From positions 1-52,912 of the forward strand of contig JADLDG010000050.1 of the NCBI GenBank assembly GCA_020846775.1: a stretch of 52,912 nucleotides of DNA, written 5' to 3'. Both the position numbers and the translations under genes were made by a program. This DNA is from Nitrospirota bacterium (GTDB lineage Bacteria > Nitrospirota > 9FT-COMBO-42-15 > HDB-SIOI813). Under the pieces are notes generated by a model that made no database searches, had not been told where the DNA came from, and worked only from the letters and a program-made list of their open reading frames with translations. Below are positions 1 to 52,912 of the stretch, one piece after another (position 1 is the first letter of the stretch; each line of letters begins with the position of its first letter).

Positions 1-419
1 GCCTCATCAAGCCTTTCATGAGCAGTCTTAATTGAAAGCTCGATATCCTTTGGTAAATCTGTACTCTTCAGGCTCATCATGTATGCTGCCAATGCCCCTG
101 ACTCCGGCTCAAGGAGGTCAATCTTAGGCATTATAGAGCCTGGTACAACCGATGATGGGTCATTAAAATGACTTAGATGCCATTTAACATCATGAGAGAT
201 TACATTTCCTTCGTTTGTCAGATCAGGGCCAAGTTCTCCACCAGCGCCATCTATCTTGTGACAATTGGCACAACCTTTTCTTTCATATACCTCTTTTCCG
301 ATTGATATCAGCTCATCCAAATTCAAGGTTTTTGTATATGCTGTATCACTGAATATGATAAACAGAGAAATGAAGACAAATAGAAAGCGGAGAATACCTG
401 TAAATTTACAGGCATCCAT
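1..419 (-). CDS. c-type cytochrome, 3' end cut by the window edge
   Basis: The first 139 residues are visible. An N-terminal hydrophobic stretch (residues about 10-27) looks like a signal peptide or anchor. It is followed by a single haem-binding CANCH motif (C50, C53, H54), and an IMPK segment offers M97 as the likely distal haem ligand. This is the class I monohaem cytochrome c pattern, so the protein should sit on the periplasmic side and carry electrons. Its ATG overlaps the TAA of the preceding CBS/cytochrome b gene by one base (TAATG), so the two are probably translationally coupled parts of a quinol-oxidising bc-type complex. The C-terminus lies beyond position 1, so further haem sites cannot be excluded. 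Confidence 0.85.
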   Translation of the reverse strand, partial: MDACKFTGILRFLFVFISLFIIFSDTAYTKTLNLDELISIGKEVYERKGCANCHKIDGAGGELGPDLTNEGNVISHDVKWHLSHFNDPSSVVPGSIMPKIDLLEPESGALAAYMMSLKSTDLPKDIELSIKTAHERLDE

Positions 420-1204
420 TATGAAATATGTCCCCATACAGTAAACAGGATGAATATCAATGTGCAGCATATCCCAAGCGCTATTGCCACAGGCCTTTTC
501 CTGTAAGCCCTCTCAGGATTCCTGTCTATAAAAGGGATAGCATAAAGAAGGAACACAAAGGCTATCTCAAGAACCACTCCTATTGCCTTTGGCGCCCAGT
601 CGCCTAAGAACCTCAGTATATCCGCAACCTTCAGGAGCTGGTAAGCGGCAAGAAAGAACCATTCCGGTTTAATATGTTCCGGGGTAGCAAGCGGATCAGC
701 CTTTGGAAACATTGGTGCGGGTGACAACAGTGTAAGAAAAGCGAGCAGGCCAATCATAAGAAACGCCCCTGCTATTTCCTTAAGGGCATGATTAGGCCAG
801 AAGGGTATACTTCCCCCCTCTTCTTCATACACCGGCTCTAAAATATCCCGCGCAGAAATGACTCCTGCAGGCAAACCATCTTCAATGACTACCAAATGCC
901 TGATGTTGTATTGTGTCATCATCTCATTTGCTGTAGCTACCGAGGAATCTGAACTGATGGTGTAGAATGGCGCACTCATCACACTTTCTGCAGGTGTTGT
1001 ATACGGGTCAAGATCACCTGCCAGAACCTTCCTGGTCATATCCACATCGGTAACTATACCTACGAGATCATTATTTTTTCTGACGAGGACGCTCCCGGTC
1101 TTTAACTCCCGCATGATTTTCGTGGCGGCAATTATAGGCTCGTGAGCCTCTACCGCAACTATCTCCCTGCTCATGATCTTTTTTACCGGGATAAGAGGAA
1201 TCAT
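419..1204 (-). CDS. Fusion of a CBS-domain pair with a cytochrome b C-terminal (subunit IV-like) domain
   Basis: Residues 1-125 are two CBS motifs (ending near GIVTDVD and GVISARD), a fold that normally binds adenine nucleotides. Residues 130-261 are a membrane segment with the cytochrome b C-terminal signature: a WPNHALKEIAG entry helix, PEWFF at 180-184 (equivalent of the PEWY motif of the quinol-oxidising site) and about three transmembrane helices. This corresponds to subunit IV (PetD) of b6f-type complexes, where cytochrome b is split. The haem-binding b6 half is not in view. The next gene downstream is a cytochrome c, overlapping by one base. A good RBS (AGAAGGA) precedes the ATG at 1204. 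Joining a nucleotide-sensing CBS module to this subunit is unusual; regulation of quinol oxidation by energy charge would be an inference. Confidence 0.85.
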   Translation of the reverse strand: MIPLIPVKKIMSREIVAVEAHEPIIAATKIMRELKTGSVLVRKNNDLVGIVTDVDMTRKVLAGDLDPYTTPAESVMSAPFYTISSDSSVATANEMMTQYNIRHLVVIEDGLPAGVISARDILEPVYEEEGGSIPFWPNHALKEIAGAFLMIGLLAFLTLLSPAPMFPKADPLATPEHIKPEWFFLAAYQLLKVADILRFLGDWAPKAIGVVLEIAFVFLLYAIPFIDRNPERAYRKRPVAIALGICCTLIFILFTVWGHIS

Positions 1205-1256
1205 GGAATTATATCCTTCTGCAAGGCATCACCAACTGCATATTGGAAAAGAACGT

Positions 1257-2513
1257 CTATGCAGATTTTATATTCTGCTCAGTTGAATATATAAGGATTG
1301 GTTTCGCGCGTCCGGTAATGACATCCTCATTTACTATGCATTCCTGGATGTCTGTCTGCGATGGTATATCATACATCAGCTCAAGCATGACTTCTTCCAG
1401 AATTGCCCGTAATCCGCGCGCCCCGGTCTTTCGTGCAACGGCCTTTTTGGCAATAGCATTCACTGCGCTGTCTGTGAACCGCAAAGTTACCCTTTCTATG
1501 GCAAACAATTTCTGATACTGCCGTATAATCGCATTGCGCGGTTCTGTCAGGACTCTGACTAATGCATTCAGATCTAAATCTTCCAGTGTTGCTATAATAG
1601 GAAGACGGCCTATGAACTCCGGGATCAGGCCAATCTTGAGCAAGTCCTCTGTCTGTACATGTGGAAGTATTTCTCCTGCCCTCATTTCCAGTTTGCTTTT
1701 TACATCAGCGCCAAATCCCAATGCAGACTTTCCAAGCCTGTTCTGTATCGTGCTCTCAAGTCCTACGAATGTGCCGCCGCATATAAATAGAATATTTGTA
1801 GTATCAACCTGAACAAACTCCTGCTGAGGGTGTTTACGTCCTCCCTGCGGCGGAACACTTGCAACAGTACCCTCAATTATCTTGAGCAATGCCTGCTGAA
1901 CGCCTTCGCCTGATACATCCCTTGTGATAGAAGGATTTTCACTCTTTCTGCTGATCTTGTCTATCTCATCTATGTAGACGATACCCCTTTCTGCCCTTTC
2001 GACATCATAGTCCGATGCCTGAAGCAGCCGAAGGATTATGTTCTCTACATCTTCTCCCACATACCCGGCCTCTGTAAGTGTAGTTGCATCAGCGATTGTG
2101 AAAGGAACATCAAGTATCCTTGCAAGAGTCTGAGCCAGCAGTGTCTTGCCTGTACCGGAAGGCCCGATAAGAAGGATGTTCCCCTTGTGAAGCTCGACAT
2201 CGCTCATGATACGCACATCAGCGAAAAGCCTCTTATAATGATTATGAACTGCAACTGAAAGGATTTTCTTTGCCCGGTCCTGGCCTACAACATAATTATC
2301 AAGTATGTCTTTAATCTCTGATGGCTTGGGTAACTTTACCGGTTTCTGTCCCTTATCCTCTTCCCACTCCTCCGAGATAATATCATTGCACAGATCAACA
2401 CACTCATTACAGATAAATACTGTCGGGCCTGCTATAATCTTTTTTACCTCATTCCTGCTCTTTCCGCAGAAAGAACAACGCGCCTCACCTTCTTTTGTCT
2501 TGGACTGACTCAT
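1257..2513 (-). CDS. clpX: ATP-dependent Clp protease ATP-binding subunit ClpX
   Basis: This AAA+ unfoldase recognises tagged proteins and feeds them to ClpP. The N-terminal zinc-binding domain has C13, C16, C35 and C38. Walker A GPSGTGKT is at 117-124, followed by the GYVG pore loop, a Walker B ending in DEIDK, and a sensor-2/C-terminal domain with the GARGLR motif. The length of 418 residues is normal. The ATG follows the clpP stop codon directly with no gap, and tig lies upstream, giving the common tig-clpP-clpX operon. No sign of damage is visible. Confidence 0.98.
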
Positions 2514-3113
2514 TTATTTATTTGCTCCTTTTGGTGCTCTCTCTTTTAAGACCTCATTGATTATACCATAGCTCTTTGCCTCTTCACCAGACATGAAAAA
2601 ATCCCTTTCCGTATCCTGTCTTATGCGGTCTATAGGCTGACCTGTGTGAAACGAAAGTATATCATTAAGTGATGCCTTCATCCTCAATATCTCTTTTGCA
2701 TGGATTTCAATATCTGTAGCCTGCCCCTGAAATCCACCCATAGGCTGATGTATCATAATACGTGCATTCGGCAATGCATATTTTTTGCCGTTTGCCCCGG
2801 CCGCCAGCAGGAGGGCCCCCATGCTTGATGCCTGCCCTATGCATATCGTTGACACATCAGGTTTTATATATTGCATTGTATCATAGATTGCCAAACCGGC
2901 TGTAACAACACCGCCCGGGCTGTTTATATACAGATGAATATCCTTATCAGGATCATCTGCCTCCAGGAATAAAAGCTGGGCAATAATTACATTGGAAACA
3001 TGATCGTCTATGGCTGATCCGACAAATATGATCCTGTCCTTGAGAAGTCTTGAATAGATATCATAAGACCGCTCTCCCCTGCTCGTCTGCTCTACAACAA
3101 TTGGAACTAACAT
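2514..3113 (-). CDS. clpP: ATP-dependent Clp protease proteolytic subunit ClpP
   Basis: This is the serine peptidase that forms the double heptameric chamber used by ClpX. The catalytic triad is visible as S97 in GQASSMGA, H122 in MIHQP and D171 in the ERDFFMS segment. The length of 199 residues is typical. A strong GGAGGG ribosome-binding site lies about eight bases upstream of the ATG at 3113. The gene lies 16 bases after tig and abuts clpX, so all three are probably co-transcribed. Confidence 0.98.
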
Positions 3114-3129
3114 ATAGATTTACCCTCCA

Positions 3130-4362
3130 TTAAACCCATTTGACTTTACTAAGAATTAAGGCAATTACCTTGTCCTCCCGAATCTTGTCCTTTATATTGT
3201 CAATACCGCCTTCTACGGATGTAATATAACGCTTGATTAATGCCTCATCCTGCTGACTTCTTGCGGCCATCCTCTTTATCTCTGCCTCTACATCCTCTTC
3301 AGCGGCATTAATACCCTCAATATCTGCTATCGCAGTAATCAATATATCACTCTTTACAAGCTCTTCTGCATGCGAGGTATATTTCTCTCTGAGGGCCTTT
3401 TCCTCATCAGCTTCAAAAGCATCCTTCTTTCCCATGAATTTCTTAGTCCGAGCGAGAAAATTCTTCATCTCCTTCTCAATTAGAGATGGTGGTATTTCCA
3501 CAGGATTTAACTCAATAAGCTTTTTAATAATGCTCCCCTTGTAACTGGCCTTAAGTTCATCTTCCTTCCGCTCCTTCACCCTTTCTTTCACCTTTTCCAT
3601 CAGTCCGGCAAGAGTCTCCCCCTCACCGGTATCCCTGGCAAGGTCATCATTTATCTCAGGCAGTATCTTCTTCTTTACCTCTGTAATCTTAACCTTAAAA
3701 ATTACATCCCCTTCCGGTATTCTAATCTCTTGTTCTTCGCCCAGGTGTGCCCCCAAAAGACCGCTGTCTATCTCAGGCGCCACCATTTCTGCCCCTGTTT
3801 GAAACTCAACACCTTCTTTCTTGAGTTCTTTAACCTGCTTTCCTCCGGCAAACCCTTCATAATCTACCCGGAGATAATCCCCTTTAACAATGGCATGCGT
3901 CTCATCGCAGACCTCTAACTGGGCATTCTTCTCCCTTATTTCCTCAATCCCCGCCGCAATTTCTTCATCAGATACTGTTACGTCTTCTTTTTTCAGTTCT
4001 ACACCAGCGTAATCAACGCTCTCTATCTTCGGACTGATCTCGACCGTTGCAGTAAAACTAAGCGGACTTCCTTTACTTACTTCAACATTCTCTATTTGCG
4101 GCATATCAACCGGTGTAAGCCCGCTGTCTTTAATCGCCTTATAATAGTATTCAGGGACAAGCTTTTTTATTATATCTGACTCTATGTCATCTTTATATCT
4201 GCGCTCTATAACATTCAGCGGCAACTTACCCTTTCTGAACCCGGGCACCTTTGCATTCTTACGCACATTCTCATATGCCTCTGAATACTCTTTTGACACT
4301 ATATCTGACGGCACTTCAATCTTAATTATCCGTTTAACTTTTGAGACTTCTTCTATATCCAT
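3130..4362 (-). CDS. tig: Trigger factor, ribosome-associated chaperone and prolyl isomerase
   Basis: The N-terminal ribosome-binding domain carries the GFRKGKLP signature that docks beside the exit tunnel. A PPIase (FKBP-like) domain follows in the middle (roughly residues 150-235), and then the long helical C-terminal substrate-binding domain. Two nearby ATGs exist, at 4368 and 4362. The CGGAG Shine-Dalgarno directly abuts the first, which leaves six bases to the second, so 4362 is preferred (410 residues). The gene heads the tig-clpP-clpX operon, and a tRNA gene lies upstream. Confidence 0.96.
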   Translation of the reverse strand: MDIEEVSKVKRIIKIEVPSDIVSKEYSEAYENVRKNAKVPGFRKGKLPLNVIERRYKDDIESDIIKKLVPEYYYKAIKDSGLTPVDMPQIENVEVSKGSPLSFTATVEISPKIESVDYAGVELKKEDVTVSDEEIAAGIEEIREKNAQLEVCDETHAIVKGDYLRVDYEGFAGGKQVKELKKEGVEFQTGAEMVAPEIDSGLLGAHLGEEQEIRIPEGDVIFKVKITEVKKKILPEINDDLARDTGEGETLAGLMEKVKERVKERKEDELKASYKGSIIKKLIELNPVEIPPSLIEKEMKNFLARTKKFMGKKDAFEADEEKALREKYTSHAEELVKSDILITAIADIEGINAAEEDVEAEIKRMAARSQQDEALIKRYITSVEGGIDNIKDKIREDKVIALILSKVKWV

Positions 4363-4443
4363 CTTCATCTCCGATTCTTTCCTCTCTATTTTAATGTTTT
4401 TTGCCTATTAAGCCTGTTTAATAAATCAGTCCATTCTTTCTTA

Positions 4444-4526
4444 TGGTGCGAGAGGGGGGAGTTGAACCCCCATGGTTGCCCGCTGGATCCTAAGTCCAGT
4501 GCGTCTGCCAGTTCCGCCACTCTCGC
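4444..4526 (-). tRNA. tRNA-Leu (anticodon UAG)
   Basis: On the minus strand a full class II tRNA folds by eye. The acceptor stem GCGAGAG pairs with CTCTCGC, a D-arm follows, and the anticodon stem CTGGA/TCCAG encloses the loop CTTAGGA with anticodon TAG. A long variable arm and the T-arm GGGGG-TTCAACT-CCCCC complete it. The discriminator base is A and the 3' CCA is encoded. The long variable arm, the discriminator A and the anticodon all fit leucine. Confidence 0.95.
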
Positions 4527-4960
4527 GCGATTGTGTTGAAAAACGCCGGGTACCCATTGCTGCTAAGCAAATGCAATGGGTGGTGCGGCGTCAGGAGTAA
4601 TAATTTGAGCTTCAACGTACAACCCAGTACGCCCTCAGCTCAAATTATTACTCCTTCCTTGCACCTGGTCATTTTTGAACACAATCGCGATGCAGGTCAA
4701 TTTTGAGTTTCAACGTACAACACAGTACGCCTCGGCTCAAATTTACTTCCCTTCCTTGCATCTGGTCATTTTTGAGCACAATAGCAATTCCTGACTCTCT
4801 TTGAGCAAAATCGCGGTACATAAGTTGCGTCTGAACCTCTTTAACACAATCGCGGTGATAGAGAATTTTTTGCAACATTCTAATTCTTGCTTGAGAAAAT
4901 CGTTATACAGGGACTGCGTCTGAGTAACAGTTTCCAAGCTAATTTACTTGATAATAGCTG
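4527..4960. repeat. 434-base gene-free spacer with degenerate direct repeats
   Basis: No protein gene is supported here. Two imperfect copies of a roughly 90-base unit start near 4605 and 4701; both run from TTTGAG through CAACGTACAAC and CAGTACG to CTTCCTTGCA and TCTGGTCATTTTTGA. Further down, a shorter motif of the form TTGAGCAAAATCGCGGTACA recurs in diverged form near 4674, 4771, 4799, 4839 and 4891, twice followed by TGCGTCTGA. Units are unevenly spaced and diverged, so this is a decayed repeat field and not a CRISPR array. Confidence 0.6.
4593..4655. repeat. Long perfect inverted repeat with a nested inner stem
   Basis: The arms at 4593-4611 and 4637-4655 are perfect 19-base reverse complements (AGGAGTAATAATTTGAGCT and its complement). 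The 25-base spacer itself holds CGTAC...GTACG, so the whole unit can extrude as a two-tier hairpin. It lies upstream of the tRNA-Leu gene and 300 bases upstream of the transporter gene. There is no T-run, so it resembles a small palindromic repeat or MITE-like remnant more than a terminator. Confidence 0.7.
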
Positions 4961-4977
4961 ATGTTGTCAAGTATAAT
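4948..4977 (+). promoter_or_regulatory. Sigma70-like promoter for the SLC13 transporter gene
   Basis: TTGATA (4948-4953) and a perfect TATAAT (4972-4977) are 18 bases apart. Transcription would begin seven to eight bases past the -10 box, at about 4984-4986, exactly on the ATG at 4985. That would make a leaderless mRNA, and no Shine-Dalgarno sequence precedes any of the candidate starts, which agrees with this reading. Confidence 0.5.
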
Positions 4978-4984
4978 GCCTTCC

Positions 4985-6760
4985 ATGCCTGATGTGAATA
5001 TTATAATCACCCTCTTGATAATACTCTTTGCCATAGTTCTGTTTGCAATCGAAATTGTGCCTGTAGATGTCATTTCTGTAATTGTGGTACTTGCACTCAT
5101 TTATTTCAAATTACTGTCGCCTGATCAGGCATTTACTGGATTCAGCAATTCAGCCCTCGTTATGATAGGAAGCGTCCTCATCATGACGACCGCTCTGGTT
5201 AAAAGTGGTGTTGCGGACAAGATAGCTCATTTCATTTTAAAGTGGTCGGGACAGAGTTCAATACGTCTTTTCTGCACATTTCTCATAACTGTCGGGATTA
5301 TATCATCATTTATTAATAATGTGGCAGCAGTCGCCATACTGTTGCCTTCTACGGTCAGTATAGCAAAGGCAGCCAAGATCAATTCATCAAAGCTTCTCAT
5401 GCCATTGGCCTTCGGGTCAATGATGGGAGGGATGTGCACACTTATAGGTACATCTACAAATATTGCAGTTTCCGGGGCATTGCCTAACTACGATATGTCC
5501 TCTTTTTCAATGTTTGAGATAACCCCTATCGGTCTGATTGTATTCTTTGGTGGATTACTCTTTTTTATGACTCTTGGATACTTTCTTTTGCCTGCCAAAG
5601 ACAAAGATGAAGTAATTGAAGACTATGGAATTCGTGAATACCTTTCAGAACTCAAGATATTGCCATCTTCTCCTCTTGTAGGTGAAAAGGTATCTGAACG
5701 TGTCTTTGGAAACATGCAGGACCTGTCAATAGTAGGCATCTACCGTAAGGGGAATAATATCTATATCCCGGGAGATCATTTTACTATAGAATCCGGCGAT
5801 TCATTTCTCGTAGTAGGTGGTATTGAAAACCTGGCGAGGGCGGGCCAGACAGATGGGATAGAAATAAAGTCAGGGTATAAACACATTGACAAAGACCTGG
5901 AACCAGGTGATGTGCGTATGGCTGAAGCAGTAATTGCCCCTGATTCAATCCTTGAGGGTAAGACATTGAAAGATGTTAATTTCAGGCACACCTATGGCCT
6001 GTCTGCGATAGCACTTTACCGGCACAGTATATGCCTTCGAGAAAAAGTCGGCCGTATCCCCCTTCGTGTGGGGGATGTCCTCTTACTTCAGGGGGAAATA
6101 GACCGTATAGATGCACTGGGTGAGATATTAAAGCTGATCATAATGGGGGACGTAACACCTGAACGGTTCAGGACAAAGAAGGCAGGAATAGCAACCATCA
6201 TCTTTCTTGCGAGCATTATTGCAGGCGTAACCGGTTTAGTTCCAATAGCGGTTTCCTTTCTGACCGGTGCAGCGCTGATGGTCCTGAGCAAGTGCCTTTA
6301 TGCAGAGGAGGTATACAAATCAGTAAACTGGCACATCCTCATTTTAATAGGAGGGATGATATCCCTTGGACTTGCAGTTGAACAGACCGGCACAGCACAA
6401 TTTCTTGCAAACCTTATAACAGATGCAACAGCAAGTTATGGTATTCATGCATTGCTTGGCAGTTTCTTTATCCTCACAGTATTACTGACACAGCCAATGT
6501 CTAACGTAGCTGCGGCACTCCTTATCCTGCCTATCGCCATTCATACTGCGCAGGGTCTCGGGGTTAATCCAAGGACTTTTGTGATGACGATCACAATTGC
6601 TGCATCTTGCTCTTTTATGACCCCCTTTGAACCGGCGGCTGTCCTTGTCTATGGCACTGGCAGGTACCGTTTTATTGATTTTATCCGGGTTGGTCTTCCC
6701 CTGACAATAGTGGTATTTATTATATCAATGCTCATAATACCAGTCTTATGGCCGCTGTAG
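4985..6760 (+). CDS. SLC13/DASS-type anion permease with two TrkA_C domains
   Basis: This is an integral membrane transporter of the divalent-anion/Na+ symporter superfamily. An N-terminal membrane half (to about residue 200) carries the conserved NNVAAVAILLP and IGTSTNIAVSG segments. Two cytoplasmic TrkA_C (RCK_C) domains follow in the middle, about residues 215-400, each ending in a GDxLLV/L strand. A second membrane half has the QPMSNVAAALLILP repeat motif. The substrate cannot be told; sulfate or a dicarboxylate is usual for the family. Upstream ATGs at 4961 and 4976 are in frame, but they lie at or before the predicted transcription start, so 4985 is chosen. The gene stands alone between the repeat field and a LysM gene. 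Confidence 0.85.
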   Translation: MPDVNIIITLLIILFAIVLFAIEIVPVDVISVIVVLALIYFKLLSPDQAFTGFSNSALVMIGSVLIMTTALVKSGVADKIAHFILKWSGQSSIRLFCTFLITVGIISSFINNVAAVAILLPSTVSIAKAAKINSSKLLMPLAFGSMMGGMCTLIGTSTNIAVSGALPNYDMSSFSMFEITPIGLIVFFGGLLFFMTLGYFLLPAKDKDEVIEDYGIREYLSELKILPSSPLVGEKVSERVFGNMQDLSIVGIYRKGNNIYIPGDHFTIESGDSFLVVGGIENLARAGQTDGIEIKSGYKHIDKDLEPGDVRMAEAVIAPDSILEGKTLKDVNFRHTYGLSAIALYRHSICLREKVGRIPLRVGDVLLLQGEIDRIDALGEILKLIIMGDVTPERFRTKKAGIATIIFLASIIAGVTGLVPIAVSFLTGAALMVLSKCLYAEEVYKSVNWHILILIGGMISLGLAVEQTGTAQFLANLITDATASYGIHALLGSFFILTVLLTQPMSNVAAALLILPIAIHTAQGLGVNPRTFVMTITIAASCSFMTPFEPAAVLVYGTGRYRFIDFIRVGLPLTIVVFIISMLIIPVLWPL

Positions 6761-6808
6761 CAGAAACAAAAATGACGAATGTATTAAGGTGTTTAATTTA
6801 AAATGTTA

Positions 6809-6837
6809 TTGACAAACGTGGTTCTCTTTGATACACC
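6809..6837 (+). promoter_or_regulatory. Possible sigma70 promoter upstream of the LysM gene
   Basis: A consensus TTGACA (6809-6814) is followed after 17 bases by TACACC (6832-6837), a weak -10 box. The start codon at 6863 has a good RBS (AAAGGAGA) in between. The -35 box is convincing; the -10 is not. Confidence 0.4.
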
Positions 6838-6862
6838 CTTTACTTAAAGGTAAAGGAGATAT

Positions 6863-7960
6863 ATGCAAATAAAAAAATCGCTAAGCATTATCATGCTGAC
6901 AGGTATTCTGATTTTAAACGCATCACCCTACAGCTTCAGCCAGTATTCAGATGCAGCCGGTAAAAAACAATTACAAGATGGAAATACGACCGATTATACG
7001 ATAAAAAAAGGCGATACACTCTGGGACATATCAGAGGAATTTCTTAAGGACCCGTTCCTTTGGCCTGATATTTGGGAGAACAATAAATATATCAGGAACC
7101 CTGATCTTATTTTCCCCGGCGATAAGTTGTCCATACCATCTGATATCCTTTCCAAACCAGAAAGAGGACCAGAAGCTGCTCCTGTTCCGGCATCTGAAGC
7201 TACCACCCCCGAACAGGAGGCAATTCCGGCCGCTGAAGAGCCTTCTCATGTCTCAACACCTTCGGTGGAATCACAACCCAAAAGGTCTCCTGCCCCTGCA
7301 TCACCACCTGTTGTAAAGCCGGCAATATCAACCGATACAATTGAGTCCGGCGGGTATATCATAAACAAGATTGACAGCTATGGAGTATTGACAGGATCAA
7401 GAGAAGGCAGGACTATCTTTGCCGATGGCGACAGCGTTAACATCTCACTGGCAAAAGGTTTTGCTAACAAGGTATCTGTTGGAGAAAAACTTACGATCTT
7501 CAGGACATCCGGACCTGTTATCCATCCAGCTACGAAGAAAAAGGCAGGTTTTCTTTTTATTCCCATAGGAGTGATTGAGATTAACAGGGTGCAGGGCAAC
7601 GATGCCTCAGGAGAGATTATCAGAACGTACAACTATGCCTCGACTGGTGACCAGATACAACCGTACATTCCCGCTCATCCGGTTCAGGAAATAAGAAGGT
7701 CTGCAACACAGATTCAAGGATATATCATAGAAACACGGGAAGGATTAACATTAAATGCCAAGTACAGTATCGTATACATAGACAAAGGCGCTGCAGATGG
7801 TATTACTCCGGGAACGATTATATATGTAATCAAAGAAAGAAATGATGTTATTGGTGAACTGCAGGTAGTTTCTGTACAGGATAAAACATCCACCGCCATG
7901 GTCACAAGAAGCTCTGAAACTTTTGGAACCGGAAGCAAGGTTACTACAATCATAAAATAA
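6863..7960 (+). CDS. Exported LysM-domain protein
   Basis: A signal peptide (residues 1-27, KKSLSIIM then a hydrophobic core ending in SFS) directs export. A LysM peptidoglycan-binding domain follows (residues about 45-92: YTIKKGDTLWDIS ... NPDLIFPGDKLSIP). A Pro/Ala/Glu-rich linker at about 98-152 leads to a C-terminal region of about 210 residues with two weakly similar beta-rich parts (GEKLTIFR and GTIIYVIKE segments). The protein probably sits in the periplasm bound to the cell wall; no catalytic domain is seen. The RBS AAAGGAGA is strong. Similar LysM proteins occur next to dprA in some Nitrospirota-like genomes (from memory, unverified). Confidence 0.85.
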   Translation: MQIKKSLSIIMLTGILILNASPYSFSQYSDAAGKKQLQDGNTTDYTIKKGDTLWDISEEFLKDPFLWPDIWENNKYIRNPDLIFPGDKLSIPSDILSKPERGPEAAPVPASEATTPEQEAIPAAEEPSHVSTPSVESQPKRSPAPASPPVVKPAISTDTIESGGYIINKIDSYGVLTGSREGRTIFADGDSVNISLAKGFANKVSVGEKLTIFRTSGPVIHPATKKKAGFLFIPIGVIEINRVQGNDASGEIIRTYNYASTGDQIQPYIPAHPVQEIRRSATQIQGYIIETREGLTLNAKYSIVYIDKGAADGITPGTIIYVIKERNDVIGELQVVSVQDKTSTAMVTRSSETFGTGSKVTTIIK

Positions 7961-7976
7961 ATGCCTCTGTATATTT

Positions 7977-8006
7977 GATTCACATGATTGCCTGATCATG
8001 TGAATC
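7977..8006 (+). terminator. Hairpin between the LysM gene and dprA
   Basis: A perfect 12-base stem (GATTCACATGAT / ATCATGTGAATC) encloses the six-base loop TGCCTG 16 bases after the LysM stop codon. No T-tract follows, so it is either a Rho-assisted or processing hairpin, or simply a palindromic spacer. Confidence 0.45.
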
Positions 8007-8033
8007 CCTGGTCCCTTGAACCCTCTATAATTT

Positions 8034-9251
8034 ATGAACAAAACACGCATGCGCGATAAGCTTACAAAGGATAATGAAAGACCGGATTGTCATCCTGAAT
8101 ATATTTCGGGATTTCAATCTAAGTCAGGTTCGGTAATTTCGAGCAGACATTATCCCTGGTTGGCGCTTGCACATATATTAAAAAACAGATACGCACTCTC
8201 GAAAAATCTTATAGAGAGATTTTCTTCTCCGGAACAGGTATTCTCATCTTCATTCGAAGAGCTGTGCAGAGCGGAAGGTATAACTCCTGCGATAGCATGG
8301 GAAATAAAATCGTTCAGACATCCATCAGCAGATATTGAGAATGAGTTAAAAAAGATAGATGATGCCGGCATCAAGTTGATTCATTTTAATCACCCGGATT
8401 ATCCTGCAGGGTTAAGAAACATCTATGACCCACCGCTCTATTTCTATATGAATGGAACCATTACTCCTGAAGATACCAATGCACTGGCTGTAGTCGGATC
8501 GAGGAGTCCCTCACCCTATGGTATAAAGGTCACAGAGATGCTTACCGAAAGATTGTCGTCTGCCGGGTTCACTGTAGTCAGCGGAATGGCCAGGGGGATA
8601 GACAGCGCCGCTCACAGGACTGCACTAAAAACAGGAGGAAGAAGTATCGCAGTACTTGGCTGCGGAGCAGACATAGCCTATCCTCGTGAAAACGCAGGCC
8701 TCATGCGTGAGATCATCGGAAATGGGGCAATAATCTCAGAGTTTCCGCTGGGAACCAGGCCTGACAAGAAACACTTCCCTCAGAGAAACAGGATCATAAG
8801 CGGTCTTTCACGTGGAGTTATTGTCGTAGAGGCGGCAGAGAAAAGCGGTTCACTTATAACTGCAAGGTTTGCAATGGAACAGGGACGGGAAATATTTGCT
8901 GTACCCGGGAACATTAATTCACCTCTAAGTAAAGGGGCAAATAATCTTATTAAGCAGGGGGCAAAGGCCGTCACAAGTGTTAATGATGTACTGGAGGAAT
9001 TTGAACAGTTGTTGACGCTCCGGCAAAAACATGGTATCAACATATTGCCTGACGAACCTGATTCTATGTCAGATGAAGAAAAGAATATATACAGGACATT
9101 AACACTTGAACCTAAACATATTAATCAGGTTATTACAGAGAGCGGGATTGAGACACGCAGGGTTATTCAACTATTACTTAACCTTGAGCTAAACGGCCGG
9201 ATAGAACAGTTGCCAGGCAGCTGTTATGTGAGGTCGGCCCTGAACAGCTGA
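8034..9251 (+). CDS. dprA: DNA-processing protein DprA
   Basis: DprA loads RecA on single-stranded DNA taken up in transformation. The Rossmann-like core is clear: VVGSRSPSPYG, SGMARGIDSAAH, FPQRNRIISGLS, and VVEAAEKSGSLITA followed by FAVPGNI. A winged-helix (DprA_WH-like) domain closes the protein (about residues 340-400). The first about 40 residues before the SAM-like region (WLALAHILK) are unusual, because codons 18-29 are a palindromic repeat (see separate entry). No other start lies closer to the core, and no Shine-Dalgarno is visible; TATAAT lies at 8026-8031, just two bases before the ATG. The exact N-terminus is therefore uncertain. Confidence 0.9.
   Translation: MNKTRMRDKLTKDNERPDCHPEYISGFQSKSGSVISSRHYPWLALAHILKNRYALSKNLIERFSSPEQVFSSSFEELCRAEGITPAIAWEIKSFRHPSADIENELKKIDDAGIKLIHFNHPDYPAGLRNIYDPPLYFYMNGTITPEDTNALAVVGSRSPSPYGIKVTEMLTERLSSAGFTVVSGMARGIDSAAHRTALKTGGRSIAVLGCGADIAYPRENAGLMREIIGNGAIISEFPLGTRPDKKHFPQRNRIISGLSRGVIVVEAAEKSGSLITARFAMEQGREIFAVPGNINSPLSKGANNLIKQGAKAVTSVNDVLEEFEQLLTLRQKHGINILPDEPDSMSDEEKNIYRTLTLEPKHINQVITESGIETRRVIQLLLNLELNGRIEQLPGSCYVRSALNS
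8085..8119. repeat. Palindromic repeat inside the 5' codons of dprA
   Basis: The arms at 8085-8099 and 8105-8119 pair at 12 of 15 positions (GATTGTCATCCTGAA against TTCGGGATTTCAATC). The sequence belongs to the same ATCCTGAA / TTC-GGAT style as the larger element at 45317-45406. It encodes residues 18-29 of DprA and probably extended the reading frame after insertion. Confidence 0.55.
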
Positions 9252-9284
9252 AATTAATCCAGGCGTATTAACCAGGGTGACACT

Positions 9285-9411
9285 ATACGAACGTCAGAAA
9301 TGGCTTTCCGCAAGGCAGGCGACGAAGGAAACCGGAGGCGTACTTAAGTACGTACGTTGAGGATTTCCTGAGGAGTCTAACGCCGCAGAAAGACATTTAT
9401 GGCGTTCGTAT
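9285..9411. repeat. 127-base structured element between dprA and topA
   Basis: The terminal arms at 9285-9311 and 9385-9411 are imperfect reverse complements (about 22 of 27 bases pair, beginning ATACGAACG). Inside lie GTACTTAAGTAC, a perfect 12-base palindrome, and further pairing AGGAAA / TTTCCT. The whole region can fold as one long branched hairpin. It ends 21 bases before the topA start. It may be a MITE-like element or a structured leader of topA. Confidence 0.6.
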
Positions 9412-9432
9412 TCCATAAAAGGAGAAGACAGA

Positions 9433-11673
9433 ATGGCAAAACCGCTAATCATCGTGGAGTCCCCGGCAAAGGCAAAGACAATTACGAAGTATCTTGGCAA
9501 ATCGTATAATGTTATGGCCTCAGTCGGTCACGTCAGGGACCTCCCGACCAGTAAACTGGGGGTTGACATAGAAAATGATTTTACTCCCCAGTATACAACC
9601 ATAAAAGGAAAGGGCAAGATCCTCACAGAGATCAAAAAGGCAGCAGGTGCAGCTTCAAAGGTATTCCTCGGTCCTGACCCGGACAGAGAGGGTGAGGCCA
9701 TAGCATGGCACATTGCAGAAGAGCTGACTGATAAAGACGGTAACATCTACCGTGTACTATTTCATGAAATAACAGAAAAGGCGATTAAGGAAGCGCTGCA
9801 TAATCCAGGCAGGATTGACACAAATAAGGTAAATGCCCAGCAGGCACGCCGTATCCTTGATCGAATCGTCGGTTACAAGCTAAGCCCCCTGTTATGGGAA
9901 AAGGTACGCCGCGGACTCAGCGCCGGTAGGGTCCAGTCAGTAGCTGTACGGCTCATATGCGACCTTGAGAAAGAGATAAGCCAATTTGTATCTGAAGAAT
10001 ACTGGTCTCTTACAGCAACAGTTGAGGGGAAAATCCCTCCGCCATTTAAAATAAAGCTTATAAAGTACCGCGGCGAAGATATTAAAATAGCTGACCAGCA
10101 GGAGGCTGAACGAATAAAGGGAGTCCTGTCAGGCAGCGAATATATAGTAAAGACGATTGAAAAAAAGGAACGGAAGAAGAATCCTCAGCCGCCATTCACG
10201 ACAAGCAAGCTCCAGCAGGAGGCTGCCAGAAAGTTGAGATTTACAGCTAAAAAGACAATGATGATTGCCCAGAAATTATATGAGGGGATAGAGATAGGTT
10301 CAGAAGGCCCTGTCGGGCTTATAACATACATGAGAACGGACTCTGTACGTGTATCAGATGATGCCCGGAGCGAGGCAAGAAATTATATAAAAACAAACTT
10401 TGGCAGTGAGTATATCCCTTCTAAGGGTATAGAATTTAAGAATAAGAAGGGGATCCAGGATGCCCACGAGGCAGTCAGGCCGACATCAGTGCTTCGTTCA
10501 CCGGAAGAGATAAAGGAATATGTTGATAAAGACAGTTATAACCTCTACAAGCTCATATGGAACAGATTCGTGGCATGCCAGATGAGCCCGGCGCTACTTG
10601 ACACGACGACCATAGACATTACGGCAGGCGAATATCTCCTTCGTGCAACAGGGGCCATCATCAAATTCCCGGGATTCATGAAACTCTACGAAGAAGGGCT
10701 TGACGATGCTGCTAAGGCCGTAGAAGGAGAGGAGGAGGACGTCCTTCCCTCAGTTACGAAGGGGGAGCTGTTGCACTTTCTTGGCATTGAACCAAAACAG
10801 CATTTTACTCAGCCTCCTTCACGCTATACAGAGGCAACCCTTATAAAAGAGCTTGAAGAAAAAGGGATAGGCAGGCCAAGCACATATGCGGCTATCCTCT
10901 CTACAATACAGGACCGCAAATATGTAGAGAAAAAAGAAGGCAAATTTCACCCTACTGAACTCGGGGTCCTGGTCAATGACATGCTGGTGGAACATTTCCC
11001 TGAGCTAATAGACGTTATGTTCACGGCTAAGATGGAGGACGAACTTGATGAGATAGAAGAAGGCCGGTATGAATGGCGTCAGGCAGTTGGAGACTTTTAT
11101 CGTCCCTTTGACCAGCATCTTGAAAAGGCAAGAAAAGAGATGCGCAATGTAAAGGGAGAAGAGACTCCTACTGATATGAAGTGCGAAAAGTGCGGAAAAG
11201 AGATGGTTATTAAATGGGGCAAACTGGGATACTTCCTCGCCTGCTCCGGTTATCCGGAGTGCAAAAACACAATGAATTTTAAACGGAGCGAAGATGGCAC
11301 TATTGAGGCCATGAAGGAAGAGACAACAGGTGAAAATTGTCCGCAATGCGGATCCCCTATGGTTATTAAGAGCGGACGATTCGGAAGATTTTTTGCCTGC
11401 TCAAAATATCCTGAATGTAAAACAACCAAACCTATAACAACCGGTATTGCATGTCCTCAGGAAGGATGCGGGGGTGAGTTAACGGAAAAGCGCAGCAAGC
11501 GTGGGAAGGTCTTCTACTCATGCACAAAATACCCGACCTGCACATTTGCCATGTGGGACAAACCTGTTACTAAGCCATGCCCGCAGTGCGGAGCGCCATT
11601 TATGGCCGAGAAGTTTGCCCGCGGCAGCAGCAGCATAAGTTGTATAAAAAAAGAGTGCGGATACAAGGAATAA
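9433..11673 (+). CDS. topA: DNA topoisomerase I (type IA)
   Basis: The enzyme relaxes negative supercoils by cutting one strand. The Toprim domain begins with IIVESPAKAKTI and contains DPDREGEAIAWH. The catalytic tyrosine is Y299 in ITYMRTDS, and the GRPSTYA motif of domain II/IV follows. The C-terminal part (about residues 580-746) holds four zinc-ribbon units (CEKCGKEM, CPQCGSPM, CPQEGCGG and CPQCGAPF with their partner cysteines). The length of 746 residues is normal for a four-ribbon form. An AAAAGGAGAAG RBS precedes the ATG. The gene heads the topA-trmFO-xerC-hslVU-argB group. Confidence 0.97.
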   Translation: MAKPLIIVESPAKAKTITKYLGKSYNVMASVGHVRDLPTSKLGVDIENDFTPQYTTIKGKGKILTEIKKAAGAASKVFLGPDPDREGEAIAWHIAEELTDKDGNIYRVLFHEITEKAIKEALHNPGRIDTNKVNAQQARRILDRIVGYKLSPLLWEKVRRGLSAGRVQSVAVRLICDLEKEISQFVSEEYWSLTATVEGKIPPPFKIKLIKYRGEDIKIADQQEAERIKGVLSGSEYIVKTIEKKERKKNPQPPFTTSKLQQEAARKLRFTAKKTMMIAQKLYEGIEIGSEGPVGLITYMRTDSVRVSDDARSEARNYIKTNFGSEYIPSKGIEFKNKKGIQDAHEAVRPTSVLRSPEEIKEYVDKDSYNLYKLIWNRFVACQMSPALLDTTTIDITAGEYLLRATGAIIKFPGFMKLYEEGLDDAAKAVEGEEEDVLPSVTKGELLHFLGIEPKQHFTQPPSRYTEATLIKELEEKGIGRPSTYAAILSTIQDRKYVEKKEGKFHPTELGVLVNDMLVEHFPELIDVMFTAKMEDELDEIEEGRYEWRQAVGDFYRPFDQHLEKARKEMRNVKGEETPTDMKCEKCGKEMVIKWGKLGYFLACSGYPECKNTMNFKRSEDGTIEAMKEETTGENCPQCGSPMVIKSGRFGRFFACSKYPECKTTKPITTGIACPQEGCGGELTEKRSKRGKVFYSCTKYPTCTFAMWDKPVTKPCPQCGAPFMAEKFARGSSSISCIKKECGYKE

Positions 11674-11707
11674 TGAACAATCATGAGTCCTGGCTTACAA
11701 AGGACAA

Positions 11708-11822
11708 TAAAAATCCCCCTTAATCCCCCTTTTTCAAAGGGGGAAATCAGGTACCCCCCTTTAGAAAAGGGGGGTAAAGCTTGTCCTGAGCTTGTCGAAG
11801 GAGGGGGATTTGAACGGGGATT
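11708..11822. repeat. CCCCCTTT-family palindromic repeat between topA and trmFO (copy 1)
   Basis: Two hairpins occur in series: CCCCCTTTTT-CAAAGGGGG, then CCCCCCTTTAG-AAAAGGGGGG. A separate short repeat (TGTCCTGAGCTTGTCGAAGG, 11781-11800) and a GGGGGATTTGAACGGGGATTT tail follow. The tail brings the ribosome-binding site of trmFO. The same family recurs near 17000, 36681, 37071, 45166 and 49921. Confidence 0.8.
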
Positions 11823-11827
11823 TTCAG

Positions 11828-13141
11828 ATGAAACCAGAACTCGTTATAATCGGCGGCGGACTCGCCGGCTCTGAAGCAGCCTGGCAGGCTGCAGAACGAG
11901 GTATTAAGGTCCTTCTTTACGAGATGCGTCCGGGTAAAATGACCGAAGCCCACAAAACCGGAGACCTTGCAGAACTTGTCTGCAGCAACTCGCTTAAATC
12001 CAGTGATGTATCCAACTCCCATGGCCTGCTCAAGGAAGAGCTTCGGATGCTCAACTCCATTATCCTGGTCATTGCAGAAAAAAACAGGGTGCCTGCCGGC
12101 TCTGCACTTGCCGTAGACCGCTCAGCCTTTTCAAAGATGGTGACTGAACACATAGCAACTCATCCCAACATAAAGATTATCAGGGAAGAGGTCTCAATGC
12201 CATCATTTGAAATCCCTGCAATAATTGCAACCGGGCCGCTTACTTCCGAGAAAATGACAAGTGCGCTGGCAGGGATCATTGAAGAGGCTTTCATATATTT
12301 TCATGACGCCATCTCACCGATTATAAGCAGTGACAGCATAAACAACGAGATTGCATTCAGGGCTTCAAGATATAACAGGAGCGGCAATGATTACATCAAT
12401 TGCCCTTTGAACATAGAAGAGTATGAACAGTTTTATCAGGCCCTTATTTCAGCAGATAAGACCACAGCAAGGCCATTTGAAAAGACGCCTTATTTTGAGG
12501 CATGCATGCCTGTAGAGGCAATCGCAGAACGTGGAAGGGAGACCCTTCTGTTCGGCCCTATGAAACCTGTCGGTCTTAAAGACCCAAGGAACGATAAAGA
12601 GCCTTATGCAGTAGTCCAGCTTCGTCAGGAGGACAAATACGGACAGGCATATAACATGGTTGGTTTTCAGACAAGACTCAAGTGGCCTGAGCAGAAAAAG
12701 GTTATCAGGATGATACCTGGCCTTGAAAACGCCGAGTTCCTTCGTTATGGCAGTCTGCACAGAAATACCTATATTAATTCTCCCCGCCTTCTCGATACAT
12801 CACTAAGACTTAAGAAGAGAGAAAATATTTATCTAACGGGACAATTAATCGGTGTGGAGGGTTATACTGAGGCAACGGCCATGGGTCTACTTGCAGGGTT
12901 ATCTTCCGTCATGCATCTCAGGGGAGAGGAGTTCATCCCTCCTCCGGCAACTACAGGAATTGGAGCCCTGCTTCAACATGTAACAGTAGAAGGTCCATCA
13001 GCATTTCAACCAATGAATATAAACTGGGGACTAATTCCACCATTGCAAAAGAAGTTTAGAGACAAGGTGCAAAACAGGATTAAAATGGGCGAGAGGTCAC
13101 TCAAAGACATTGAGAAATGGAAAAAGCAGTTAAAATTTTGA
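11828..13141 (+). CDS. trmFO: Methylenetetrahydrofolate-tRNA-(uracil-5-)-methyltransferase TrmFO
   Basis: This folate- and FAD-dependent enzyme makes m5U54 (ribothymidine) in tRNA. The FAD-binding GGGLAGSEAAW lies right at the N-terminus, and the family motifs CSNSLKS, TGPLTSE, YFEACMPVEAIAERG and GQLIGVEGYTEA are all present. An in-frame TTG at 11792 lies inside the palindromic repeat. The ATG at 11828, with GGGGA upstream, gives the canonical N-terminus (MKPELVIIGGG), so it is chosen (437 residues). The gene follows topA and overlaps xerC, the order seen in several TrmFO-bearing phyla. Confidence 0.96.
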   Translation: MKPELVIIGGGLAGSEAAWQAAERGIKVLLYEMRPGKMTEAHKTGDLAELVCSNSLKSSDVSNSHGLLKEELRMLNSIILVIAEKNRVPAGSALAVDRSAFSKMVTEHIATHPNIKIIREEVSMPSFEIPAIIATGPLTSEKMTSALAGIIEEAFIYFHDAISPIISSDSINNEIAFRASRYNRSGNDYINCPLNIEEYEQFYQALISADKTTARPFEKTPYFEACMPVEAIAERGRETLLFGPMKPVGLKDPRNDKEPYAVVQLRQEDKYGQAYNMVGFQTRLKWPEQKKVIRMIPGLENAEFLRYGSLHRNTYINSPRLLDTSLRLKKRENIYLTGQLIGVEGYTEATAMGLLAGLSSVMHLRGEEFIPPPATTGIGALLQHVTVEGPSAFQPMNINWGLIPPLQKKFRDKVQNRIKMGERSLKDIEKWKKQLKF

Positions 13142-14175
13142 GATCCGACATTCTGATAATAGATGGATTTATCCGCCACATTTCCTTAGAGAGGAATCTG
13201 TCATCACATACAATCAGAAACTACTACTCAGACCTGTCTCAGTTTTTTGAATATTTAACAACTAAATTAAAAAAAGATTCACTGATAATTGAGGACCTCC
13301 GTAAGATTGATCATATAACAATCAGGGGATTTCTCTCCTCTCTTTATGATAAGGGACTATCTAAATCGTCTGTTGCAAGAAAGATCTCAGCCATAAGGAC
13401 CTTTCTTAATTACATGTGCAGGGAAGGGAATCTGGTTAATAATCCCGGGAAGATAGTATCAACTCCCAAGCGAGGCACAACACTGCCAAGGTTTTTATCA
13501 GTAGATGAGGCAGTGAGATTGCTCGGTTCACCTTCCGGAAACGACCGCATGTCAGTAAGAGACAGGGCTATACTCGAGACATTTTACTCAGCAGGGCTCA
13601 GGATCGGAGAGATTGTGGCCATAAACCTCGATGACCTGAATTTATCTGATGGACTGATAAAGGTCCGAGGTAAGGGGAGGAAGGAGCGGATTGTGCCTGT
13701 CGGGAATAAGGCGGTTGAGTCAATTAAGGAATACCTCGCAGACTCTCGGTTGACAATTAAGGCAACTTCAAATGAAACGTCCATGAGCCACTGCTTCACA
13801 AAGGACAATGTTAATAGTCGGGACAGGAATGTCCCGCCTATCGGCGATAGACGGGGTTTTCTAACCCCGTCGGAGAGTTTTTCCAGTGAAAAAGGCTACC
13901 CCCTGTTTCTGAATAAATATGGCCACAGAATAACAACAAGAAGTGTCCACAGGATCGTGGAGAAATACAAGAAACTCAGCGGGCTTTGGGATATAACGCC
14001 TCATTCCCTGCGGCATTCATTTGCAACTCACCTGCTTGAAGGCGGCGCAGACCTCCGCTCTGTTCAGGAGATGCTGGGTCATGCTAATCTATCAACGACT
14101 CAAAGATATACTCATATAAGCATGGATAAGCTGATGGAGGTATATGATAATGCCCACCCACGGGGGAAGAAATAA
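13117..14175 (+). CDS. xerC: Tyrosine recombinase of the XerC/XerD family with a repeat-derived insertion
   Basis: This site-specific recombinase resolves chromosome dimers at dif. The N-terminal SAM-like core-binding domain spans residues about 13-105. The catalytic residues are R162 (AGLRIGE), K186 (GKGRKER), H296 and R299 (PHSLRHS), H322 (LGHANL) and the nucleophile Y331 (QRYTHI), so the site is complete. Family members are about 300 residues long; this one has 352. The excess lies at about 212-262, between the catalytic hairpin and the YPLFLN strand, and codons 235-252 are a three-hairpin palindromic repeat inserted in frame. The ORF overlaps trmFO by 25 bases; a TTG at 13138 would give a four-base overlap instead. 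Whether it is XerC or XerD is judged from gene order only. Confidence 0.9.
   Translation: MEKAVKILRSDILIIDGFIRHISLERNLSSHTIRNYYSDLSQFFEYLTTKLKKDSLIIEDLRKIDHITIRGFLSSLYDKGLSKSSVARKISAIRTFLNYMCREGNLVNNPGKIVSTPKRGTTLPRFLSVDEAVRLLGSPSGNDRMSVRDRAILETFYSAGLRIGEIVAINLDDLNLSDGLIKVRGKGRKERIVPVGNKAVESIKEYLADSRLTIKATSNETSMSHCFTKDNVNSRDRNVPPIGDRRGFLTPSESFSSEKGYPLFLNKYGHRITTRSVHRIVEKYKKLSGLWDITPHSLRHSFATHLLEGGADLRSVQEMLGHANLSTTQRYTHISMDKLMEVYDNAHPRGKK
13819..13871. repeat. Triple-hairpin palindromic element within xerC
   Basis: Three stems follow one another: CGGGACA-GGAA-TGTCCCG (13819-13836), CTATCG-G-CGATAG (13838-13850) and GACGGGGTT-TTCT-AACCCCGTC (13850-13871). All are perfect. The reading frame stays open and encodes RDRNVPPIGDRRGFLTPS. 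This resembles the protein-coding palindromic elements described in Rickettsia, though the sequence is different. Confidence 0.8.
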
Positions 14176-14209
14176 GAGGCATTGAGCAATGAGTTAAAAG
14201 GAGGTTTTG

Positions 14210-14737
14210 ATGTTCAAGAGCACTACGATTTTATGCGTACGACGTAATAATCAGGTTGCAATTGCAGGTGATGGGCAGGTAACCTTAGGCAACACAGTCA
14301 TGAAACATAATGCAAAAAAAATAAGAAGGATGTATAATGGCACAATTTTATCAGGCTTTGCCGGAGGGGCAGCAGATGCCCTTACCCTGTTTGAAAAATT
14401 TGAAGCAAAACTTGAACAGTATCATGGTAATCTTACGCGGGCAGCAGTTGAACTTGCCAAGGACTGGAGGACTGACCGGATATTGAGAAAACTTGAAGCC
14501 CTTATAGCAGTGGCTGACAGAAGCGCCTCTTTAATTATCTCCGGTACCGGTGATATAATCGAACCGGAAGACGGCCTTGTGGCCATAGGTTCCGGCGGGC
14601 CCTATGCAATATCAGCTGCAAGGGCATTGATCAAACACACAGATATGAGTGCCAGAGAAATTGCCGAAGAGGCAATGAAGATAACTGCAGGTATATGTAT
14701 CTATACAAATAGTGAGATATTAATAGAAGAACTTTGA
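14210..14737 (+). CDS. hslV: ATP-dependent protease subunit HslV
   Basis: This threonine peptidase forms a double hexamer with HslU. After removal of the first residues the N-terminal nucleophile should be T5 in [12 protein letters not shown], matching the TTI-VRR start of the family. Conserved blocks [43 protein letters not shown] and AIGSGGPYA are intact. A TTG directly precedes the ATG; the ATG at 14210 with AAAAGGAGG upstream is the better start (175 residues). It lies 34 bases before hslU. Confidence 0.97.
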
Positions 14738-14771
14738 AAATATAAAAGAGAAAATAAGCAGGGGATTCTGA

Positions 14772-16109
14772 ATGAACAATTTTACTCCAAAAGAAGTAGT
14801 AGCAGAACTTGATAAATATGTAATAGGTCAGACAGCGGCCAAACATGCGGTTGCCATTGCCCTAAGGACACGGTGGAGAAGGCAGCAGCTCTCCGAAGAC
14901 CTTCGCGATGAGGTCTCGCCAAAGAATATAATAATGATCGGTCCTACAGGGGTAGGCAAGACCGAGATATCGCGGCGGCTTGCAAAGTTGTCACAGGCGC
15001 CATTCATAAAGGTTGAGGCATCCAAATTTACAGAAGTTGGCTATATTGGACGGGACGTCGAGTCTATAGTACGTGACCTGACCCAGTTATCCATCAACAT
15101 GTTAAAAGAAGAACGTACGCATATAGTCAGGGAAAAGGGGATGCACCAGGCAGAAGAGCGCCTCCTTGATCTGCTCCTGCCAGCCCCTCCTCCACGGCCT
15201 TCGCATGATACGGCGGCCACAGAGCCAAGACCTACTGAAACAAGGGAAAAGCTTCGAGCTCAATTAAAAGAGGGGAAGCTTGATGACCGGCAGGTCGAGC
15301 TTGATGTCAAGGAGAAGGTAATGCCTGTAGGCGTCATATCCAATATAGGAATGGAAGACCTTGAGATGAACCTGAAGGATATGCTTAGCGGAATCTTTCC
15401 CGGGAAAAATAAAAAAAGGAAGGTCAAGGTTAAGGATGCAATTAATATACTTGCGGATGAAGAGGTCCAGAAGCTCATTGATATGGACGATGTCTATAAA
15501 GAGTCTATTACAAGGGTTGAACAATCAGGCATTGTATTCCTGGACGAGATTGACAAGATTGCGAGCAGGGAGAAGAGCCATGGGCCTGATGTGTCCCGTG
15601 AAGGAGTTCAGAGAGACCTCCTGCCAATAGTTGAGGGTACTACTGTTACTACAAAGTACGGGCCTGTAAGGACTGACCATATCCTGTTTATCGCAGCCGG
15701 CGCATTTCATGTTTCAAAACCTTCTGATCTCATCCCTGAACTACAGGGACGCTTCCCTATCAGGGTTGAACTCGATTCACTTAAAGAAGGAGATTTTATC
15801 AGGATACTGACAGAACCCAGGAATGCATTGTTAAAGCAATACACTGCGATGCTTGAGACCGAGGGAATTGATATAAAATTCACAGAAGATGCAATCATGG
15901 AAATAGCCTCTACAGCTGTGTCCGTAAATGAACGGATGGAGAACATAGGGGCAAGGAGACTGTTTACAATTATGGAAAAACTGCTTGACGACATATCATT
16001 TAATGCACCGGAACTAAGCGGGAAAAGTTATAACATTGATTCAGCATATGTTAAGGAACGACTGACAGAAATTATAAAGGACCAGGATTTAAGCAAATAC
16101 ATATTGTAA
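14772..16109 (+). CDS. hslU: ATP-dependent protease ATPase subunit HslU
   Basis: This AAA+ partner of HslV unfolds substrates. The N-terminal [17 protein letters not shown] segment, Walker A GPTGVGKT at 57-64 and the GYIGRDVES pore loop are present. An I-domain spans about residues 108-235, Walker B ends in FLDEIDKIA, and the C-terminus LSKYIL inserts into HslV. The length of 445 residues is normal. An AGCAGGGGA stretch upstream of the ATG serves as the RBS. Confidence 0.97.
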
Positions 16110-16131
16110 TCAACATTGAGGTCACACTGAA

Positions 16132-16998
16132 TTGCAGCGAAATATAGAAAAAGCCCAATTACTCGTAGAAGCACTTCCATATATCCGTAATCTGTCAGGC
16201 AAGACAATAGTCTTTAAATTTGGCGGTAATGCCATGATTGACGAAAAACTCAAGGAGATGTTCGCCGAAGACGTGGTGCTTACAAAATACATCGGGATGA
16301 GTCCCGTGGTTGTCCATGGCGGAGGGCCTCAAATAAGTGAGGTCATGGATAAGATGGGGAAAAAACCGGTATTCATTGAGGGAATCAGGATAACAGACGG
16401 TGAAACCATGGACATTGTCGAAATGGTCCTTGGCGGAAAGATCAATAAGGAACTGGTTAACAGGATAAATCAGCATGGAGGAAATGCCGTCGGACTTACC
16501 GGAATAGACGCAGGATTGATACGTGCAAGAAAACTGAGAAGACCAAGAAAAGGTGCCGGTATTGATCGTGGACTTGTCGGGGAGGTTGAATCAATCTCTC
16601 CCAATATTATACGCTCTCTCGAACAGAACAGGTTCATACCGGTTATTGCCCCGATAGGTGTGGACCATAAAGGCAAGACCTATAATATTAATGCAGACAC
16701 AGCGGCAGGCGCTATAGCGGCGACCTTGAAGGCTGAAAAACTCATCTTCTTGACCGATGTTAAAGGGATACTTGGCAAGGACGGCAGGCTTATCTCAACA
16801 CTTACCCGAAAACAGGTCCTCAGCCTGATAAAAAGCGGCGTAATTACATCCGGTATGCTTCCAAAGGTGAGGGCCTGTTTAGAGGCGCTTGATGGCGGAG
16901 TCAAAAAGACACACATAATAGACGGGAGGATAAATCATTCGATCCTCCTTGAGATATTCACTAAAAAAGGGATAGGAACAGAGATTGTATCCGGGTAA
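16132..16998 (+). CDS. argB: Acetylglutamate kinase
   Basis: The enzyme phosphorylates N-acetylglutamate in arginine synthesis. The amino-acid-kinase fold shows [31 protein letters not shown]...YNINAD and FLTDVKGIL, then [18 protein letters not shown], in the family order. The start is a TTG at 16132 with GAGG about ten bases upstream; no in-frame ATG lies before the conserved region. The N-terminal stretch ([12 protein letters not shown]) is the helix seen in arginine-inhibited forms, which suggests feedback control (inference). The gene is 22 bases after hslU. Confidence 0.96.
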
Positions 16999-16999
16999 A

Positions 17000-17087
17000 T
17001 AAAAATCCCCCTATATCCCCCTTTGATAAAGGGGGACTCAGAATTCCCCACTTTAGTAAAGGGGGGATGGGGGGGATTTGAAAGGGG
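17000..17087. repeat. CCCCCTTT-family palindromic repeat between argB and the PilZ gene (copy 2)
   Basis: CCCCCTTTGATAAAGGGGG is followed by CCCCACTTTAGTAAAGGGGGG and GGGGGGATTTGAAAGGGGA. The layout matches copy 1: an AAAAATCCCCCT start, two hairpins, then the GGGATTTGAA-GGGGA tail placed just upstream of a start codon, where it acts as the RBS of the PilZ gene. Confidence 0.8.
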
Positions 17088-17095
17088 AGCTTCGG

Positions 17096-17383
17096 ATGAA
17101 AAGCAGAAGAAAAAACAGACGGCTGACAATCATGGGTATGGGCTGCCTCAAGGTTGAGGGTGACAGAAAGTCACATGAGGTCTATATTGCCAATATCAGT
17201 AAAGGCGGAGTTGGTATATATATACACAAACCGCTCAAGGTTGGGATAGGTGCGTATATCACTTTTACTCAGAGAGATATTGAGGGTGATACAACTTTTG
17301 ATGAACAACCAGCTACGGTTGCCTGGTGCTCCAGGTGCGGCTCAGTTTACGCGGCCGGTCTCAGATTTCCCGGCACCAGGTAA
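17096..17383 (+). CDS. Small PilZ-domain protein
   Basis: The protein has 95 residues and is a single PilZ domain. The N-terminal arginine-rich stretch (KSRRKNRR) provides the RxxxR half of the cyclic-di-GMP site, and ANISKGGVGI provides the (D/N)xSxxG half. A VAWCSRCG...YAAGLRF ending closes the barrel. It may therefore sense c-di-GMP, but no partner domain is attached. A TTG 18 bases upstream lies in the repeat; the ATG at 17096 with AGGGGAG is the better start. It is convergent with uppP. Confidence 0.8.
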   Translation: MKSRRKNRRLTIMGMGCLKVEGDRKSHEVYIANISKGGVGIYIHKPLKVGIGAYITFTQRDIEGDTTFDEQPATVAWCSRCGSVYAAGLRFPGTR

Positions 17384-17419
17384 CGCCCTGCCTTAATGAC
17401 CGGTTTTTCAAACAAGAAC

Positions 17420-18217
17420 TTACAGGATTAATAATATCAGTATGCCCAGGACAATCCTGTAATAAACGAATATATTCACCTTCTGCCTGCTCAGAAACAC
17501 AAGCATATATTTTATAGCCAGAAAACCAGATATGGCAGAGGCAGCAAATCCTGCTGCGAACGTCATGTACATCTCCTGCGGTAACCCTTCCTTATATACA
17601 TCCATAGAACTCAGCAAGCCGCCTGCCATAATAATGGGTGTACTCAGCAAAAAGGCAAACCTCGCTGCAGCTGCCCTTTCCAGGTTTCTGAAAAGTCCTG
17701 CTGTTATAGTTATGCCTGAACGGGATACTCCCGGAATCAGCGCTATGGCCTGAGCGCAACCTATAACAATGGCATCAACGATATTCAGATGATCCATCCT
17801 CCGCTTCTTCCTTCCGACCACCTCTGCCCACAAGAGTATTAAACCGAACAGGATAAGAGAGATGCCGATAACACGGGGATTTCTTAAAACCGTCTCTATC
17901 TTGTCCTTGTATAAAAGGCCTGCCACTCCTGCCGGGATGGTGCCTATGATAATATACCACCCTAACCTGCCATCTGTTCCGGAATACGACTTCCTAAATA
18001 CAATACCGGACATCATCCCCAGTAATATATTGTAGAAATCCTTCCAGAAGAATGCAATTATGCCCGTCAGGGTCCCAAGGTGCAGCACAACATCAAATGC
18101 AAGTCCGGGATCATCCCAACCAAGAATCCAGGGTGCTAATATAAGGTGGGCAGTACTGCTGACAGGAAGGAACTCCGTAAGCCCCTGAATTAATCCAAGT
18201 ATAATGGCTTGAAACAT
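17420..18217 (-). CDS. uppP: Undecaprenyl-diphosphatase (BacA type)
   Basis: This membrane enzyme recycles the lipid carrier of peptidoglycan and O-antigen synthesis. The family motifs QGLTEFLPVSSTAH (residues 10-23) and PGVSRSGITIT are present and hold the catalytic Glu, Ser and Arg residues. About eight transmembrane helices are visible. The length of 265 residues is typical. The gene is divergent from the MarC-family gene and convergent with the PilZ gene. Confidence 0.96.
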   Translation of the reverse strand: MFQAIILGLIQGLTEFLPVSSTAHLILAPWILGWDDPGLAFDVVLHLGTLTGIIAFFWKDFYNILLGMMSGIVFRKSYSGTDGRLGWYIIIGTIPAGVAGLLYKDKIETVLRNPRVIGISLILFGLILLWAEVVGRKKRRMDHLNIVDAIVIGCAQAIALIPGVSRSGITITAGLFRNLERAAAARFAFLLSTPIIMAGGLLSSMDVYKEGLPQEMYMTFAAGFAASAISGFLAIKYMLVFLSRQKVNIFVYYRIVLGILILLIL

Positions 18218-18381
18218 TTCAGGTCGGTATCATAGCAATAACTTACTTCATTGTCCAATTGATTTTCTCAATAAGAATATCCCTTTTTTTTTATTCCTGT
18301 TTTTTTAGCTTGAATAGCTTAGTGCACTGTTGTAACATTGGACAGGAGTTTATTTCACATTTACCGGGGTTGTTATATTCC

Positions 18382-18966
18382 ATGTTTTCCAATTTCGTTA
18401 TGACCTTCATCCCATTGTTTGTAGCCTTTGATGCAATAGGTGTACTGCCCATATATATGTCCCTGACCGAAGAAATGGAGGCTTCAGCAAGGAGCAGAAT
18501 ATTGCGTGAATCCATAATTACGGCATCGGTATTAACAATATTATTTTTACTAATTGGTAAGGGTGTCTTCATAATACTTGGAATAACTATCTCAGACTTT
18601 CAAATAGCCGGAGGTCTCATACTGTTGATTATTGCCATAACAGACATCGTCTTTTCCGAACAAAGGAGCCGGCGGCCGCAGCTATCTGTCGGCACAGTCC
18701 CTATAGGGACACCGCTTATCGCCGGGCCGGCCTCACTCACAACAATTATAATGTTGAGCGACATATTCGGCATACCGATGACGTTGTTTTCACTAATCGT
18801 AAATATAGTAATTATATGGCTTATTTTCTCTTTCTCCGGAAGGATCATATCATTTCTCGGCGAGGGAGGCGCAAGGGCGGCATCAAAGGTGGTATCTCTC
18901 TTCCTGGCTGCAATTGCCGTAATGATCATACGCAAAGGATTAGAGGGGACACTGAAAGTATATTAA
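18382..18966 (+). CDS. MarC-family integral membrane protein
   Basis: The protein has six predicted transmembrane helices with the family pattern: FVAFDAIGVLPIYMSLT near the start, AGGLILLIIAI in the middle, and a VPIGTPLIAGPASLTTIIML segment opening the second half. The function of the family is unsettled; early links to multiple drug resistance were not upheld. The frame is open upstream to 18259, but those 41 residues are unlike the family, while the ATG at 18382 starts exactly at the first conserved helix and gives 194 residues, the usual length. Confidence 0.85.
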   Translation: MFSNFVMTFIPLFVAFDAIGVLPIYMSLTEEMEASARSRILRESIITASVLTILFLLIGKGVFIILGITISDFQIAGGLILLIIAITDIVFSEQRSRRPQLSVGTVPIGTPLIAGPASLTTIIMLSDIFGIPMTLFSLIVNIVIIWLIFSFSGRIISFLGEGGARAASKVVSLFLAAIAVMIIRKGLEGTLKVY

Positions 18967-18989
18967 ATCACTCTGTATATACAACGCCG

Positions 18990-20465
18990 CTAAACCGAAT
19001 AAGCGAAATCGTTGTACGCCATTAAGGTAAGTACGGTTGATATTCGCACATGCTGGTCAAACAATCTGGGTAATATCTTTATTATGAATTTAGTTCTATC
19101 ACGATTTTTATAGCCAAGCAGGGTAAATAATCTTAACGCAAAAAGCATACGGAATTTGAGTCTGATAGGATCCACCTCATTGGAATGCCTCCAGAAATCT
19201 ATCCCCCAGTAATATTGAAGGTTGCGGTAAATACTTTCAAATGAGTAGACCTCCCTGATGACTCTCTTATAACCTTCTTCCAGCTCTTCCGGGCTCATCA
19301 GGGCAGGTTTAAAAACAACATGTCTGGCGTCGTATTTGCTCCAGTCTTTGTGTAATATTCGTCCTTCTTCATCCATTCGCTTGTGGAGCTCTGTCCCGGG
19401 GAATGGAGTGAGGATATTGATAAGGGGCATTAGAAGCTTTGCCTCTTTGATAAAATAGATGAGTTCATCAAATGCTGATAGATCATCAAAGTCGCTACCC
19501 AATATAAAAGAAGCATGAACGAGTATGCCATAGGATTGTATCTTCTGAATCGCCTCAAGGTAGTTGTAGCGCAGGTTCAGCCTCTTGTTCATACGTGTAA
19601 GATTTTGTTCTGATACCGACTCCAGACCAACCAGGATTGAACCGCACCCGCTGTCTTTCATTAATCTCAGGATATCGTCTTCTTTAGATATATTGATTGA
19701 TGCCTGGCATGACCAGTTTAGCCTGTATGGTTTAAGCGCCTTGAATAATTCAACTGCATATTTCTTATTGGCAATGATATTGTCGTCAGCAAAGAAGATT
19801 GATCTTTTCTTTGATTGTGACTCCGGACACTGAATATCCCGAATCTCCTTTATAACTACGTCAATTGGTCTGTTTCTGATAGTCTGGCCGTCAAAGGCAT
19901 AGACTGAACAGAATTCACAGGTGAATGGGCACCCCTTTGTGGTTTGCACGATATCCGCCAGATAACGTGTTTGAGACATCGGAGATCTTACAGCGCCTGA
20001 AGAAGATTTCATACTGGCATATCCTTCTGCCTTATATATCTTCCTGAGTCTACGGTTCCGGACATCTTCCAGGAGTACCGTCCAGATATCCTCAGCCTCC
20101 CCAACCACAACTGAGTCAGAATGTTCCAATGCCTCATCAGGACAAAAGGATGGATGGATCCCGCCAAGCACTGTCTTCACACCCCTTTTCCTGAAATTAT
20201 CAGCTATGTCATACGCCCTCATCGCGAACATAGTCCGAACACTAATCCCTACCAGATCCGCATCCCAGTTAAAGTCAATATCTTCGATATTCTCATCAAA
20301 TACTCGGATCTCATGTCCGCGCGGGGTAAGAGATACAAGTGTTGGTATTGCCAACAGATAGGAAAAATATTTCCTCGAAAACAGAAAAGAAGATACAAAC
20401 TTCAAGTCGTAAAAACTTGGTTCATTTTCCAATCCGTTCCTCGGAATAATAAGTGCAATCTTCAT
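18990..20465 (-). CDS. B12-binding-type radical SAM protein with DUF4070-like C-terminus (rSAM-1)
   Basis: An N-terminal B12-binding-like Rossmann domain (about residues 1-145) contains the LGGIHPSFCPDEAL loop and lacks the DxHxxG cobalt-ligating motif, as is usual in this class. The radical SAM core has the [4Fe-4S] cysteines C179, C183 and C186 (GCPFTCEFC). The C-terminal region (ILTPFPGTELHKRMDEEGRI onward) is DUF4070-like. Relatives methylate or rearrange unactivated carbons of lipids, for example hopanoid methylases. The substrate here is unknown. The end of its core resembles rSAM-6 (43158-44417), sharing the EGRIL...W...VVF.P pattern, so it may belong to the lipid cluster further right. 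Confidence 0.85.
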   Translation of the reverse strand: MKIALIIPRNGLENEPSFYDLKFVSSFLFSRKYFSYLLAIPTLVSLTPRGHEIRVFDENIEDIDFNWDADLVGISVRTMFAMRAYDIADNFRKRGVKTVLGGIHPSFCPDEALEHSDSVVVGEAEDIWTVLLEDVRNRRLRKIYKAEGYASMKSSSGAVRSPMSQTRYLADIVQTTKGCPFTCEFCSVYAFDGQTIRNRPIDVVIKEIRDIQCPESQSKKRSIFFADDNIIANKKYAVELFKALKPYRLNWSCQASINISKEDDILRLMKDSGCGSILVGLESVSEQNLTRMNKRLNLRYNYLEAIQKIQSYGILVHASFILGSDFDDLSAFDELIYFIKEAKLLMPLINILTPFPGTELHKRMDEEGRILHKDWSKYDARHVVFKPALMSPEELEEGYKRVIREVYSFESIYRNLQYYWGIDFWRHSNEVDPIRLKFRMLFALRLFTLLGYKNRDRTKFIIKILPRLFDQHVRISTVLTLMAYNDFAYSV

Positions 20466-20586
20466 TATAGTAACTTCAATATTATTTCATATTTAAGGCG
20501 GAGTCTTTGCTGAGTCATGTCATTTCCATGTCCAGACTTCAAGGGCAATCGTAAACAGATAATCGCTTACTATCGTCTGCAGCGCC

Positions 20587-21135
20587 TTAATTGCCGGTAG
20601 TGTGACCACTTTTATCAAAATTGACGGCTGTCTTTTTAAACCTGTTGCTCCAGTATGTCCATAAATTCATATCTAATGAACCGGTAACATGTTCCGGTGG
20701 ATATCCATATGCAACTAAAACGGCTTTCTTGCTCATTCCAGGCACGATTTGACCACTCCTGATACCCTCGATTTCTTTTTTTGAAAAACCGCGAACAAGC
20801 TGATCAAATGTCTTGTTTGTAAAGAGCCTGTCCCTGAACTGTTCAAGGGTAATACCGGGATGGTATTTTGGAGTAAAGTTAATAACATATTCAGTAGAAT
20901 TATCAGATGTCGTAAAGACAACTTTGTTTCTCTTCAAGTTCACTGAGTTAATCTTCGTGCCTGCAGGGATTATTTCACCCTTTTGGTAATTAATGCTCCA
21001 CAATGAATCAGGTTTTTCAAACCACAGGTTATATGAGGTAAATAATTCCTGTGATGGAGACTCTGCAAATGAATCAGTTGATAAGACTATGCAAAACAAT
21101 GATAATAAAAAGAGAACTATTAAATTTTTTTTCAT
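20587..21135 (-). CDS. Small exported protein with an SmpA/BamE-like C-terminus
   Basis: Residues 1-24 are a signal peptide (KKN, hydrophobic core, SFAES). The middle is rich in beta-strands. Residues about 125-180 (IRSGQIVPGMSKKAVLVAYGYPP ... LWTYWSNR) show the GMSkxxVxxxxGxP pattern of SmpA/OmlA/BamE-like domains. No lipobox cysteine is present, so it is probably a soluble periplasmic protein. It precedes the rSAM-1 gene on the same strand with a gap of 121 bases. The function is not known. Confidence 0.75.
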   Translation of the reverse strand: MKKNLIVLFLLSLFCIVLSTDSFAESPSQELFTSYNLWFEKPDSLWSINYQKGEIIPAGTKINSVNLKRNKVVFTTSDNSTEYVINFTPKYHPGITLEQFRDRLFTNKTFDQLVRGFSKKEIEGIRSGQIVPGMSKKAVLVAYGYPPEHVTGSLDMNLWTYWSNRFKKTAVNFDKSGHTTGN

Positions 21136-21198
21136 TTTTTAAACTCCCTTTTTGAAGACTACATTGAGTTGTAAAGACAGCCATCATAGCCCGGATGC

Positions 21199-21231
21199 TC
21201 AGATGATCCCAATAGAACAACTATATATCAT
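21199..21231 (-). promoter_or_regulatory. Possible ten-codon leader ORF with a near-perfect Shine-Dalgarno
   Basis: AAAGGAGGTGA (21245-21235, minus strand) sits six bases (counted from GGAGG) before an ATG that opens MIYSCSIGII and then stops with TGA. A TATAAT box lies just upstream (21261-21256). The next real gene on this strand starts at 21135. Such an RBS in front of a tiny frame suggests translation of a leader peptide, or simply a chance match. Confidence 0.3.
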
Positions 21232-21321
21232 CTCTCACCTCCTTTACTTGACGCTATTATAGATGTTAGCAAATCATGCAGCTGCATTGCAACTTATTTT
21301 AATAATTCAACAAAGAACTGA

Positions 21322-21351
21322 TTGACTTTATGTCTTCTTTTTGTTTATATA
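21322..21351 (+). promoter_or_regulatory. Possible sigma70 promoter for the rSAM-2 gene
   Basis: TTGACT (21322-21327) and TATATA (21346-21351) are 18 bases apart, about 26 bases before the TTG start at 21377. The remaining leader is short and no Shine-Dalgarno is visible in it. The rest of the 241-base divergent spacer 21136-21376 shows only the leader ORF described above. Confidence 0.4.
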
Positions 21352-21376
21352 ACCTGAATTATCTACTTGAAATTAT

Positions 21377-22783
21377 TTGAAGATCCTTATTGTATCAACA
21401 AACCGTGAAAAGTCCCCCTTCCCTGTAGCGCCTGTAGGCGCACTCTGCGTCTGCTCTGCAGCAGAACGGGCAGGCCATCAAGTTGACTTTCTCGACATGA
21501 TGTTTGTCAAAGATCCTGTCAGCTCGCTTAAAGATCTAATAAAGTCCTGTGATTACAAAGCCATTGGTTTCAGCATCCGCAACCTGGACGATTGCATTTC
21601 CTCAACCCGGAAGAGTTATTTTACGATTGCAAGAGAGATGGTGGAGTGTGCACTGAAACAGACGGATGCACCTGTAATACTTGGCGGTAGCGGTTTCTCT
21701 ATCATGCCTGACGGCTGGTTAAAAAGACTAAAGGTTCACTACGGAGTTGTGGGTGATGGAGAGATTGCCTTTGTCAGTCTTTTAAATGCCATTGAATCTA
21801 ATGAATCAACATCGGGGATTGCCGGCGTCCTGACCAACAATGACAATCATAATGACGCAATGAGGAAGATGATGCCCTCTTCCGTTTCTGACCTGGACGG
21901 TATATATTCCGCCAGCCACGACAAATGCTCCTACATGCAATATCTCCGAAGGGGTGGATTTGTCAGCGTACAGACTAAACGGGGCTGTGCATTTAAATGT
22001 ATTTATTGTGTATATCCAGTTCTTGAAGGGACAGCGTACCGGCTTCGGTCGCCTGAAAATATAGCTAACGAAATTGCGGCCATGTCGCGTGTAAAAACTG
22101 CAACAAACTTCTACTTTACAGACAGTGTATTCAACACGCCGAGGGAACATGCCCTTTCTATTTGTAAAGAACTGGCGAAACGGAAGCTATCAATAAAATG
22201 GATGGCTTACTGCAATCCGGTCGGCTTTGACTCTGAATTGGCACGTGCAATGACAGAGGCCGGATGCGTGGGTATCGAGTTTGGTCTTGATGTCGCAACC
22301 GGTAAGATGCTGAAGAAAATGGGCAAACCCTTTACCCAGCCGGACATCAGAAATAGCCTTAAGTCAGCCTCGGATGCCGGTCTCCCCTTTGCCCTGCACC
22401 TCCTCTTCGGCGGCCCGGGGGAGTGTATTGATGATATCCGGGAGACGCAAAGTTTTATAGATTCCTGTGCAGCGCCAAATGCTGTGTTCGCCCTGATGGG
22501 TATCAGAATTTATGAAAATACCCCGATAGAAAAAACTGCGTTGGCTGAAGGGGTCATAACTGAACAAACCGACCTCTTCGATCCTGCCTTCTATATATCC
22601 CGGGAGCTTGGGAAGAACCCGATGACGGTGCTTGATGAGATTGCAAGAGAGCGCCACACATGGTCAACCCCGACGGACTGGTCCAAAATAAGCCTGCGGA
22701 TTATACAAAAATTCATTAACCGTGCAGGAGATCATCCGCAGTGGCGGAACATTGAAAACTATGGCAAATTTCTCAGACGGTAA
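21377..22783 (+). CDS. B12-binding-type radical SAM protein (rSAM-2)
   Basis: A B12-binding-like domain covers about residues 1-150 (LGGSGFSIMPD, then VVGDGE), again without DxHxxG. The radical SAM cysteines are C204, C208 and C211 (KRGCAFKCIYC). This protein and rSAM-5 (41757-43130) are clear paralogues; they share SIRN(L/I)D(D/N)C, QTKRGC, YP.LEG..YR.R, DSVFN and WMAY. I recall this type being annotated as 'lipid biosynthesis B12-binding/radical SAM protein' in ladderane-related clusters (unverified). The start is TTG with no visible RBS. The 3' end overlaps the convergent glycosyltransferase gene by 25 bases. Confidence 0.85.
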   Translation: MKILIVSTNREKSPFPVAPVGALCVCSAAERAGHQVDFLDMMFVKDPVSSLKDLIKSCDYKAIGFSIRNLDDCISSTRKSYFTIAREMVECALKQTDAPVILGGSGFSIMPDGWLKRLKVHYGVVGDGEIAFVSLLNAIESNESTSGIAGVLTNNDNHNDAMRKMMPSSVSDLDGIYSASHDKCSYMQYLRRGGFVSVQTKRGCAFKCIYCVYPVLEGTAYRLRSPENIANEIAAMSRVKTATNFYFTDSVFNTPREHALSICKELAKRKLSIKWMAYCNPVGFDSELARAMTEAGCVGIEFGLDVATGKMLKKMGKPFTQPDIRNSLKSASDAGLPFALHLLFGGPGECIDDIRETQSFIDSCAAPNAVFALMGIRIYENTPIEKTALAEGVITEQTDLFDPAFYISRELGKNPMTVLDEIARERHTWSTPTDWSKISLRIIQKFINRAGDHPQWRNIENYGKFLRR

Positions 22784-24501
22784 TCATTAACCGGATTTAT
22801 TCCAGCCCTTTTCCTTGCCTCCTGTGCCTTCTCATCATTGCCAAGATAGTTATACATAAAAGCAAGCCTGTGCCATAAAAGCGGCTGGGAAGGGTTCAGT
22901 GAAAGTGACTGTTGTGCTATTTCAATTGCTGATTCAAACTCTGCTTGCCTGTACTTGACCTCGGCCAAATCTGCCAGCATGCGACTCTTCTCTTCTTCGG
23001 ATGCGTCATGTCTTGACGATATCTCATCAAGGATCGCTTTTTCCCTCTCTACAATCTTCACTCGCTCCTCAGTCTTTTTTATATCTTCGTTTAGATATTT
23101 TTTCTTAACAGATGGTTCCTGTGCGATAAAAATAAATAATATAAACAGAACTATTCCTGAGATTAAATATGACAGCCTTCTGTTTCTTATCCACGCTGCC
23201 ATTTTGATGACAAAAAATCCTGCAAAGGGGAATAGGACAATAGTCAGGGGCAGCCGGTAACGCCCGTTGATAAATGCAAGGACAATCGCTACAGCATTTG
23301 TGATGAAGAAAAGATACAGGGGAAATAATCTCCGATAATCCATGAAGGCTAAAAACATTCCGCATAATCCAAGAGGAAGGAGTAATCCATAGCCCGGGAA
23401 AAAAGAAAGGAATGACGATCGCTTCACCAGGTACTGGTAGTTAAGATTATTTGGACTTTCATAAGTGTTCAGAAGAAAAACGGTCTTCTTCCAGAGGAGC
23501 CCGATGAACGCCCCCGGATTTTTCTTTATGAAATCGAGGGCCTTTGACTTCCAGTAGGATGATACCTGCGAAGCAGAAAGAGATTTACCGGTTTCGCGCT
23601 CTGCAACAGTCCTGGCGTCATAGAAGTGCCCAACCGGGGTGCTTCTCACGCCCCTGACCCCGCTGTACCTTCCGCTTGCTCCTTCATGATTACCGATATA
23701 TAAATGTATCCCGCTTACGCTTGACGTCAGAACGAAATCATTTGCCACAAAATAATTTCTGGCTGCAAAAGGTGCGATTGAAATTACAAAACCCGATACA
23801 AGAAAAATGACCCTGCTGAAACGACTCAACGGGTACCATTTAGCCTGAGATGAATCAATCAACAGCAACCACGCGCATATGCCGGCAAAAAACAGAAAGA
23901 TCTGTCCCCTGATGCTGAATACAAGACCAAGTATGACGCCCGGCAGAAGGAAATAGACATTACGTTTTACGCGCTCAAGGTCTGCCAGTAAAAGTAGTAA
24001 CAGGGCGCTCAAAAAAAGATTAAGTGAGGTCTTGAGCCCGCTTGTATTATATACTAGGAAAGGTCCATAGATGGCAACGCCCAGTGCGGCCGTTAAAGCT
24101 ATAGCATTGGAGAGAAAGAACCGGTATGTCGAGATGTAGATAAGAGCGATGGTAGCCGTACCCAAAATGACATTGGCTATTCTCGCAACCCAGAAGCTGT
24201 CCCCGAACAGGAAATAAAGCCCGCCGAGAAAATACGCATAGAGGGGAGAAAAGAAATATACGTCTTTTCCCAGCAGCAGGTTTCCAGCCGCAACCTGTTT
24301 GGCAAGATTGTGATACATGCCTGCATCGAGTCCGGCAGCTGGCAACTGAAAGTCGGAATATCCGGATACCTCCCACAAATAATAAATGCGAAATAACAGC
24401 CCGAGAAGTGTTACGGCGGCAAGTAACAGGTAAATTTTTTTCCTGTCCCGATTATCCTGGGGCACAAACAAAGCCTCTTGTGTTTGAGAGTTTAATGTCA
24501 T
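22759..24501 (-). CDS. GT39/ArnT-like membrane glycosyltransferase with C-terminal TPR
   Basis: About ten transmembrane helices cover residues 22-450. The first periplasmic loop has DAGMYHNLAKQVAAG, where the Asp and His-rich positions match the catalytic loop of polyprenyl-phosphate-dependent (GT-C) transferases, and FFSPLYAYFLGGLYFLFG follows. Residues about 455-500 form a charged helix (KKTEERVKIVEREKA), and residues 505-570 look like one or two TPR units. The substrate is unknown; lipid A, a protein or a carrier lipid are usual for the superfamily. It stands between two radical SAM genes, so a role in decorating the same lipid is possible. Confidence 0.8.
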   Translation of the reverse strand: MTLNSQTQEALFVPQDNRDRKKIYLLLAAVTLLGLLFRIYYLWEVSGYSDFQLPAAGLDAGMYHNLAKQVAAGNLLLGKDVYFFSPLYAYFLGGLYFLFGDSFWVARIANVILGTATIALIYISTYRFFLSNAIALTAALGVAIYGPFLVYNTSGLKTSLNLFLSALLLLLLADLERVKRNVYFLLPGVILGLVFSIRGQIFLFFAGICAWLLLIDSSQAKWYPLSRFSRVIFLVSGFVISIAPFAARNYFVANDFVLTSSVSGIHLYIGNHEGASGRYSGVRGVRSTPVGHFYDARTVAERETGKSLSASQVSSYWKSKALDFIKKNPGAFIGLLWKKTVFLLNTYESPNNLNYQYLVKRSSFLSFFPGYGLLLPLGLCGMFLAFMDYRRLFPLYLFFITNAVAIVLAFINGRYRLPLTIVLFPFAGFFVIKMAAWIRNRRLSYLISGIVLFILFIFIAQEPSVKKKYLNEDIKKTEERVKIVEREKAILDEISSRHDASEEEKSRMLADLAEVKYRQAEFESAIEIAQQSLSLNPSQPLLWHRLAFMYNYLGNDEKAQEARKRAGINPVNDYRLRNLP

Positions 24502-24636
24502 TGAAGACCAATGAGAATATATAAATAATAATAACCCTGATTTAGTTTAACAGGTAAACCGAAAAACTGAGACTAACAGTACTCTCCAAAATATTTGGTG
24601 TCAATTCTATTTGTTGGCAACAGGGAAATTATATAA

Positions 24637-24677
24637 TTGACATGTTGTTGACATTGACAGTAGAAAGCGGCAATAAT
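24637..24677 (+). promoter_or_regulatory. Promoter region of rSAM-3 with three TTGACA boxes
   Basis: TTGACA occurs at 24637-24642, 24648-24653 and 24654-24659. The middle copy is 18 bases from AATAAT (24672-24677), giving a plausible sigma70 promoter; a TATAAT also lies at 24695-24700. The start codon at 24721 has a GAGGG ribosome-binding site. The rest of the 219-base divergent spacer 24502-24720 shows nothing else I recognise. Confidence 0.45.
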
Positions 24678-24720
24678 ATCGTGACCCGCATAAATATAAT
24701 GTGGATCGAGGGTATTCTAT

Positions 24721-26145
24721 ATGAGAATATTACTGGTCAAACCTAAAGCCGCATTAAATACGATTAACAGACTGAGGTCATTCATATTTCTTGAGCCGTT
24801 AGAACTTGGATACCTCGCGGCGGCAGTGCCTGAAGGACACACTACACGCGTTCTGGATCTGCGGCTGACTGAAAAACCGGATCAAGTCTTCAGGAAAGAG
24901 TTGACGGATTTCAAGCCGGATATCTTAGGGATATCCGGCTATACCCATGAGGTGTCAAAGGTATTAGACCTTGCAAAGGTTGTGCGCAATGTATTAAACA
25001 AGGCGCTGGTCGTTGTGGGGGGACATCATGCAACGGTATTACCCGATGATTATAACAAAGATTATATTGATGCCATCGTCCGAGGAGAGGGGTGCGCACC
25101 ATTTCGTACCATAGTTGAACATGCCGCTGCAGGCAAAGATTTTCATGGCATTCAGAACGTGATGGTGCCGGGAGAGAAATTAGAGTATGCAGGGGCTTCA
25201 AAGATGCCGGCATTTCCTGACCCTTCAGACATACCCCTCCCTCGCCGGGATCTCTGGGACATGGACAAATACAGGTCTATATGGGTAAAGGAAGGCCACA
25301 CTAACTGGGAAACGATATTTCCTCCTGTTGCACTTGTCCGAACGTCCTATGGATGTGTCATGACCTGCACCTTCTGTGTGGTCCCAACCCTGTACGGAAA
25401 ACGCCACATGACAAGGCCTCCTGAAAAGGTGGCTGAAGAGATAGAAAATATCAACGCAGACCATATTTATTTCTGTGATGATGAGACCTTCATGAATACA
25501 ACTCACATCCGTAAGGTGGCAGAGGCTATTGAGGCGCGCGGCATAAAAAAGCGTTATTTCGCCTGGGCCCGTTCAACGACTGTTAATAATAAACCGGAAC
25601 TGTTCCGGCTGTGGCGGCGAATCGGCCTGGACGGGGTATTCCTCGGTTTCGAGGCTACGTCGGATCAGGAGCTCAAAGACCTGTCAAAGCGCGCCACTGT
25701 GTCTGATAATGAACGAGCGCATAAGTTGCTGAGGGAAATGGGTATTGCTGTCCATGCCGGATTCATGGTGAATCCTGCATTTTCAGAACAGGATTTTGAT
25801 CGCCTTCAAAACTATGTCAGGGGTATGCCGCCGGCCCAGGTTACCTTTACCGTGTTTACTCCTTCACCTGGAAGCCCTGCATGGTTTGAAGAAAAAGACA
25901 AGTTCGTGGGAAATCCCTTCTCATTACACGATTGCATGCATCCGTTAAGCCAGACAACGATGCCCCTGCGCCAGTTCTACAAACACTTTTCCAGTCTGGT
26001 TTCAGAAGGGGGAAATAAAAATCCACTTCGTTCGACTGGAAATAGAATACCTCTTCTGGACATAGTCCGCGTACTTTATGCCTCATATGCATATTCGAGA
26101 TGCTTACGTAAGGCATATCGCGATTATCCGAGGGAACTCTGGTAG
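24721..26145 (+). CDS. B12-binding-type radical SAM protein (rSAM-3)
   Basis: The B12-binding-like domain (residues 1-150) has the VVGGHHATVLPDD loop typical of cobalamin-dependent radical SAM methylases. The cysteines are C212, C216 and C219 (GCVMTCTFC). The later part contains CDDETFMN and LGFEATSDQEL, typical strands of the partial TIM barrel. The layout resembles hopanoid C-3 methylase (HpnR)-like proteins, but the resemblance is not strong enough to name it. A GAGGG RBS precedes the ATG. The gene lies 31 bases before an outer-membrane barrel gene and could be co-transcribed with it. Confidence 0.85.
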   Translation: MRILLVKPKAALNTINRLRSFIFLEPLELGYLAAAVPEGHTTRVLDLRLTEKPDQVFRKELTDFKPDILGISGYTHEVSKVLDLAKVVRNVLNKALVVVGGHHATVLPDDYNKDYIDAIVRGEGCAPFRTIVEHAAAGKDFHGIQNVMVPGEKLEYAGASKMPAFPDPSDIPLPRRDLWDMDKYRSIWVKEGHTNWETIFPPVALVRTSYGCVMTCTFCVVPTLYGKRHMTRPPEKVAEEIENINADHIYFCDDETFMNTTHIRKVAEAIEARGIKKRYFAWARSTTVNNKPELFRLWRRIGLDGVFLGFEATSDQELKDLSKRATVSDNERAHKLLREMGIAVHAGFMVNPAFSEQDFDRLQNYVRGMPPAQVTFTVFTPSPGSPAWFEEKDKFVGNPFSLHDCMHPLSQTTMPLRQFYKHFSSLVSEGGNKNPLRSTGNRIPLLDIVRVLYASYAYSRCLRKAYRDYPRELW

Positions 26146-26176
26146 GATAAGATGAAGAAGGAAATGGAGGATATAA

Positions 26177-26827
26177 ATGAAAAGCTTCTTTGTCATTGTT
26201 TTTTTATCTCTGGTTTTGGTTTTTACGGGCACAACACAAGTATACGCAGTCGGTTTGGGTCCATACATCGAGTTAGGAGGAGGGAGCGGAGATTGGGAGT
26301 ACGAGGGTTCGCAGTACAATAATTGGAACGATTCAACATTTAATGTCGACACGCGAAACGCCGGTATTGGTTTCGTTTTAGACACTTCTCCCATGGATTC
26401 AAGTGTCTTTAATTACCGGCTAAACGTAGGTTTAGAAAGGCACGATATCGAATTTCCTTCAGGAGGTACCATTGAATTTAACGGTATCTCCGTGGACAAC
26501 ACCTTCGGAATAAGTGTTGTCCGGAATCCAAATATCCGCTTCTGGCTCGGTCCTCAGGTCAGACTGGCGTATTATGAAGGAGATCGTAATGACGTGGACT
26601 TAAAACTTGTCGCATTCGGGATAGGACCGGCTGCGGGTGTCAATTTTGCCATGGGTCCGAAGACGACTATTTCCCTTTCTGGAGGTATTAGAATATCAGG
26701 GTATGCAGGACAGGAAGAGTTCCTTCATTACAATGCATATTACAAGTCAAACGAAGTTACTACTTCTGATATCAATTTCTCAGGTGGCATGGTTTTTTTC
26801 AACATGTCAGTTCTCTTTGGCAGATAA
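26177..26827 (+). CDS. Exported outer-membrane beta-barrel protein
   Basis: A signal peptide (residues 1-24, ending in VYA) is followed by alternating amphipathic strands rich in Gly, Tyr and Asn (GLGPYIELGGGSGDW, FWLGPQVRLAYY, FGIGPAAGVNFAMG). The last strand ends VFFNMSVLFGR, with aromatic residues as in outer-membrane barrels. The size of 216 residues suits an eight-stranded barrel. It is preceded by GGAGG and follows rSAM-3. The function is unknown; it may anchor or transport the cluster's product (inference). Confidence 0.75.
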   Translation: MKSFFVIVFLSLVLVFTGTTQVYAVGLGPYIELGGGSGDWEYEGSQYNNWNDSTFNVDTRNAGIGFVLDTSPMDSSVFNYRLNVGLERHDIEFPSGGTIEFNGISVDNTFGISVVRNPNIRFWLGPQVRLAYYEGDRNDVDLKLVAFGIGPAAGVNFAMGPKTTISLSGGIRISGYAGQEEFLHYNAYYKSNEVTTSDINFSGGMVFFNMSVLFGR

Positions 26828-26857
26828 GGTCCCTCCGTTGACAGGGAATCGGGTTCA

Positions 26858-28327
26858 TCACTCAACCTTGCCGGCATGTCTTTTTTCTCCCTTATAAGAA
26901 TTCTTTATCTTCAGAAAGTCTTTCAAGTTCCACATGAAACGCATCCAGCTTTCCGGGGAACGCCATAGCATCGTCACATAATCTAAGAGGATGTGAGTAC
27001 GTTCAAAGTGCCTCCTGTAAAACTCCCTGTATCTTTCTTCGAGCCGGTCTTCTGTAAAACCTGTCGGGATAAAAACAAAATTGGCACAATTCATCATCTC
27101 CCAGTTTTCTTCAAAACTGCCATAGCTTCGGATGTCTTTATAAAGGGGTGAGCCTGGGAAAGGGGTGAATTTAGCGAGGTTCATATCGTTTAGCGGAAGA
27201 CTGAGGGCATAATGGATGCTCTTATTGATGCTCTCTTCGGTCTCACCCGGGAGTCCCATCATAAAGAGCCCTTTTGTGCGGATGCCGGCCTTTCTGATCA
27301 GCGCCACCTTCTCCCGAATCATGTCGAGATTAGAGTTTGATCTGTGCTGCTTCAGCAGTTCGGGGTCGCCTGTTTCGATGCCAAGACTGATCATCCAGCA
27401 ACCGGCCTTTTTCATCAATTGCAGAAGGTCAAGATCAACATGCTCGGCCCTCGCTGCGCAATTAAATGTGACTCCCAGCCCTCCCCTGGTCATGAGATTG
27501 CAGAATTCTTCAACCCTCTTGCGGTGGAATGTAAACAGGTCATCGTAAAAGTTTATGTGCCTCACACCATAATCCTTGTTAAGATATTTGACCAGGCTGA
27601 ACATATAATCTGCAGAGTTATATCTGAAAGACTGTTGAAATACAGTCCTGTCGCAGTAGCTGCACTTATAAGGACAGCCGCGGCTGGACACTATCGTAGT
27701 GTTGGGGGCCTTCGGATAATTAAAGATCGGCAGCTTATACGCCCCGGGAAAGCCTTTTAACTTTCCATACGCCGGGAACGGCAGGTTGTCCATCTCCATC
27801 AGTTGTTTCCTCTTCCCATAACCCGTAAATACGACCTCCGGGCCTTTCCTGTACATAAGTGCGGGTATTTCGTCCAGTGAACTGTACTCCTCTTCCATGA
27901 GGGACAACAGGGGCATCTCACCTTCACCGACCACTCCGTAGTCTATGACCGGATAGTCCTTCATGAGGGTCTCACGGAGGGCAGTAATATGAACCCCGCC
28001 GAAGATGATGGTGATGCGAGGGTTCAGATTCTTTATCTTCTCAGCAATCCGTACCGCGTCCAGGAAGCTGGAAGTAGTTGCTGTAAACCCGACGAATTCA
28101 GGGGGCTCCCGCCTGATGCTGTCCATGATCATGTCATCCTGTGCCGGGAATGCGTAGCAGTCGTGAATGGACGCCTCGTGGCCATGCTTTTCAACCCATG
28201 CAGCAAGACTGCAAAGTCCTATGGGGGGCATGATGTTGGCAATCCTGGCCATGTCCGACTCACCAGGCCTCCAGTTTACGCCCAGAGGATGGATGAAGAG
28301 GATTTTCTTTCTTTCTTTATTTCCCAT
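26858..28327 (-). CDS. B12-binding-type radical SAM protein (rSAM-4), last gene of the biosynthetic train
   Basis: The B12-binding-like domain covers residues about 10-140 (FGGVHITALRETL, GVVGEGE). The cysteines are C218, C222 and C225 (SRGCPYKCSYC). GLPGETEESI and FTPFPGSPLYKD follow, and an arginine-rich C-terminal extension (residues 420-489) closes the protein. The gene lies three bases after the AMP-ligase gene, so it belongs to the long operon. A role in modifying the acyl chain is likely but not shown. Confidence 0.85.
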   Translation of the reverse strand: MGNKERKKILFIHPLGVNWRPGESDMARIANIMPPIGLCSLAAWVEKHGHEASIHDCYAFPAQDDMIMDSIRREPPEFVGFTATTSSFLDAVRIAEKIKNLNPRITIIFGGVHITALRETLMKDYPVIDYGVVGEGEMPLLSLMEEEYSSLDEIPALMYRKGPEVVFTGYGKRKQLMEMDNLPFPAYGKLKGFPGAYKLPIFNYPKAPNTTIVSSRGCPYKCSYCDRTVFQQSFRYNSADYMFSLVKYLNKDYGVRHINFYDDLFTFHRKRVEEFCNLMTRGGLGVTFNCAARAEHVDLDLLQLMKKAGCWMISLGIETGDPELLKQHRSNSNLDMIREKVALIRKAGIRTKGLFMMGLPGETEESINKSIHYALSLPLNDMNLAKFTPFPGSPLYKDIRSYGSFEENWEMMNCANFVFIPTGFTEDRLEERYREFYRRHFERTHILLDYVTMLWRSPESWMRFMWNLKDFLKIKNSYKGEKRHAGKVE

Positions 28328-28330
28328 TTG

Positions 28331-29794
28331 TTATACCCCTGCCCGACTTATCTTTCCGCTTAATGTCTCGTTTATCTCCCTTACGACTGTAATAGATTGC
28401 GGCACTTTGTAACTTGTCAAATGTTCTCTGCAGAATCTCACAAGCCCTTCTGTGTCAATCTCCGCGGAGGGGTCTTTTACAACGATGTCGACATGCACCA
28501 CCTCACCCAGATAAAGATGCGGACTACTATAGGCCCTGGATACTTGAACATCAGGGTGGCGGTTTACAACCGCCTCCACCTCCTCCGGGAAAACCTTGTT
28601 CCCTGCCACATTGATCATGGATTTGGTTCGGCCTGCAATGGTTACGTCCCCGTCATCGTCCTTTAATGCCTGGTCCCCGCTCAAAAACCACCCTTCTCTG
28701 AGGATGTTCCTTGCGTGTCCAGGAGGTTTGAGGTAACCTGAAAACAACCCCGGTCCCCTGAAGGCAAGTTGACCCACCGCCCCATTCTGCACTTCCTGAA
28801 GTCTATCGTCCAGTATGGAAACCTCGTAACCCGGTAGTGGACGACCAACGGAAGCGGGTTTCTCTAAAGGATTTTTAAGGTTCATCAGAGGGATGCCGCA
28901 CTCAATGATTCCATATGCCTGGTTGACTGGAACACCATACTTGTCATAGAAATTCAGGGAGATATCAGAAGGCAGGGAGGAAGATGTAGATACTGCCTGC
29001 CTGATGGTCCTGAATCCGAGGTCTGATGCGTCAGAAGTGAGAAGTCTGTAATGCATTGGCGAGCCATAAAGGAAGGTAGCTGAATGCTGGTTTGCCTGGT
29101 TGATTATAGAATGCGCCAGGAGGTCTGGACAGATGATTATGGTCGCCCCTGCCTCGAGATACAGTACCGTTGAGACCAGGAAGTGGAAGGCCATAGGAAG
29201 CACACACAGGACAACGTCCTCATGAGACAACGCAAACCCCCTGTTGGCTGCTGCAGTCCTCTCTATAATACCTCGATGAGAGACTACAACTCCCTTGGAC
29301 CTCCCGGTTGTACCCGAGGTGAAACGGACAAAGGCCGCATCTTCAAAAGTTTCAGTTATAGGTTTCCTTTCACAAGGGCCTGCTGAACAGCCTGTATCTG
29401 TTCGGGTAAATCTGAGGGGATCGGCTCCCTCGATTTGCAGGTCTGAAGAGGGACCGTCAACAGGTTTTATCCCGCTCATATCGTCTATGACCGCGTGGAT
29501 ACTGCATGTCTCAAGGAGTTCGTTTAGTTCACTACGCCTTATCTGATAATGTATGGGGAGGATGACGGCCCCGGTTTGGAGGCTGGCGAATGCTGTAATA
29601 ATGAATTCACGACCGTTCCTTGCCATAATTCCAATCCCATGCCCCGGTTCCACACCCAACTCTCTTAGCTTTCTACTCATGGACTCCATTTCTCTGTACA
29701 TGGAGCTATAGGTAACAGCGCCATACCTGTCAATCACCGCTGTCTTTTCAGGCCACATCTCTGCTGACTTCGCGAGTATCTCACATACATTCAT
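28331..29794 (-). CDS. AMP-dependent acyl-adenylating enzyme (acyl-CoA/acyl-ACP ligase)
   Basis: An ANL-superfamily enzyme that activates a carboxylate as its adenylate and loads it on CoA or a carrier protein. The P-loop-like motif FTSGTTGRSKG is at 158-168, YGIIECG matches the A5 region, and FLSGDQA and GRTKSMINVAG mark the hinge. A C-terminal catalytic lysine stands in LSGKISR. The length of 487 residues is complete. Its ATG overlaps the stop of the FAD-oxidoreductase gene by four bases. Because an ACP and an HHxxxD acyltransferase lie just upstream, it may charge that ACP. Confidence 0.88.
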   Translation of the reverse strand: MNVCEILAKSAEMWPEKTAVIDRYGAVTYSSMYREMESMSRKLRELGVEPGHGIGIMARNGREFIITAFASLQTGAVILPIHYQIRRSELNELLETCSIHAVIDDMSGIKPVDGPSSDLQIEGADPLRFTRTDTGCSAGPCERKPITETFEDAAFVRFTSGTTGRSKGVVVSHRGIIERTAAANRGFALSHEDVVLCVLPMAFHFLVSTVLYLEAGATIIICPDLLAHSIINQANQHSATFLYGSPMHYRLLTSDASDLGFRTIRQAVSTSSSLPSDISLNFYDKYGVPVNQAYGIIECGIPLMNLKNPLEKPASVGRPLPGYEVSILDDRLQEVQNGAVGQLAFRGPGLFSGYLKPPGHARNILREGWFLSGDQALKDDDGDVTIAGRTKSMINVAGNKVFPEEVEAVVNRHPDVQVSRAYSSPHLYLGEVVHVDIVVKDPSAEIDTEGLVRFCREHLTSYKVPQSITVVREINETLSGKISRAGV

Positions 29795-31041
29795 GGATCA
29801 TGCCCCCGCCCCCTTACCTGTTCATCCCTTAACTCTTTCACAGCTACCGAGAGGGGTTTGTTCATTGCCTGGAAGGCCGCTGCCTTGCCTGCTGCCCATC
29901 CGGTGCAGAGAGTAACACCTATTACTCGTGCAGATGCAATGGCCTTAGCCGACGTCGAGATACACCTGCCTGCAACAAAAACATTATCAAGGGACTCCGG
30001 AATAAGACATCCTATAGGAATCTCGTAATATCCTTTTTCTGGCGGATAAGTCATTCGAGGCCGGATATCCAGCCCCCATTCTTCCATAGGCCATGCCCCG
30101 CAGGCAACCCCATCCGGGAATTTACGACACTCCAGGATGTCCTCTTCTGTTAATGTCTCCCTGCCGCGGGCCCTCCTGCCGTTTCGGACACCGACCTCTA
30201 CAGGCAGGCGTGATAGTCCGGCTTTAAAGAAAAAGCTTAATTCTTCCATGACATCCCTCGACCTTAATTCCAACTCAGTTAACTTATTCCAGTCATTTGA
30301 AGAATCATAAGGGAGATTCACCTTAAGCCTGAGATTGTTCAAACTGTCTGACGGGATTAATGATACCGCCTCGCAGGCTGTTGAAAGCTGTTTATCCCTG
30401 ACAGCCCTCTGGATGTCACGAAGCACGTCTAACCTGGATTCCCTGTCTTTAGCCCGCTTAAAGGTATCCAGCGAAAAGACTACTGCAGCCGCCTGCACCC
30501 CTGTCTCTTCATCTACCGGTGCCCCCGCCATGTACAAAACCGACGCATCACCAGTGCAGTCCACCACACAGGATGGCCTGAATGAAACATACCTGTTCCG
30601 TATCAGGGCCCTTACCTCCCTAACATTGCACCCTTCGATATCTACTGAGATCACGGTGCTGTGAAGGGCCATTGTGACCCCCGCTGCCCTGCGAATAAGC
30701 CTGTCTGCCGTCCTCTGAAAATCCCAGGGGTCATATGGCAACACATAAAGCCCTTCAGCCATATGCACAGGTTTAATGTCTGAGCGTTTAGATATCTCAT
30801 CCGCCCATTCCCTTGCAAACCCGCCGCAGACTTGCTCAACATTATGGTTTGTGTCACGAAGATAAAGTCCGCACATAGTGCCTGCCATTCCGGCTGTAGC
30901 AATACCACCAAGGAAACCGTATTTTTCCAGCAAAAGAACCCGGCAGCCTGCCCTTTCTGCAGAGATTGATGCAGCGATCCCTGCAGTACCTCCTCCTATT
31001 ACAAGTACGTCGCATTTTATGGATGGATCTTTTCCGTACAT
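29791..31041 (-). CDS. FAD-dependent oxidoreductase (FAD_oxidored-type)
   Basis: The N-terminal dinucleotide-binding motif is DVLVIGGGTAGIAAS with the GGGTAG at 16-21, then LLEKYGFLGGIAT. A VVDCTGDASV segment and a C-terminal VFVAGRCISTSAKA motif complete the FAD fold. The length of 416 residues matches 'FAD-dependent oxidoreductase' (PF12831-like) proteins of unknown substrate. The start overlaps the stop of the condensation-type gene (TGATG) and the end overlaps the AMP ligase, so the three are translated together. It probably oxidises or reduces the acyl product. Confidence 0.85.
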   Translation of the reverse strand: MYGKDPSIKCDVLVIGGGTAGIAASISAERAGCRVLLLEKYGFLGGIATAGMAGTMCGLYLRDTNHNVEQVCGGFAREWADEISKRSDIKPVHMAEGLYVLPYDPWDFQRTADRLIRRAAGVTMALHSTVISVDIEGCNVREVRALIRNRYVSFRPSCVVDCTGDASVLYMAGAPVDEETGVQAAAVVFSLDTFKRAKDRESRLDVLRDIQRAVRDKQLSTACEAVSLIPSDSLNNLRLKVNLPYDSSNDWNKLTELELRSRDVMEELSFFFKAGLSRLPVEVGVRNGRRARGRETLTEEDILECRKFPDGVACGAWPMEEWGLDIRPRMTYPPEKGYYEIPIGCLIPESLDNVFVAGRCISTSAKAIASARVIGVTLCTGWAAGKAAAFQAMNKPLSVAVKELRDEQVRGRGHDP

Positions 31042-32387
31042 CAGTCTAACAGGTCAGACTCGTGAAACAGTTCTTTGCGAATGGAACTATCAAGCAAATC
31101 TATTTCATCAGGGTCAAACCATCCTTCGACAAAAGAAAGTACTACTGACAGCTTACCTCGGTATTTATTAAAGATGATAGACAGCCCCGGGGGGACTGAA
31201 ACAGGAGGGAGATGAAGTACCTCGACCACAGGTACCTCAAGGAAACTGTCAAGACCCGGGCATGTATCCCCGGGAAAGGAGAAGAAGAAACTGGCAATCT
31301 GCCCCTTGGTCGGACCGGCAGCCTGTAGTGCAAGAATTCCTGCCGGGAGGTTCCGGAAAAGTTCCATAGTAGTAGTAAATGACTCCGGTATCATACCCCG
31401 TATCTGTTCCGTCATCTGTCTACTAAGTTCTGTGACGAGTCTGTTCATTGATGAGATATCCTCCTGCTCTGCCCTGAAAAACAGGAAGGTGATATGGTTA
31501 CCAAATACAGGCCCCAAAGAACCACGTTTCCTTGTATCAATCGGTACGGGAACAACATATGCAGACGGTTTGCAGCCTCTTGAGGTTATAACCTTGTCAA
31601 AGGCCCTTATAGCAGCTGCCAGGAAGTAGATGCTGATTTTGAAGCCTGCACCAGCGCTGATGCAGGCCCTGTCAATGCTTGAGGTATCTTCTACATCAAA
31701 AGAAATAATCTTGTATACCTGATCCTTTCCTTCTCCGGATTTTGACTTTGCTGATGTCCCAATGGCGGCTATTGGGGACCGGGAGTAACTTGCGGCAGTA
31801 TGAATGGCCTTTCTCGCAAAGCACGATCTCGCAGGCAGCCTGAGCCATGAGGAGACATCTTCTTTCATCGTCGCGGGCCTTTCAAAGAAAAAGGGTTTAG
31901 CGGGGCCTTTGCCTTTCACTGTCACTCCTATATATGCAGAGAGCATCTCGGCCCCGCGTGCATCCATCAGGGCATGATGCCACGTAATTACAAGACTGCT
32001 CTTTCGTGATGGGTAATGGAGCAGGTCGAATGCAAAGGCAGGCGGGTTAAAAGGACTGACCTTTCTGGACAGGACAGTATGAGGCAGTTTTCCGCGGTCG
32101 TCTTCTGCCATTTCGTTTTCATGAATAAAAAAGTCGTTCCCGTTCCCATTCCCGTTAGCTTTCCATCTTGGGATAAAAAAGGGTATGGGTCTTGACCAAC
32201 GTGCACTTGCCAGCCAGTTCTCTATTCCTGTCTTGCGTATTGCTTCCAGAAGCGACCCGGAGCTGAGGTAACCATCCAGGTGCAGAACGAGCCGGCATAT
32301 ATTCGCAGGGGGCCCGGGTCTTACCGTCCCCAGTTCCATGGCCAGATTGAAAAAATCACCCCCGGTCAGGCGGACGTGACCGGGCAT
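31041..32387 (-). CDS. HHxxxD condensation/acyltransferase-superfamily protein
   Basis: The catalytic motif of NRPS condensation domains and WS/DGAT acyltransferases is visible as HHALMD (H137, H138, D142). The preceding strand (SSLVITW) and the later VPVPIDTRKRGSLGPVFGNH segment fit the second half of that two-lobed fold. At 448 residues it is a stand-alone enzyme, not part of an NRPS. With an ACP gene 22 bases upstream, the likely reaction is transfer of an acyl group from the ACP to an alcohol or amine. The acceptor is unknown. A GNGNGND run lies at about 79-85. Confidence 0.8.
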   Translation of the reverse strand: MPGHVRLTGGDFFNLAMELGTVRPGPPANICRLVLHLDGYLSSGSLLEAIRKTGIENWLASARWSRPIPFFIPRWKANGNGNGNDFFIHENEMAEDDRGKLPHTVLSRKVSPFNPPAFAFDLLHYPSRKSSLVITWHHALMDARGAEMLSAYIGVTVKGKGPAKPFFFERPATMKEDVSSWLRLPARSCFARKAIHTAASYSRSPIAAIGTSAKSKSGEGKDQVYKIISFDVEDTSSIDRACISAGAGFKISIYFLAAAIRAFDKVITSRGCKPSAYVVPVPIDTRKRGSLGPVFGNHITFLFFRAEQEDISSMNRLVTELSRQMTEQIRGMIPESFTTTMELFRNLPAGILALQAAGPTKGQIASFFFSFPGDTCPGLDSFLEVPVVEVLHLPPVSVPPGLSIIFNKYRGKLSVVLSFVEGWFDPDEIDLLDSSIRKELFHESDLLD

Positions 32388-32409
32388 GTTATTGTCATGC
32401 GCTTTGATA

Positions 32410-32664
32410 TTAATCTCCCAGGGATTTGCTGTGTATACAGCGTGTCAGTGAAGCCACTGACCTCAGGTTATCAGGGGTCAGATCGCTCTCCGGTACAACA
32501 ATATTATAGCGCCGCTCGATGAACAAAAGTATCTCTATTATTGAGAAAGAGTCTATCCCCAGCGAACTCAGGGAGCTGTTCTCATCGAAAGAAACACCTT
32601 CAGCAATAATATTCTTACGCAGGAAGCAGCAGACTTCCTCAGAAATGGTTTCAATACCTGGCAT
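32410..32664 (-). CDS. Acyl carrier protein (ACP-1)
   Basis: An 84-residue carrier protein. The phosphopantetheine serine is S39 in LGIDSFSIIE, flanked by the acidic helix 2. The motif is less like the FAS-type DSLD of the other two ACPs in the window, so it may serve the condensation-type acyltransferase and AMP ligase downstream instead of the ketosynthases. It lies 58 bases after the MMPL gene. Confidence 0.88.
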   Translation of the reverse strand: MPGIETISEEVCCFLRKNIIAEGVSFDENSSLSSLGIDSFSIIEILLFIERRYNIVVPESDLTPDNLRSVASLTRCIHSKSLGD

Positions 32665-32722
32665 TTTTCTAATGATTCAAACCTTGTTTACTGCCGGACC
32701 GGCCGGCAGCGCCTATTATACT

Positions 32723-35233
32723 TCAAAGCCGCGTAAAATCAACATGACCCGTTTTATGTCCCCGTAAGGGTACAGTCAGGAAGACCGATGCAAGCCCGAA
32801 GGTTATACCAAGAATGGCAGTAGCGCCTATACTATGCAGGGCCGGATGTCTGGCAAATACAAGTGAGCCTAATCCCAGGAAAGTCGTGATCGCAGACAAC
32901 GTAATAGCGCCGCTTGTGTGGGAAAGGTGAGTATCGTTTCCAGAAGCTGAATGGTTCCACGCCTCATGTAAAAAAACTGAGTAGTCGTCAACTATTCCGA
33001 AGATAAAGATTACTATCATGGCATTCATAATGTTGATCTTAATTCCAAGCCATCCCATAATTCCGAATGTCCAGAAGAGACTCAGGAATAAAGGAAGCAT
33101 GAGACTGACGAATGAACTGAGCCTCCTCGAATAAAAGACCATGGCTGCTGCTACAAAAAAGAGGGTTACACCACCGAGCCTCATCATCTCCCTGTGGATC
33201 AGGCCGACTATGTGCTGGACGAAATGCCTCCCGTTTGTCATTATGGCACCGGGTACAGAATCCTCGATCACGGATGCAATGTTTGCGTATTCACTAACAT
33301 TAATACTTTGAAGGTTAGTCATTATCATGACACCGTCTGCGTTAAAGGAAATCTGGTTTGCGGCAACTGTCCTTAGTATCCCTGAATTAAAACCTTCAAG
33401 CTCCAGAGGCGGCATTGGCCCGGGAAGCCTTGACAATTCTTCCCTGACACTCTCAGGCCGGATCCTGAGTTCCATGCTGATTTTCTCGACTTCGTTCATA
33501 ACCCGGTCAAGCCTCTCCCTGCTCCAGAAATCCTTCCATCTCTGCCTGTTTTCCTCCTGTCTGGACCTGCTTGGGAAAAGTGGCGCAATGGAGTTACTTC
33601 CCTGCACCTTGCCCTGTTCGCGCATATCACGAAGCCGCGAGTAAAGCATCTCGTTGCGCTGAAGGGCCTCTTCAAGGTCTTTTCCTTTTACAACTACCGA
33701 TGTGGAGTCGAGCATGCCTCCGAATGACCCTATGACAGTGTCCCAGTCCTTTTTTGTGTCGGGATAGACCGCATTCAGCTTCTGAATATCTCCTTCAAAC
33801 TCCAGACGATAAATACCGACAGCAGACGTAATAGAAAGGGCCGCTACAATTATAATCAACACCTTTCTATGCCCCTTTACCCATCTGAAAAACATTGGAT
33901 AAATGACTGTCAGGTTGATCACTGGGTGTCTCAACGTAGATTTTGCCCTGGGTATCAGAAGAGGCAGGGCGATAAGTGCAAATATAAATGCCCCTGCTAT
34001 TCCGAATACAGCAAACAGACCAAGCTGCCGGTAACCCGGGAGTACCGAAAGTTCCAGTGTCAAAAATGCTATCAGGGTCGTTGCACCAGTAAGCATAAGC
34101 GGTTTAGTCAACTTGTCCAGGATATGAATTATGTCAGACCGGCTGGTGTCTCCTGCAGATACCTGATCTGCATGGTAAAGGAAATGTATCCCGAAATCGA
34201 CTGCAATTCCCAGCAGCATTGCCCCGCAGCCAATGGCTATGGCAGAAACGCCCGGATATACCAGCATAATCATGCACGATGCGAATACCCCTCCGAAAAA
34301 GGCCGGAAGCATGGTCAGCAGCGACATTACAAACGGACGGCGGAAGGCAAGAAGCGCCAGTATGGCAATGGAACCAGCAGATAGAGACAATGTCATCCTG
34401 ATGTCTCTCTTGATCATGTCCGCATTGTCAAGTCCAAACCTGTGACTTCCCATGTAGGCAATATTTATCAAACCTGGAGAGACCGTTTTAGTCTCCAGTA
34501 TTGTCCTGTCCATAAAGTCTATCAATTCCCTGGCATGTCTGCTGTCAGTCCCCGGGTAAACCGGCTGGGCAATGATAAAGATGTGCTTCATGTCCTTGCT
34601 GAAGATCCTCCCATCATCCATTTTAACCTCTCCACCCATGGACTTGAAGTCATCCAGCTTTTTCAGAAGGATGGTGTCTATTGCAAGAGGATCGTTATTG
34701 AACGAATCGGCAAGAAAGGGCGCAGGGGATTCTGTAAGGAGTCTTTTCCAACCCCGGAACGTTTCCCGGATAGACTCTGTCCTGAGCCTCTCCTCCAGCG
34801 CTCTTTTGTCTTCTTCTGTAAACAGACTGGCCCTGTGCAACTTAAGTACACCGAAAGAAGACATCATGTCGTCTGCAACTAATCTGTATTGGATATCATT
34901 GAAATAGCTTGAAGCCGACATCTTTTCCACAAGCGTGTCAGCGGCCCTGACCAGCTCATCCCTGGGTGGTACACTGCCCTCAACTTCCGGTCCCACATCA
35001 ATGAGCATGTAATCGAAGCTGTGAAAGCTGGTAAGGACTGTCTTGTATTTTTTCACCACAGGGTCATGGCTTGGCAGGAGGTCCATGATATCCTCCTTCA
35101 GGTTCATCCCGGCTGCGACGAAAATAAACAAACCTGTCGCTATAACAAAACCGGAAAGCACAAGTGCTTTATGCCTGAATATGCTGAGGAAGAATCTCGT
35201 CCTGAAATTGTCCGGCAATCGCTGTCCCTGCAT
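32723..35233 (-). CDS. MMPL/RND-type exporter
   Basis: A large transporter of about 836 residues with the duplicated RND layout: one N-terminal helix, a periplasmic loop (about 50-250), five or six helices (about 255-440), a second loop (about 460-640) and a further five or six helices to the end. MLLGIAVDFGIHFLYH and FGIVDDYSVFLHEAW match the paired conserved membrane Asp segments. Proteins of this kind occur in aryl-polyene and hopanoid clusters, where they are thought to move lipids to the outer membrane. A TTG at 35239 is possible; the ATG at 35233 is preferred. Confidence 0.88.
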   Translation of the reverse strand: MQGQRLPDNFRTRFFLSIFRHKALVLSGFVIATGLFIFVAAGMNLKEDIMDLLPSHDPVVKKYKTVLTSFHSFDYMLIDVGPEVEGSVPPRDELVRAADTLVEKMSASSYFNDIQYRLVADDMMSSFGVLKLHRASLFTEEDKRALEERLRTESIRETFRGWKRLLTESPAPFLADSFNNDPLAIDTILLKKLDDFKSMGGEVKMDDGRIFSKDMKHIFIIAQPVYPGTDSRHARELIDFMDRTILETKTVSPGLINIAYMGSHRFGLDNADMIKRDIRMTLSLSAGSIAILALLAFRRPFVMSLLTMLPAFFGGVFASCMIMLVYPGVSAIAIGCGAMLLGIAVDFGIHFLYHADQVSAGDTSRSDIIHILDKLTKPLMLTGATTLIAFLTLELSVLPGYRQLGLFAVFGIAGAFIFALIALPLLIPRAKSTLRHPVINLTVIYPMFFRWVKGHRKVLIIIVAALSITSAVGIYRLEFEGDIQKLNAVYPDTKKDWDTVIGSFGGMLDSTSVVVKGKDLEEALQRNEMLYSRLRDMREQGKVQGSNSIAPLFPSRSRQEENRQRWKDFWSRERLDRVMNEVEKISMELRIRPESVREELSRLPGPMPPLELEGFNSGILRTVAANQISFNADGVMIMTNLQSINVSEYANIASVIEDSVPGAIMTNGRHFVQHIVGLIHREMMRLGGVTLFFVAAAMVFYSRRLSSFVSLMLPLFLSLFWTFGIMGWLGIKINIMNAMIVIFIFGIVDDYSVFLHEAWNHSASGNDTHLSHTSGAITLSAITTFLGLGSLVFARHPALHSIGATAILGITFGLASVFLTVPLRGHKTGHVDFTRL

Positions 35234-35243
35234 TTTCAATTAT

Positions 35244-35957
35244 TCATTCTTCGTTCTTATTGTCAAACAGCATTTGTTCGTCTACTGGTCCGGCATCAAT
35301 CTTTAATAGATCTACCCTGAGTTCATAATGCCATCTGTAGTTAACAAGGGTTATCATGGAAGGTAGTGGTCTTTCCCATCCATCGTATAATCTGTAGCCG
35401 GAATAACTGACGCTCCTTACCAGCCTCCCGTCAACTGCCTCCAATGAGGCAATCAGATCACCGCCGGCTGAGAATAGATACTCGAAGACGCTGTCTTCCC
35501 CTTTTCTCACGACAAGGCTGGGGGTGTTTTTCTCATTCCTGGATAGATAGGCATCTTCGGATTCCCGTATATCGTACAGGTGCCTTATATCTCCCATGAC
35601 CCCGTTTAATAACGGGTTTGAAGGCATGGCCCCCGGTTTGACCGCGATCTTCCTTTTTCCGTCACGTTCGATGAGGTCAAATATCCTTCCGCCCATCTCC
35701 CCAAAGGCAATGGCACGGAAACCTTTCTTTCTCTTCACAAGCAAGTAACCGGGAAAATCATTCTCCTTATCCCTGACCTTCATGATGATATGCTGAGACA
35801 GTCTGAACTCTCCCGGGTAAGGGTCTATACGTTCCAGCATCCGTTCCATTTGCCCTTCGGCATGATCGGCCGGGACAGGCACTGAGTATTTCATTCCCGC
35901 GCAGCCGGCAACTGCATAAGAAAAAAAGCAGAGTATAAAGAATAATCTCTTTCTCAT
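35244..35957 (-). CDS. Outer-membrane lipoprotein, DUF3261-like
   Basis: A lipoprotein signal peptide ends in VAGC (C19), so the mature protein is lipidated. The 237-residue chain is mostly beta-strands (FRLSQHIIMKVR, GFRAIAFGEMGGRIFDL, SMITLVNYRWHYELRVDLL), the pattern of the DUF3261 proteins that accompany LolA and MMPL genes in aryl-polyene clusters. Its ATG overlaps the stop of lolA by four bases (ATGA). It is probably a receptor or chaperone for the exported lipid. Confidence 0.75.
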   Translation of the reverse strand: MRKRLFFILCFFSYAVAGCAGMKYSVPVPADHAEGQMERMLERIDPYPGEFRLSQHIIMKVRDKENDFPGYLLVKRKKGFRAIAFGEMGGRIFDLIERDGKRKIAVKPGAMPSNPLLNGVMGDIRHLYDIRESEDAYLSRNEKNTPSLVVRKGEDSVFEYLFSAGGDLIASLEAVDGRLVRSVSYSGYRLYDGWERPLPSMITLVNYRWHYELRVDLLKIDAGPVDEQMLFDNKNEE

Positions 35958-36733
35958 TTACCTTTATTTGAAGTGGAGACAGGAAGGTTCGGCGTAAGCG
36001 GATTTTTCAGATCGAAGAGACGCTGGTCAAGGGAGCTATTCTCTTCCTGATCTGAAAATCTGATTTCTATGGAGTCTCCCCTGGGTTCACGGATAATTAT
36101 CTTTGTCACGAAGTTTGTTTTCCGGTCTATGGAGAGATCGAGGGACTTGATGACCTTTGCCATACCGGCGGAAACCGGCCTCATAACAAGGAGGTAGTCC
36201 TTTCCAAGGGCCATGGAGATTTTGTAGTCCTTCTGAACCTTTTTGAAATCCCCGCGTATGATGGAAATAATCTGTCTCAGCGATTCCCGGAAGATATCCT
36301 CCATTCCAAGATTCATCCTGACAAATTTCCCTTTATCGAGGTTAAATTTGGCTACGTTGCCGTTGTTGAATATCAGGATTGAGGCATAAGGTTCAGTAAG
36401 TTCCCACCGCAGTTTATCAGGCATCTCAAAGTAAAGAACCCCTTTGGAGCTCAGGACGTCGAGGAACATTAACATGTGACGTTCCTGAATAAATTCTGCT
36501 TTCAGGTTTTTCACAGATTGTATATTATCTGTCATCTGCGTTAAGATGACTTCCATTTCGGATGCGGCTAATTCCCTGTATGGTTCAATAGACCTATCCG
36601 CGCCGTGGAGAAAGGAGGCGCTGCTTATGAAAATTATGATGACACCAAGAATCAAAATACGACAACTTCTGTTTCTTATACTTCCCCTCTTTGAAAAAGA
36701 GGGGTCAGGGGAGATTTTTATAAATTGTCCCAT
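35954..36733 (-). CDS. LolA-like outer-membrane lipoprotein carrier with a repeat-derived N-terminus
   Basis: After a hydrophobic signal segment (residues 26-44) the LolA fold is recognisable: NIQSVKNLKAEFIQERHM, SSKGVLYFEMPDKLRWELTEP, YASILIFNNGNVAKFN and SLDLSIDRKTNFVTKIIIREP. LolA-like proteins in such clusters are thought to carry a lipid across the periplasm. The start is odd. The ATG at 36733 lies inside the last codons of the DUF559 gene, and residues 7-18 (ISPDPSFSKRGS) are a translated palindromic repeat. No better start exists, so the gene seems to have lost its native 5' end. Confidence 0.82.
   Translation of the reverse strand: MGQFIKISPDPSFSKRGSIRNRSCRILILGVIIIFISSASFLHGADRSIEPYRELAASEMEVILTQMTDNIQSVKNLKAEFIQERHMLMFLDVLSSKGVLYFEMPDKLRWELTEPYASILIFNNGNVAKFNLDKGKFVRMNLGMEDIFRESLRQIISIIRGDFKKVQKDYKISMALGKDYLLVMRPVSAGMAKVIKSLDLSIDRKTNFVTKIIIREPRGDSIEIRFSDQEENSSLDQRLFDLKNPLTPNLPVSTSNKGK
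36681..36720. repeat. CCCCCTTT-family repeat at the 3' side of the DUF559 gene (copy 3)
   Basis: CCCCTCTTTGAAAAAGAGGGG forms a hairpin and is followed by TCAGGGGAGATTTTTA. It matches the half-unit of copies 1 and 2. It encodes the first residues of the LolA-like protein and touches the DUF559 stop codon. Confidence 0.75.
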
Positions 36734-37065
36734 ATTTTTTCAAGAACTCCTTCAATATCCTCAAAAACATCTCTATCAGAAAACCTGAGAACTTTGACAC
36801 CTAAACTTTCCATATACTTATCTCTTATAATATCTCTTATAGTGCCTTCTTCAGTGTAATGCTGGCCTCCATCAAGCTCTATAATAAGTCTGGCCTTTGG
36901 ACAATAGAAATCTACGATATAATTGCCTATTATCTTTTGCCTGTAAAACTGACATTCTTTAAGTTGCCTTCCTCTTACTTTATCCCAAAGAAATTTCTCT
37001 GCATCAGTCATATTCTTTCTATGTTCCCTTGAGTATTGTTTCAGAGCCCTGTTGTATTTCAGCAT
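36718..37065 (-). CDS. DUF559 (Vsr-like) endonuclease-fold protein
   Basis: A complete 115-residue DUF559 protein. It has the RKNMTDAEKFLWDKVRGRQL opening, FYRQKIIGNYIVDFYCP with the catalytic-type Asp, and LIIELDGGQHY with the E-x-D and His of the Vsr/PD-(D/E)xK-like fold, ending DRDVFEDIEGVLEKI. No methylase accompanies it, so it is not a standard restriction gene. The in-frame TTG at 37104 lies in the upstream repeat; the ATG at 37065 with AAAGGGGGG, supplied by that repeat, is the better start. It interrupts an otherwise biosynthetic operon in the same direction, flanked by repeat copies on both sides. Confidence 0.85.
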   Translation of the reverse strand: MLKYNRALKQYSREHRKNMTDAEKFLWDKVRGRQLKECQFYRQKIIGNYIVDFYCPKARLIIELDGGQHYTEEGTIRDIIRDKYMESLGVKVLRFSDRDVFEDIEGVLEKIWDNL

Positions 37066-37070
37066 CGCAT

Positions 37071-37094
37071 ACCCCCCTTTACTAAAGGGGGGTA
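37071..37094. repeat. CCCCCTTT-family repeat at the 5' side of the DUF559 gene (copy 4)
   Basis: ACCCCCCTTT-ACTA-AAGGGGGGT is a near-perfect hairpin of about 23 bases. On the minus strand its AAAGGGGGG lies about six bases before the DUF559 ATG. With copy 3 it brackets the gene. Confidence 0.75.
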
Positions 37095-37122
37095 TTTGCA
37101 ACAATAACCTGAAGATCCCTAT

Positions 37123-38187
37123 TTATTTCGCAAGGGTGAATAGGCTGCAGGTTCCGTTTCTGTCAAAGCCTATGCAGCTTATTTCTGAAGTATTTGCATT
37201 ATTATCTGTATTATCAGTATTGTTCTCATCTGACTTGTCAGGCGAGGGATAAACAACCCCCTCTTTCAATGAAAGGGCTGCTATAGCAATATCAAAGCCA
37301 TTTCCTGCCGGCATGCCTCCATAGAGTGGTGAGTATGCCTGAACCCTCCTGTTGTCTGCCAACGGTTTATAAAACCGTCCTGTATCCCTATCACCATTTG
37401 CGGCAAGAAACAGTGTTTCGTGATCGCAGGAAAGTTCCCTTCGTCCGGTTTCACATCTGCTCAGGCTGCAGTATGCCCTGTCACCGGATTCTTTCCCCAG
37501 CAGGAAGGCTGCAAAACCCTCACCAGGCATATATGTACATTCATCAAAAGACAAAGGCCTGATAGCAGAAGACCCGCGGCTGCCCGACATCAGCGTTGCG
37601 TAGCCCCTTACATCACAATACTCATCTCCTACCCCTGCCAGCACATAGTCTGCGGTCCCGTCTCTCAGCCAGTTAATAGCAGTTGACATCACTGAAAACG
37701 TTGTCTGTTCAAAGCAGGTAACCGTCAGACATGGTCCCTGGAGCTTGAGTAATATAGAGACATGGGAGGCAAGGGAGTTGTGCACCGAATTGGCGAAAAG
37801 GGTGGGAGAGGCGCATTTGTCACCGAAATCTATCAGGCTGTCGAGGAAGCTGAATGTGGTTTGCAGTGGACCGTAGCCGCTGCCGAAAATTATCCCAACC
37901 CGTGTCCTGTCATCGAGGATTATGCCGCTGTCCTCTATCGCAAGATACGATGATAATAGGGCCATCTGGATGAAACGATCCATCCGGCGCATGGCCGGTC
38001 GCGAGACAAAGCGGTCAAGACCGCGTACCGCTGCCGTATATACTTTTAAAGATGCCTCTCCATCCGCTGTTTCAATCGTGTGTTCCTCAATCGCCGGACT
38101 GACCTTTCCTTCAAGGCCAGACTTGACTGTTTCTATTCCGCACCCGAGGGCCGAAACAGTGCCGATCCCCAAAACCCGGGTGCTCAT
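37123..38187 (-). CDS. Ketosynthase-like chain-length factor (catalytic Cys replaced by Glu)
   Basis: The thiolase fold of beta-ketoacyl synthases is recognisable (GIGTVSALG, VGIIFGSGYGP, YMPGEGFAAFLLG). At the nucleophile position, where the neighbouring KS has ANACSSGT, this protein has TCFEQTTF; aligned without gaps the Cys becomes Glu. The His motifs (AHGT, GHTLGAAG) are missing too. It therefore cannot condense by itself and should pair with the active KS encoded next, as chain-length factors do in type II polyketide and aryl-polyene systems. The start overlaps the stop of that KS by four bases. The C-terminal NTDNTDNNANT stretch is low-complexity. Confidence 0.82.
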   Translation of the reverse strand: MSTRVLGIGTVSALGCGIETVKSGLEGKVSPAIEEHTIETADGEASLKVYTAAVRGLDRFVSRPAMRRMDRFIQMALLSSYLAIEDSGIILDDRTRVGIIFGSGYGPLQTTFSFLDSLIDFGDKCASPTLFANSVHNSLASHVSILLKLQGPCLTVTCFEQTTFSVMSTAINWLRDGTADYVLAGVGDEYCDVRGYATLMSGSRGSSAIRPLSFDECTYMPGEGFAAFLLGKESGDRAYCSLSRCETGRRELSCDHETLFLAANGDRDTGRFYKPLADNRRVQAYSPLYGGMPAGNGFDIAIAALSLKEGVVYPSPDKSDENNTDNTDNNANTSEISCIGFDRNGTCSLFTLAK

Positions 38188-39404
38188 GCCTGTTCCGTAC
38201 CTATAACCAAGACGGAGTTGTTACCTCCGAAGGCAAGTGAGTTAGATATGGCTGTTGTGCCATTTATCGGTCTGTTTTTTGTAGTCGGAGTAATAGCGCA
38301 TTCCGGGTCAAATATCTCAAAACCAGCGGTTGCAGGTAGCTGCTTGTCTATTAGCGCCTTAATCGTAAAGACTGCCTCAATACCTCCGGCCGCCCCGAGG
38401 GTGTGTCCGGTGTATGCCTTGGTGGAAACGACCGGGACTGAGTCCGGAAACATCTCCGCGATAACTTTCCCTTCCACCTTATCATTGTCCGGAGTGGAGG
38501 TGCCATGGGCATTAATAAATGCAATATCATTTACCGAAACACCGGCAGCTTTTAATGCGATGTCTATTGCACGGCGAAGACCCGATCCTTCAGGATGGGG
38601 GGCTGTGGGGTGGTGCGCATCCCCGCTGCTTCCATATCCCTTCACATAACCGAGGACAGGAATGCCCCGCTCTTCAGCAGAGACATTACTTTCAACTATA
38701 ACTATACCGGCGCCCTCTCCCAGATTCAGTCCTTTCCTATTAAGGTCGAATGGTCTGCAAGGTTCCGGAGAAGTAATCAGCAGGGATGTAAAACCAAGAT
38801 AGGTCGTTCGGCACAACTCATCCGCCCCGCCGGCGAGAACAATATCACAGATATCGTTCTCTATCCAGGACTTGGCTAATCCAATAGCGTCAGTACCGGA
38901 TGAGCAGGCGTTGGCAATGGTGACTGCAGGACCGCTGCAGTTGAATAACCCGGCGATGTACAGGGCCGGGTTGTTGGCAAGAAAATTGTTTATCGGATTT
39001 ATTTCCGGGTTCTTCTTATTTTTGTAAGACCTGTAAAAAGGTTCATTGTTCAAAGTGCATCCTACAGTAGTCCCGATGGCCACCCCGACCCGTATTCCCT
39101 GCAGGGCCTTGTTATCAAGGCAGGCATGTTCCAAAGCCTCCATGACAGCGGTCTGTGCCAGAAGGGATGTCCTGGATGGTGTGGCTTTCATGGCGGCCTT
39201 GGATGAATCGTTCCGGGTAGGAATGCAGGCCAGTGTCCATGGGACCTCAAATACCGGACTTATCTTGTCAATTTCTGTACTGAAAATAGCAGGGGCAGAA
39301 GGGCTTCTCTTACCCGAATAAAGCGCCGGTATTATTGTTTTAAGAGAATCCCCGGCTGAGCAGACAGCCCCGAGCCCGGTAATACCTGCAATGAACGGTT
39401 TCAT
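38184..39404 (-). CDS. Beta-ketoacyl-ACP synthase (active KS, partner of the chain-length factor)
   Basis: A complete FabF-type ketosynthase of 406 residues with the Cys-His-His triad: ANACSSGTDAIG, INAHGTSTPDND and YTGHTLGAAGG. The gatekeeping end SNSLAFGGNNSVLV is present. The gene is joined by ATGA overlaps to the ACP gene before it and the chain-length factor after it, a KS-CLF-ACP unit as in type II polyketide synthases. Confidence 0.93.
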   Translation of the reverse strand: MKPFIAGITGLGAVCSAGDSLKTIIPALYSGKRSPSAPAIFSTEIDKISPVFEVPWTLACIPTRNDSSKAAMKATPSRTSLLAQTAVMEALEHACLDNKALQGIRVGVAIGTTVGCTLNNEPFYRSYKNKKNPEINPINNFLANNPALYIAGLFNCSGPAVTIANACSSGTDAIGLAKSWIENDICDIVLAGGADELCRTTYLGFTSLLITSPEPCRPFDLNRKGLNLGEGAGIVIVESNVSAEERGIPVLGYVKGYGSSGDAHHPTAPHPEGSGLRRAIDIALKAAGVSVNDIAFINAHGTSTPDNDKVEGKVIAEMFPDSVPVVSTKAYTGHTLGAAGGIEAVFTIKALIDKQLPATAGFEIFDPECAITPTTKNRPINGTTAISNSLAFGGNNSVLVIGTEQA

Positions 39405-39658
39405 CCCTTACTCTGGCTGGCCCTTATATAATCTGCAAGGGTTTTTACAGAGGCGAATGCCTCCCTTGAGTGTTCAAGATCCTTTGTTTCAATCTGGTAG
39501 TGTTTTTGCAGCAGAACAACCAGTTCAACAGCGTCCAGAGAATCAAGCCCCAGGCCTTCGCCAAACAGAGGATCATCGTCCTTCAGCTCCTCCGGTGTCA
39601 CATCCACAAGTTTCAACTCGGAGATGATTAAAGATTTTAGTTCGTTCTCGAGTGACAA
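39401..39658 (-). CDS. Acyl carrier protein (ACP-2)
   Basis: An 85-residue ACP with phosphopantetheine serine S40 in GLGLDSLDAVELVVLLQKHY, the classic FAS/PKS form. Four-base overlap with the following KS gene. It is the likely carrier for the KS/chain-length-factor pair. Confidence 0.94.
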   Translation of the reverse strand: MSLENELKSLIISELKLVDVTPEELKDDDPLFGEGLGLDSLDAVELVVLLQKHYQIETKDLEHSREAFASVKTLADYIRASQSKG

Positions 39659-39680
39659 TTCTTAAACCTCCTCTTGGTAT

Positions 39681-40607
39681 TTACGCCATTTCCTTTTTGT
39701 TTGTACCCCAGAAATCAAAGAAATTAAACCACATATATGGGTTCTTTTCAAGGTATTCTTCCAGACATGATACATACCTTTGCAAGAGGGTTTTTACTGC
39801 CTCTTCCCTCGGCATCTGTGTCCAGTCCCGGTCGCTGCTGATCTGTTCAGCCCCAATAGTGAAGGTCATGCTGCCGGTCCTTACAGTTAACGAAACCACC
39901 AGGTCAGCGCCTGTGGCTGCAACAAGATAATAGGGGGTTACAGGAAATAAAGCCTTTTCCCCCAGAAATTCCATCTCCATTGTCTTTGCCCCCCATGCCC
40001 GGTCTCCCATTATGGCTACCACCTCCCCGGCCCTGAGGGCATTAGTCGCCTCAACCATTCCACCCAGGAAGCCGGTCGGCGGGATAAAGTGGAACTTGTC
40101 GCGCTGCCCGGCAAGGTCGAAAAAATGCCGCCCTTCATCGTTCGAAATATTAAACAACAGGTTCACTCTGGTCCCTATGTGATCCATCGTCGCCATAGCC
40201 GTCTGCCAGTTGCCGGCATGGGTAGTCAGCAGGACCATCCCCTTCCTCTTCTGTGCAAGATTGTATAAGTTCTCCTGTCCGGGAAAATCAACCTGAAAGC
40301 AGTCCTTGTCAAGGATACCGATAGCCGCCTGGTCTATTAGAACCTTGCCGAACTGATAAAGATAGTATGTCGCGGCCAAAAACCGCCTTATCCTCCCCTG
40401 ATCAGGAAACCTGTGTCTCAGATAGTAATATACAGACTTTCTCGCACTGGTCCTTATCAGGAGGTAATACGGGAGAATGAATGCGAGCAGGAGGTACGCT
40501 GGTATCGGACCTGTCACCCTTATCAGGATGTGGAATATCCCGTAACCAATCCTGCTGCCATAGGTCTGTTGATTATGAGCCTTGCCTGAATTACCCCCTT
40601 TGACCAT
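39681..40607 (-). CDS. LpxL/HtrB-type lysophospholipid acyltransferase
   Basis: The 308-residue protein has an N-terminal hydrophobic segment (residues about 27-48), the acyltransferase box TTHAGNWQTAM with the catalytic His, and the later GDRAWGAKTMEMEFLG region typical of lipid A late acyltransferase relatives. In aryl-polyene clusters such an enzyme, often fused to a GT2 domain, is thought to attach the polyene to a lipid anchor. Here it is separate, overlapping the GT2 gene by 17 bases. Confidence 0.87.
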   Translation of the reverse strand: MVKGGNSGKAHNQQTYGSRIGYGIFHILIRVTGPIPAYLLLAFILPYYLLIRTSARKSVYYYLRHRFPDQGRIRRFLAATYYLYQFGKVLIDQAAIGILDKDCFQVDFPGQENLYNLAQKRKGMVLLTTHAGNWQTAMATMDHIGTRVNLLFNISNDEGRHFFDLAGQRDKFHFIPPTGFLGGMVEATNALRAGEVVAIMGDRAWGAKTMEMEFLGEKALFPVTPYYLVAATGADLVVSLTVRTGSMTFTIGAEQISSDRDWTQMPREEAVKTLLQRYVSCLEEYLEKNPYMWFNFFDFWGTNKKEMA

Positions 40608-41760
40608 CTGTACCTTTGGAAACTCTGAGGTTCTGGTAGAAAATGCCGGTTAGAAAGGCAATAGCTCCAACTAATACGGCCAGAACCGGTCCTATTATCA
40701 ATGAACCTATCAGGTATTCCAATAATCTCTGGGGCGCTTCATAGCCGAGTGTCTGCATATTGAATTCCGTCAGGTAACTGCCGTGCCTCATGTAATAACC
40801 AACTGCTACGGCCAGGCCTGGGACAAAAGGCGGCATGCAGATATTGCTGACACTCAGCGCCACCAGTCTGTTCAACCTGAGCCGGGTGGCTACAAAAAAG
40901 ATCATTATGGAATGACACGCAATCAGCGGGAGTGCACCAAGGAAGACCCCGAGCATTGACGATAAGGCCATGTCCTTAGGAGAAAGGCTTTCCCGGAGAA
41001 GAAGCTTGAATGACCTGATCGGATGGAGGATAGAAAGTTTCTCTTCACTGTCTGTATTAAATATCACCTTATGCGGCCATGGAAGAAAGTTCCTAAGTAC
41101 CAGCCGCGTGTAGGTCCATGATATCCTCGCATTGTCCCGTAGAGGATCGAAATGGGACGCCTTTATTGTTTCATCAGAGTAGTGAACGGAAATGTCCTTA
41201 TGAACGATGGACAGTCCAGCCCAAATACCCCTTACAAGAATCTCAACCTCAAAGTTGTACTTCCGGCCCTGGCATTTAACCTGCCGAAGCGCTGCTACAG
41301 GATAAGCCCTGAATCCGCTCTGACTGTCCGGGACTCTCCATCCTGTCGTAATCCAGACCCACATGTTGGAAAATTTCCTGCCGAAACGGCTTGAGAATGG
41401 AACCATCTCTCCAAATTGTCTGGTCCCGACGATAATCGTCCACGGATTTTCCCTTATCAGATCGGGAAACAGGGCCGCATCCCCCGGATCGTGCTGACCA
41501 TCTGCGTCAATTGTAATTATGTGGGTATATCCATTGGTTTCTGCCCATTCTGCAGCAGAGAGGATGGCGCTCCCTTTGCCCCTGTTATCTGTAAAGTCGA
41601 GCAGCGTGACTGACAGTCCTGCCAGAGTCTCCGGACCGCCATCTGTGCTTCCGTCATTTACCACGAGGACCTTAAGGCCTGTACTCACGGCCTTCTCAGT
41701 CACAGTCCGCAGGGTCTTCAGGTTATTGAATGTTGGTATGACGATCAGGATGTTTATCAT
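40591..41760 (-). CDS. GT2 glycosyltransferase fused to a DUF2062 membrane domain
   Basis: Residues 1-235 form a GT-A glycosyltransferase family 2 domain, with VVNDGSTDGG and the metal-binding ITIDADGQHD, resembling dolichol/undecaprenyl-phosphate mannosyltransferase-like enzymes. Residues about 255-389 are a DUF2062 domain with three or four transmembrane helices (SSMLGVFLGALPLIACHS). It probably acts at the inner membrane and transfers a sugar to the lipid product. Its start overlaps rSAM-5 by four bases. Confidence 0.87.
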   Translation of the reverse strand: MINILIVIPTFNNLKTLRTVTEKAVSTGLKVLVVNDGSTDGGPETLAGLSVTLLDFTDNRGKGSAILSAAEWAETNGYTHIITIDADGQHDPGDAALFPDLIRENPWTIIVGTRQFGEMVPFSSRFGRKFSNMWVWITTGWRVPDSQSGFRAYPVAALRQVKCQGRKYNFEVEILVRGIWAGLSIVHKDISVHYSDETIKASHFDPLRDNARISWTYTRLVLRNFLPWPHKVIFNTDSEEKLSILHPIRSFKLLLRESLSPKDMALSSMLGVFLGALPLIACHSIMIFFVATRLRLNRLVALSVSNICMPPFVPGLAVAVGYYMRHGSYLTEFNMQTLGYEAPQRLLEYLIGSLIIGPVLAVLVGAIAFLTGIFYQNLRVSKGTDGQRG

Positions 41761-43130
41761 TGTACACGTTTACGTCTTCTTTCCAGGTTGATACCTTTTC
41801 CCAGAAGCATGTCCCAGATAGGTCCCTTATAACCAAGATTATGAAATGCCCTTACCTTGTCTGCATCTTTTTCAAATGGATAGACCCTGTCTATTCTGCT
41901 GCCGAAAGACCTTCTGATGGCCTGGTCGAGAAAGGAGGCGGCGACATCCCTGGAGAAGTAAAAAAAAGGCTCGATAAGGTCATCTGCTGAAGTGACCATT
42001 CCTTCCATGACCGCCCGCCTGTGAATCGGTGTACCAGGTATTACCCGGACCCCGGTTGAGGCGAAGACGACGCAGTCGTTAAGACGGTCAATGTTTGAAA
42101 GTCCCTCTTCAACTGTCTGTTCAGTCTCCTCTGGTCCGCCGAATATGATAAAATGGGCACAGCTTATACCTGCAGAGCTGAACAGCCTGTTGCTCTCTTC
42201 TACATCCGACCATGAAAAATGTTTACCCATCCCCTTCAGTGTTATGTCCGTAGAACAATCAGTTCCCCATTCTACAGCCTTCAGACCTGAACGTTTCATC
42301 AGTTCGATATCCTGCAGGCGAAACCGGTCAGGTTTAAAATAGGCCATCCAGGGGATTTGTATCCCGCGGCGGACTATTTCTTCTATTATCTCAAGATAGT
42401 GTCCTGACGGATCATTGAAAACAGAATCTGCAATGAAATAATAATCTGCATGGTACTTATCAATGAGCAATTGAATCTCGTCAGCCACAACTGAGGCCGG
42501 ACGGTACCTGTAAACTCTGCCCTCCAGCGCCGGGTAAGAACAGTAAGCGCATCTTAGCGGACAACCCCGCTTGGTCTGGATGTTCATCATGCCACCATGC
42601 CTGATGTAATACTCCGCGTATCCAGGGTTTCTTCCTGCAGCTGCAGTTTCCCCCCCTGTCAAAGGGGTCTCGTTTCTTAATATCCTTGTGACCGGTCTCC
42701 TTCCGGCAGCAAGTTCCTCGGCAAGGTGCGAGAAAACCACCTCACCCTCCCCCGCTATCCCGTAATCTCCCCCCAATTTTTCCAGAAGGATCTCGGGAAA
42801 CAATGAGTACCCTGCACCCCCCAGGACAATAGGACTTTCAGTACAGAGCCGCAATACCCTGATAATATCCTGATAGAACGGTGCATAGGAGACTGTATTA
42901 TTGTAACTGCAGTTATCTATGTTGCGAATAGAGATGCCAATGACATCAGGCTCCTGTGCCCTTACAAGATCCGTCAGACCCTGTAGTGATTCACCCTCAG
43001 CAAGGTAATCCCACTCAATTACTTCATGCCCGCGGGAAAGTAAATCATGGGCTATCATGGCCATTCCAAGGGGGTAAACAGGATAAGGGTCCCGCGTTAT
43101 ATTGGATGAAAGAAGAAGTATCTTGGCCAT
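41757..43130 (-). CDS. B12-binding-type radical SAM protein (rSAM-5)
   Basis: The B12-binding-like domain (residues 1-145) has LGGAGYSLFPE and AGEGE. The cysteines are C190, C194 and C197 (KRGCPLRCAYC). It is the closest relative of rSAM-2 in this window, sharing SIRNIDNC, QTKRGC, LEG.VYR.R, DSVFND and WMAY motifs. Two such paralogues at two sites of one neighbourhood suggest successive steps or alternative substrates. It overlaps the GT2-DUF2062 gene by four bases and follows rSAM-6 after 27 bases. Confidence 0.87.
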   Translation of the reverse strand: MAKILLLSSNITRDPYPVYPLGMAMIAHDLLSRGHEVIEWDYLAEGESLQGLTDLVRAQEPDVIGISIRNIDNCSYNNTVSYAPFYQDIIRVLRLCTESPIVLGGAGYSLFPEILLEKLGGDYGIAGEGEVVFSHLAEELAAGRRPVTRILRNETPLTGGETAAAGRNPGYAEYYIRHGGMMNIQTKRGCPLRCAYCSYPALEGRVYRYRPASVVADEIQLLIDKYHADYYFIADSVFNDPSGHYLEIIEEIVRRGIQIPWMAYFKPDRFRLQDIELMKRSGLKAVEWGTDCSTDITLKGMGKHFSWSDVEESNRLFSSAGISCAHFIIFGGPEETEQTVEEGLSNIDRLNDCVVFASTGVRVIPGTPIHRRAVMEGMVTSADDLIEPFFYFSRDVAASFLDQAIRRSFGSRIDRVYPFEKDADKVRAFHNLGYKGPIWDMLLGKGINLERRRKRVQ

Positions 43131-43157
43131 TGGTAAATGGTTATACAGGAAAAGGGT

Positions 43158-44417
43158 TCAACACTGCCTGGTGTGTCGAGCATAATCTTTAGGTTTGGGC
43201 GGTGATTGATAAGTGCCATCTGCTATCTCCCTTTGTATTACCTTCATAAACAGGTCACCCATCTTCAATTCCTGCGGTCTTTCTTTATAGAAGGTATCCC
43301 ATGCATATTCATATATATCCTGCAATTCAGTGCATGTCATCTTTTTGGGCTGGAAGACGACCCTGTCGCATGTGTAATCCGCCCAGTTATTGCTGAGGAT
43401 TCTCCCCTCTTTTTCAAGCTGCGCCCTGATGGGGGTATGCATGAATGGTGTCATGATGGTGAACTCGGCAAGATCCAGCCCGATCTCCAGCAGGAAGTCT
43501 ACCAGCCTCTTTATATAATCAATGTCCTGGTCATCTGTGCCGAGGATAATAGTCCCTTCAACACCAATACCATGATCTTTGTACTTTTTGATCCGGTTTC
43601 GAATGACATCGGATGTATCGAAGACCGCCTGGTAAACATACCAGGCGCCGGCCTGATACGCCAGATCGAGAAGCTTGTCGTCATCCTCGATTGGATGGCT
43701 TACCCACTTCTTTTTCAACGGGATAAGCGCCTTAAAGAGCTCTTCCTCCCATTGGTAATTCTGGGCCAGAGAATTGTCAACTAAAAAGAGTCTGTTATTG
43801 TCAATTGAATTAATCTCTTCAACTACCTTTGAGATGGGGCGGGGTCTGAATAACTGCCCTCCAAGGAACGGCGTGCAGCAGGGGAAGCACTTGAAACGGC
43901 AGCCCCTGGATGCGTGTACCAGATCCAGCATCTTAATCCCCCGATAAGTATAGCGTTCACGGTTCAGGATGCCGCGCCTTGCCGGTCCTACCAATTCAAC
44001 CGGAGGAAGGTCTCCTCTCTCATCGTAAACCGCAGCAAGTCTGTTATTCATGAAGTCTTCAAGCACCTTTTCTATACGACCCTCGGACTCCCCCATGAAG
44101 ACGCTGTCTACATGCTGCTGAAACTCATCGCTGTGGAGGGATGCGGATATTCCTCCTGCTATCACGGGTATCCCGCGTCTGCGATAGTGGTCAGCGATCT
44201 CAAATCCCCGGGGAACCTGTGCAGCAAGCATGACTGAGAGAGCTACAATGTCCGGACTGTCTTCCAGATCCAGCGGGTCTACATTTTCATCTATAAATTC
44301 AACATCCGCATAAGGAGGAAGTGATGCTGCAAAGACCACCGGACCGTGGGGAGGGAGGTGAAATTGCGTCTGCCTTTCGATTTTTCTCCACTTCGGGTAA
44401 ATAATTTTTATTCTCAT
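43158..44417 (-). CDS. B12-binding-type radical SAM protein (rSAM-6)
   Basis: A shorter family member (419 residues from the ATG at 44417; a TTG at 44441 would add eight residues and would overlap the upstream KS-like gene). The cysteines are C173, C177 and C180 in RGCRFKCFPCC. The residue before the third Cys is Pro instead of the usual aromatic, and a fourth Cys follows directly. The B12-like domain carries AGGISASLHSDEF. The end of its core (EGRILSNNWADY ... VVFQPKKM) resembles rSAM-1. The function is unknown. Confidence 0.85.
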   Translation of the reverse strand: MRIKIIYPKWRKIERQTQFHLPPHGPVVFAASLPPYADVEFIDENVDPLDLEDSPDIVALSVMLAAQVPRGFEIADHYRRRGIPVIAGGISASLHSDEFQQHVDSVFMGESEGRIEKVLEDFMNNRLAAVYDERGDLPPVELVGPARRGILNRERYTYRGIKMLDLVHASRGCRFKCFPCCTPFLGGQLFRPRPISKVVEEINSIDNNRLFLVDNSLAQNYQWEEELFKALIPLKKKWVSHPIEDDDKLLDLAYQAGAWYVYQAVFDTSDVIRNRIKKYKDHGIGVEGTIILGTDDQDIDYIKRLVDFLLEIGLDLAEFTIMTPFMHTPIRAQLEKEGRILSNNWADYTCDRVVFQPKKMTCTELQDIYEYAWDTFYKERPQELKMGDLFMKVIQREIADGTYQSPPKPKDYARHTRQC

Positions 44418-44424
44418 AGCTCTA

Positions 44425-45126
44425 TTATTCTTTGGGATCAAATAGGTCTGTAAGTGAGGTCACATCCCTGCCGCTGCTTTGCACCATCCTGCCCTTATCA
44501 TACATCAGTTTAGTTCGAAAAGATAACACGTTAGCAGGCTTAGCGTCAAGGATTACGAATACCGCTCCTGCCAGCGGCCGGTCTCCTGTAGCCATCATAT
44601 TTACTGGCGGACTGTCTATCCAGCCTGCCAGCATCCTGCTGGTCTTCCCGGAGGCAATCATTGATGCTGCGTTTTCAAGGGCGCTAATTCCAGGCCCGGA
44701 GCTCTCACCAACGCAATATGTCGGGCCTGTTAGATTAAACAGTACAGCGCATTCACCCAGGACAATGACAGGAAGTGTATAGGAAAAGAGGTTGGGGCTT
44801 GAAAGAACCCCTCCCTGTTCCAGTGTAGTTTGATAATATGCCAGGTCTGTTTCCATTACTTCACAGAGGCTTGACACTACCATCCCAATCGGTTCAGATG
44901 CCTCGCCTTCGCTAATGCCGGCATCTTTCAGCGTCATGGCAACGGCCAGGCACCCAAACTTCGTATAAGCATCGAAACGGCCGAACCTCGGATGGGGACG
45001 TGGAAACAACCCTTTTTCGGAAGGTAGTACTGGAGTACCTGTACCCAACACAGGGCGTTTCCCATCCGCCATAACGCCGTGTCCATTAGGAGTTATCCAC
45101 GCACCACCAGTTATCCAGATATCCAT
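44425..45126 (-). CDS. Ketosynthase-like N-terminal half protein without catalytic Cys
   Basis: At 233 residues it covers only the first half of a thiolase fold, similar to the short 'beta-ketoacyl synthase, N-terminal' proteins of aryl-polyene clusters. The segment NLTGPTYCVGESSGPGISALENA aligns with the nucleophile region of the neighbouring KS, with Ser at the Cys position. No second half follows. The frame is intact and its stop lies only seven bases before the rSAM-6 start, so it looks like a maintained non-catalytic subunit and not a pseudogene; a chain-length or scaffold role is possible. Confidence 0.7.
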   Translation of the reverse strand: MDIWITGGAWITPNGHGVMADGKRPVLGTGTPVLPSEKGLFPRPHPRFGRFDAYTKFGCLAVAMTLKDAGISEGEASEPIGMVVSSLCEVMETDLAYYQTTLEQGGVLSSPNLFSYTLPVIVLGECAVLFNLTGPTYCVGESSGPGISALENAASMIASGKTSRMLAGWIDSPPVNMMATGDRPLAGAVFVILDAKPANVLSFRTKLMYDKGRMVQSSGRDVTSLTDLFDPKE

Positions 45127-45446
45127 CTATTTATCAGGTCCCTTCACTCGAAAATAGCCTTTCAAATCACCCCCTGACCCCCCTTTTCTAAAGTGGGGTA
45201 ACTAATTTCCCCCTTTGAAAAAGGGGGAGTAAGGGGGATTATTTTCATGCCAATTTGTAAGCACTGGCTCATGATGGCTCACTCGAAAATAGCGCCTCCC
45301 TATCATTGCCGCCTTTCATTCTGAACTCGTTTCAGAATCTCCTGACCCTGCACCGTTTGAGATCCTGAAACAATCCTACACCAAGTTCAGGACAGGGTTC
45401 AGAATGACAGACTACGCCAGGATGTCAGACCGGGTGGCATGAGCGT
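45127..45446. repeat. 320-base gene-free stretch made of two kinds of palindromic repeat (includes copy 5)
   Basis: This is the largest break in the long operon. CCCCCTTT-family repeat copy 5 occupies about 45161-45246 (CCCCCCTTTTCTAAAGTGGGG, then CCCCCTTTGAAAAAGGGGG). It is bracketed by a 14-base direct repeat CACTCGAAAATAGC at 45145-45158 and 45280-45293. The second element (45317-45406) is listed separately. No promoter or short gene is convincing, though the break may separate transcripts. Confidence 0.7.
45317..45406. repeat. 90-base palindromic element with 10-base terminal inverted repeats
   Basis: The ends CATTCTGAAC (45317-45326) and GTTCAGAATG (45397-45406) are perfect reverse complements. 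Inside, GTTTCAGAATCTC (45329-45341) pairs with GAGATCCTGAAAC (45358-45370) with one mismatch. The nested layout matches REP/BIME-like elements, and a related half-element lies in dprA (8085-8119). Confidence 0.75.
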
Positions 45447-46568
45447 TTACATCCTCTCAAATATAAGTGCCGCATTGCATCCTCCGAATCCGGAGTTTGA
45501 TGTCAGTATATTGTTGCCTGGAAAGGGCTGTTCTTTATCAGATGCCCTTCCCTCTGCCCTGTCTTCCGGCCTGACTAATCCTGATGTAGGAACCACCATT
45601 TTTTCAGTCATAGAACGTATGGAGATAGCAGCCTCAATTGCCCCGGCAGCCCCGAGGGTGTGTCCTATGGCCCCTTTTACGGAGAACAGAGGGAAACGTC
45701 TTGACCCGAAGACCGACTCAATAGCTGTAAGTTCCATAGCGTCATTGTAAGGTGTCCCTGTACCGTGGGCACAGTATGCCTCTACATTATCATGAGAAAG
45801 ACCTGCCTGGGCAAGGGCCGGTCTTATGGAGTTTATCAGGCCGCGGCCATCTTTAGCAGGTCCTGTAATATGATTGGCGTCATTGGCTATACCCCAGCCT
45901 GTGAGTCTTGCCAGAGGTGTATAACCCATCCTTTCTATAGATTCTTTGTCAGTGAGGAGAATAGCTGCAGCCCCTTCACCCAGATGCAAGCCATCCCTAT
46001 CCAGGTCATAAGGACGGCACTTTGTTGCCGAAAGACCGCGCAGAGATGCAAAGCCTGTAAAGATAAAACGGCTCACCATGTCCGCAGCACAAACAAGGAC
46101 GGATGAGCACCTTCCTTCGGAGATCATCTGCGCCCCGATGGCGAGTCCTACTGTGGAAGAGGCACATGCAGCATTGACTTCAAGTCCGGTGTCTGGAATC
46201 CCAAGATAATTGCAGACCCATTCCCGGTAGTGTCTGGACAGATAAGGAGGCATCCCTTTCCTTCCTTCTGCCGTATCTTCAATGAACGGTACATCCCCTT
46301 TAATTCCGGTCCATATGGTGAAGATATCCTTCGGAAGGGACCTGAGATTATTCAGCGCTGCGGACATCAATTTACATATGAAATTTTCTCCTTTATCAGT
46401 TTCCAGACCTTCTACACAGGCCGCGTCATGATACGCAAGCCTGTCCGTATTAAAGCGTTGGACTGGCCTTATCGCTGAACCGCCTGCACTGAGCACAGGC
46501 CACATCTCATCTATCGAATTGCCCATTGCGGTCACAATAGAGGTGTCTGCCACAAATACCTCATTCAT
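45447..46568 (-). CDS. Beta-ketoacyl-ACP synthase (second active KS)
   Basis: A complete ketosynthase with the triad NAACASSTVGLA (Cys), CAHGTGTPYND (His) and AIGHTLGAAGA (His), ending in SNSGFGGCNAALIF. An upstream in-frame start exists at 46625, but the ATG at 46568 begins at the first family strand (MNEVFVADTSIVTAMG) and overlaps the thioesterase stop by eight bases (ATGAATGA), so 373 residues are annotated. Short for FabF but complete. It probably handles priming or a different chain stage than the KS/chain-length-factor pair. Confidence 0.9.
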   Translation of the reverse strand: MNEVFVADTSIVTAMGNSIDEMWPVLSAGGSAIRPVQRFNTDRLAYHDAACVEGLETDKGENFICKLMSAALNNLRSLPKDIFTIWTGIKGDVPFIEDTAEGRKGMPPYLSRHYREWVCNYLGIPDTGLEVNAACASSTVGLAIGAQMISEGRCSSVLVCAADMVSRFIFTGFASLRGLSATKCRPYDLDRDGLHLGEGAAAILLTDKESIERMGYTPLARLTGWGIANDANHITGPAKDGRGLINSIRPALAQAGLSHDNVEAYCAHGTGTPYNDAMELTAIESVFGSRRFPLFSVKGAIGHTLGAAGAIEAAISIRSMTEKMVVPTSGLVRPEDRAEGRASDKEQPFPGNNILTSNSGFGGCNAALIFERM

Positions 46569-47037
46569 GAAAGAGATTTTCCTTCCAGCGTCTGCAGAAC
46601 TCTTCCACAAATTCAGGACGGGCAAGCAGTACCTCCATCTTCATGTTAGTCAGAAGCTGAACCGTATACCCTGTAGCCGCAACACCGCCATCCTGTCCGG
46701 AGATCATATACTGAAAATTCAAACGAACGGCATCTGTCCAATGCAGTGAAGCAGTAATTATACATTCTTCACGAAACCGGAGGGGGATATGATAATCAAT
46801 ATGCATCCGGACGATAGGGGCCATGAAATTTTCCCTGTACATGTCCATATAACCTATACCGTATTTTTCACCAAACGCCGACCGCCCATCCTCAATGTAG
46901 CTCGGATAACGTCCGTGCCATACGATCCCCAGCGTATCAACCTCCTCAAAGCGCACCTTTCTTTTCACCTGCGCCACAAGTGGCGGAGGCGCATCAGGAA
47001 TTTCGGGAAAATATAGCGGATTATTGCGTCTTCGCAT
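46561..47037 (-). CDS. 4HBT/YbgC-like hotdog thioesterase
   Basis: The single hotdog domain of 158 residues has the family active-site stretch FEEVDTLGIVWHGRYPSYIEDGR with D34 as the likely catalytic base. The length is slightly above the usual 130-150 because of an N-terminal extension. Thioesterases of this type sit in aryl-polyene clusters between dehydratase and KS genes, as here. It may release or proof-read acyl-ACP intermediates. Confidence 0.86.
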   Translation of the reverse strand: MRRRNNPLYFPEIPDAPPPLVAQVKRKVRFEEVDTLGIVWHGRYPSYIEDGRSAFGEKYGIGYMDMYRENFMAPIVRMHIDYHIPLRFREECIITASLHWTDAVRLNFQYMISGQDGGVAATGYTVQLLTNMKMEVLLARPEFVEEFCRRWKENLFHE

Positions 47038-47039
47038 GT

Positions 47040-47951
47040 TTATTGGTCATTACCGTCTCTTTTTACCAAAAATAAAAGGGTTGCAGCAACCTTGCTCCCT
47101 GTTGTCAATCTTGCGCGTACTCTATAGGTTTCGTTGTTTTCAACTACATTTACTTCGGCCTCGATCAGATCCCCTGGTAAAATGGAATTTGTAAACTTTG
47201 CCGTCTCTATTTCCGCAAGTATAAGCTGACATTGAAGTAATTCCTCGCAAAGTAAAAGGGAGATATCAATCATGACGACACCCGGCAATATGGCAAATCC
47301 TGGAAAATGACCATCAAAACCGGGAAATGCATTATCGAAACATAATTCTCCGTATGCCCTTCCGGTTCCAGCAGATGTTTCCTGTTTGTTCAGGTACTTC
47401 CTGATACCACTGAAAATGATGCTTCTATTGACTGGACTGAGCTGTTCGCAACCCCCCCCGGTCATTCCTTTATCCGGATGTAACGCAGGTTCTGTCTGTG
47501 CTTCACCTGACAAATGGATGTTGAGCCTTCCAGATGCCAGACATTCATTATGAAGAAATATTCCGCCTTCGATTACAATGACGTTATCCATTTCTAATGT
47601 CTTATTAAACCGGATATCAAGCGAATCTCCAAGAGAGGCCTGCTTGTTTATAATGAAATTTTTTATGCCGGTCAGGAATCCATTTTTTACTGTGCCTGAC
47701 GTCTTTAAGATGTCATGTCCCCTTGCAGAGGCTGCGAGCTGGGCTAATAACTCTACAAAACAGACACCTTCAAGCCTCCCGCTTGCATCTACAAATGGGT
47801 TCTTCGACGTAATCGCAGCCCTGCCAACTGCGTGTTCAGATGAACACTCACAAAGTTCATCAATAAGAAGCATGGTTCCCCTGTGGGGAACCAGTTCCAG
47901 GACTTTGACAGGCAGAGACGGCCCCGACACGATGTTATTTAAGTCAGCCAT
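47040..47951 (-). CDS. Two-domain hotdog 3-hydroxyacyl-ACP dehydratase (ApeP-like plus FabZ-like)
   Basis: Residues about 15-145 form one hotdog domain with PHRGTMLLIDE (H23) and GVCFVELLAQ (E67), resembling the ApeP type of dehydratase. Residues about 190-303 form a second with FPGFDGHFPGFAILPGVVMID (H215), resembling FabA/FabZ. In aryl-polyene clusters these are two separate proteins; here they are one chain. The enzyme should remove water from 3-hydroxyacyl-ACP to build the double bonds. The stop lies just before the thioesterase start. Confidence 0.83.
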   Translation of the reverse strand: MADLNNIVSGPSLPVKVLELVPHRGTMLLIDELCECSSEHAVGRAAITSKNPFVDASGRLEGVCFVELLAQLAASARGHDILKTSGTVKNGFLTGIKNFIINKQASLGDSLDIRFNKTLEMDNVIVIEGGIFLHNECLASGRLNIHLSGEAQTEPALHPDKGMTGGGCEQLSPVNRSIIFSGIRKYLNKQETSAGTGRAYGELCFDNAFPGFDGHFPGFAILPGVVMIDISLLLCEELLQCQLILAEIETAKFTNSILPGDLIEAEVNVVENNETYRVRARLTTGSKVAATLLFLVKRDGNDQ

Positions 47952-47970
47952 AGTTGACCATGTTTCCTGA

Positions 47971-48564
47971 TCAGAAAAATGTTATCCCCAATAAAAACTT
48001 ACTTGAGTTCAAAGGTACATTAGGGTCCCTGGTTCCAGCATTTGATATGTGATGGAACCTATACTCCGCATTTAGTTTATGACCTTTTTTTGTCTTGAAT
48101 AGAAAACCTATTCCAGCCTGATAATTGCCGTTCAGACCTTCGTTGGTGATACTGCTCGATTCAATGTATACAGGCCCCCCCCCGGCAAAAACATACGGTG
48201 ATCCCTGCCTGTATGTTGTAAAAAAATAGCTGGCCAGGAAATTCATGCCGAACATAGGGGAGACAACAGGTCTCAGGACTAAGTATACCGGTAACTCTAT
48301 CAGGAGGTCATGATGTCCCCTGAACCAGGAACGGCCAACATCACTCCTAAGCACAAGTCCATATCTTAATACAAGATCTGCCGTCTCTACATGCTCACTG
48401 GTCTTGCCCAAACCCACATGAGTGGCTCCATAGCCTCCAAGAACCGTCCAGTATGAATCTGCCTGCGCGGTCTCTGCGACACCTGAATTCAGAGAATATG
48501 CAGGTGCAGCGGATATCAGATTTAACAAACAGAAAGTCACGACCAGTATAAGGCGCATGGTCAA
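47971..48564 (-). CDS. PagL-like lipid A 3-O-deacylase / acyloxyacyl-hydrolase family barrel
   Basis: A signal peptide (residues 1-24, ending in AYS) precedes a 170-residue beta-barrel that ends LLGITFF, with the terminal Phe of outer-membrane proteins. The catalytic pattern of PagL is seen as FHHISNAGTRDPN (H172, S174). I could not place the third catalytic residue (Glu in PagL); Asn stands near that position. The enzyme may trim lipid A or the cluster's own outer-membrane lipid. It lies 19 bases after the dehydratase stop side and seven bases from the ligase. Confidence 0.8.
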   Translation of the reverse strand: MTMRLILVVTFCLLNLISAAPAYSLNSGVAETAQADSYWTVLGGYGATHVGLGKTSEHVETADLVLRYGLVLRSDVGRSWFRGHHDLLIELPVYLVLRPVVSPMFGMNFLASYFFTTYRQGSPYVFAGGGPVYIESSSITNEGLNGNYQAGIGFLFKTKKGHKLNAEYRFHHISNAGTRDPNVPLNSSKFLLGITFF

Positions 48565-48570
48565 AGCCTG

Positions 48571-49911
48571 TTACCTGAAATCAATAAATAATTGTTTCTT
48601 GCGTTTTTCCGGATAATGTGTCTTATTGCCAAACTCCTTCTCTGATATAAATATTATTTCAGGAACGACTCGGATGCAGGCCCTGATCTTATCCACAATT
48701 ACCCCCTCTAAGACCAAAGGGTTAGTTGAGACTACGTATAATAATATATTGTCAGTGCCGTCGTCATTCTTCCTGGCTTCTATACAGACACCTTCCACCC
48801 CTTCTATTCCTTCTACAGCCGAAAGTATGGCGGAGGGAAAAACAGTAGTGCCTTTGAACTTAAGCATCTGATTCTTTCTGCCAATTACCGGACCAAGGCG
48901 CGGGGTTTTGCGTCCGCAACCGCATGGCTCTGTCATCAGAAAAGAGATATCACCTGTACTGTACCTGATAAGCGGCATTCCGGTAACTCCGAGTGGAGTA
49001 ATCACCACCTCGCCGGTGCATCCAGAAGGGACTGGATTTCCATTTTCATCAACAATCTCTATGATAATTAACTCGGGACGTAGGTGCCCTCCCTTCCTCT
49101 CCCTGCATTCGCAAAAGGCCGTGGCCATCTCGGTTGAGGCATAGGTTGAATACAGTGGGGCACCCCACATCTCTTCTATCTGATGTGCAAAAGGAAGGAG
49201 GTTTAATTTGTCATCCCGAATACCCTCCCCGATTGCTATTAGAAGTCGGATACCGGTTTTTGAAGGGATATCACCACATTCCAGTCCATACTGTCCGATC
49301 TTCCGTATGAGAGACGGCACCCCGGCAATGACCGTTGCACCTGTTGTCTTTATCATATGCCAGTGTTGGGCCGCACTCCCGGCACCTGCCCTTACCATCC
49401 TTGCACCGACCTTCAAGCCGCCGAAATAATAAGCCAGTCCTGCCATAAAACATCTGTCTATTGCTGCACATACAATCACGGTATCTCCAGCATCTATGCC
49501 GATCATCCTGAATGACGCTTCTTCATTATACGCAAGACGGGCGAGGTCTGATGAACTCTGGAGAAGCATATTAGGCGCAACACCTGTCGTGGCCGACGTC
49601 TGGCAGACATCAACGACATCCCTCGGATCGCAGGCAAGAAACTTATCATTGTGACCATCTAAGTCTTTCTTGGTAGTAAGCGGAATCTGAACAAGATCTT
49701 TCACACCTTTGATTAAATTGGCGTTAAGCGCATGTCTGTCGAATAACTCCCGGTAATAACGGGAGTTATTAACAGTGTAATGAAGGTGCTCTATAAGCAG
49801 CCTGTCCTGTATCTTAAGAATATCTTCGCAAGATTCAAAATCCAGTGCGTTATAGTCTTTCGCCGGGTGGTCTTTTAATACAGATGTCTGGTAATTTGTG
49901 TTGCTATTCAC
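48571..49911 (-). CDS. PaaK-like (phenylacetate-CoA ligase family) adenylating enzyme
   Basis: An ANL enzyme of the phenylacetate-CoA ligase branch: the LLIEHLHYTVNNSRYYRELF opening, SATTGVAPN as the phosphate loop, YASTEMATAFCEC, and LIRYSTGDI with IGRKNQMLKFKG as the hinge. It may activate an aromatic or acyl starter for the ACPs, as in aryl-polyene clusters, where the starter is an aryl acid. Two starts are possible: a TTG at 49929 inside the palindromic repeat, and the GTG at 49911 with AAAAGGTG upstream. The latter is chosen; 447 residues. Confidence 0.85.
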   Translation of the reverse strand: MNSNTNYQTSVLKDHPAKDYNALDFESCEDILKIQDRLLIEHLHYTVNNSRYYRELFDRHALNANLIKGVKDLVQIPLTTKKDLDGHNDKFLACDPRDVVDVCQTSATTGVAPNMLLQSSSDLARLAYNEEASFRMIGIDAGDTVIVCAAIDRCFMAGLAYYFGGLKVGARMVRAGAGSAAQHWHMIKTTGATVIAGVPSLIRKIGQYGLECGDIPSKTGIRLLIAIGEGIRDDKLNLLPFAHQIEEMWGAPLYSTYASTEMATAFCECRERKGGHLRPELIIIEIVDENGNPVPSGCTGEVVITPLGVTGMPLIRYSTGDISFLMTEPCGCGRKTPRLGPVIGRKNQMLKFKGTTVFPSAILSAVEGIEGVEGVCIEARKNDDGTDNILLYVVSTNPLVLEGVIVDKIRACIRVVPEIIFISEKEFGNKTHYPEKRKKQLFIDFR

Positions 49912-49920
49912 TTGAAAACA

Positions 49921-49970
49921 CCTTTTCAAATCCCCCCTTCCCCCCTTTTCTAAAGGGAGGAATTATTTTT
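49921..49970. repeat. CCCCCTTT-family repeat upstream of the PaaK-like gene (copy 6)
   Basis: CCTTTTCAAATCCCCCC and CCCCCCTTTTCTAAAGGGAGG form the family's half-unit. As in copies 1, 2 and 4, the GGGGGGATTTGAAAAGG end points into the next gene on the minus strand and reaches its start region. Confidence 0.75.
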
Positions 49971-50042
49971 ATGTTCCTCAGTTAGCCAGCGCTAACGTGT
50001 ATTCACCCTCATTGCTCATTGCTTCTTAAAAGCCCCGTTTCT

Positions 50043-50819
50043 TTACGGTTCATGCAAATGTTCCCTGACCAGAGATTCAACATGTTTCTTCAGTTTTAAT
50101 GCGCGTTTTTCTTCCGGAAATGATGACGGATGAACTGCCGGCAGTATATCTATGTTTATTCCGGCAGGCCTTATTAAATGGTCATTCATAGGCAGGAATT
50201 TTTCTGTTCCAGTCATGCATACCGGCACGACCGGCAAATTAAATTCAACTGCCGTCATGAATGCCCCTGAACGAAAGGGCTGAAGTCTACCATCTCGGGA
50301 GCGGTGTCCTTCCGGGAAGAACAGAAAAGATACCCCCCGATTAAATAATTCGCGGCCTTCCTCTTTAAAAAAAGTATTTGGGTTCATCTTTTCTACATCA
50401 ATGTATCCTGCACGCCGCATGAACCAGCCTATAAGCCATAACTTAAAAGGCCACGAGCGGACAAAAACCACGGTATTTCCGGGAGTAAAGAAGGCGCTTA
50501 AAAATATGTCAGCCGTTGAACGATGATTTACTATGACCACACATGGCAGGTTACTGGTAATATTTTCTTTTCCCTCACACTTAATCCTGATCAGGGGCCA
50601 TGATATCCTTACAAGGAGGCTGCCGAAAAGCCGGTTCGAACATCTCATGGCGTTATCCAGACGTCTGTCTTGAAACACCATTAGCGTAAGAATTACGAGT
50701 GGGAAAATAAATAAATAATAAAAACCAGTAGCCAGAACTATATATGAAAGGTAGACAACATTAAGGACGTATACTGCAACTCTAAAAATGCCTTCCGCTA
50801 TTAATCCGGAAACTTTCAC
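50043..50819 (-). CDS. PlsC-type 1-acyl-glycerol-3-phosphate acyltransferase family protein
   Basis: One or two N-terminal membrane helices (about 12-50) precede the acyltransferase domain with NHRSTADIF (the HX4D box), FLFFPEGHRSRDG and VPVCMTG. The length of 258 residues is normal. It may acylate a glycerol- or lysolipid-type acceptor using the ACP-bound product. It overlaps the next ACP gene by four bases. Confidence 0.88.
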   Translation of the reverse strand: MKVSGLIAEGIFRVAVYVLNVVYLSYIVLATGFYYLFIFPLVILTLMVFQDRRLDNAMRCSNRLFGSLLVRISWPLIRIKCEGKENITSNLPCVVIVNHRSTADIFLSAFFTPGNTVVFVRSWPFKLWLIGWFMRRAGYIDVEKMNPNTFFKEEGRELFNRGVSFLFFPEGHRSRDGRLQPFRSGAFMTAVEFNLPVVPVCMTGTEKFLPMNDHLIRPAGINIDILPAVHPSSFPEEKRALKLKKHVESLVREHLHEP

Positions 50820-51091
50820 TGACTGGTTTGGGAAAGCGCTCTCTGCTTTTCAATAATAAAACGATGAATATCACTGAGAGTACGTATAGAACGAATCTTT
50901 TCTTCGTCCAGATTTCTCACGACCTTAAATTTGAACTCATGTTCCAGAGCAACAACCAGATCAACACTGTCCAGACTATCAAGCCCCAGTTCATCGTATA
51001 ATGTCGCCTCCGGGGTCAGATCCTCTTCTTTAAGTTCAAACTCCTCTATCAGGATCTTCTTTACTCGTTCCGCAATATCTTGTTCAGTCAT
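50816..51091 (-). CDS. Acyl carrier protein (ACP-3)
   Basis: A 91-residue ACP with serine S39 in ELGLDSLDSVDLVVALEHEF, of the FAS/PKS type and similar to ACP-2. It overlaps the preceding KS gene by eight bases and the PlsC gene by four, which suggests a KS-ACP-PlsC functional unit. Confidence 0.94.
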   Translation of the reverse strand: MTEQDIAERVKKILIEEFELKEEDLTPEATLYDELGLDSLDSVDLVVALEHEFKFKVVRNLDEEKIRSIRTLSDIHRFIIEKQRALSQTSQ

Positions 51092-52340
51092 TTCTGTTAA
51101 TATACCTCCTTATAACCAGTATGGAGTTGATGCCTCCAAAAGCAAAGCTATTTTTTAAAAAAGTCGTTATCTGAACCCTTTTTAATTCCATGAGATGATT
51201 AACACCGTCATTACATCCCTCCCCGGGATTTTTCAGATTCAGTGTGGGAATCAGGACCCCATCATTTAACATCCTTACAGAGGCTGCCAGCTCCAATGCG
51301 CCGCTGGCACCCAGCGTATGTCCCATATGTCCCTTAAGACTGCTGACAGGCACTCCCCTGCCTCCAAATACTTTACGGATCGCCCCTGCCTCTGATATAT
51401 CCCCCTGGATTGTGCCGGTCGCATGGGCATTGATGTAGTCAATATCCTTCGGCGTCAAATTTGAATTGTCAAGGGCATTTTCCATGCACCTTACAATTGA
51501 ATCGCTGTGGGACTGAGCCAGATGAGTGCCATCTGATAATGTTGAAAAACCAATAATCTCCGCCAGGATGACGGCCCCGCGTCTTATTGCAGACTCTTCA
51601 GACTCAAGTATTATACAACCGGCCCCTTCACCGCATACAGTTCCATCCCTGTCACGGTCAAATGGCCGGGGGGTCTCTGTAGGTCTGTCATTAAAGCGGC
51701 ATGACGTGGCATTGAGCAGATCAAATGAACCGCATACGATTGCGTCCAGTTCGTCCGATCCTCCGCACAACATGAAATCCTGGAGTCCGTATTTAATGGC
51801 CTCATACCCCAGGCCAATTGCCTGAGTCGAAGACGAACAGGCAGCGTCAGGTGATATCACCCTGCCTTTAATATTCAGGGCATGGGCTATATTAGCTGCG
51901 CATGTATGGCTCATGACCTGGAAAAATGAACCGGAAGATATGTTCTTTAAGGAAGCACTGCTGAAATATTCCTTAAAATATTGGGTTAACGACTCAGCGC
52001 TTCCTGTTGAGGAAGAAAAACTGACACCTGTCCTTCCTGATGTGAGAACGGTTTCAGAGATTCCGGCTTCTCCTGTTGCCTCATTGGCAGCAAGCAGCGA
52101 CATGATGGCAGTCGGTCCCATAGTCCGTCTGTACTGTCTCGAAATTGATTTTGACGGAAGAGATTCTTTAATGGGTGCACCTACCCAGCAATTCAAGTCC
52201 TTAACCTGTTCTTCCCACTCTGACTTAAGAGAGACAACAGCAGACTGCCCCGCATATAGACCTTCCATAAGGGGTTTAACCCCTATTCCAAAAGGCGAGA
52301 TTGCCCCCATACCGGTGATAACAACTTTTCTTAACGACAT
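51084..52340 (-). CDS. Beta-ketoacyl-ACP synthase (third active KS)
   Basis: A complete 418-residue FabF-type synthase with DAACSSSTQAIG (Cys), INAHATGTIQGD (His) and GHMGHTLGASGA (His), opening with VVITGMGAISPFGIG. Its first bases overlap the 3' end of the desaturase-like gene by ten, so the two are translationally coupled. The VVITGMGAISPFG start is the typical FabF N-terminus. Confidence 0.94.
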   Translation of the reverse strand: MSLRKVVITGMGAISPFGIGVKPLMEGLYAGQSAVVSLKSEWEEQVKDLNCWVGAPIKESLPSKSISRQYRRTMGPTAIMSLLAANEATGEAGISETVLTSGRTGVSFSSSTGSAESLTQYFKEYFSSASLKNISSGSFFQVMSHTCAANIAHALNIKGRVISPDAACSSSTQAIGLGYEAIKYGLQDFMLCGGSDELDAIVCGSFDLLNATSCRFNDRPTETPRPFDRDRDGTVCGEGAGCIILESEESAIRRGAVILAEIIGFSTLSDGTHLAQSHSDSIVRCMENALDNSNLTPKDIDYINAHATGTIQGDISEAGAIRKVFGGRGVPVSSLKGHMGHTLGASGALELAASVRMLNDGVLIPTLNLKNPGEGCNDGVNHLMELKRVQITTFLKNSFAFGGINSILVIRRYINRND

Positions 52341-52912
52341 TCTCTAACCTTATTCCAAATAGTTTCCAGCCCTAAGATATTTGATACACTCAGAAATCCC
52401 GAAATAACTCCGCCCATAATTCCTGGGAGATGTATACTCTGTCCGCCGAGGTAAAATCCTCTTATCGCAGTAACAGAACTGAGTTTTATCTGGTCTACAG
52501 ATTGTTTCACCCCATACATGGAACCACGAGGAGTGCCGGTATATCTTTCATATGTAGATGGCGTTGCACTGTCAACTACTTTAATACTCCCGTTCACCTC
52601 TGGAAGTAATTCTTTAAACTGACTGACGAGACATTCCGTTTCTCTTTGTTTGTATTCAAGGTAGGCGGGAGTCCGCTTATTTGATTCGTACAGTTCTTCA
52701 GGCAGTCTGTTCACGGGAGACTCCTTCAGAATGCAAAGACCTTTTTTTTTATTGTCATATACTGTTGGATCACATGCCATTATAGCAAAAGATTCGTCCC
52801 TTGTCCGGCCCAGTCTGTACAGATTGGAACAGGCTATCTTGTCAGGGAGATGATCAACCTCCAGATATACTGCAAACGGGGCATTGGTGTTTTCCAACCC
52901 TTTTAGCCTGGA
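52331..52912 (-). CDS. Phytoene desaturase/CrtI-like FAD enzyme, C-terminal part (5' end outside window)
   Basis: About 193 C-terminal residues are visible and the frame is open to the window edge. The end TPRGSMYGVKQS ... GFYLGGQSIHLPGIMGGVISGF is the conserved C-terminal FAD-contacting region of carotenoid desaturases/isomerases (CrtI/CrtISO and related amine-oxidase-like proteins). A TTG in this stretch is not the true start, because the frame runs on upstream. Desaturases of this type also occur in clusters proposed for ladderane lipids. The enzyme may introduce double bonds into the acyl chain. Confidence 0.85.
   Translation of the reverse strand, partial: SRLKGLENTNAPFAVYLEVDHLPDKIACSNLYRLGRTRDESFAIMACDPTVYDNKKKGLCILKESPVNRLPEELYESNKRTPAYLEYKQRETECLVSQFKELLPEVNGSIKVVDSATPSTYERYTGTPRGSMYGVKQSVDQIKLSSVTAIRGFYLGGQSIHLPGIMGGVISGFLSVSNILGLETIWNKVRECR

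Follow-up and report, generated by a model that had tools for sequence, protein, structure and literature searches.

The BoxC, PIT or triplex repeats of E. coli have been known since the 1990s, and to our knowledge neither a partner gene nor an agreed function has been assigned to them. DUF559 is a very widespread protein family that carries the label "unknown function". The Rickettsia palindromic elements (RPEs), described from Rickettsia, are palindromic repeats that can be accommodated in frame by protein-coding genes, and they are not known to carry a nuclease gene. For purine-motif triplexes, the third strand follows the rule that G is placed over G-C and A or T over A-T.

The repeats named TMECO, BoxC or PIT occur in 23 copies in E. 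coli K-12, and a 2015 survey counted the G/C-rich triplex motif in over 260 bacterial genomes but found no mobility gene near the repeats (PMC4666352). The TMECO triplex forms in vitro, whereas in vivo no stable triplex was observed for the E. coli copy (PMC4666352). A DUF559 protein of Caulobacter, VsrA, was found to be required for the SOS response in a methylase mutant, and a role in mismatch repair was proposed for it (PMC12907096). This SOS requirement would fit a protein that acts as a nuclease in cells. No earlier report of a link between DUF559 and triplex repeats was encountered in the titles, abstracts and text passages covered, a scope that left aside subscription papers and preprints. 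In E. coli itself, the DUF559 gene is ycjD. Its place in phylogroups A, B1 and C is between sapF and fabI, and the ycjD-fabI interval contains one TMECO type A motif.

The DUF559 gene of the window and its flanking repeats

The window, meaning the whole analysed stretch of 52,912 nucleotides from a Nitrospirota bacterium, contains a polyketide-type cluster in which a DUF559 gene is sited with a chain-length-factor gene on one side and lolA on the other (Table 1). A preliminary description made from the letters alone had placed this gene between the two, and the matches to PF04480 and PF03548 together with the coordinates bear it out. The protein matched PF04480 over its full length with 120.8 bits, the curated Pfam cut-off being 20.6, which places it in the DUF559/YcjD family, and it matched the sequence of PDB 3HRL at E 5e-18. 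An AF2 model of the protein reached a pLDDT of 91, and Foldseek searches with this model returned 3HRL, a solved DUF559 protein (E 4e-7), the homing endonuclease I-Bth0305I (E 6e-4), and weaker matches to Vsr (1VSR) and TnsA. Residues R16, E23, W27, Q43, D52, E63, D65, H69 and D78 were invariant in 40 sequences. From the modeled fold, the protein is predicted to be a PD-(D/E)XK nuclease of the Vsr-like kind. Among the Pfam domain matches of the window cassette there was no transposase domain. Among the Foldseek matches of the window protein were also mitoribosomal proteins of Toxoplasma and Tetrahymena, in which one domain resembles DUF559 in structure.

The preliminary description had further claimed copies of one repeat on both sides of the gene; a hairpin is indeed present on each side, but the two are not identical, with CCCCCCTTT upstream and CCCCTCTTT downstream and a third strand in the downstream copy only. 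In this downstream copy the third strand faces the gene and completes a perfect mirror triplex (9/9 triads), so that the pyrimidine arm, the purine arm and the mirror-matched purine third strand of the BoxC/PIT/TM repeats are all present. The upstream copy carries a AAAGGGGGG arm 6 nt before the ATG, where a Shine-Dalgarno would be expected, in agreement with the proposal that it supplies the ribosome-binding site of the DUF559 gene. A look-alike at 37257-37277 was rejected as a repeat, being conserved chain-length-factor coding sequence.

The lolA frame was said to open within the last DUF559 codons, and it does so with an ATG at 36733 from which it reads through the downstream repeat (MGQFIKISPDPSFSKRGS...). 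About 18 residues of LolA had been counted as insertion-derived; close to that number, about 17 codons, holds if this ATG is used, but a TTG just before the hydrophobic stretch is a candidate start further downstream and may be used instead. In G001, a genome of a related genus with no DUF559 match, the order of the genes is unchanged and the cassette is absent, leaving about 50 nt between the chain-length factor and lolA in which neither hairpin nor gene is found. At the protein level, the lolA ortholog at this cassette-free site is 72% identical to that of the window. An identical LolA N-terminus in relatives lacking DUF559 had been named as evidence against the insertion; the N-terminus in G001 proved different (MKRLRHIMILTAIF...).

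Table 1. Positions in the window of the DUF559 cassette, its neighbours and gene-less doublets
Feature	Position	Strand	Remark
DUF559 (YcjD-family) gene, predicted Vsr-like PD-(D/E)XK nuclease, 115 aa	36718..37065	-	PF04480 E 3e-35
Ketosynthase/chain-length-factor gene, upstream of cassette	37123..38187	-	3' end is the other border of the empty site
lolA homologue (PF03548), directly 3' of cassette	35954..36733	-	
Cassette-derived N-terminal extension of LolA frame, ~17 codons	36680..36733	-	Missing from the cassette-free ortholog
Downstream terminal motif: hairpin CCCCTCTTT-gaa-AAAGAGGGG, spacer TCA, third strand GGGGAGATT	36684..36716	+	
Downstream hairpin (CCCCTCTTTGAAAAAGAGGGG)	36684..36704		
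Third G-rich segment of downstream motif	36708..36716		
Upstream terminal hairpin, 13-bp perfect arms	37069..37095	-	Third strand lost in this copy
Core of upstream hairpin (CCCCCCTTTACTAAAGGGGGG)	37072..37092		
Gene-less REPIN-like doublet: two inverted triplex motifs ~9 nt apart	17003..17082	.	Third strands outward
Doublet: one complete triplex motif and one hairpin	11710..11776	.	Complete motif 11724-11744, - strand
Doublet: one complete triplex motif and one hairpin	45177..45245	.	Complete motif 45208-45228, + strand

The repeats are dispersed beyond the cassette. The window contains 15 copies of CCCCCTTT against 2.8 expected, and 15 was reached in 0 of 100 shuffles. Since most loops are 3 nt long, the exact pattern CCCCTTTNNNNAAAGGGG matched at just 2 places, and a variable gap was used in its stead: the hairpin CCCCCTTTN2-6AAAGGGGG was found 99 times in the genome of the window, and its reversed control was matched once. 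Across 424 kb of this genome, the motif was complete in 35 cases, and purine-arm hairpins numbered 94. All nine close pairs of complete motifs in these 424 kb were inverted with their third strands outward, the spacer being 6-9 nt in seven pairs and 64-69 nt in two.

Other features of the window were noted in passing. Radical-SAM/cobalamin-type proteins (CxxxCxxC) are encoded around the ketosynthase cluster at 18990-20465, 21377-22783, 24721-26145, 26858-28327 and 41757-44441, and are accompanied by an MMPL exporter and acyltransferases, giving an unusual polyene-like biosynthetic region. At 40594-40607, a repeat remnant forms the start of an acyltransferase ORF (MVKGGNSG...), a second possible instance of N-terminal residues derived from a repeat.

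Facing motifs and the mirror rule across phyla

Near-complete DUF559 domains with their flanks were collected at 181 loci, strong matches being favoured, from a sample of 396 genomes of the window's phylum and from 80 loci of a named GTDB collection. With an explicit three-part motif finder, and with control ORFs taken from the same loci, a motif facing the gene was found upstream at 115 of 175 DUF559 loci (66%) against 13 of 571 controls (2%), and downstream at 112 of 175 (64%) against 8 of 571 (1%). Enrichment of DUF559 genes beside the repeats, the check that the preliminary description had named for itself, was massive: 93 of the 175 loci (53%) had facing motifs at both sides, as compared with 0/571 control ORFs. 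Upstream third strands faced the gene in 115 cases and pointed outward in 21. Furthermore, a terminal-inverted-repeat score of at least 14 was reached by 129/175 DUF559 loci and 9/566 control ORFs, and hairpins, counted per 50-bp bin, occurred in 21-44% of loci within 100 bp of the DUF559 domain and in about 1% elsewhere. In the same phylum, no motif was found within 160 bp of RAYT-like Y1 genes (0/20), IS200-type Y1 genes (0/27) or HepT genes (0/30). Chance, or a general enrichment of intergenic hairpins, is rejected on the same-locus ORFs and on the RAYT, IS200 and HepT controls, and plain terminators are rejected on motifs that stand at both sides with third strands toward the gene. The bracketing of DUF559 by the repeats is confirmed as real and as far more general than the window alone.

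About a third of DUF559 loci had no recognisable motif, and these were found more often in Bacillota, Cyanobacteriota and Actinomycetota. As a separate observation, a DUF559 remnant that is truncated and lacks annotation separates gtrS from a gene for a sugar ABC transporter on the Pseudomonas aeruginosa plasmid pPALO11 (CP075839.1; L331).

The motif has three parts, in the order pyrimidine arm, purine arm and third strand. Its sequence varies widely, as in AAAGGGGG with GGGGGATT, GGGAGAGGG with GGGTGAGGG, AAGGGGAGG with GGTGGGGTT and AAGAGGGGG with GGGGGAGTT; across these divergent motifs the purine arm is mirrored by the third strand, an A of the arm being matched by A or T, in accordance with the purine-motif triplex rule. 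Covariation was measured on 247 hairpins in 152 loci that had been picked blind to the third strand, by which circularity was avoided. A perfect mirror match was seen for 66% of the hairpins with their own third strand and for 8% when strands were swapped between loci (permutation z 19-21). A direct-repeat or plain G-run relation was rejected, the mirror fitting far better; the direct-repeat rule gave 19% perfect matches. This covariation is read as the trace of selection that would maintain a triplex-forming capacity, and a triplex may form in cells. In a few variants (L334, L345, L189, L181), the spacer between arm and third strand was itself a small hairpin (e.g., TGGCCGAAGGCC), and the third strand was still present.

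Co-inheritance, cassette-free sites and in-frame insertions

When only pairs from different phyla were compared, DUF559 protein similarity correlated with motif similarity (r 0.51; 42 named loci with a motif, 11 named phyla), while permutations gave a mean of 0.00 and a maximum of 0.24. The idea that endonuclease and repeat move together, put forward from the window alone, agrees with this travel of gene and motif in company between phyla and with the empty window site in G001. Of 27 genomes in which the CCCTCTCCC hairpin occurs 20 times or more, 25 carry DUF559, compared with 140/396 overall (odds ratio 28, p 2e-10, for one motif variant and uncorrected for relatedness). One genome said to be complete (G228) has 118 CCCTCTCCC hairpins and no DUF559 match below E 1e-15, and its repeats are possibly an orphaned population.

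The number of DUF559 copies is usually one to four per genome, so that most copies may be immobile or passively carried. The genome G002 has 13 matches, nine of them below E 1e-15, and five similar copies among them share 87-94% DNA identity with dN/dS of 0.09-0.35; these copies are under purifying selection. Outer inverted repeats of ISL3-like type (GGTTCTTTCTCATTTTGAGTGGGT / GGCTCTTCCGGCTTTTGTGTGG) enclose G002 copies (L007, L011, L013) as well as L005, L041, L042 and L131, and a second transposase may therefore carry those cassettes.

Cassette-free relatives were found for three sites, the window site among them. Shinella has a site syntenic with one in Sinorhizobium and lacks the whole block of about 760 nt, in which the DUF559 gene of Sinorhizobium is flanked by two complete doublets in direct repeat. 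In a third case, genus g38, the site is filled in G186 and G388 and contiguous in G342 and G244. When the empty sites of G001 and Shinella were read base by base, no repeat was present in these diverged relatives, and because the cassette-free relatives have diverged, neither a target-site duplication, as expected of a classical IS or MITE, nor an exact junction was definable at the G001, Shinella and g38 sites. E. coli offered no simple empty site, strains without ycjD having the eef operon there, and cassette-free relatives were sought for Synechocystis and Azospirillum plasmids and none was found.

The cassette lay inside a longer open frame at 29/181 loci, an upper bound since a few merely overlap a neighbour. 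Domain searches identified host-protein domains on both sides of DUF559 in PriA (L158, L161), ValS (L174), HsdS (L028, L066, L071, L101) and HsdR (L173), and further hosts are indicated as IspE (L178), HsdM (L155, L094, L100), an M14 peptidase and a cyanophycin-synthetase-like ligase. Both PriA insertions stand immediately before the Walker A motif; the hosts include Gastranaerophilales for PriA and Anaerolineales for ValS. In these frames the repeats are translated as linkers rich in Pro, Gly and Arg, e.g., LPLPMGEGRGEG. Pfam found just DUF559-type domains between the host domains and no splicing domain around the in-frame DUF559, by which identity as an intein is ruled out.

A probable mobile cassette, its alternatives and the known systems

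The findings suggest that DUF559 is the missing partner of the BoxC/PIT repeats and that both spread jointly as a mobile element. The probable reading is a widespread mobile cassette in which a DUF559 nuclease is carried between inverted triplex-capable motifs, and of which the gene-less doublets are non-autonomous derivatives. By analogy, the doublets (BoxC/PIT/TM in E. coli, CCCCCTTT here) would relate to the cassette as REPINs do to RAYTs. We infer that DUF559 recognises the motif and that movement is driven by DUF559 itself. In the proposed mechanism, a motif that turns single-stranded, for instance on the lagging-strand template, would fold; the DUF559 nuclease would recognise the folded end and nick beside it; host repair would then copy or move the cassette or doublet into a new site with no recognisable target repeat. 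The ends are often open in frame, by which the cassette can sit in coding genes as a linker-flanked domain.

In the main rival, selection for repair or defence keeps DUF559 as a passenger gene, which is captured and shuffled by independent repeats that act as recombination hot spots and are spread by another enzyme. We consider it unlikely, though the ISL3-like outer repeats around copies in G002 and at L005, L041, L042 and L131 keep it alive. It would also suit the unusual variability of TM loci among E. coli strains (PMC4666352), the many in-frame insertions that hit restriction-modification genes, and the mismatch-repair role proposed for Caulobacter VsrA. Against it, none of the 77 loci with further small genes of mobile or defence type in this phylum was so flanked within 160 bp. 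The orientation of the upstream third strands toward the gene and the tracking of DUF559 similarity by motif type across phyla likewise count against it, and no single transposase family was noticed beside the motifs.

A quite improbable alternative sees no transposon ends in the repeats but control elements of DUF559, which would serve the gene as self-regulated terminator, ribosome-binding site or promoter. The upstream motif does occupy the ribosome-binding site of the window gene and hairpins are common 3' of genes, but control elements would hardly be dispersed in about a hundred gene-less copies, stand as an inverted pair around DUF559 or be translated in frame within host genes, and PIT elements were reported to possess neither promoter nor terminator activity (PMC4666352). 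True homing, in which DUF559 would cut gene-less motif copies and the cassette be copied into them, is the least probable of all: the fold is close to I-Bth0305I, the dispersed repeats are the same as the cassette ends, and complete direct-repeat doublets enclose some of the cassettes (Sinorhizobium), but the homing into a target-like repeat envisaged in the preliminary description finds no motif at the cassette-free sites of the diverged relatives G001 and Shinella, where the cassette seems to bring its own ends instead of homing into an existing copy, and for the priA, valS, ispE and hsd insertions no repeat was recognised that would have been there beforehand.

Returning to the mobile cassette, we hold the chances evenly balanced that it represents a new class of mobile element. 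In it, a Vsr-like DUF559 nuclease would move DNA by recognising the triplex folds that single strands adopt at the ends of the element, which would account for how BoxC/PIT arose and could settle in frame in essential genes as an unspliced extra domain. No known element class has an enzyme or ends homologous to those of the cassette; on a conservative view, it may fall within the REP-plus-enzyme kind. If true, a repeat-plus-nuclease element unrelated to RAYTs is added, together with a nuclease domain that inserts in frame in priA, valS and other genes. The link gives BoxC/PIT and DUF559 each a testable role, including ycjD and the 23 TMECO copies of E. coli K-12, and the covariation supplies evolutionary evidence that triplex capacity is kept by selection, a point left open by in vivo footprinting.

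Among known systems, the BoxC/PIT/TMECO repeats share with the cassette ends the three-part purine-motif architecture and the inverted pairing of type A and type B, and the E. coli copies belong to the same family as the cassette motifs; they were described without a partner gene, whereas the cassette motifs have DUF559. What is added here is the partner gene, the covariation test and sequence-divergent members of the motif in many phyla. The REP/REPIN-RAYT system resembles the cassette in its short, structured, high-copy repeats, in inverted doublets as the dispersed unit, and in a single dedicated gene that is bracketed by repeats and co-evolves with them (PMC3116915). A REP-associated character had been suggested for the window, and the comparison is apt, as the inverted doublets attest, but the cassette does not belong to REP/RAYT, its enzyme being a predicted Vsr-like PD-(D/E)XK nuclease and no HUH/Y1 protein like RAYT; within 160 bp, such flanks were found at 0/47 Y1 genes of the window's phylum. 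Moreover, the DUF559 ends consist of a hairpin with a mirror third strand in place of a GTAG-tagged hairpin, and the cassette is sometimes multi-copy and found in frame within genes. Vsr and I-Bth0305I share the predicted fold and the acidic/His active-site residues with DUF559, but the DUF559 gene of the window is unlinked to a dcm-type methylase there, and DUF559 has repeats of its own as a frame rather than a group I intron or intein. Finally, RPEs are likewise repeats placed in frame in coding genes, while the DUF559 cassette brings a nuclease gene of its own.
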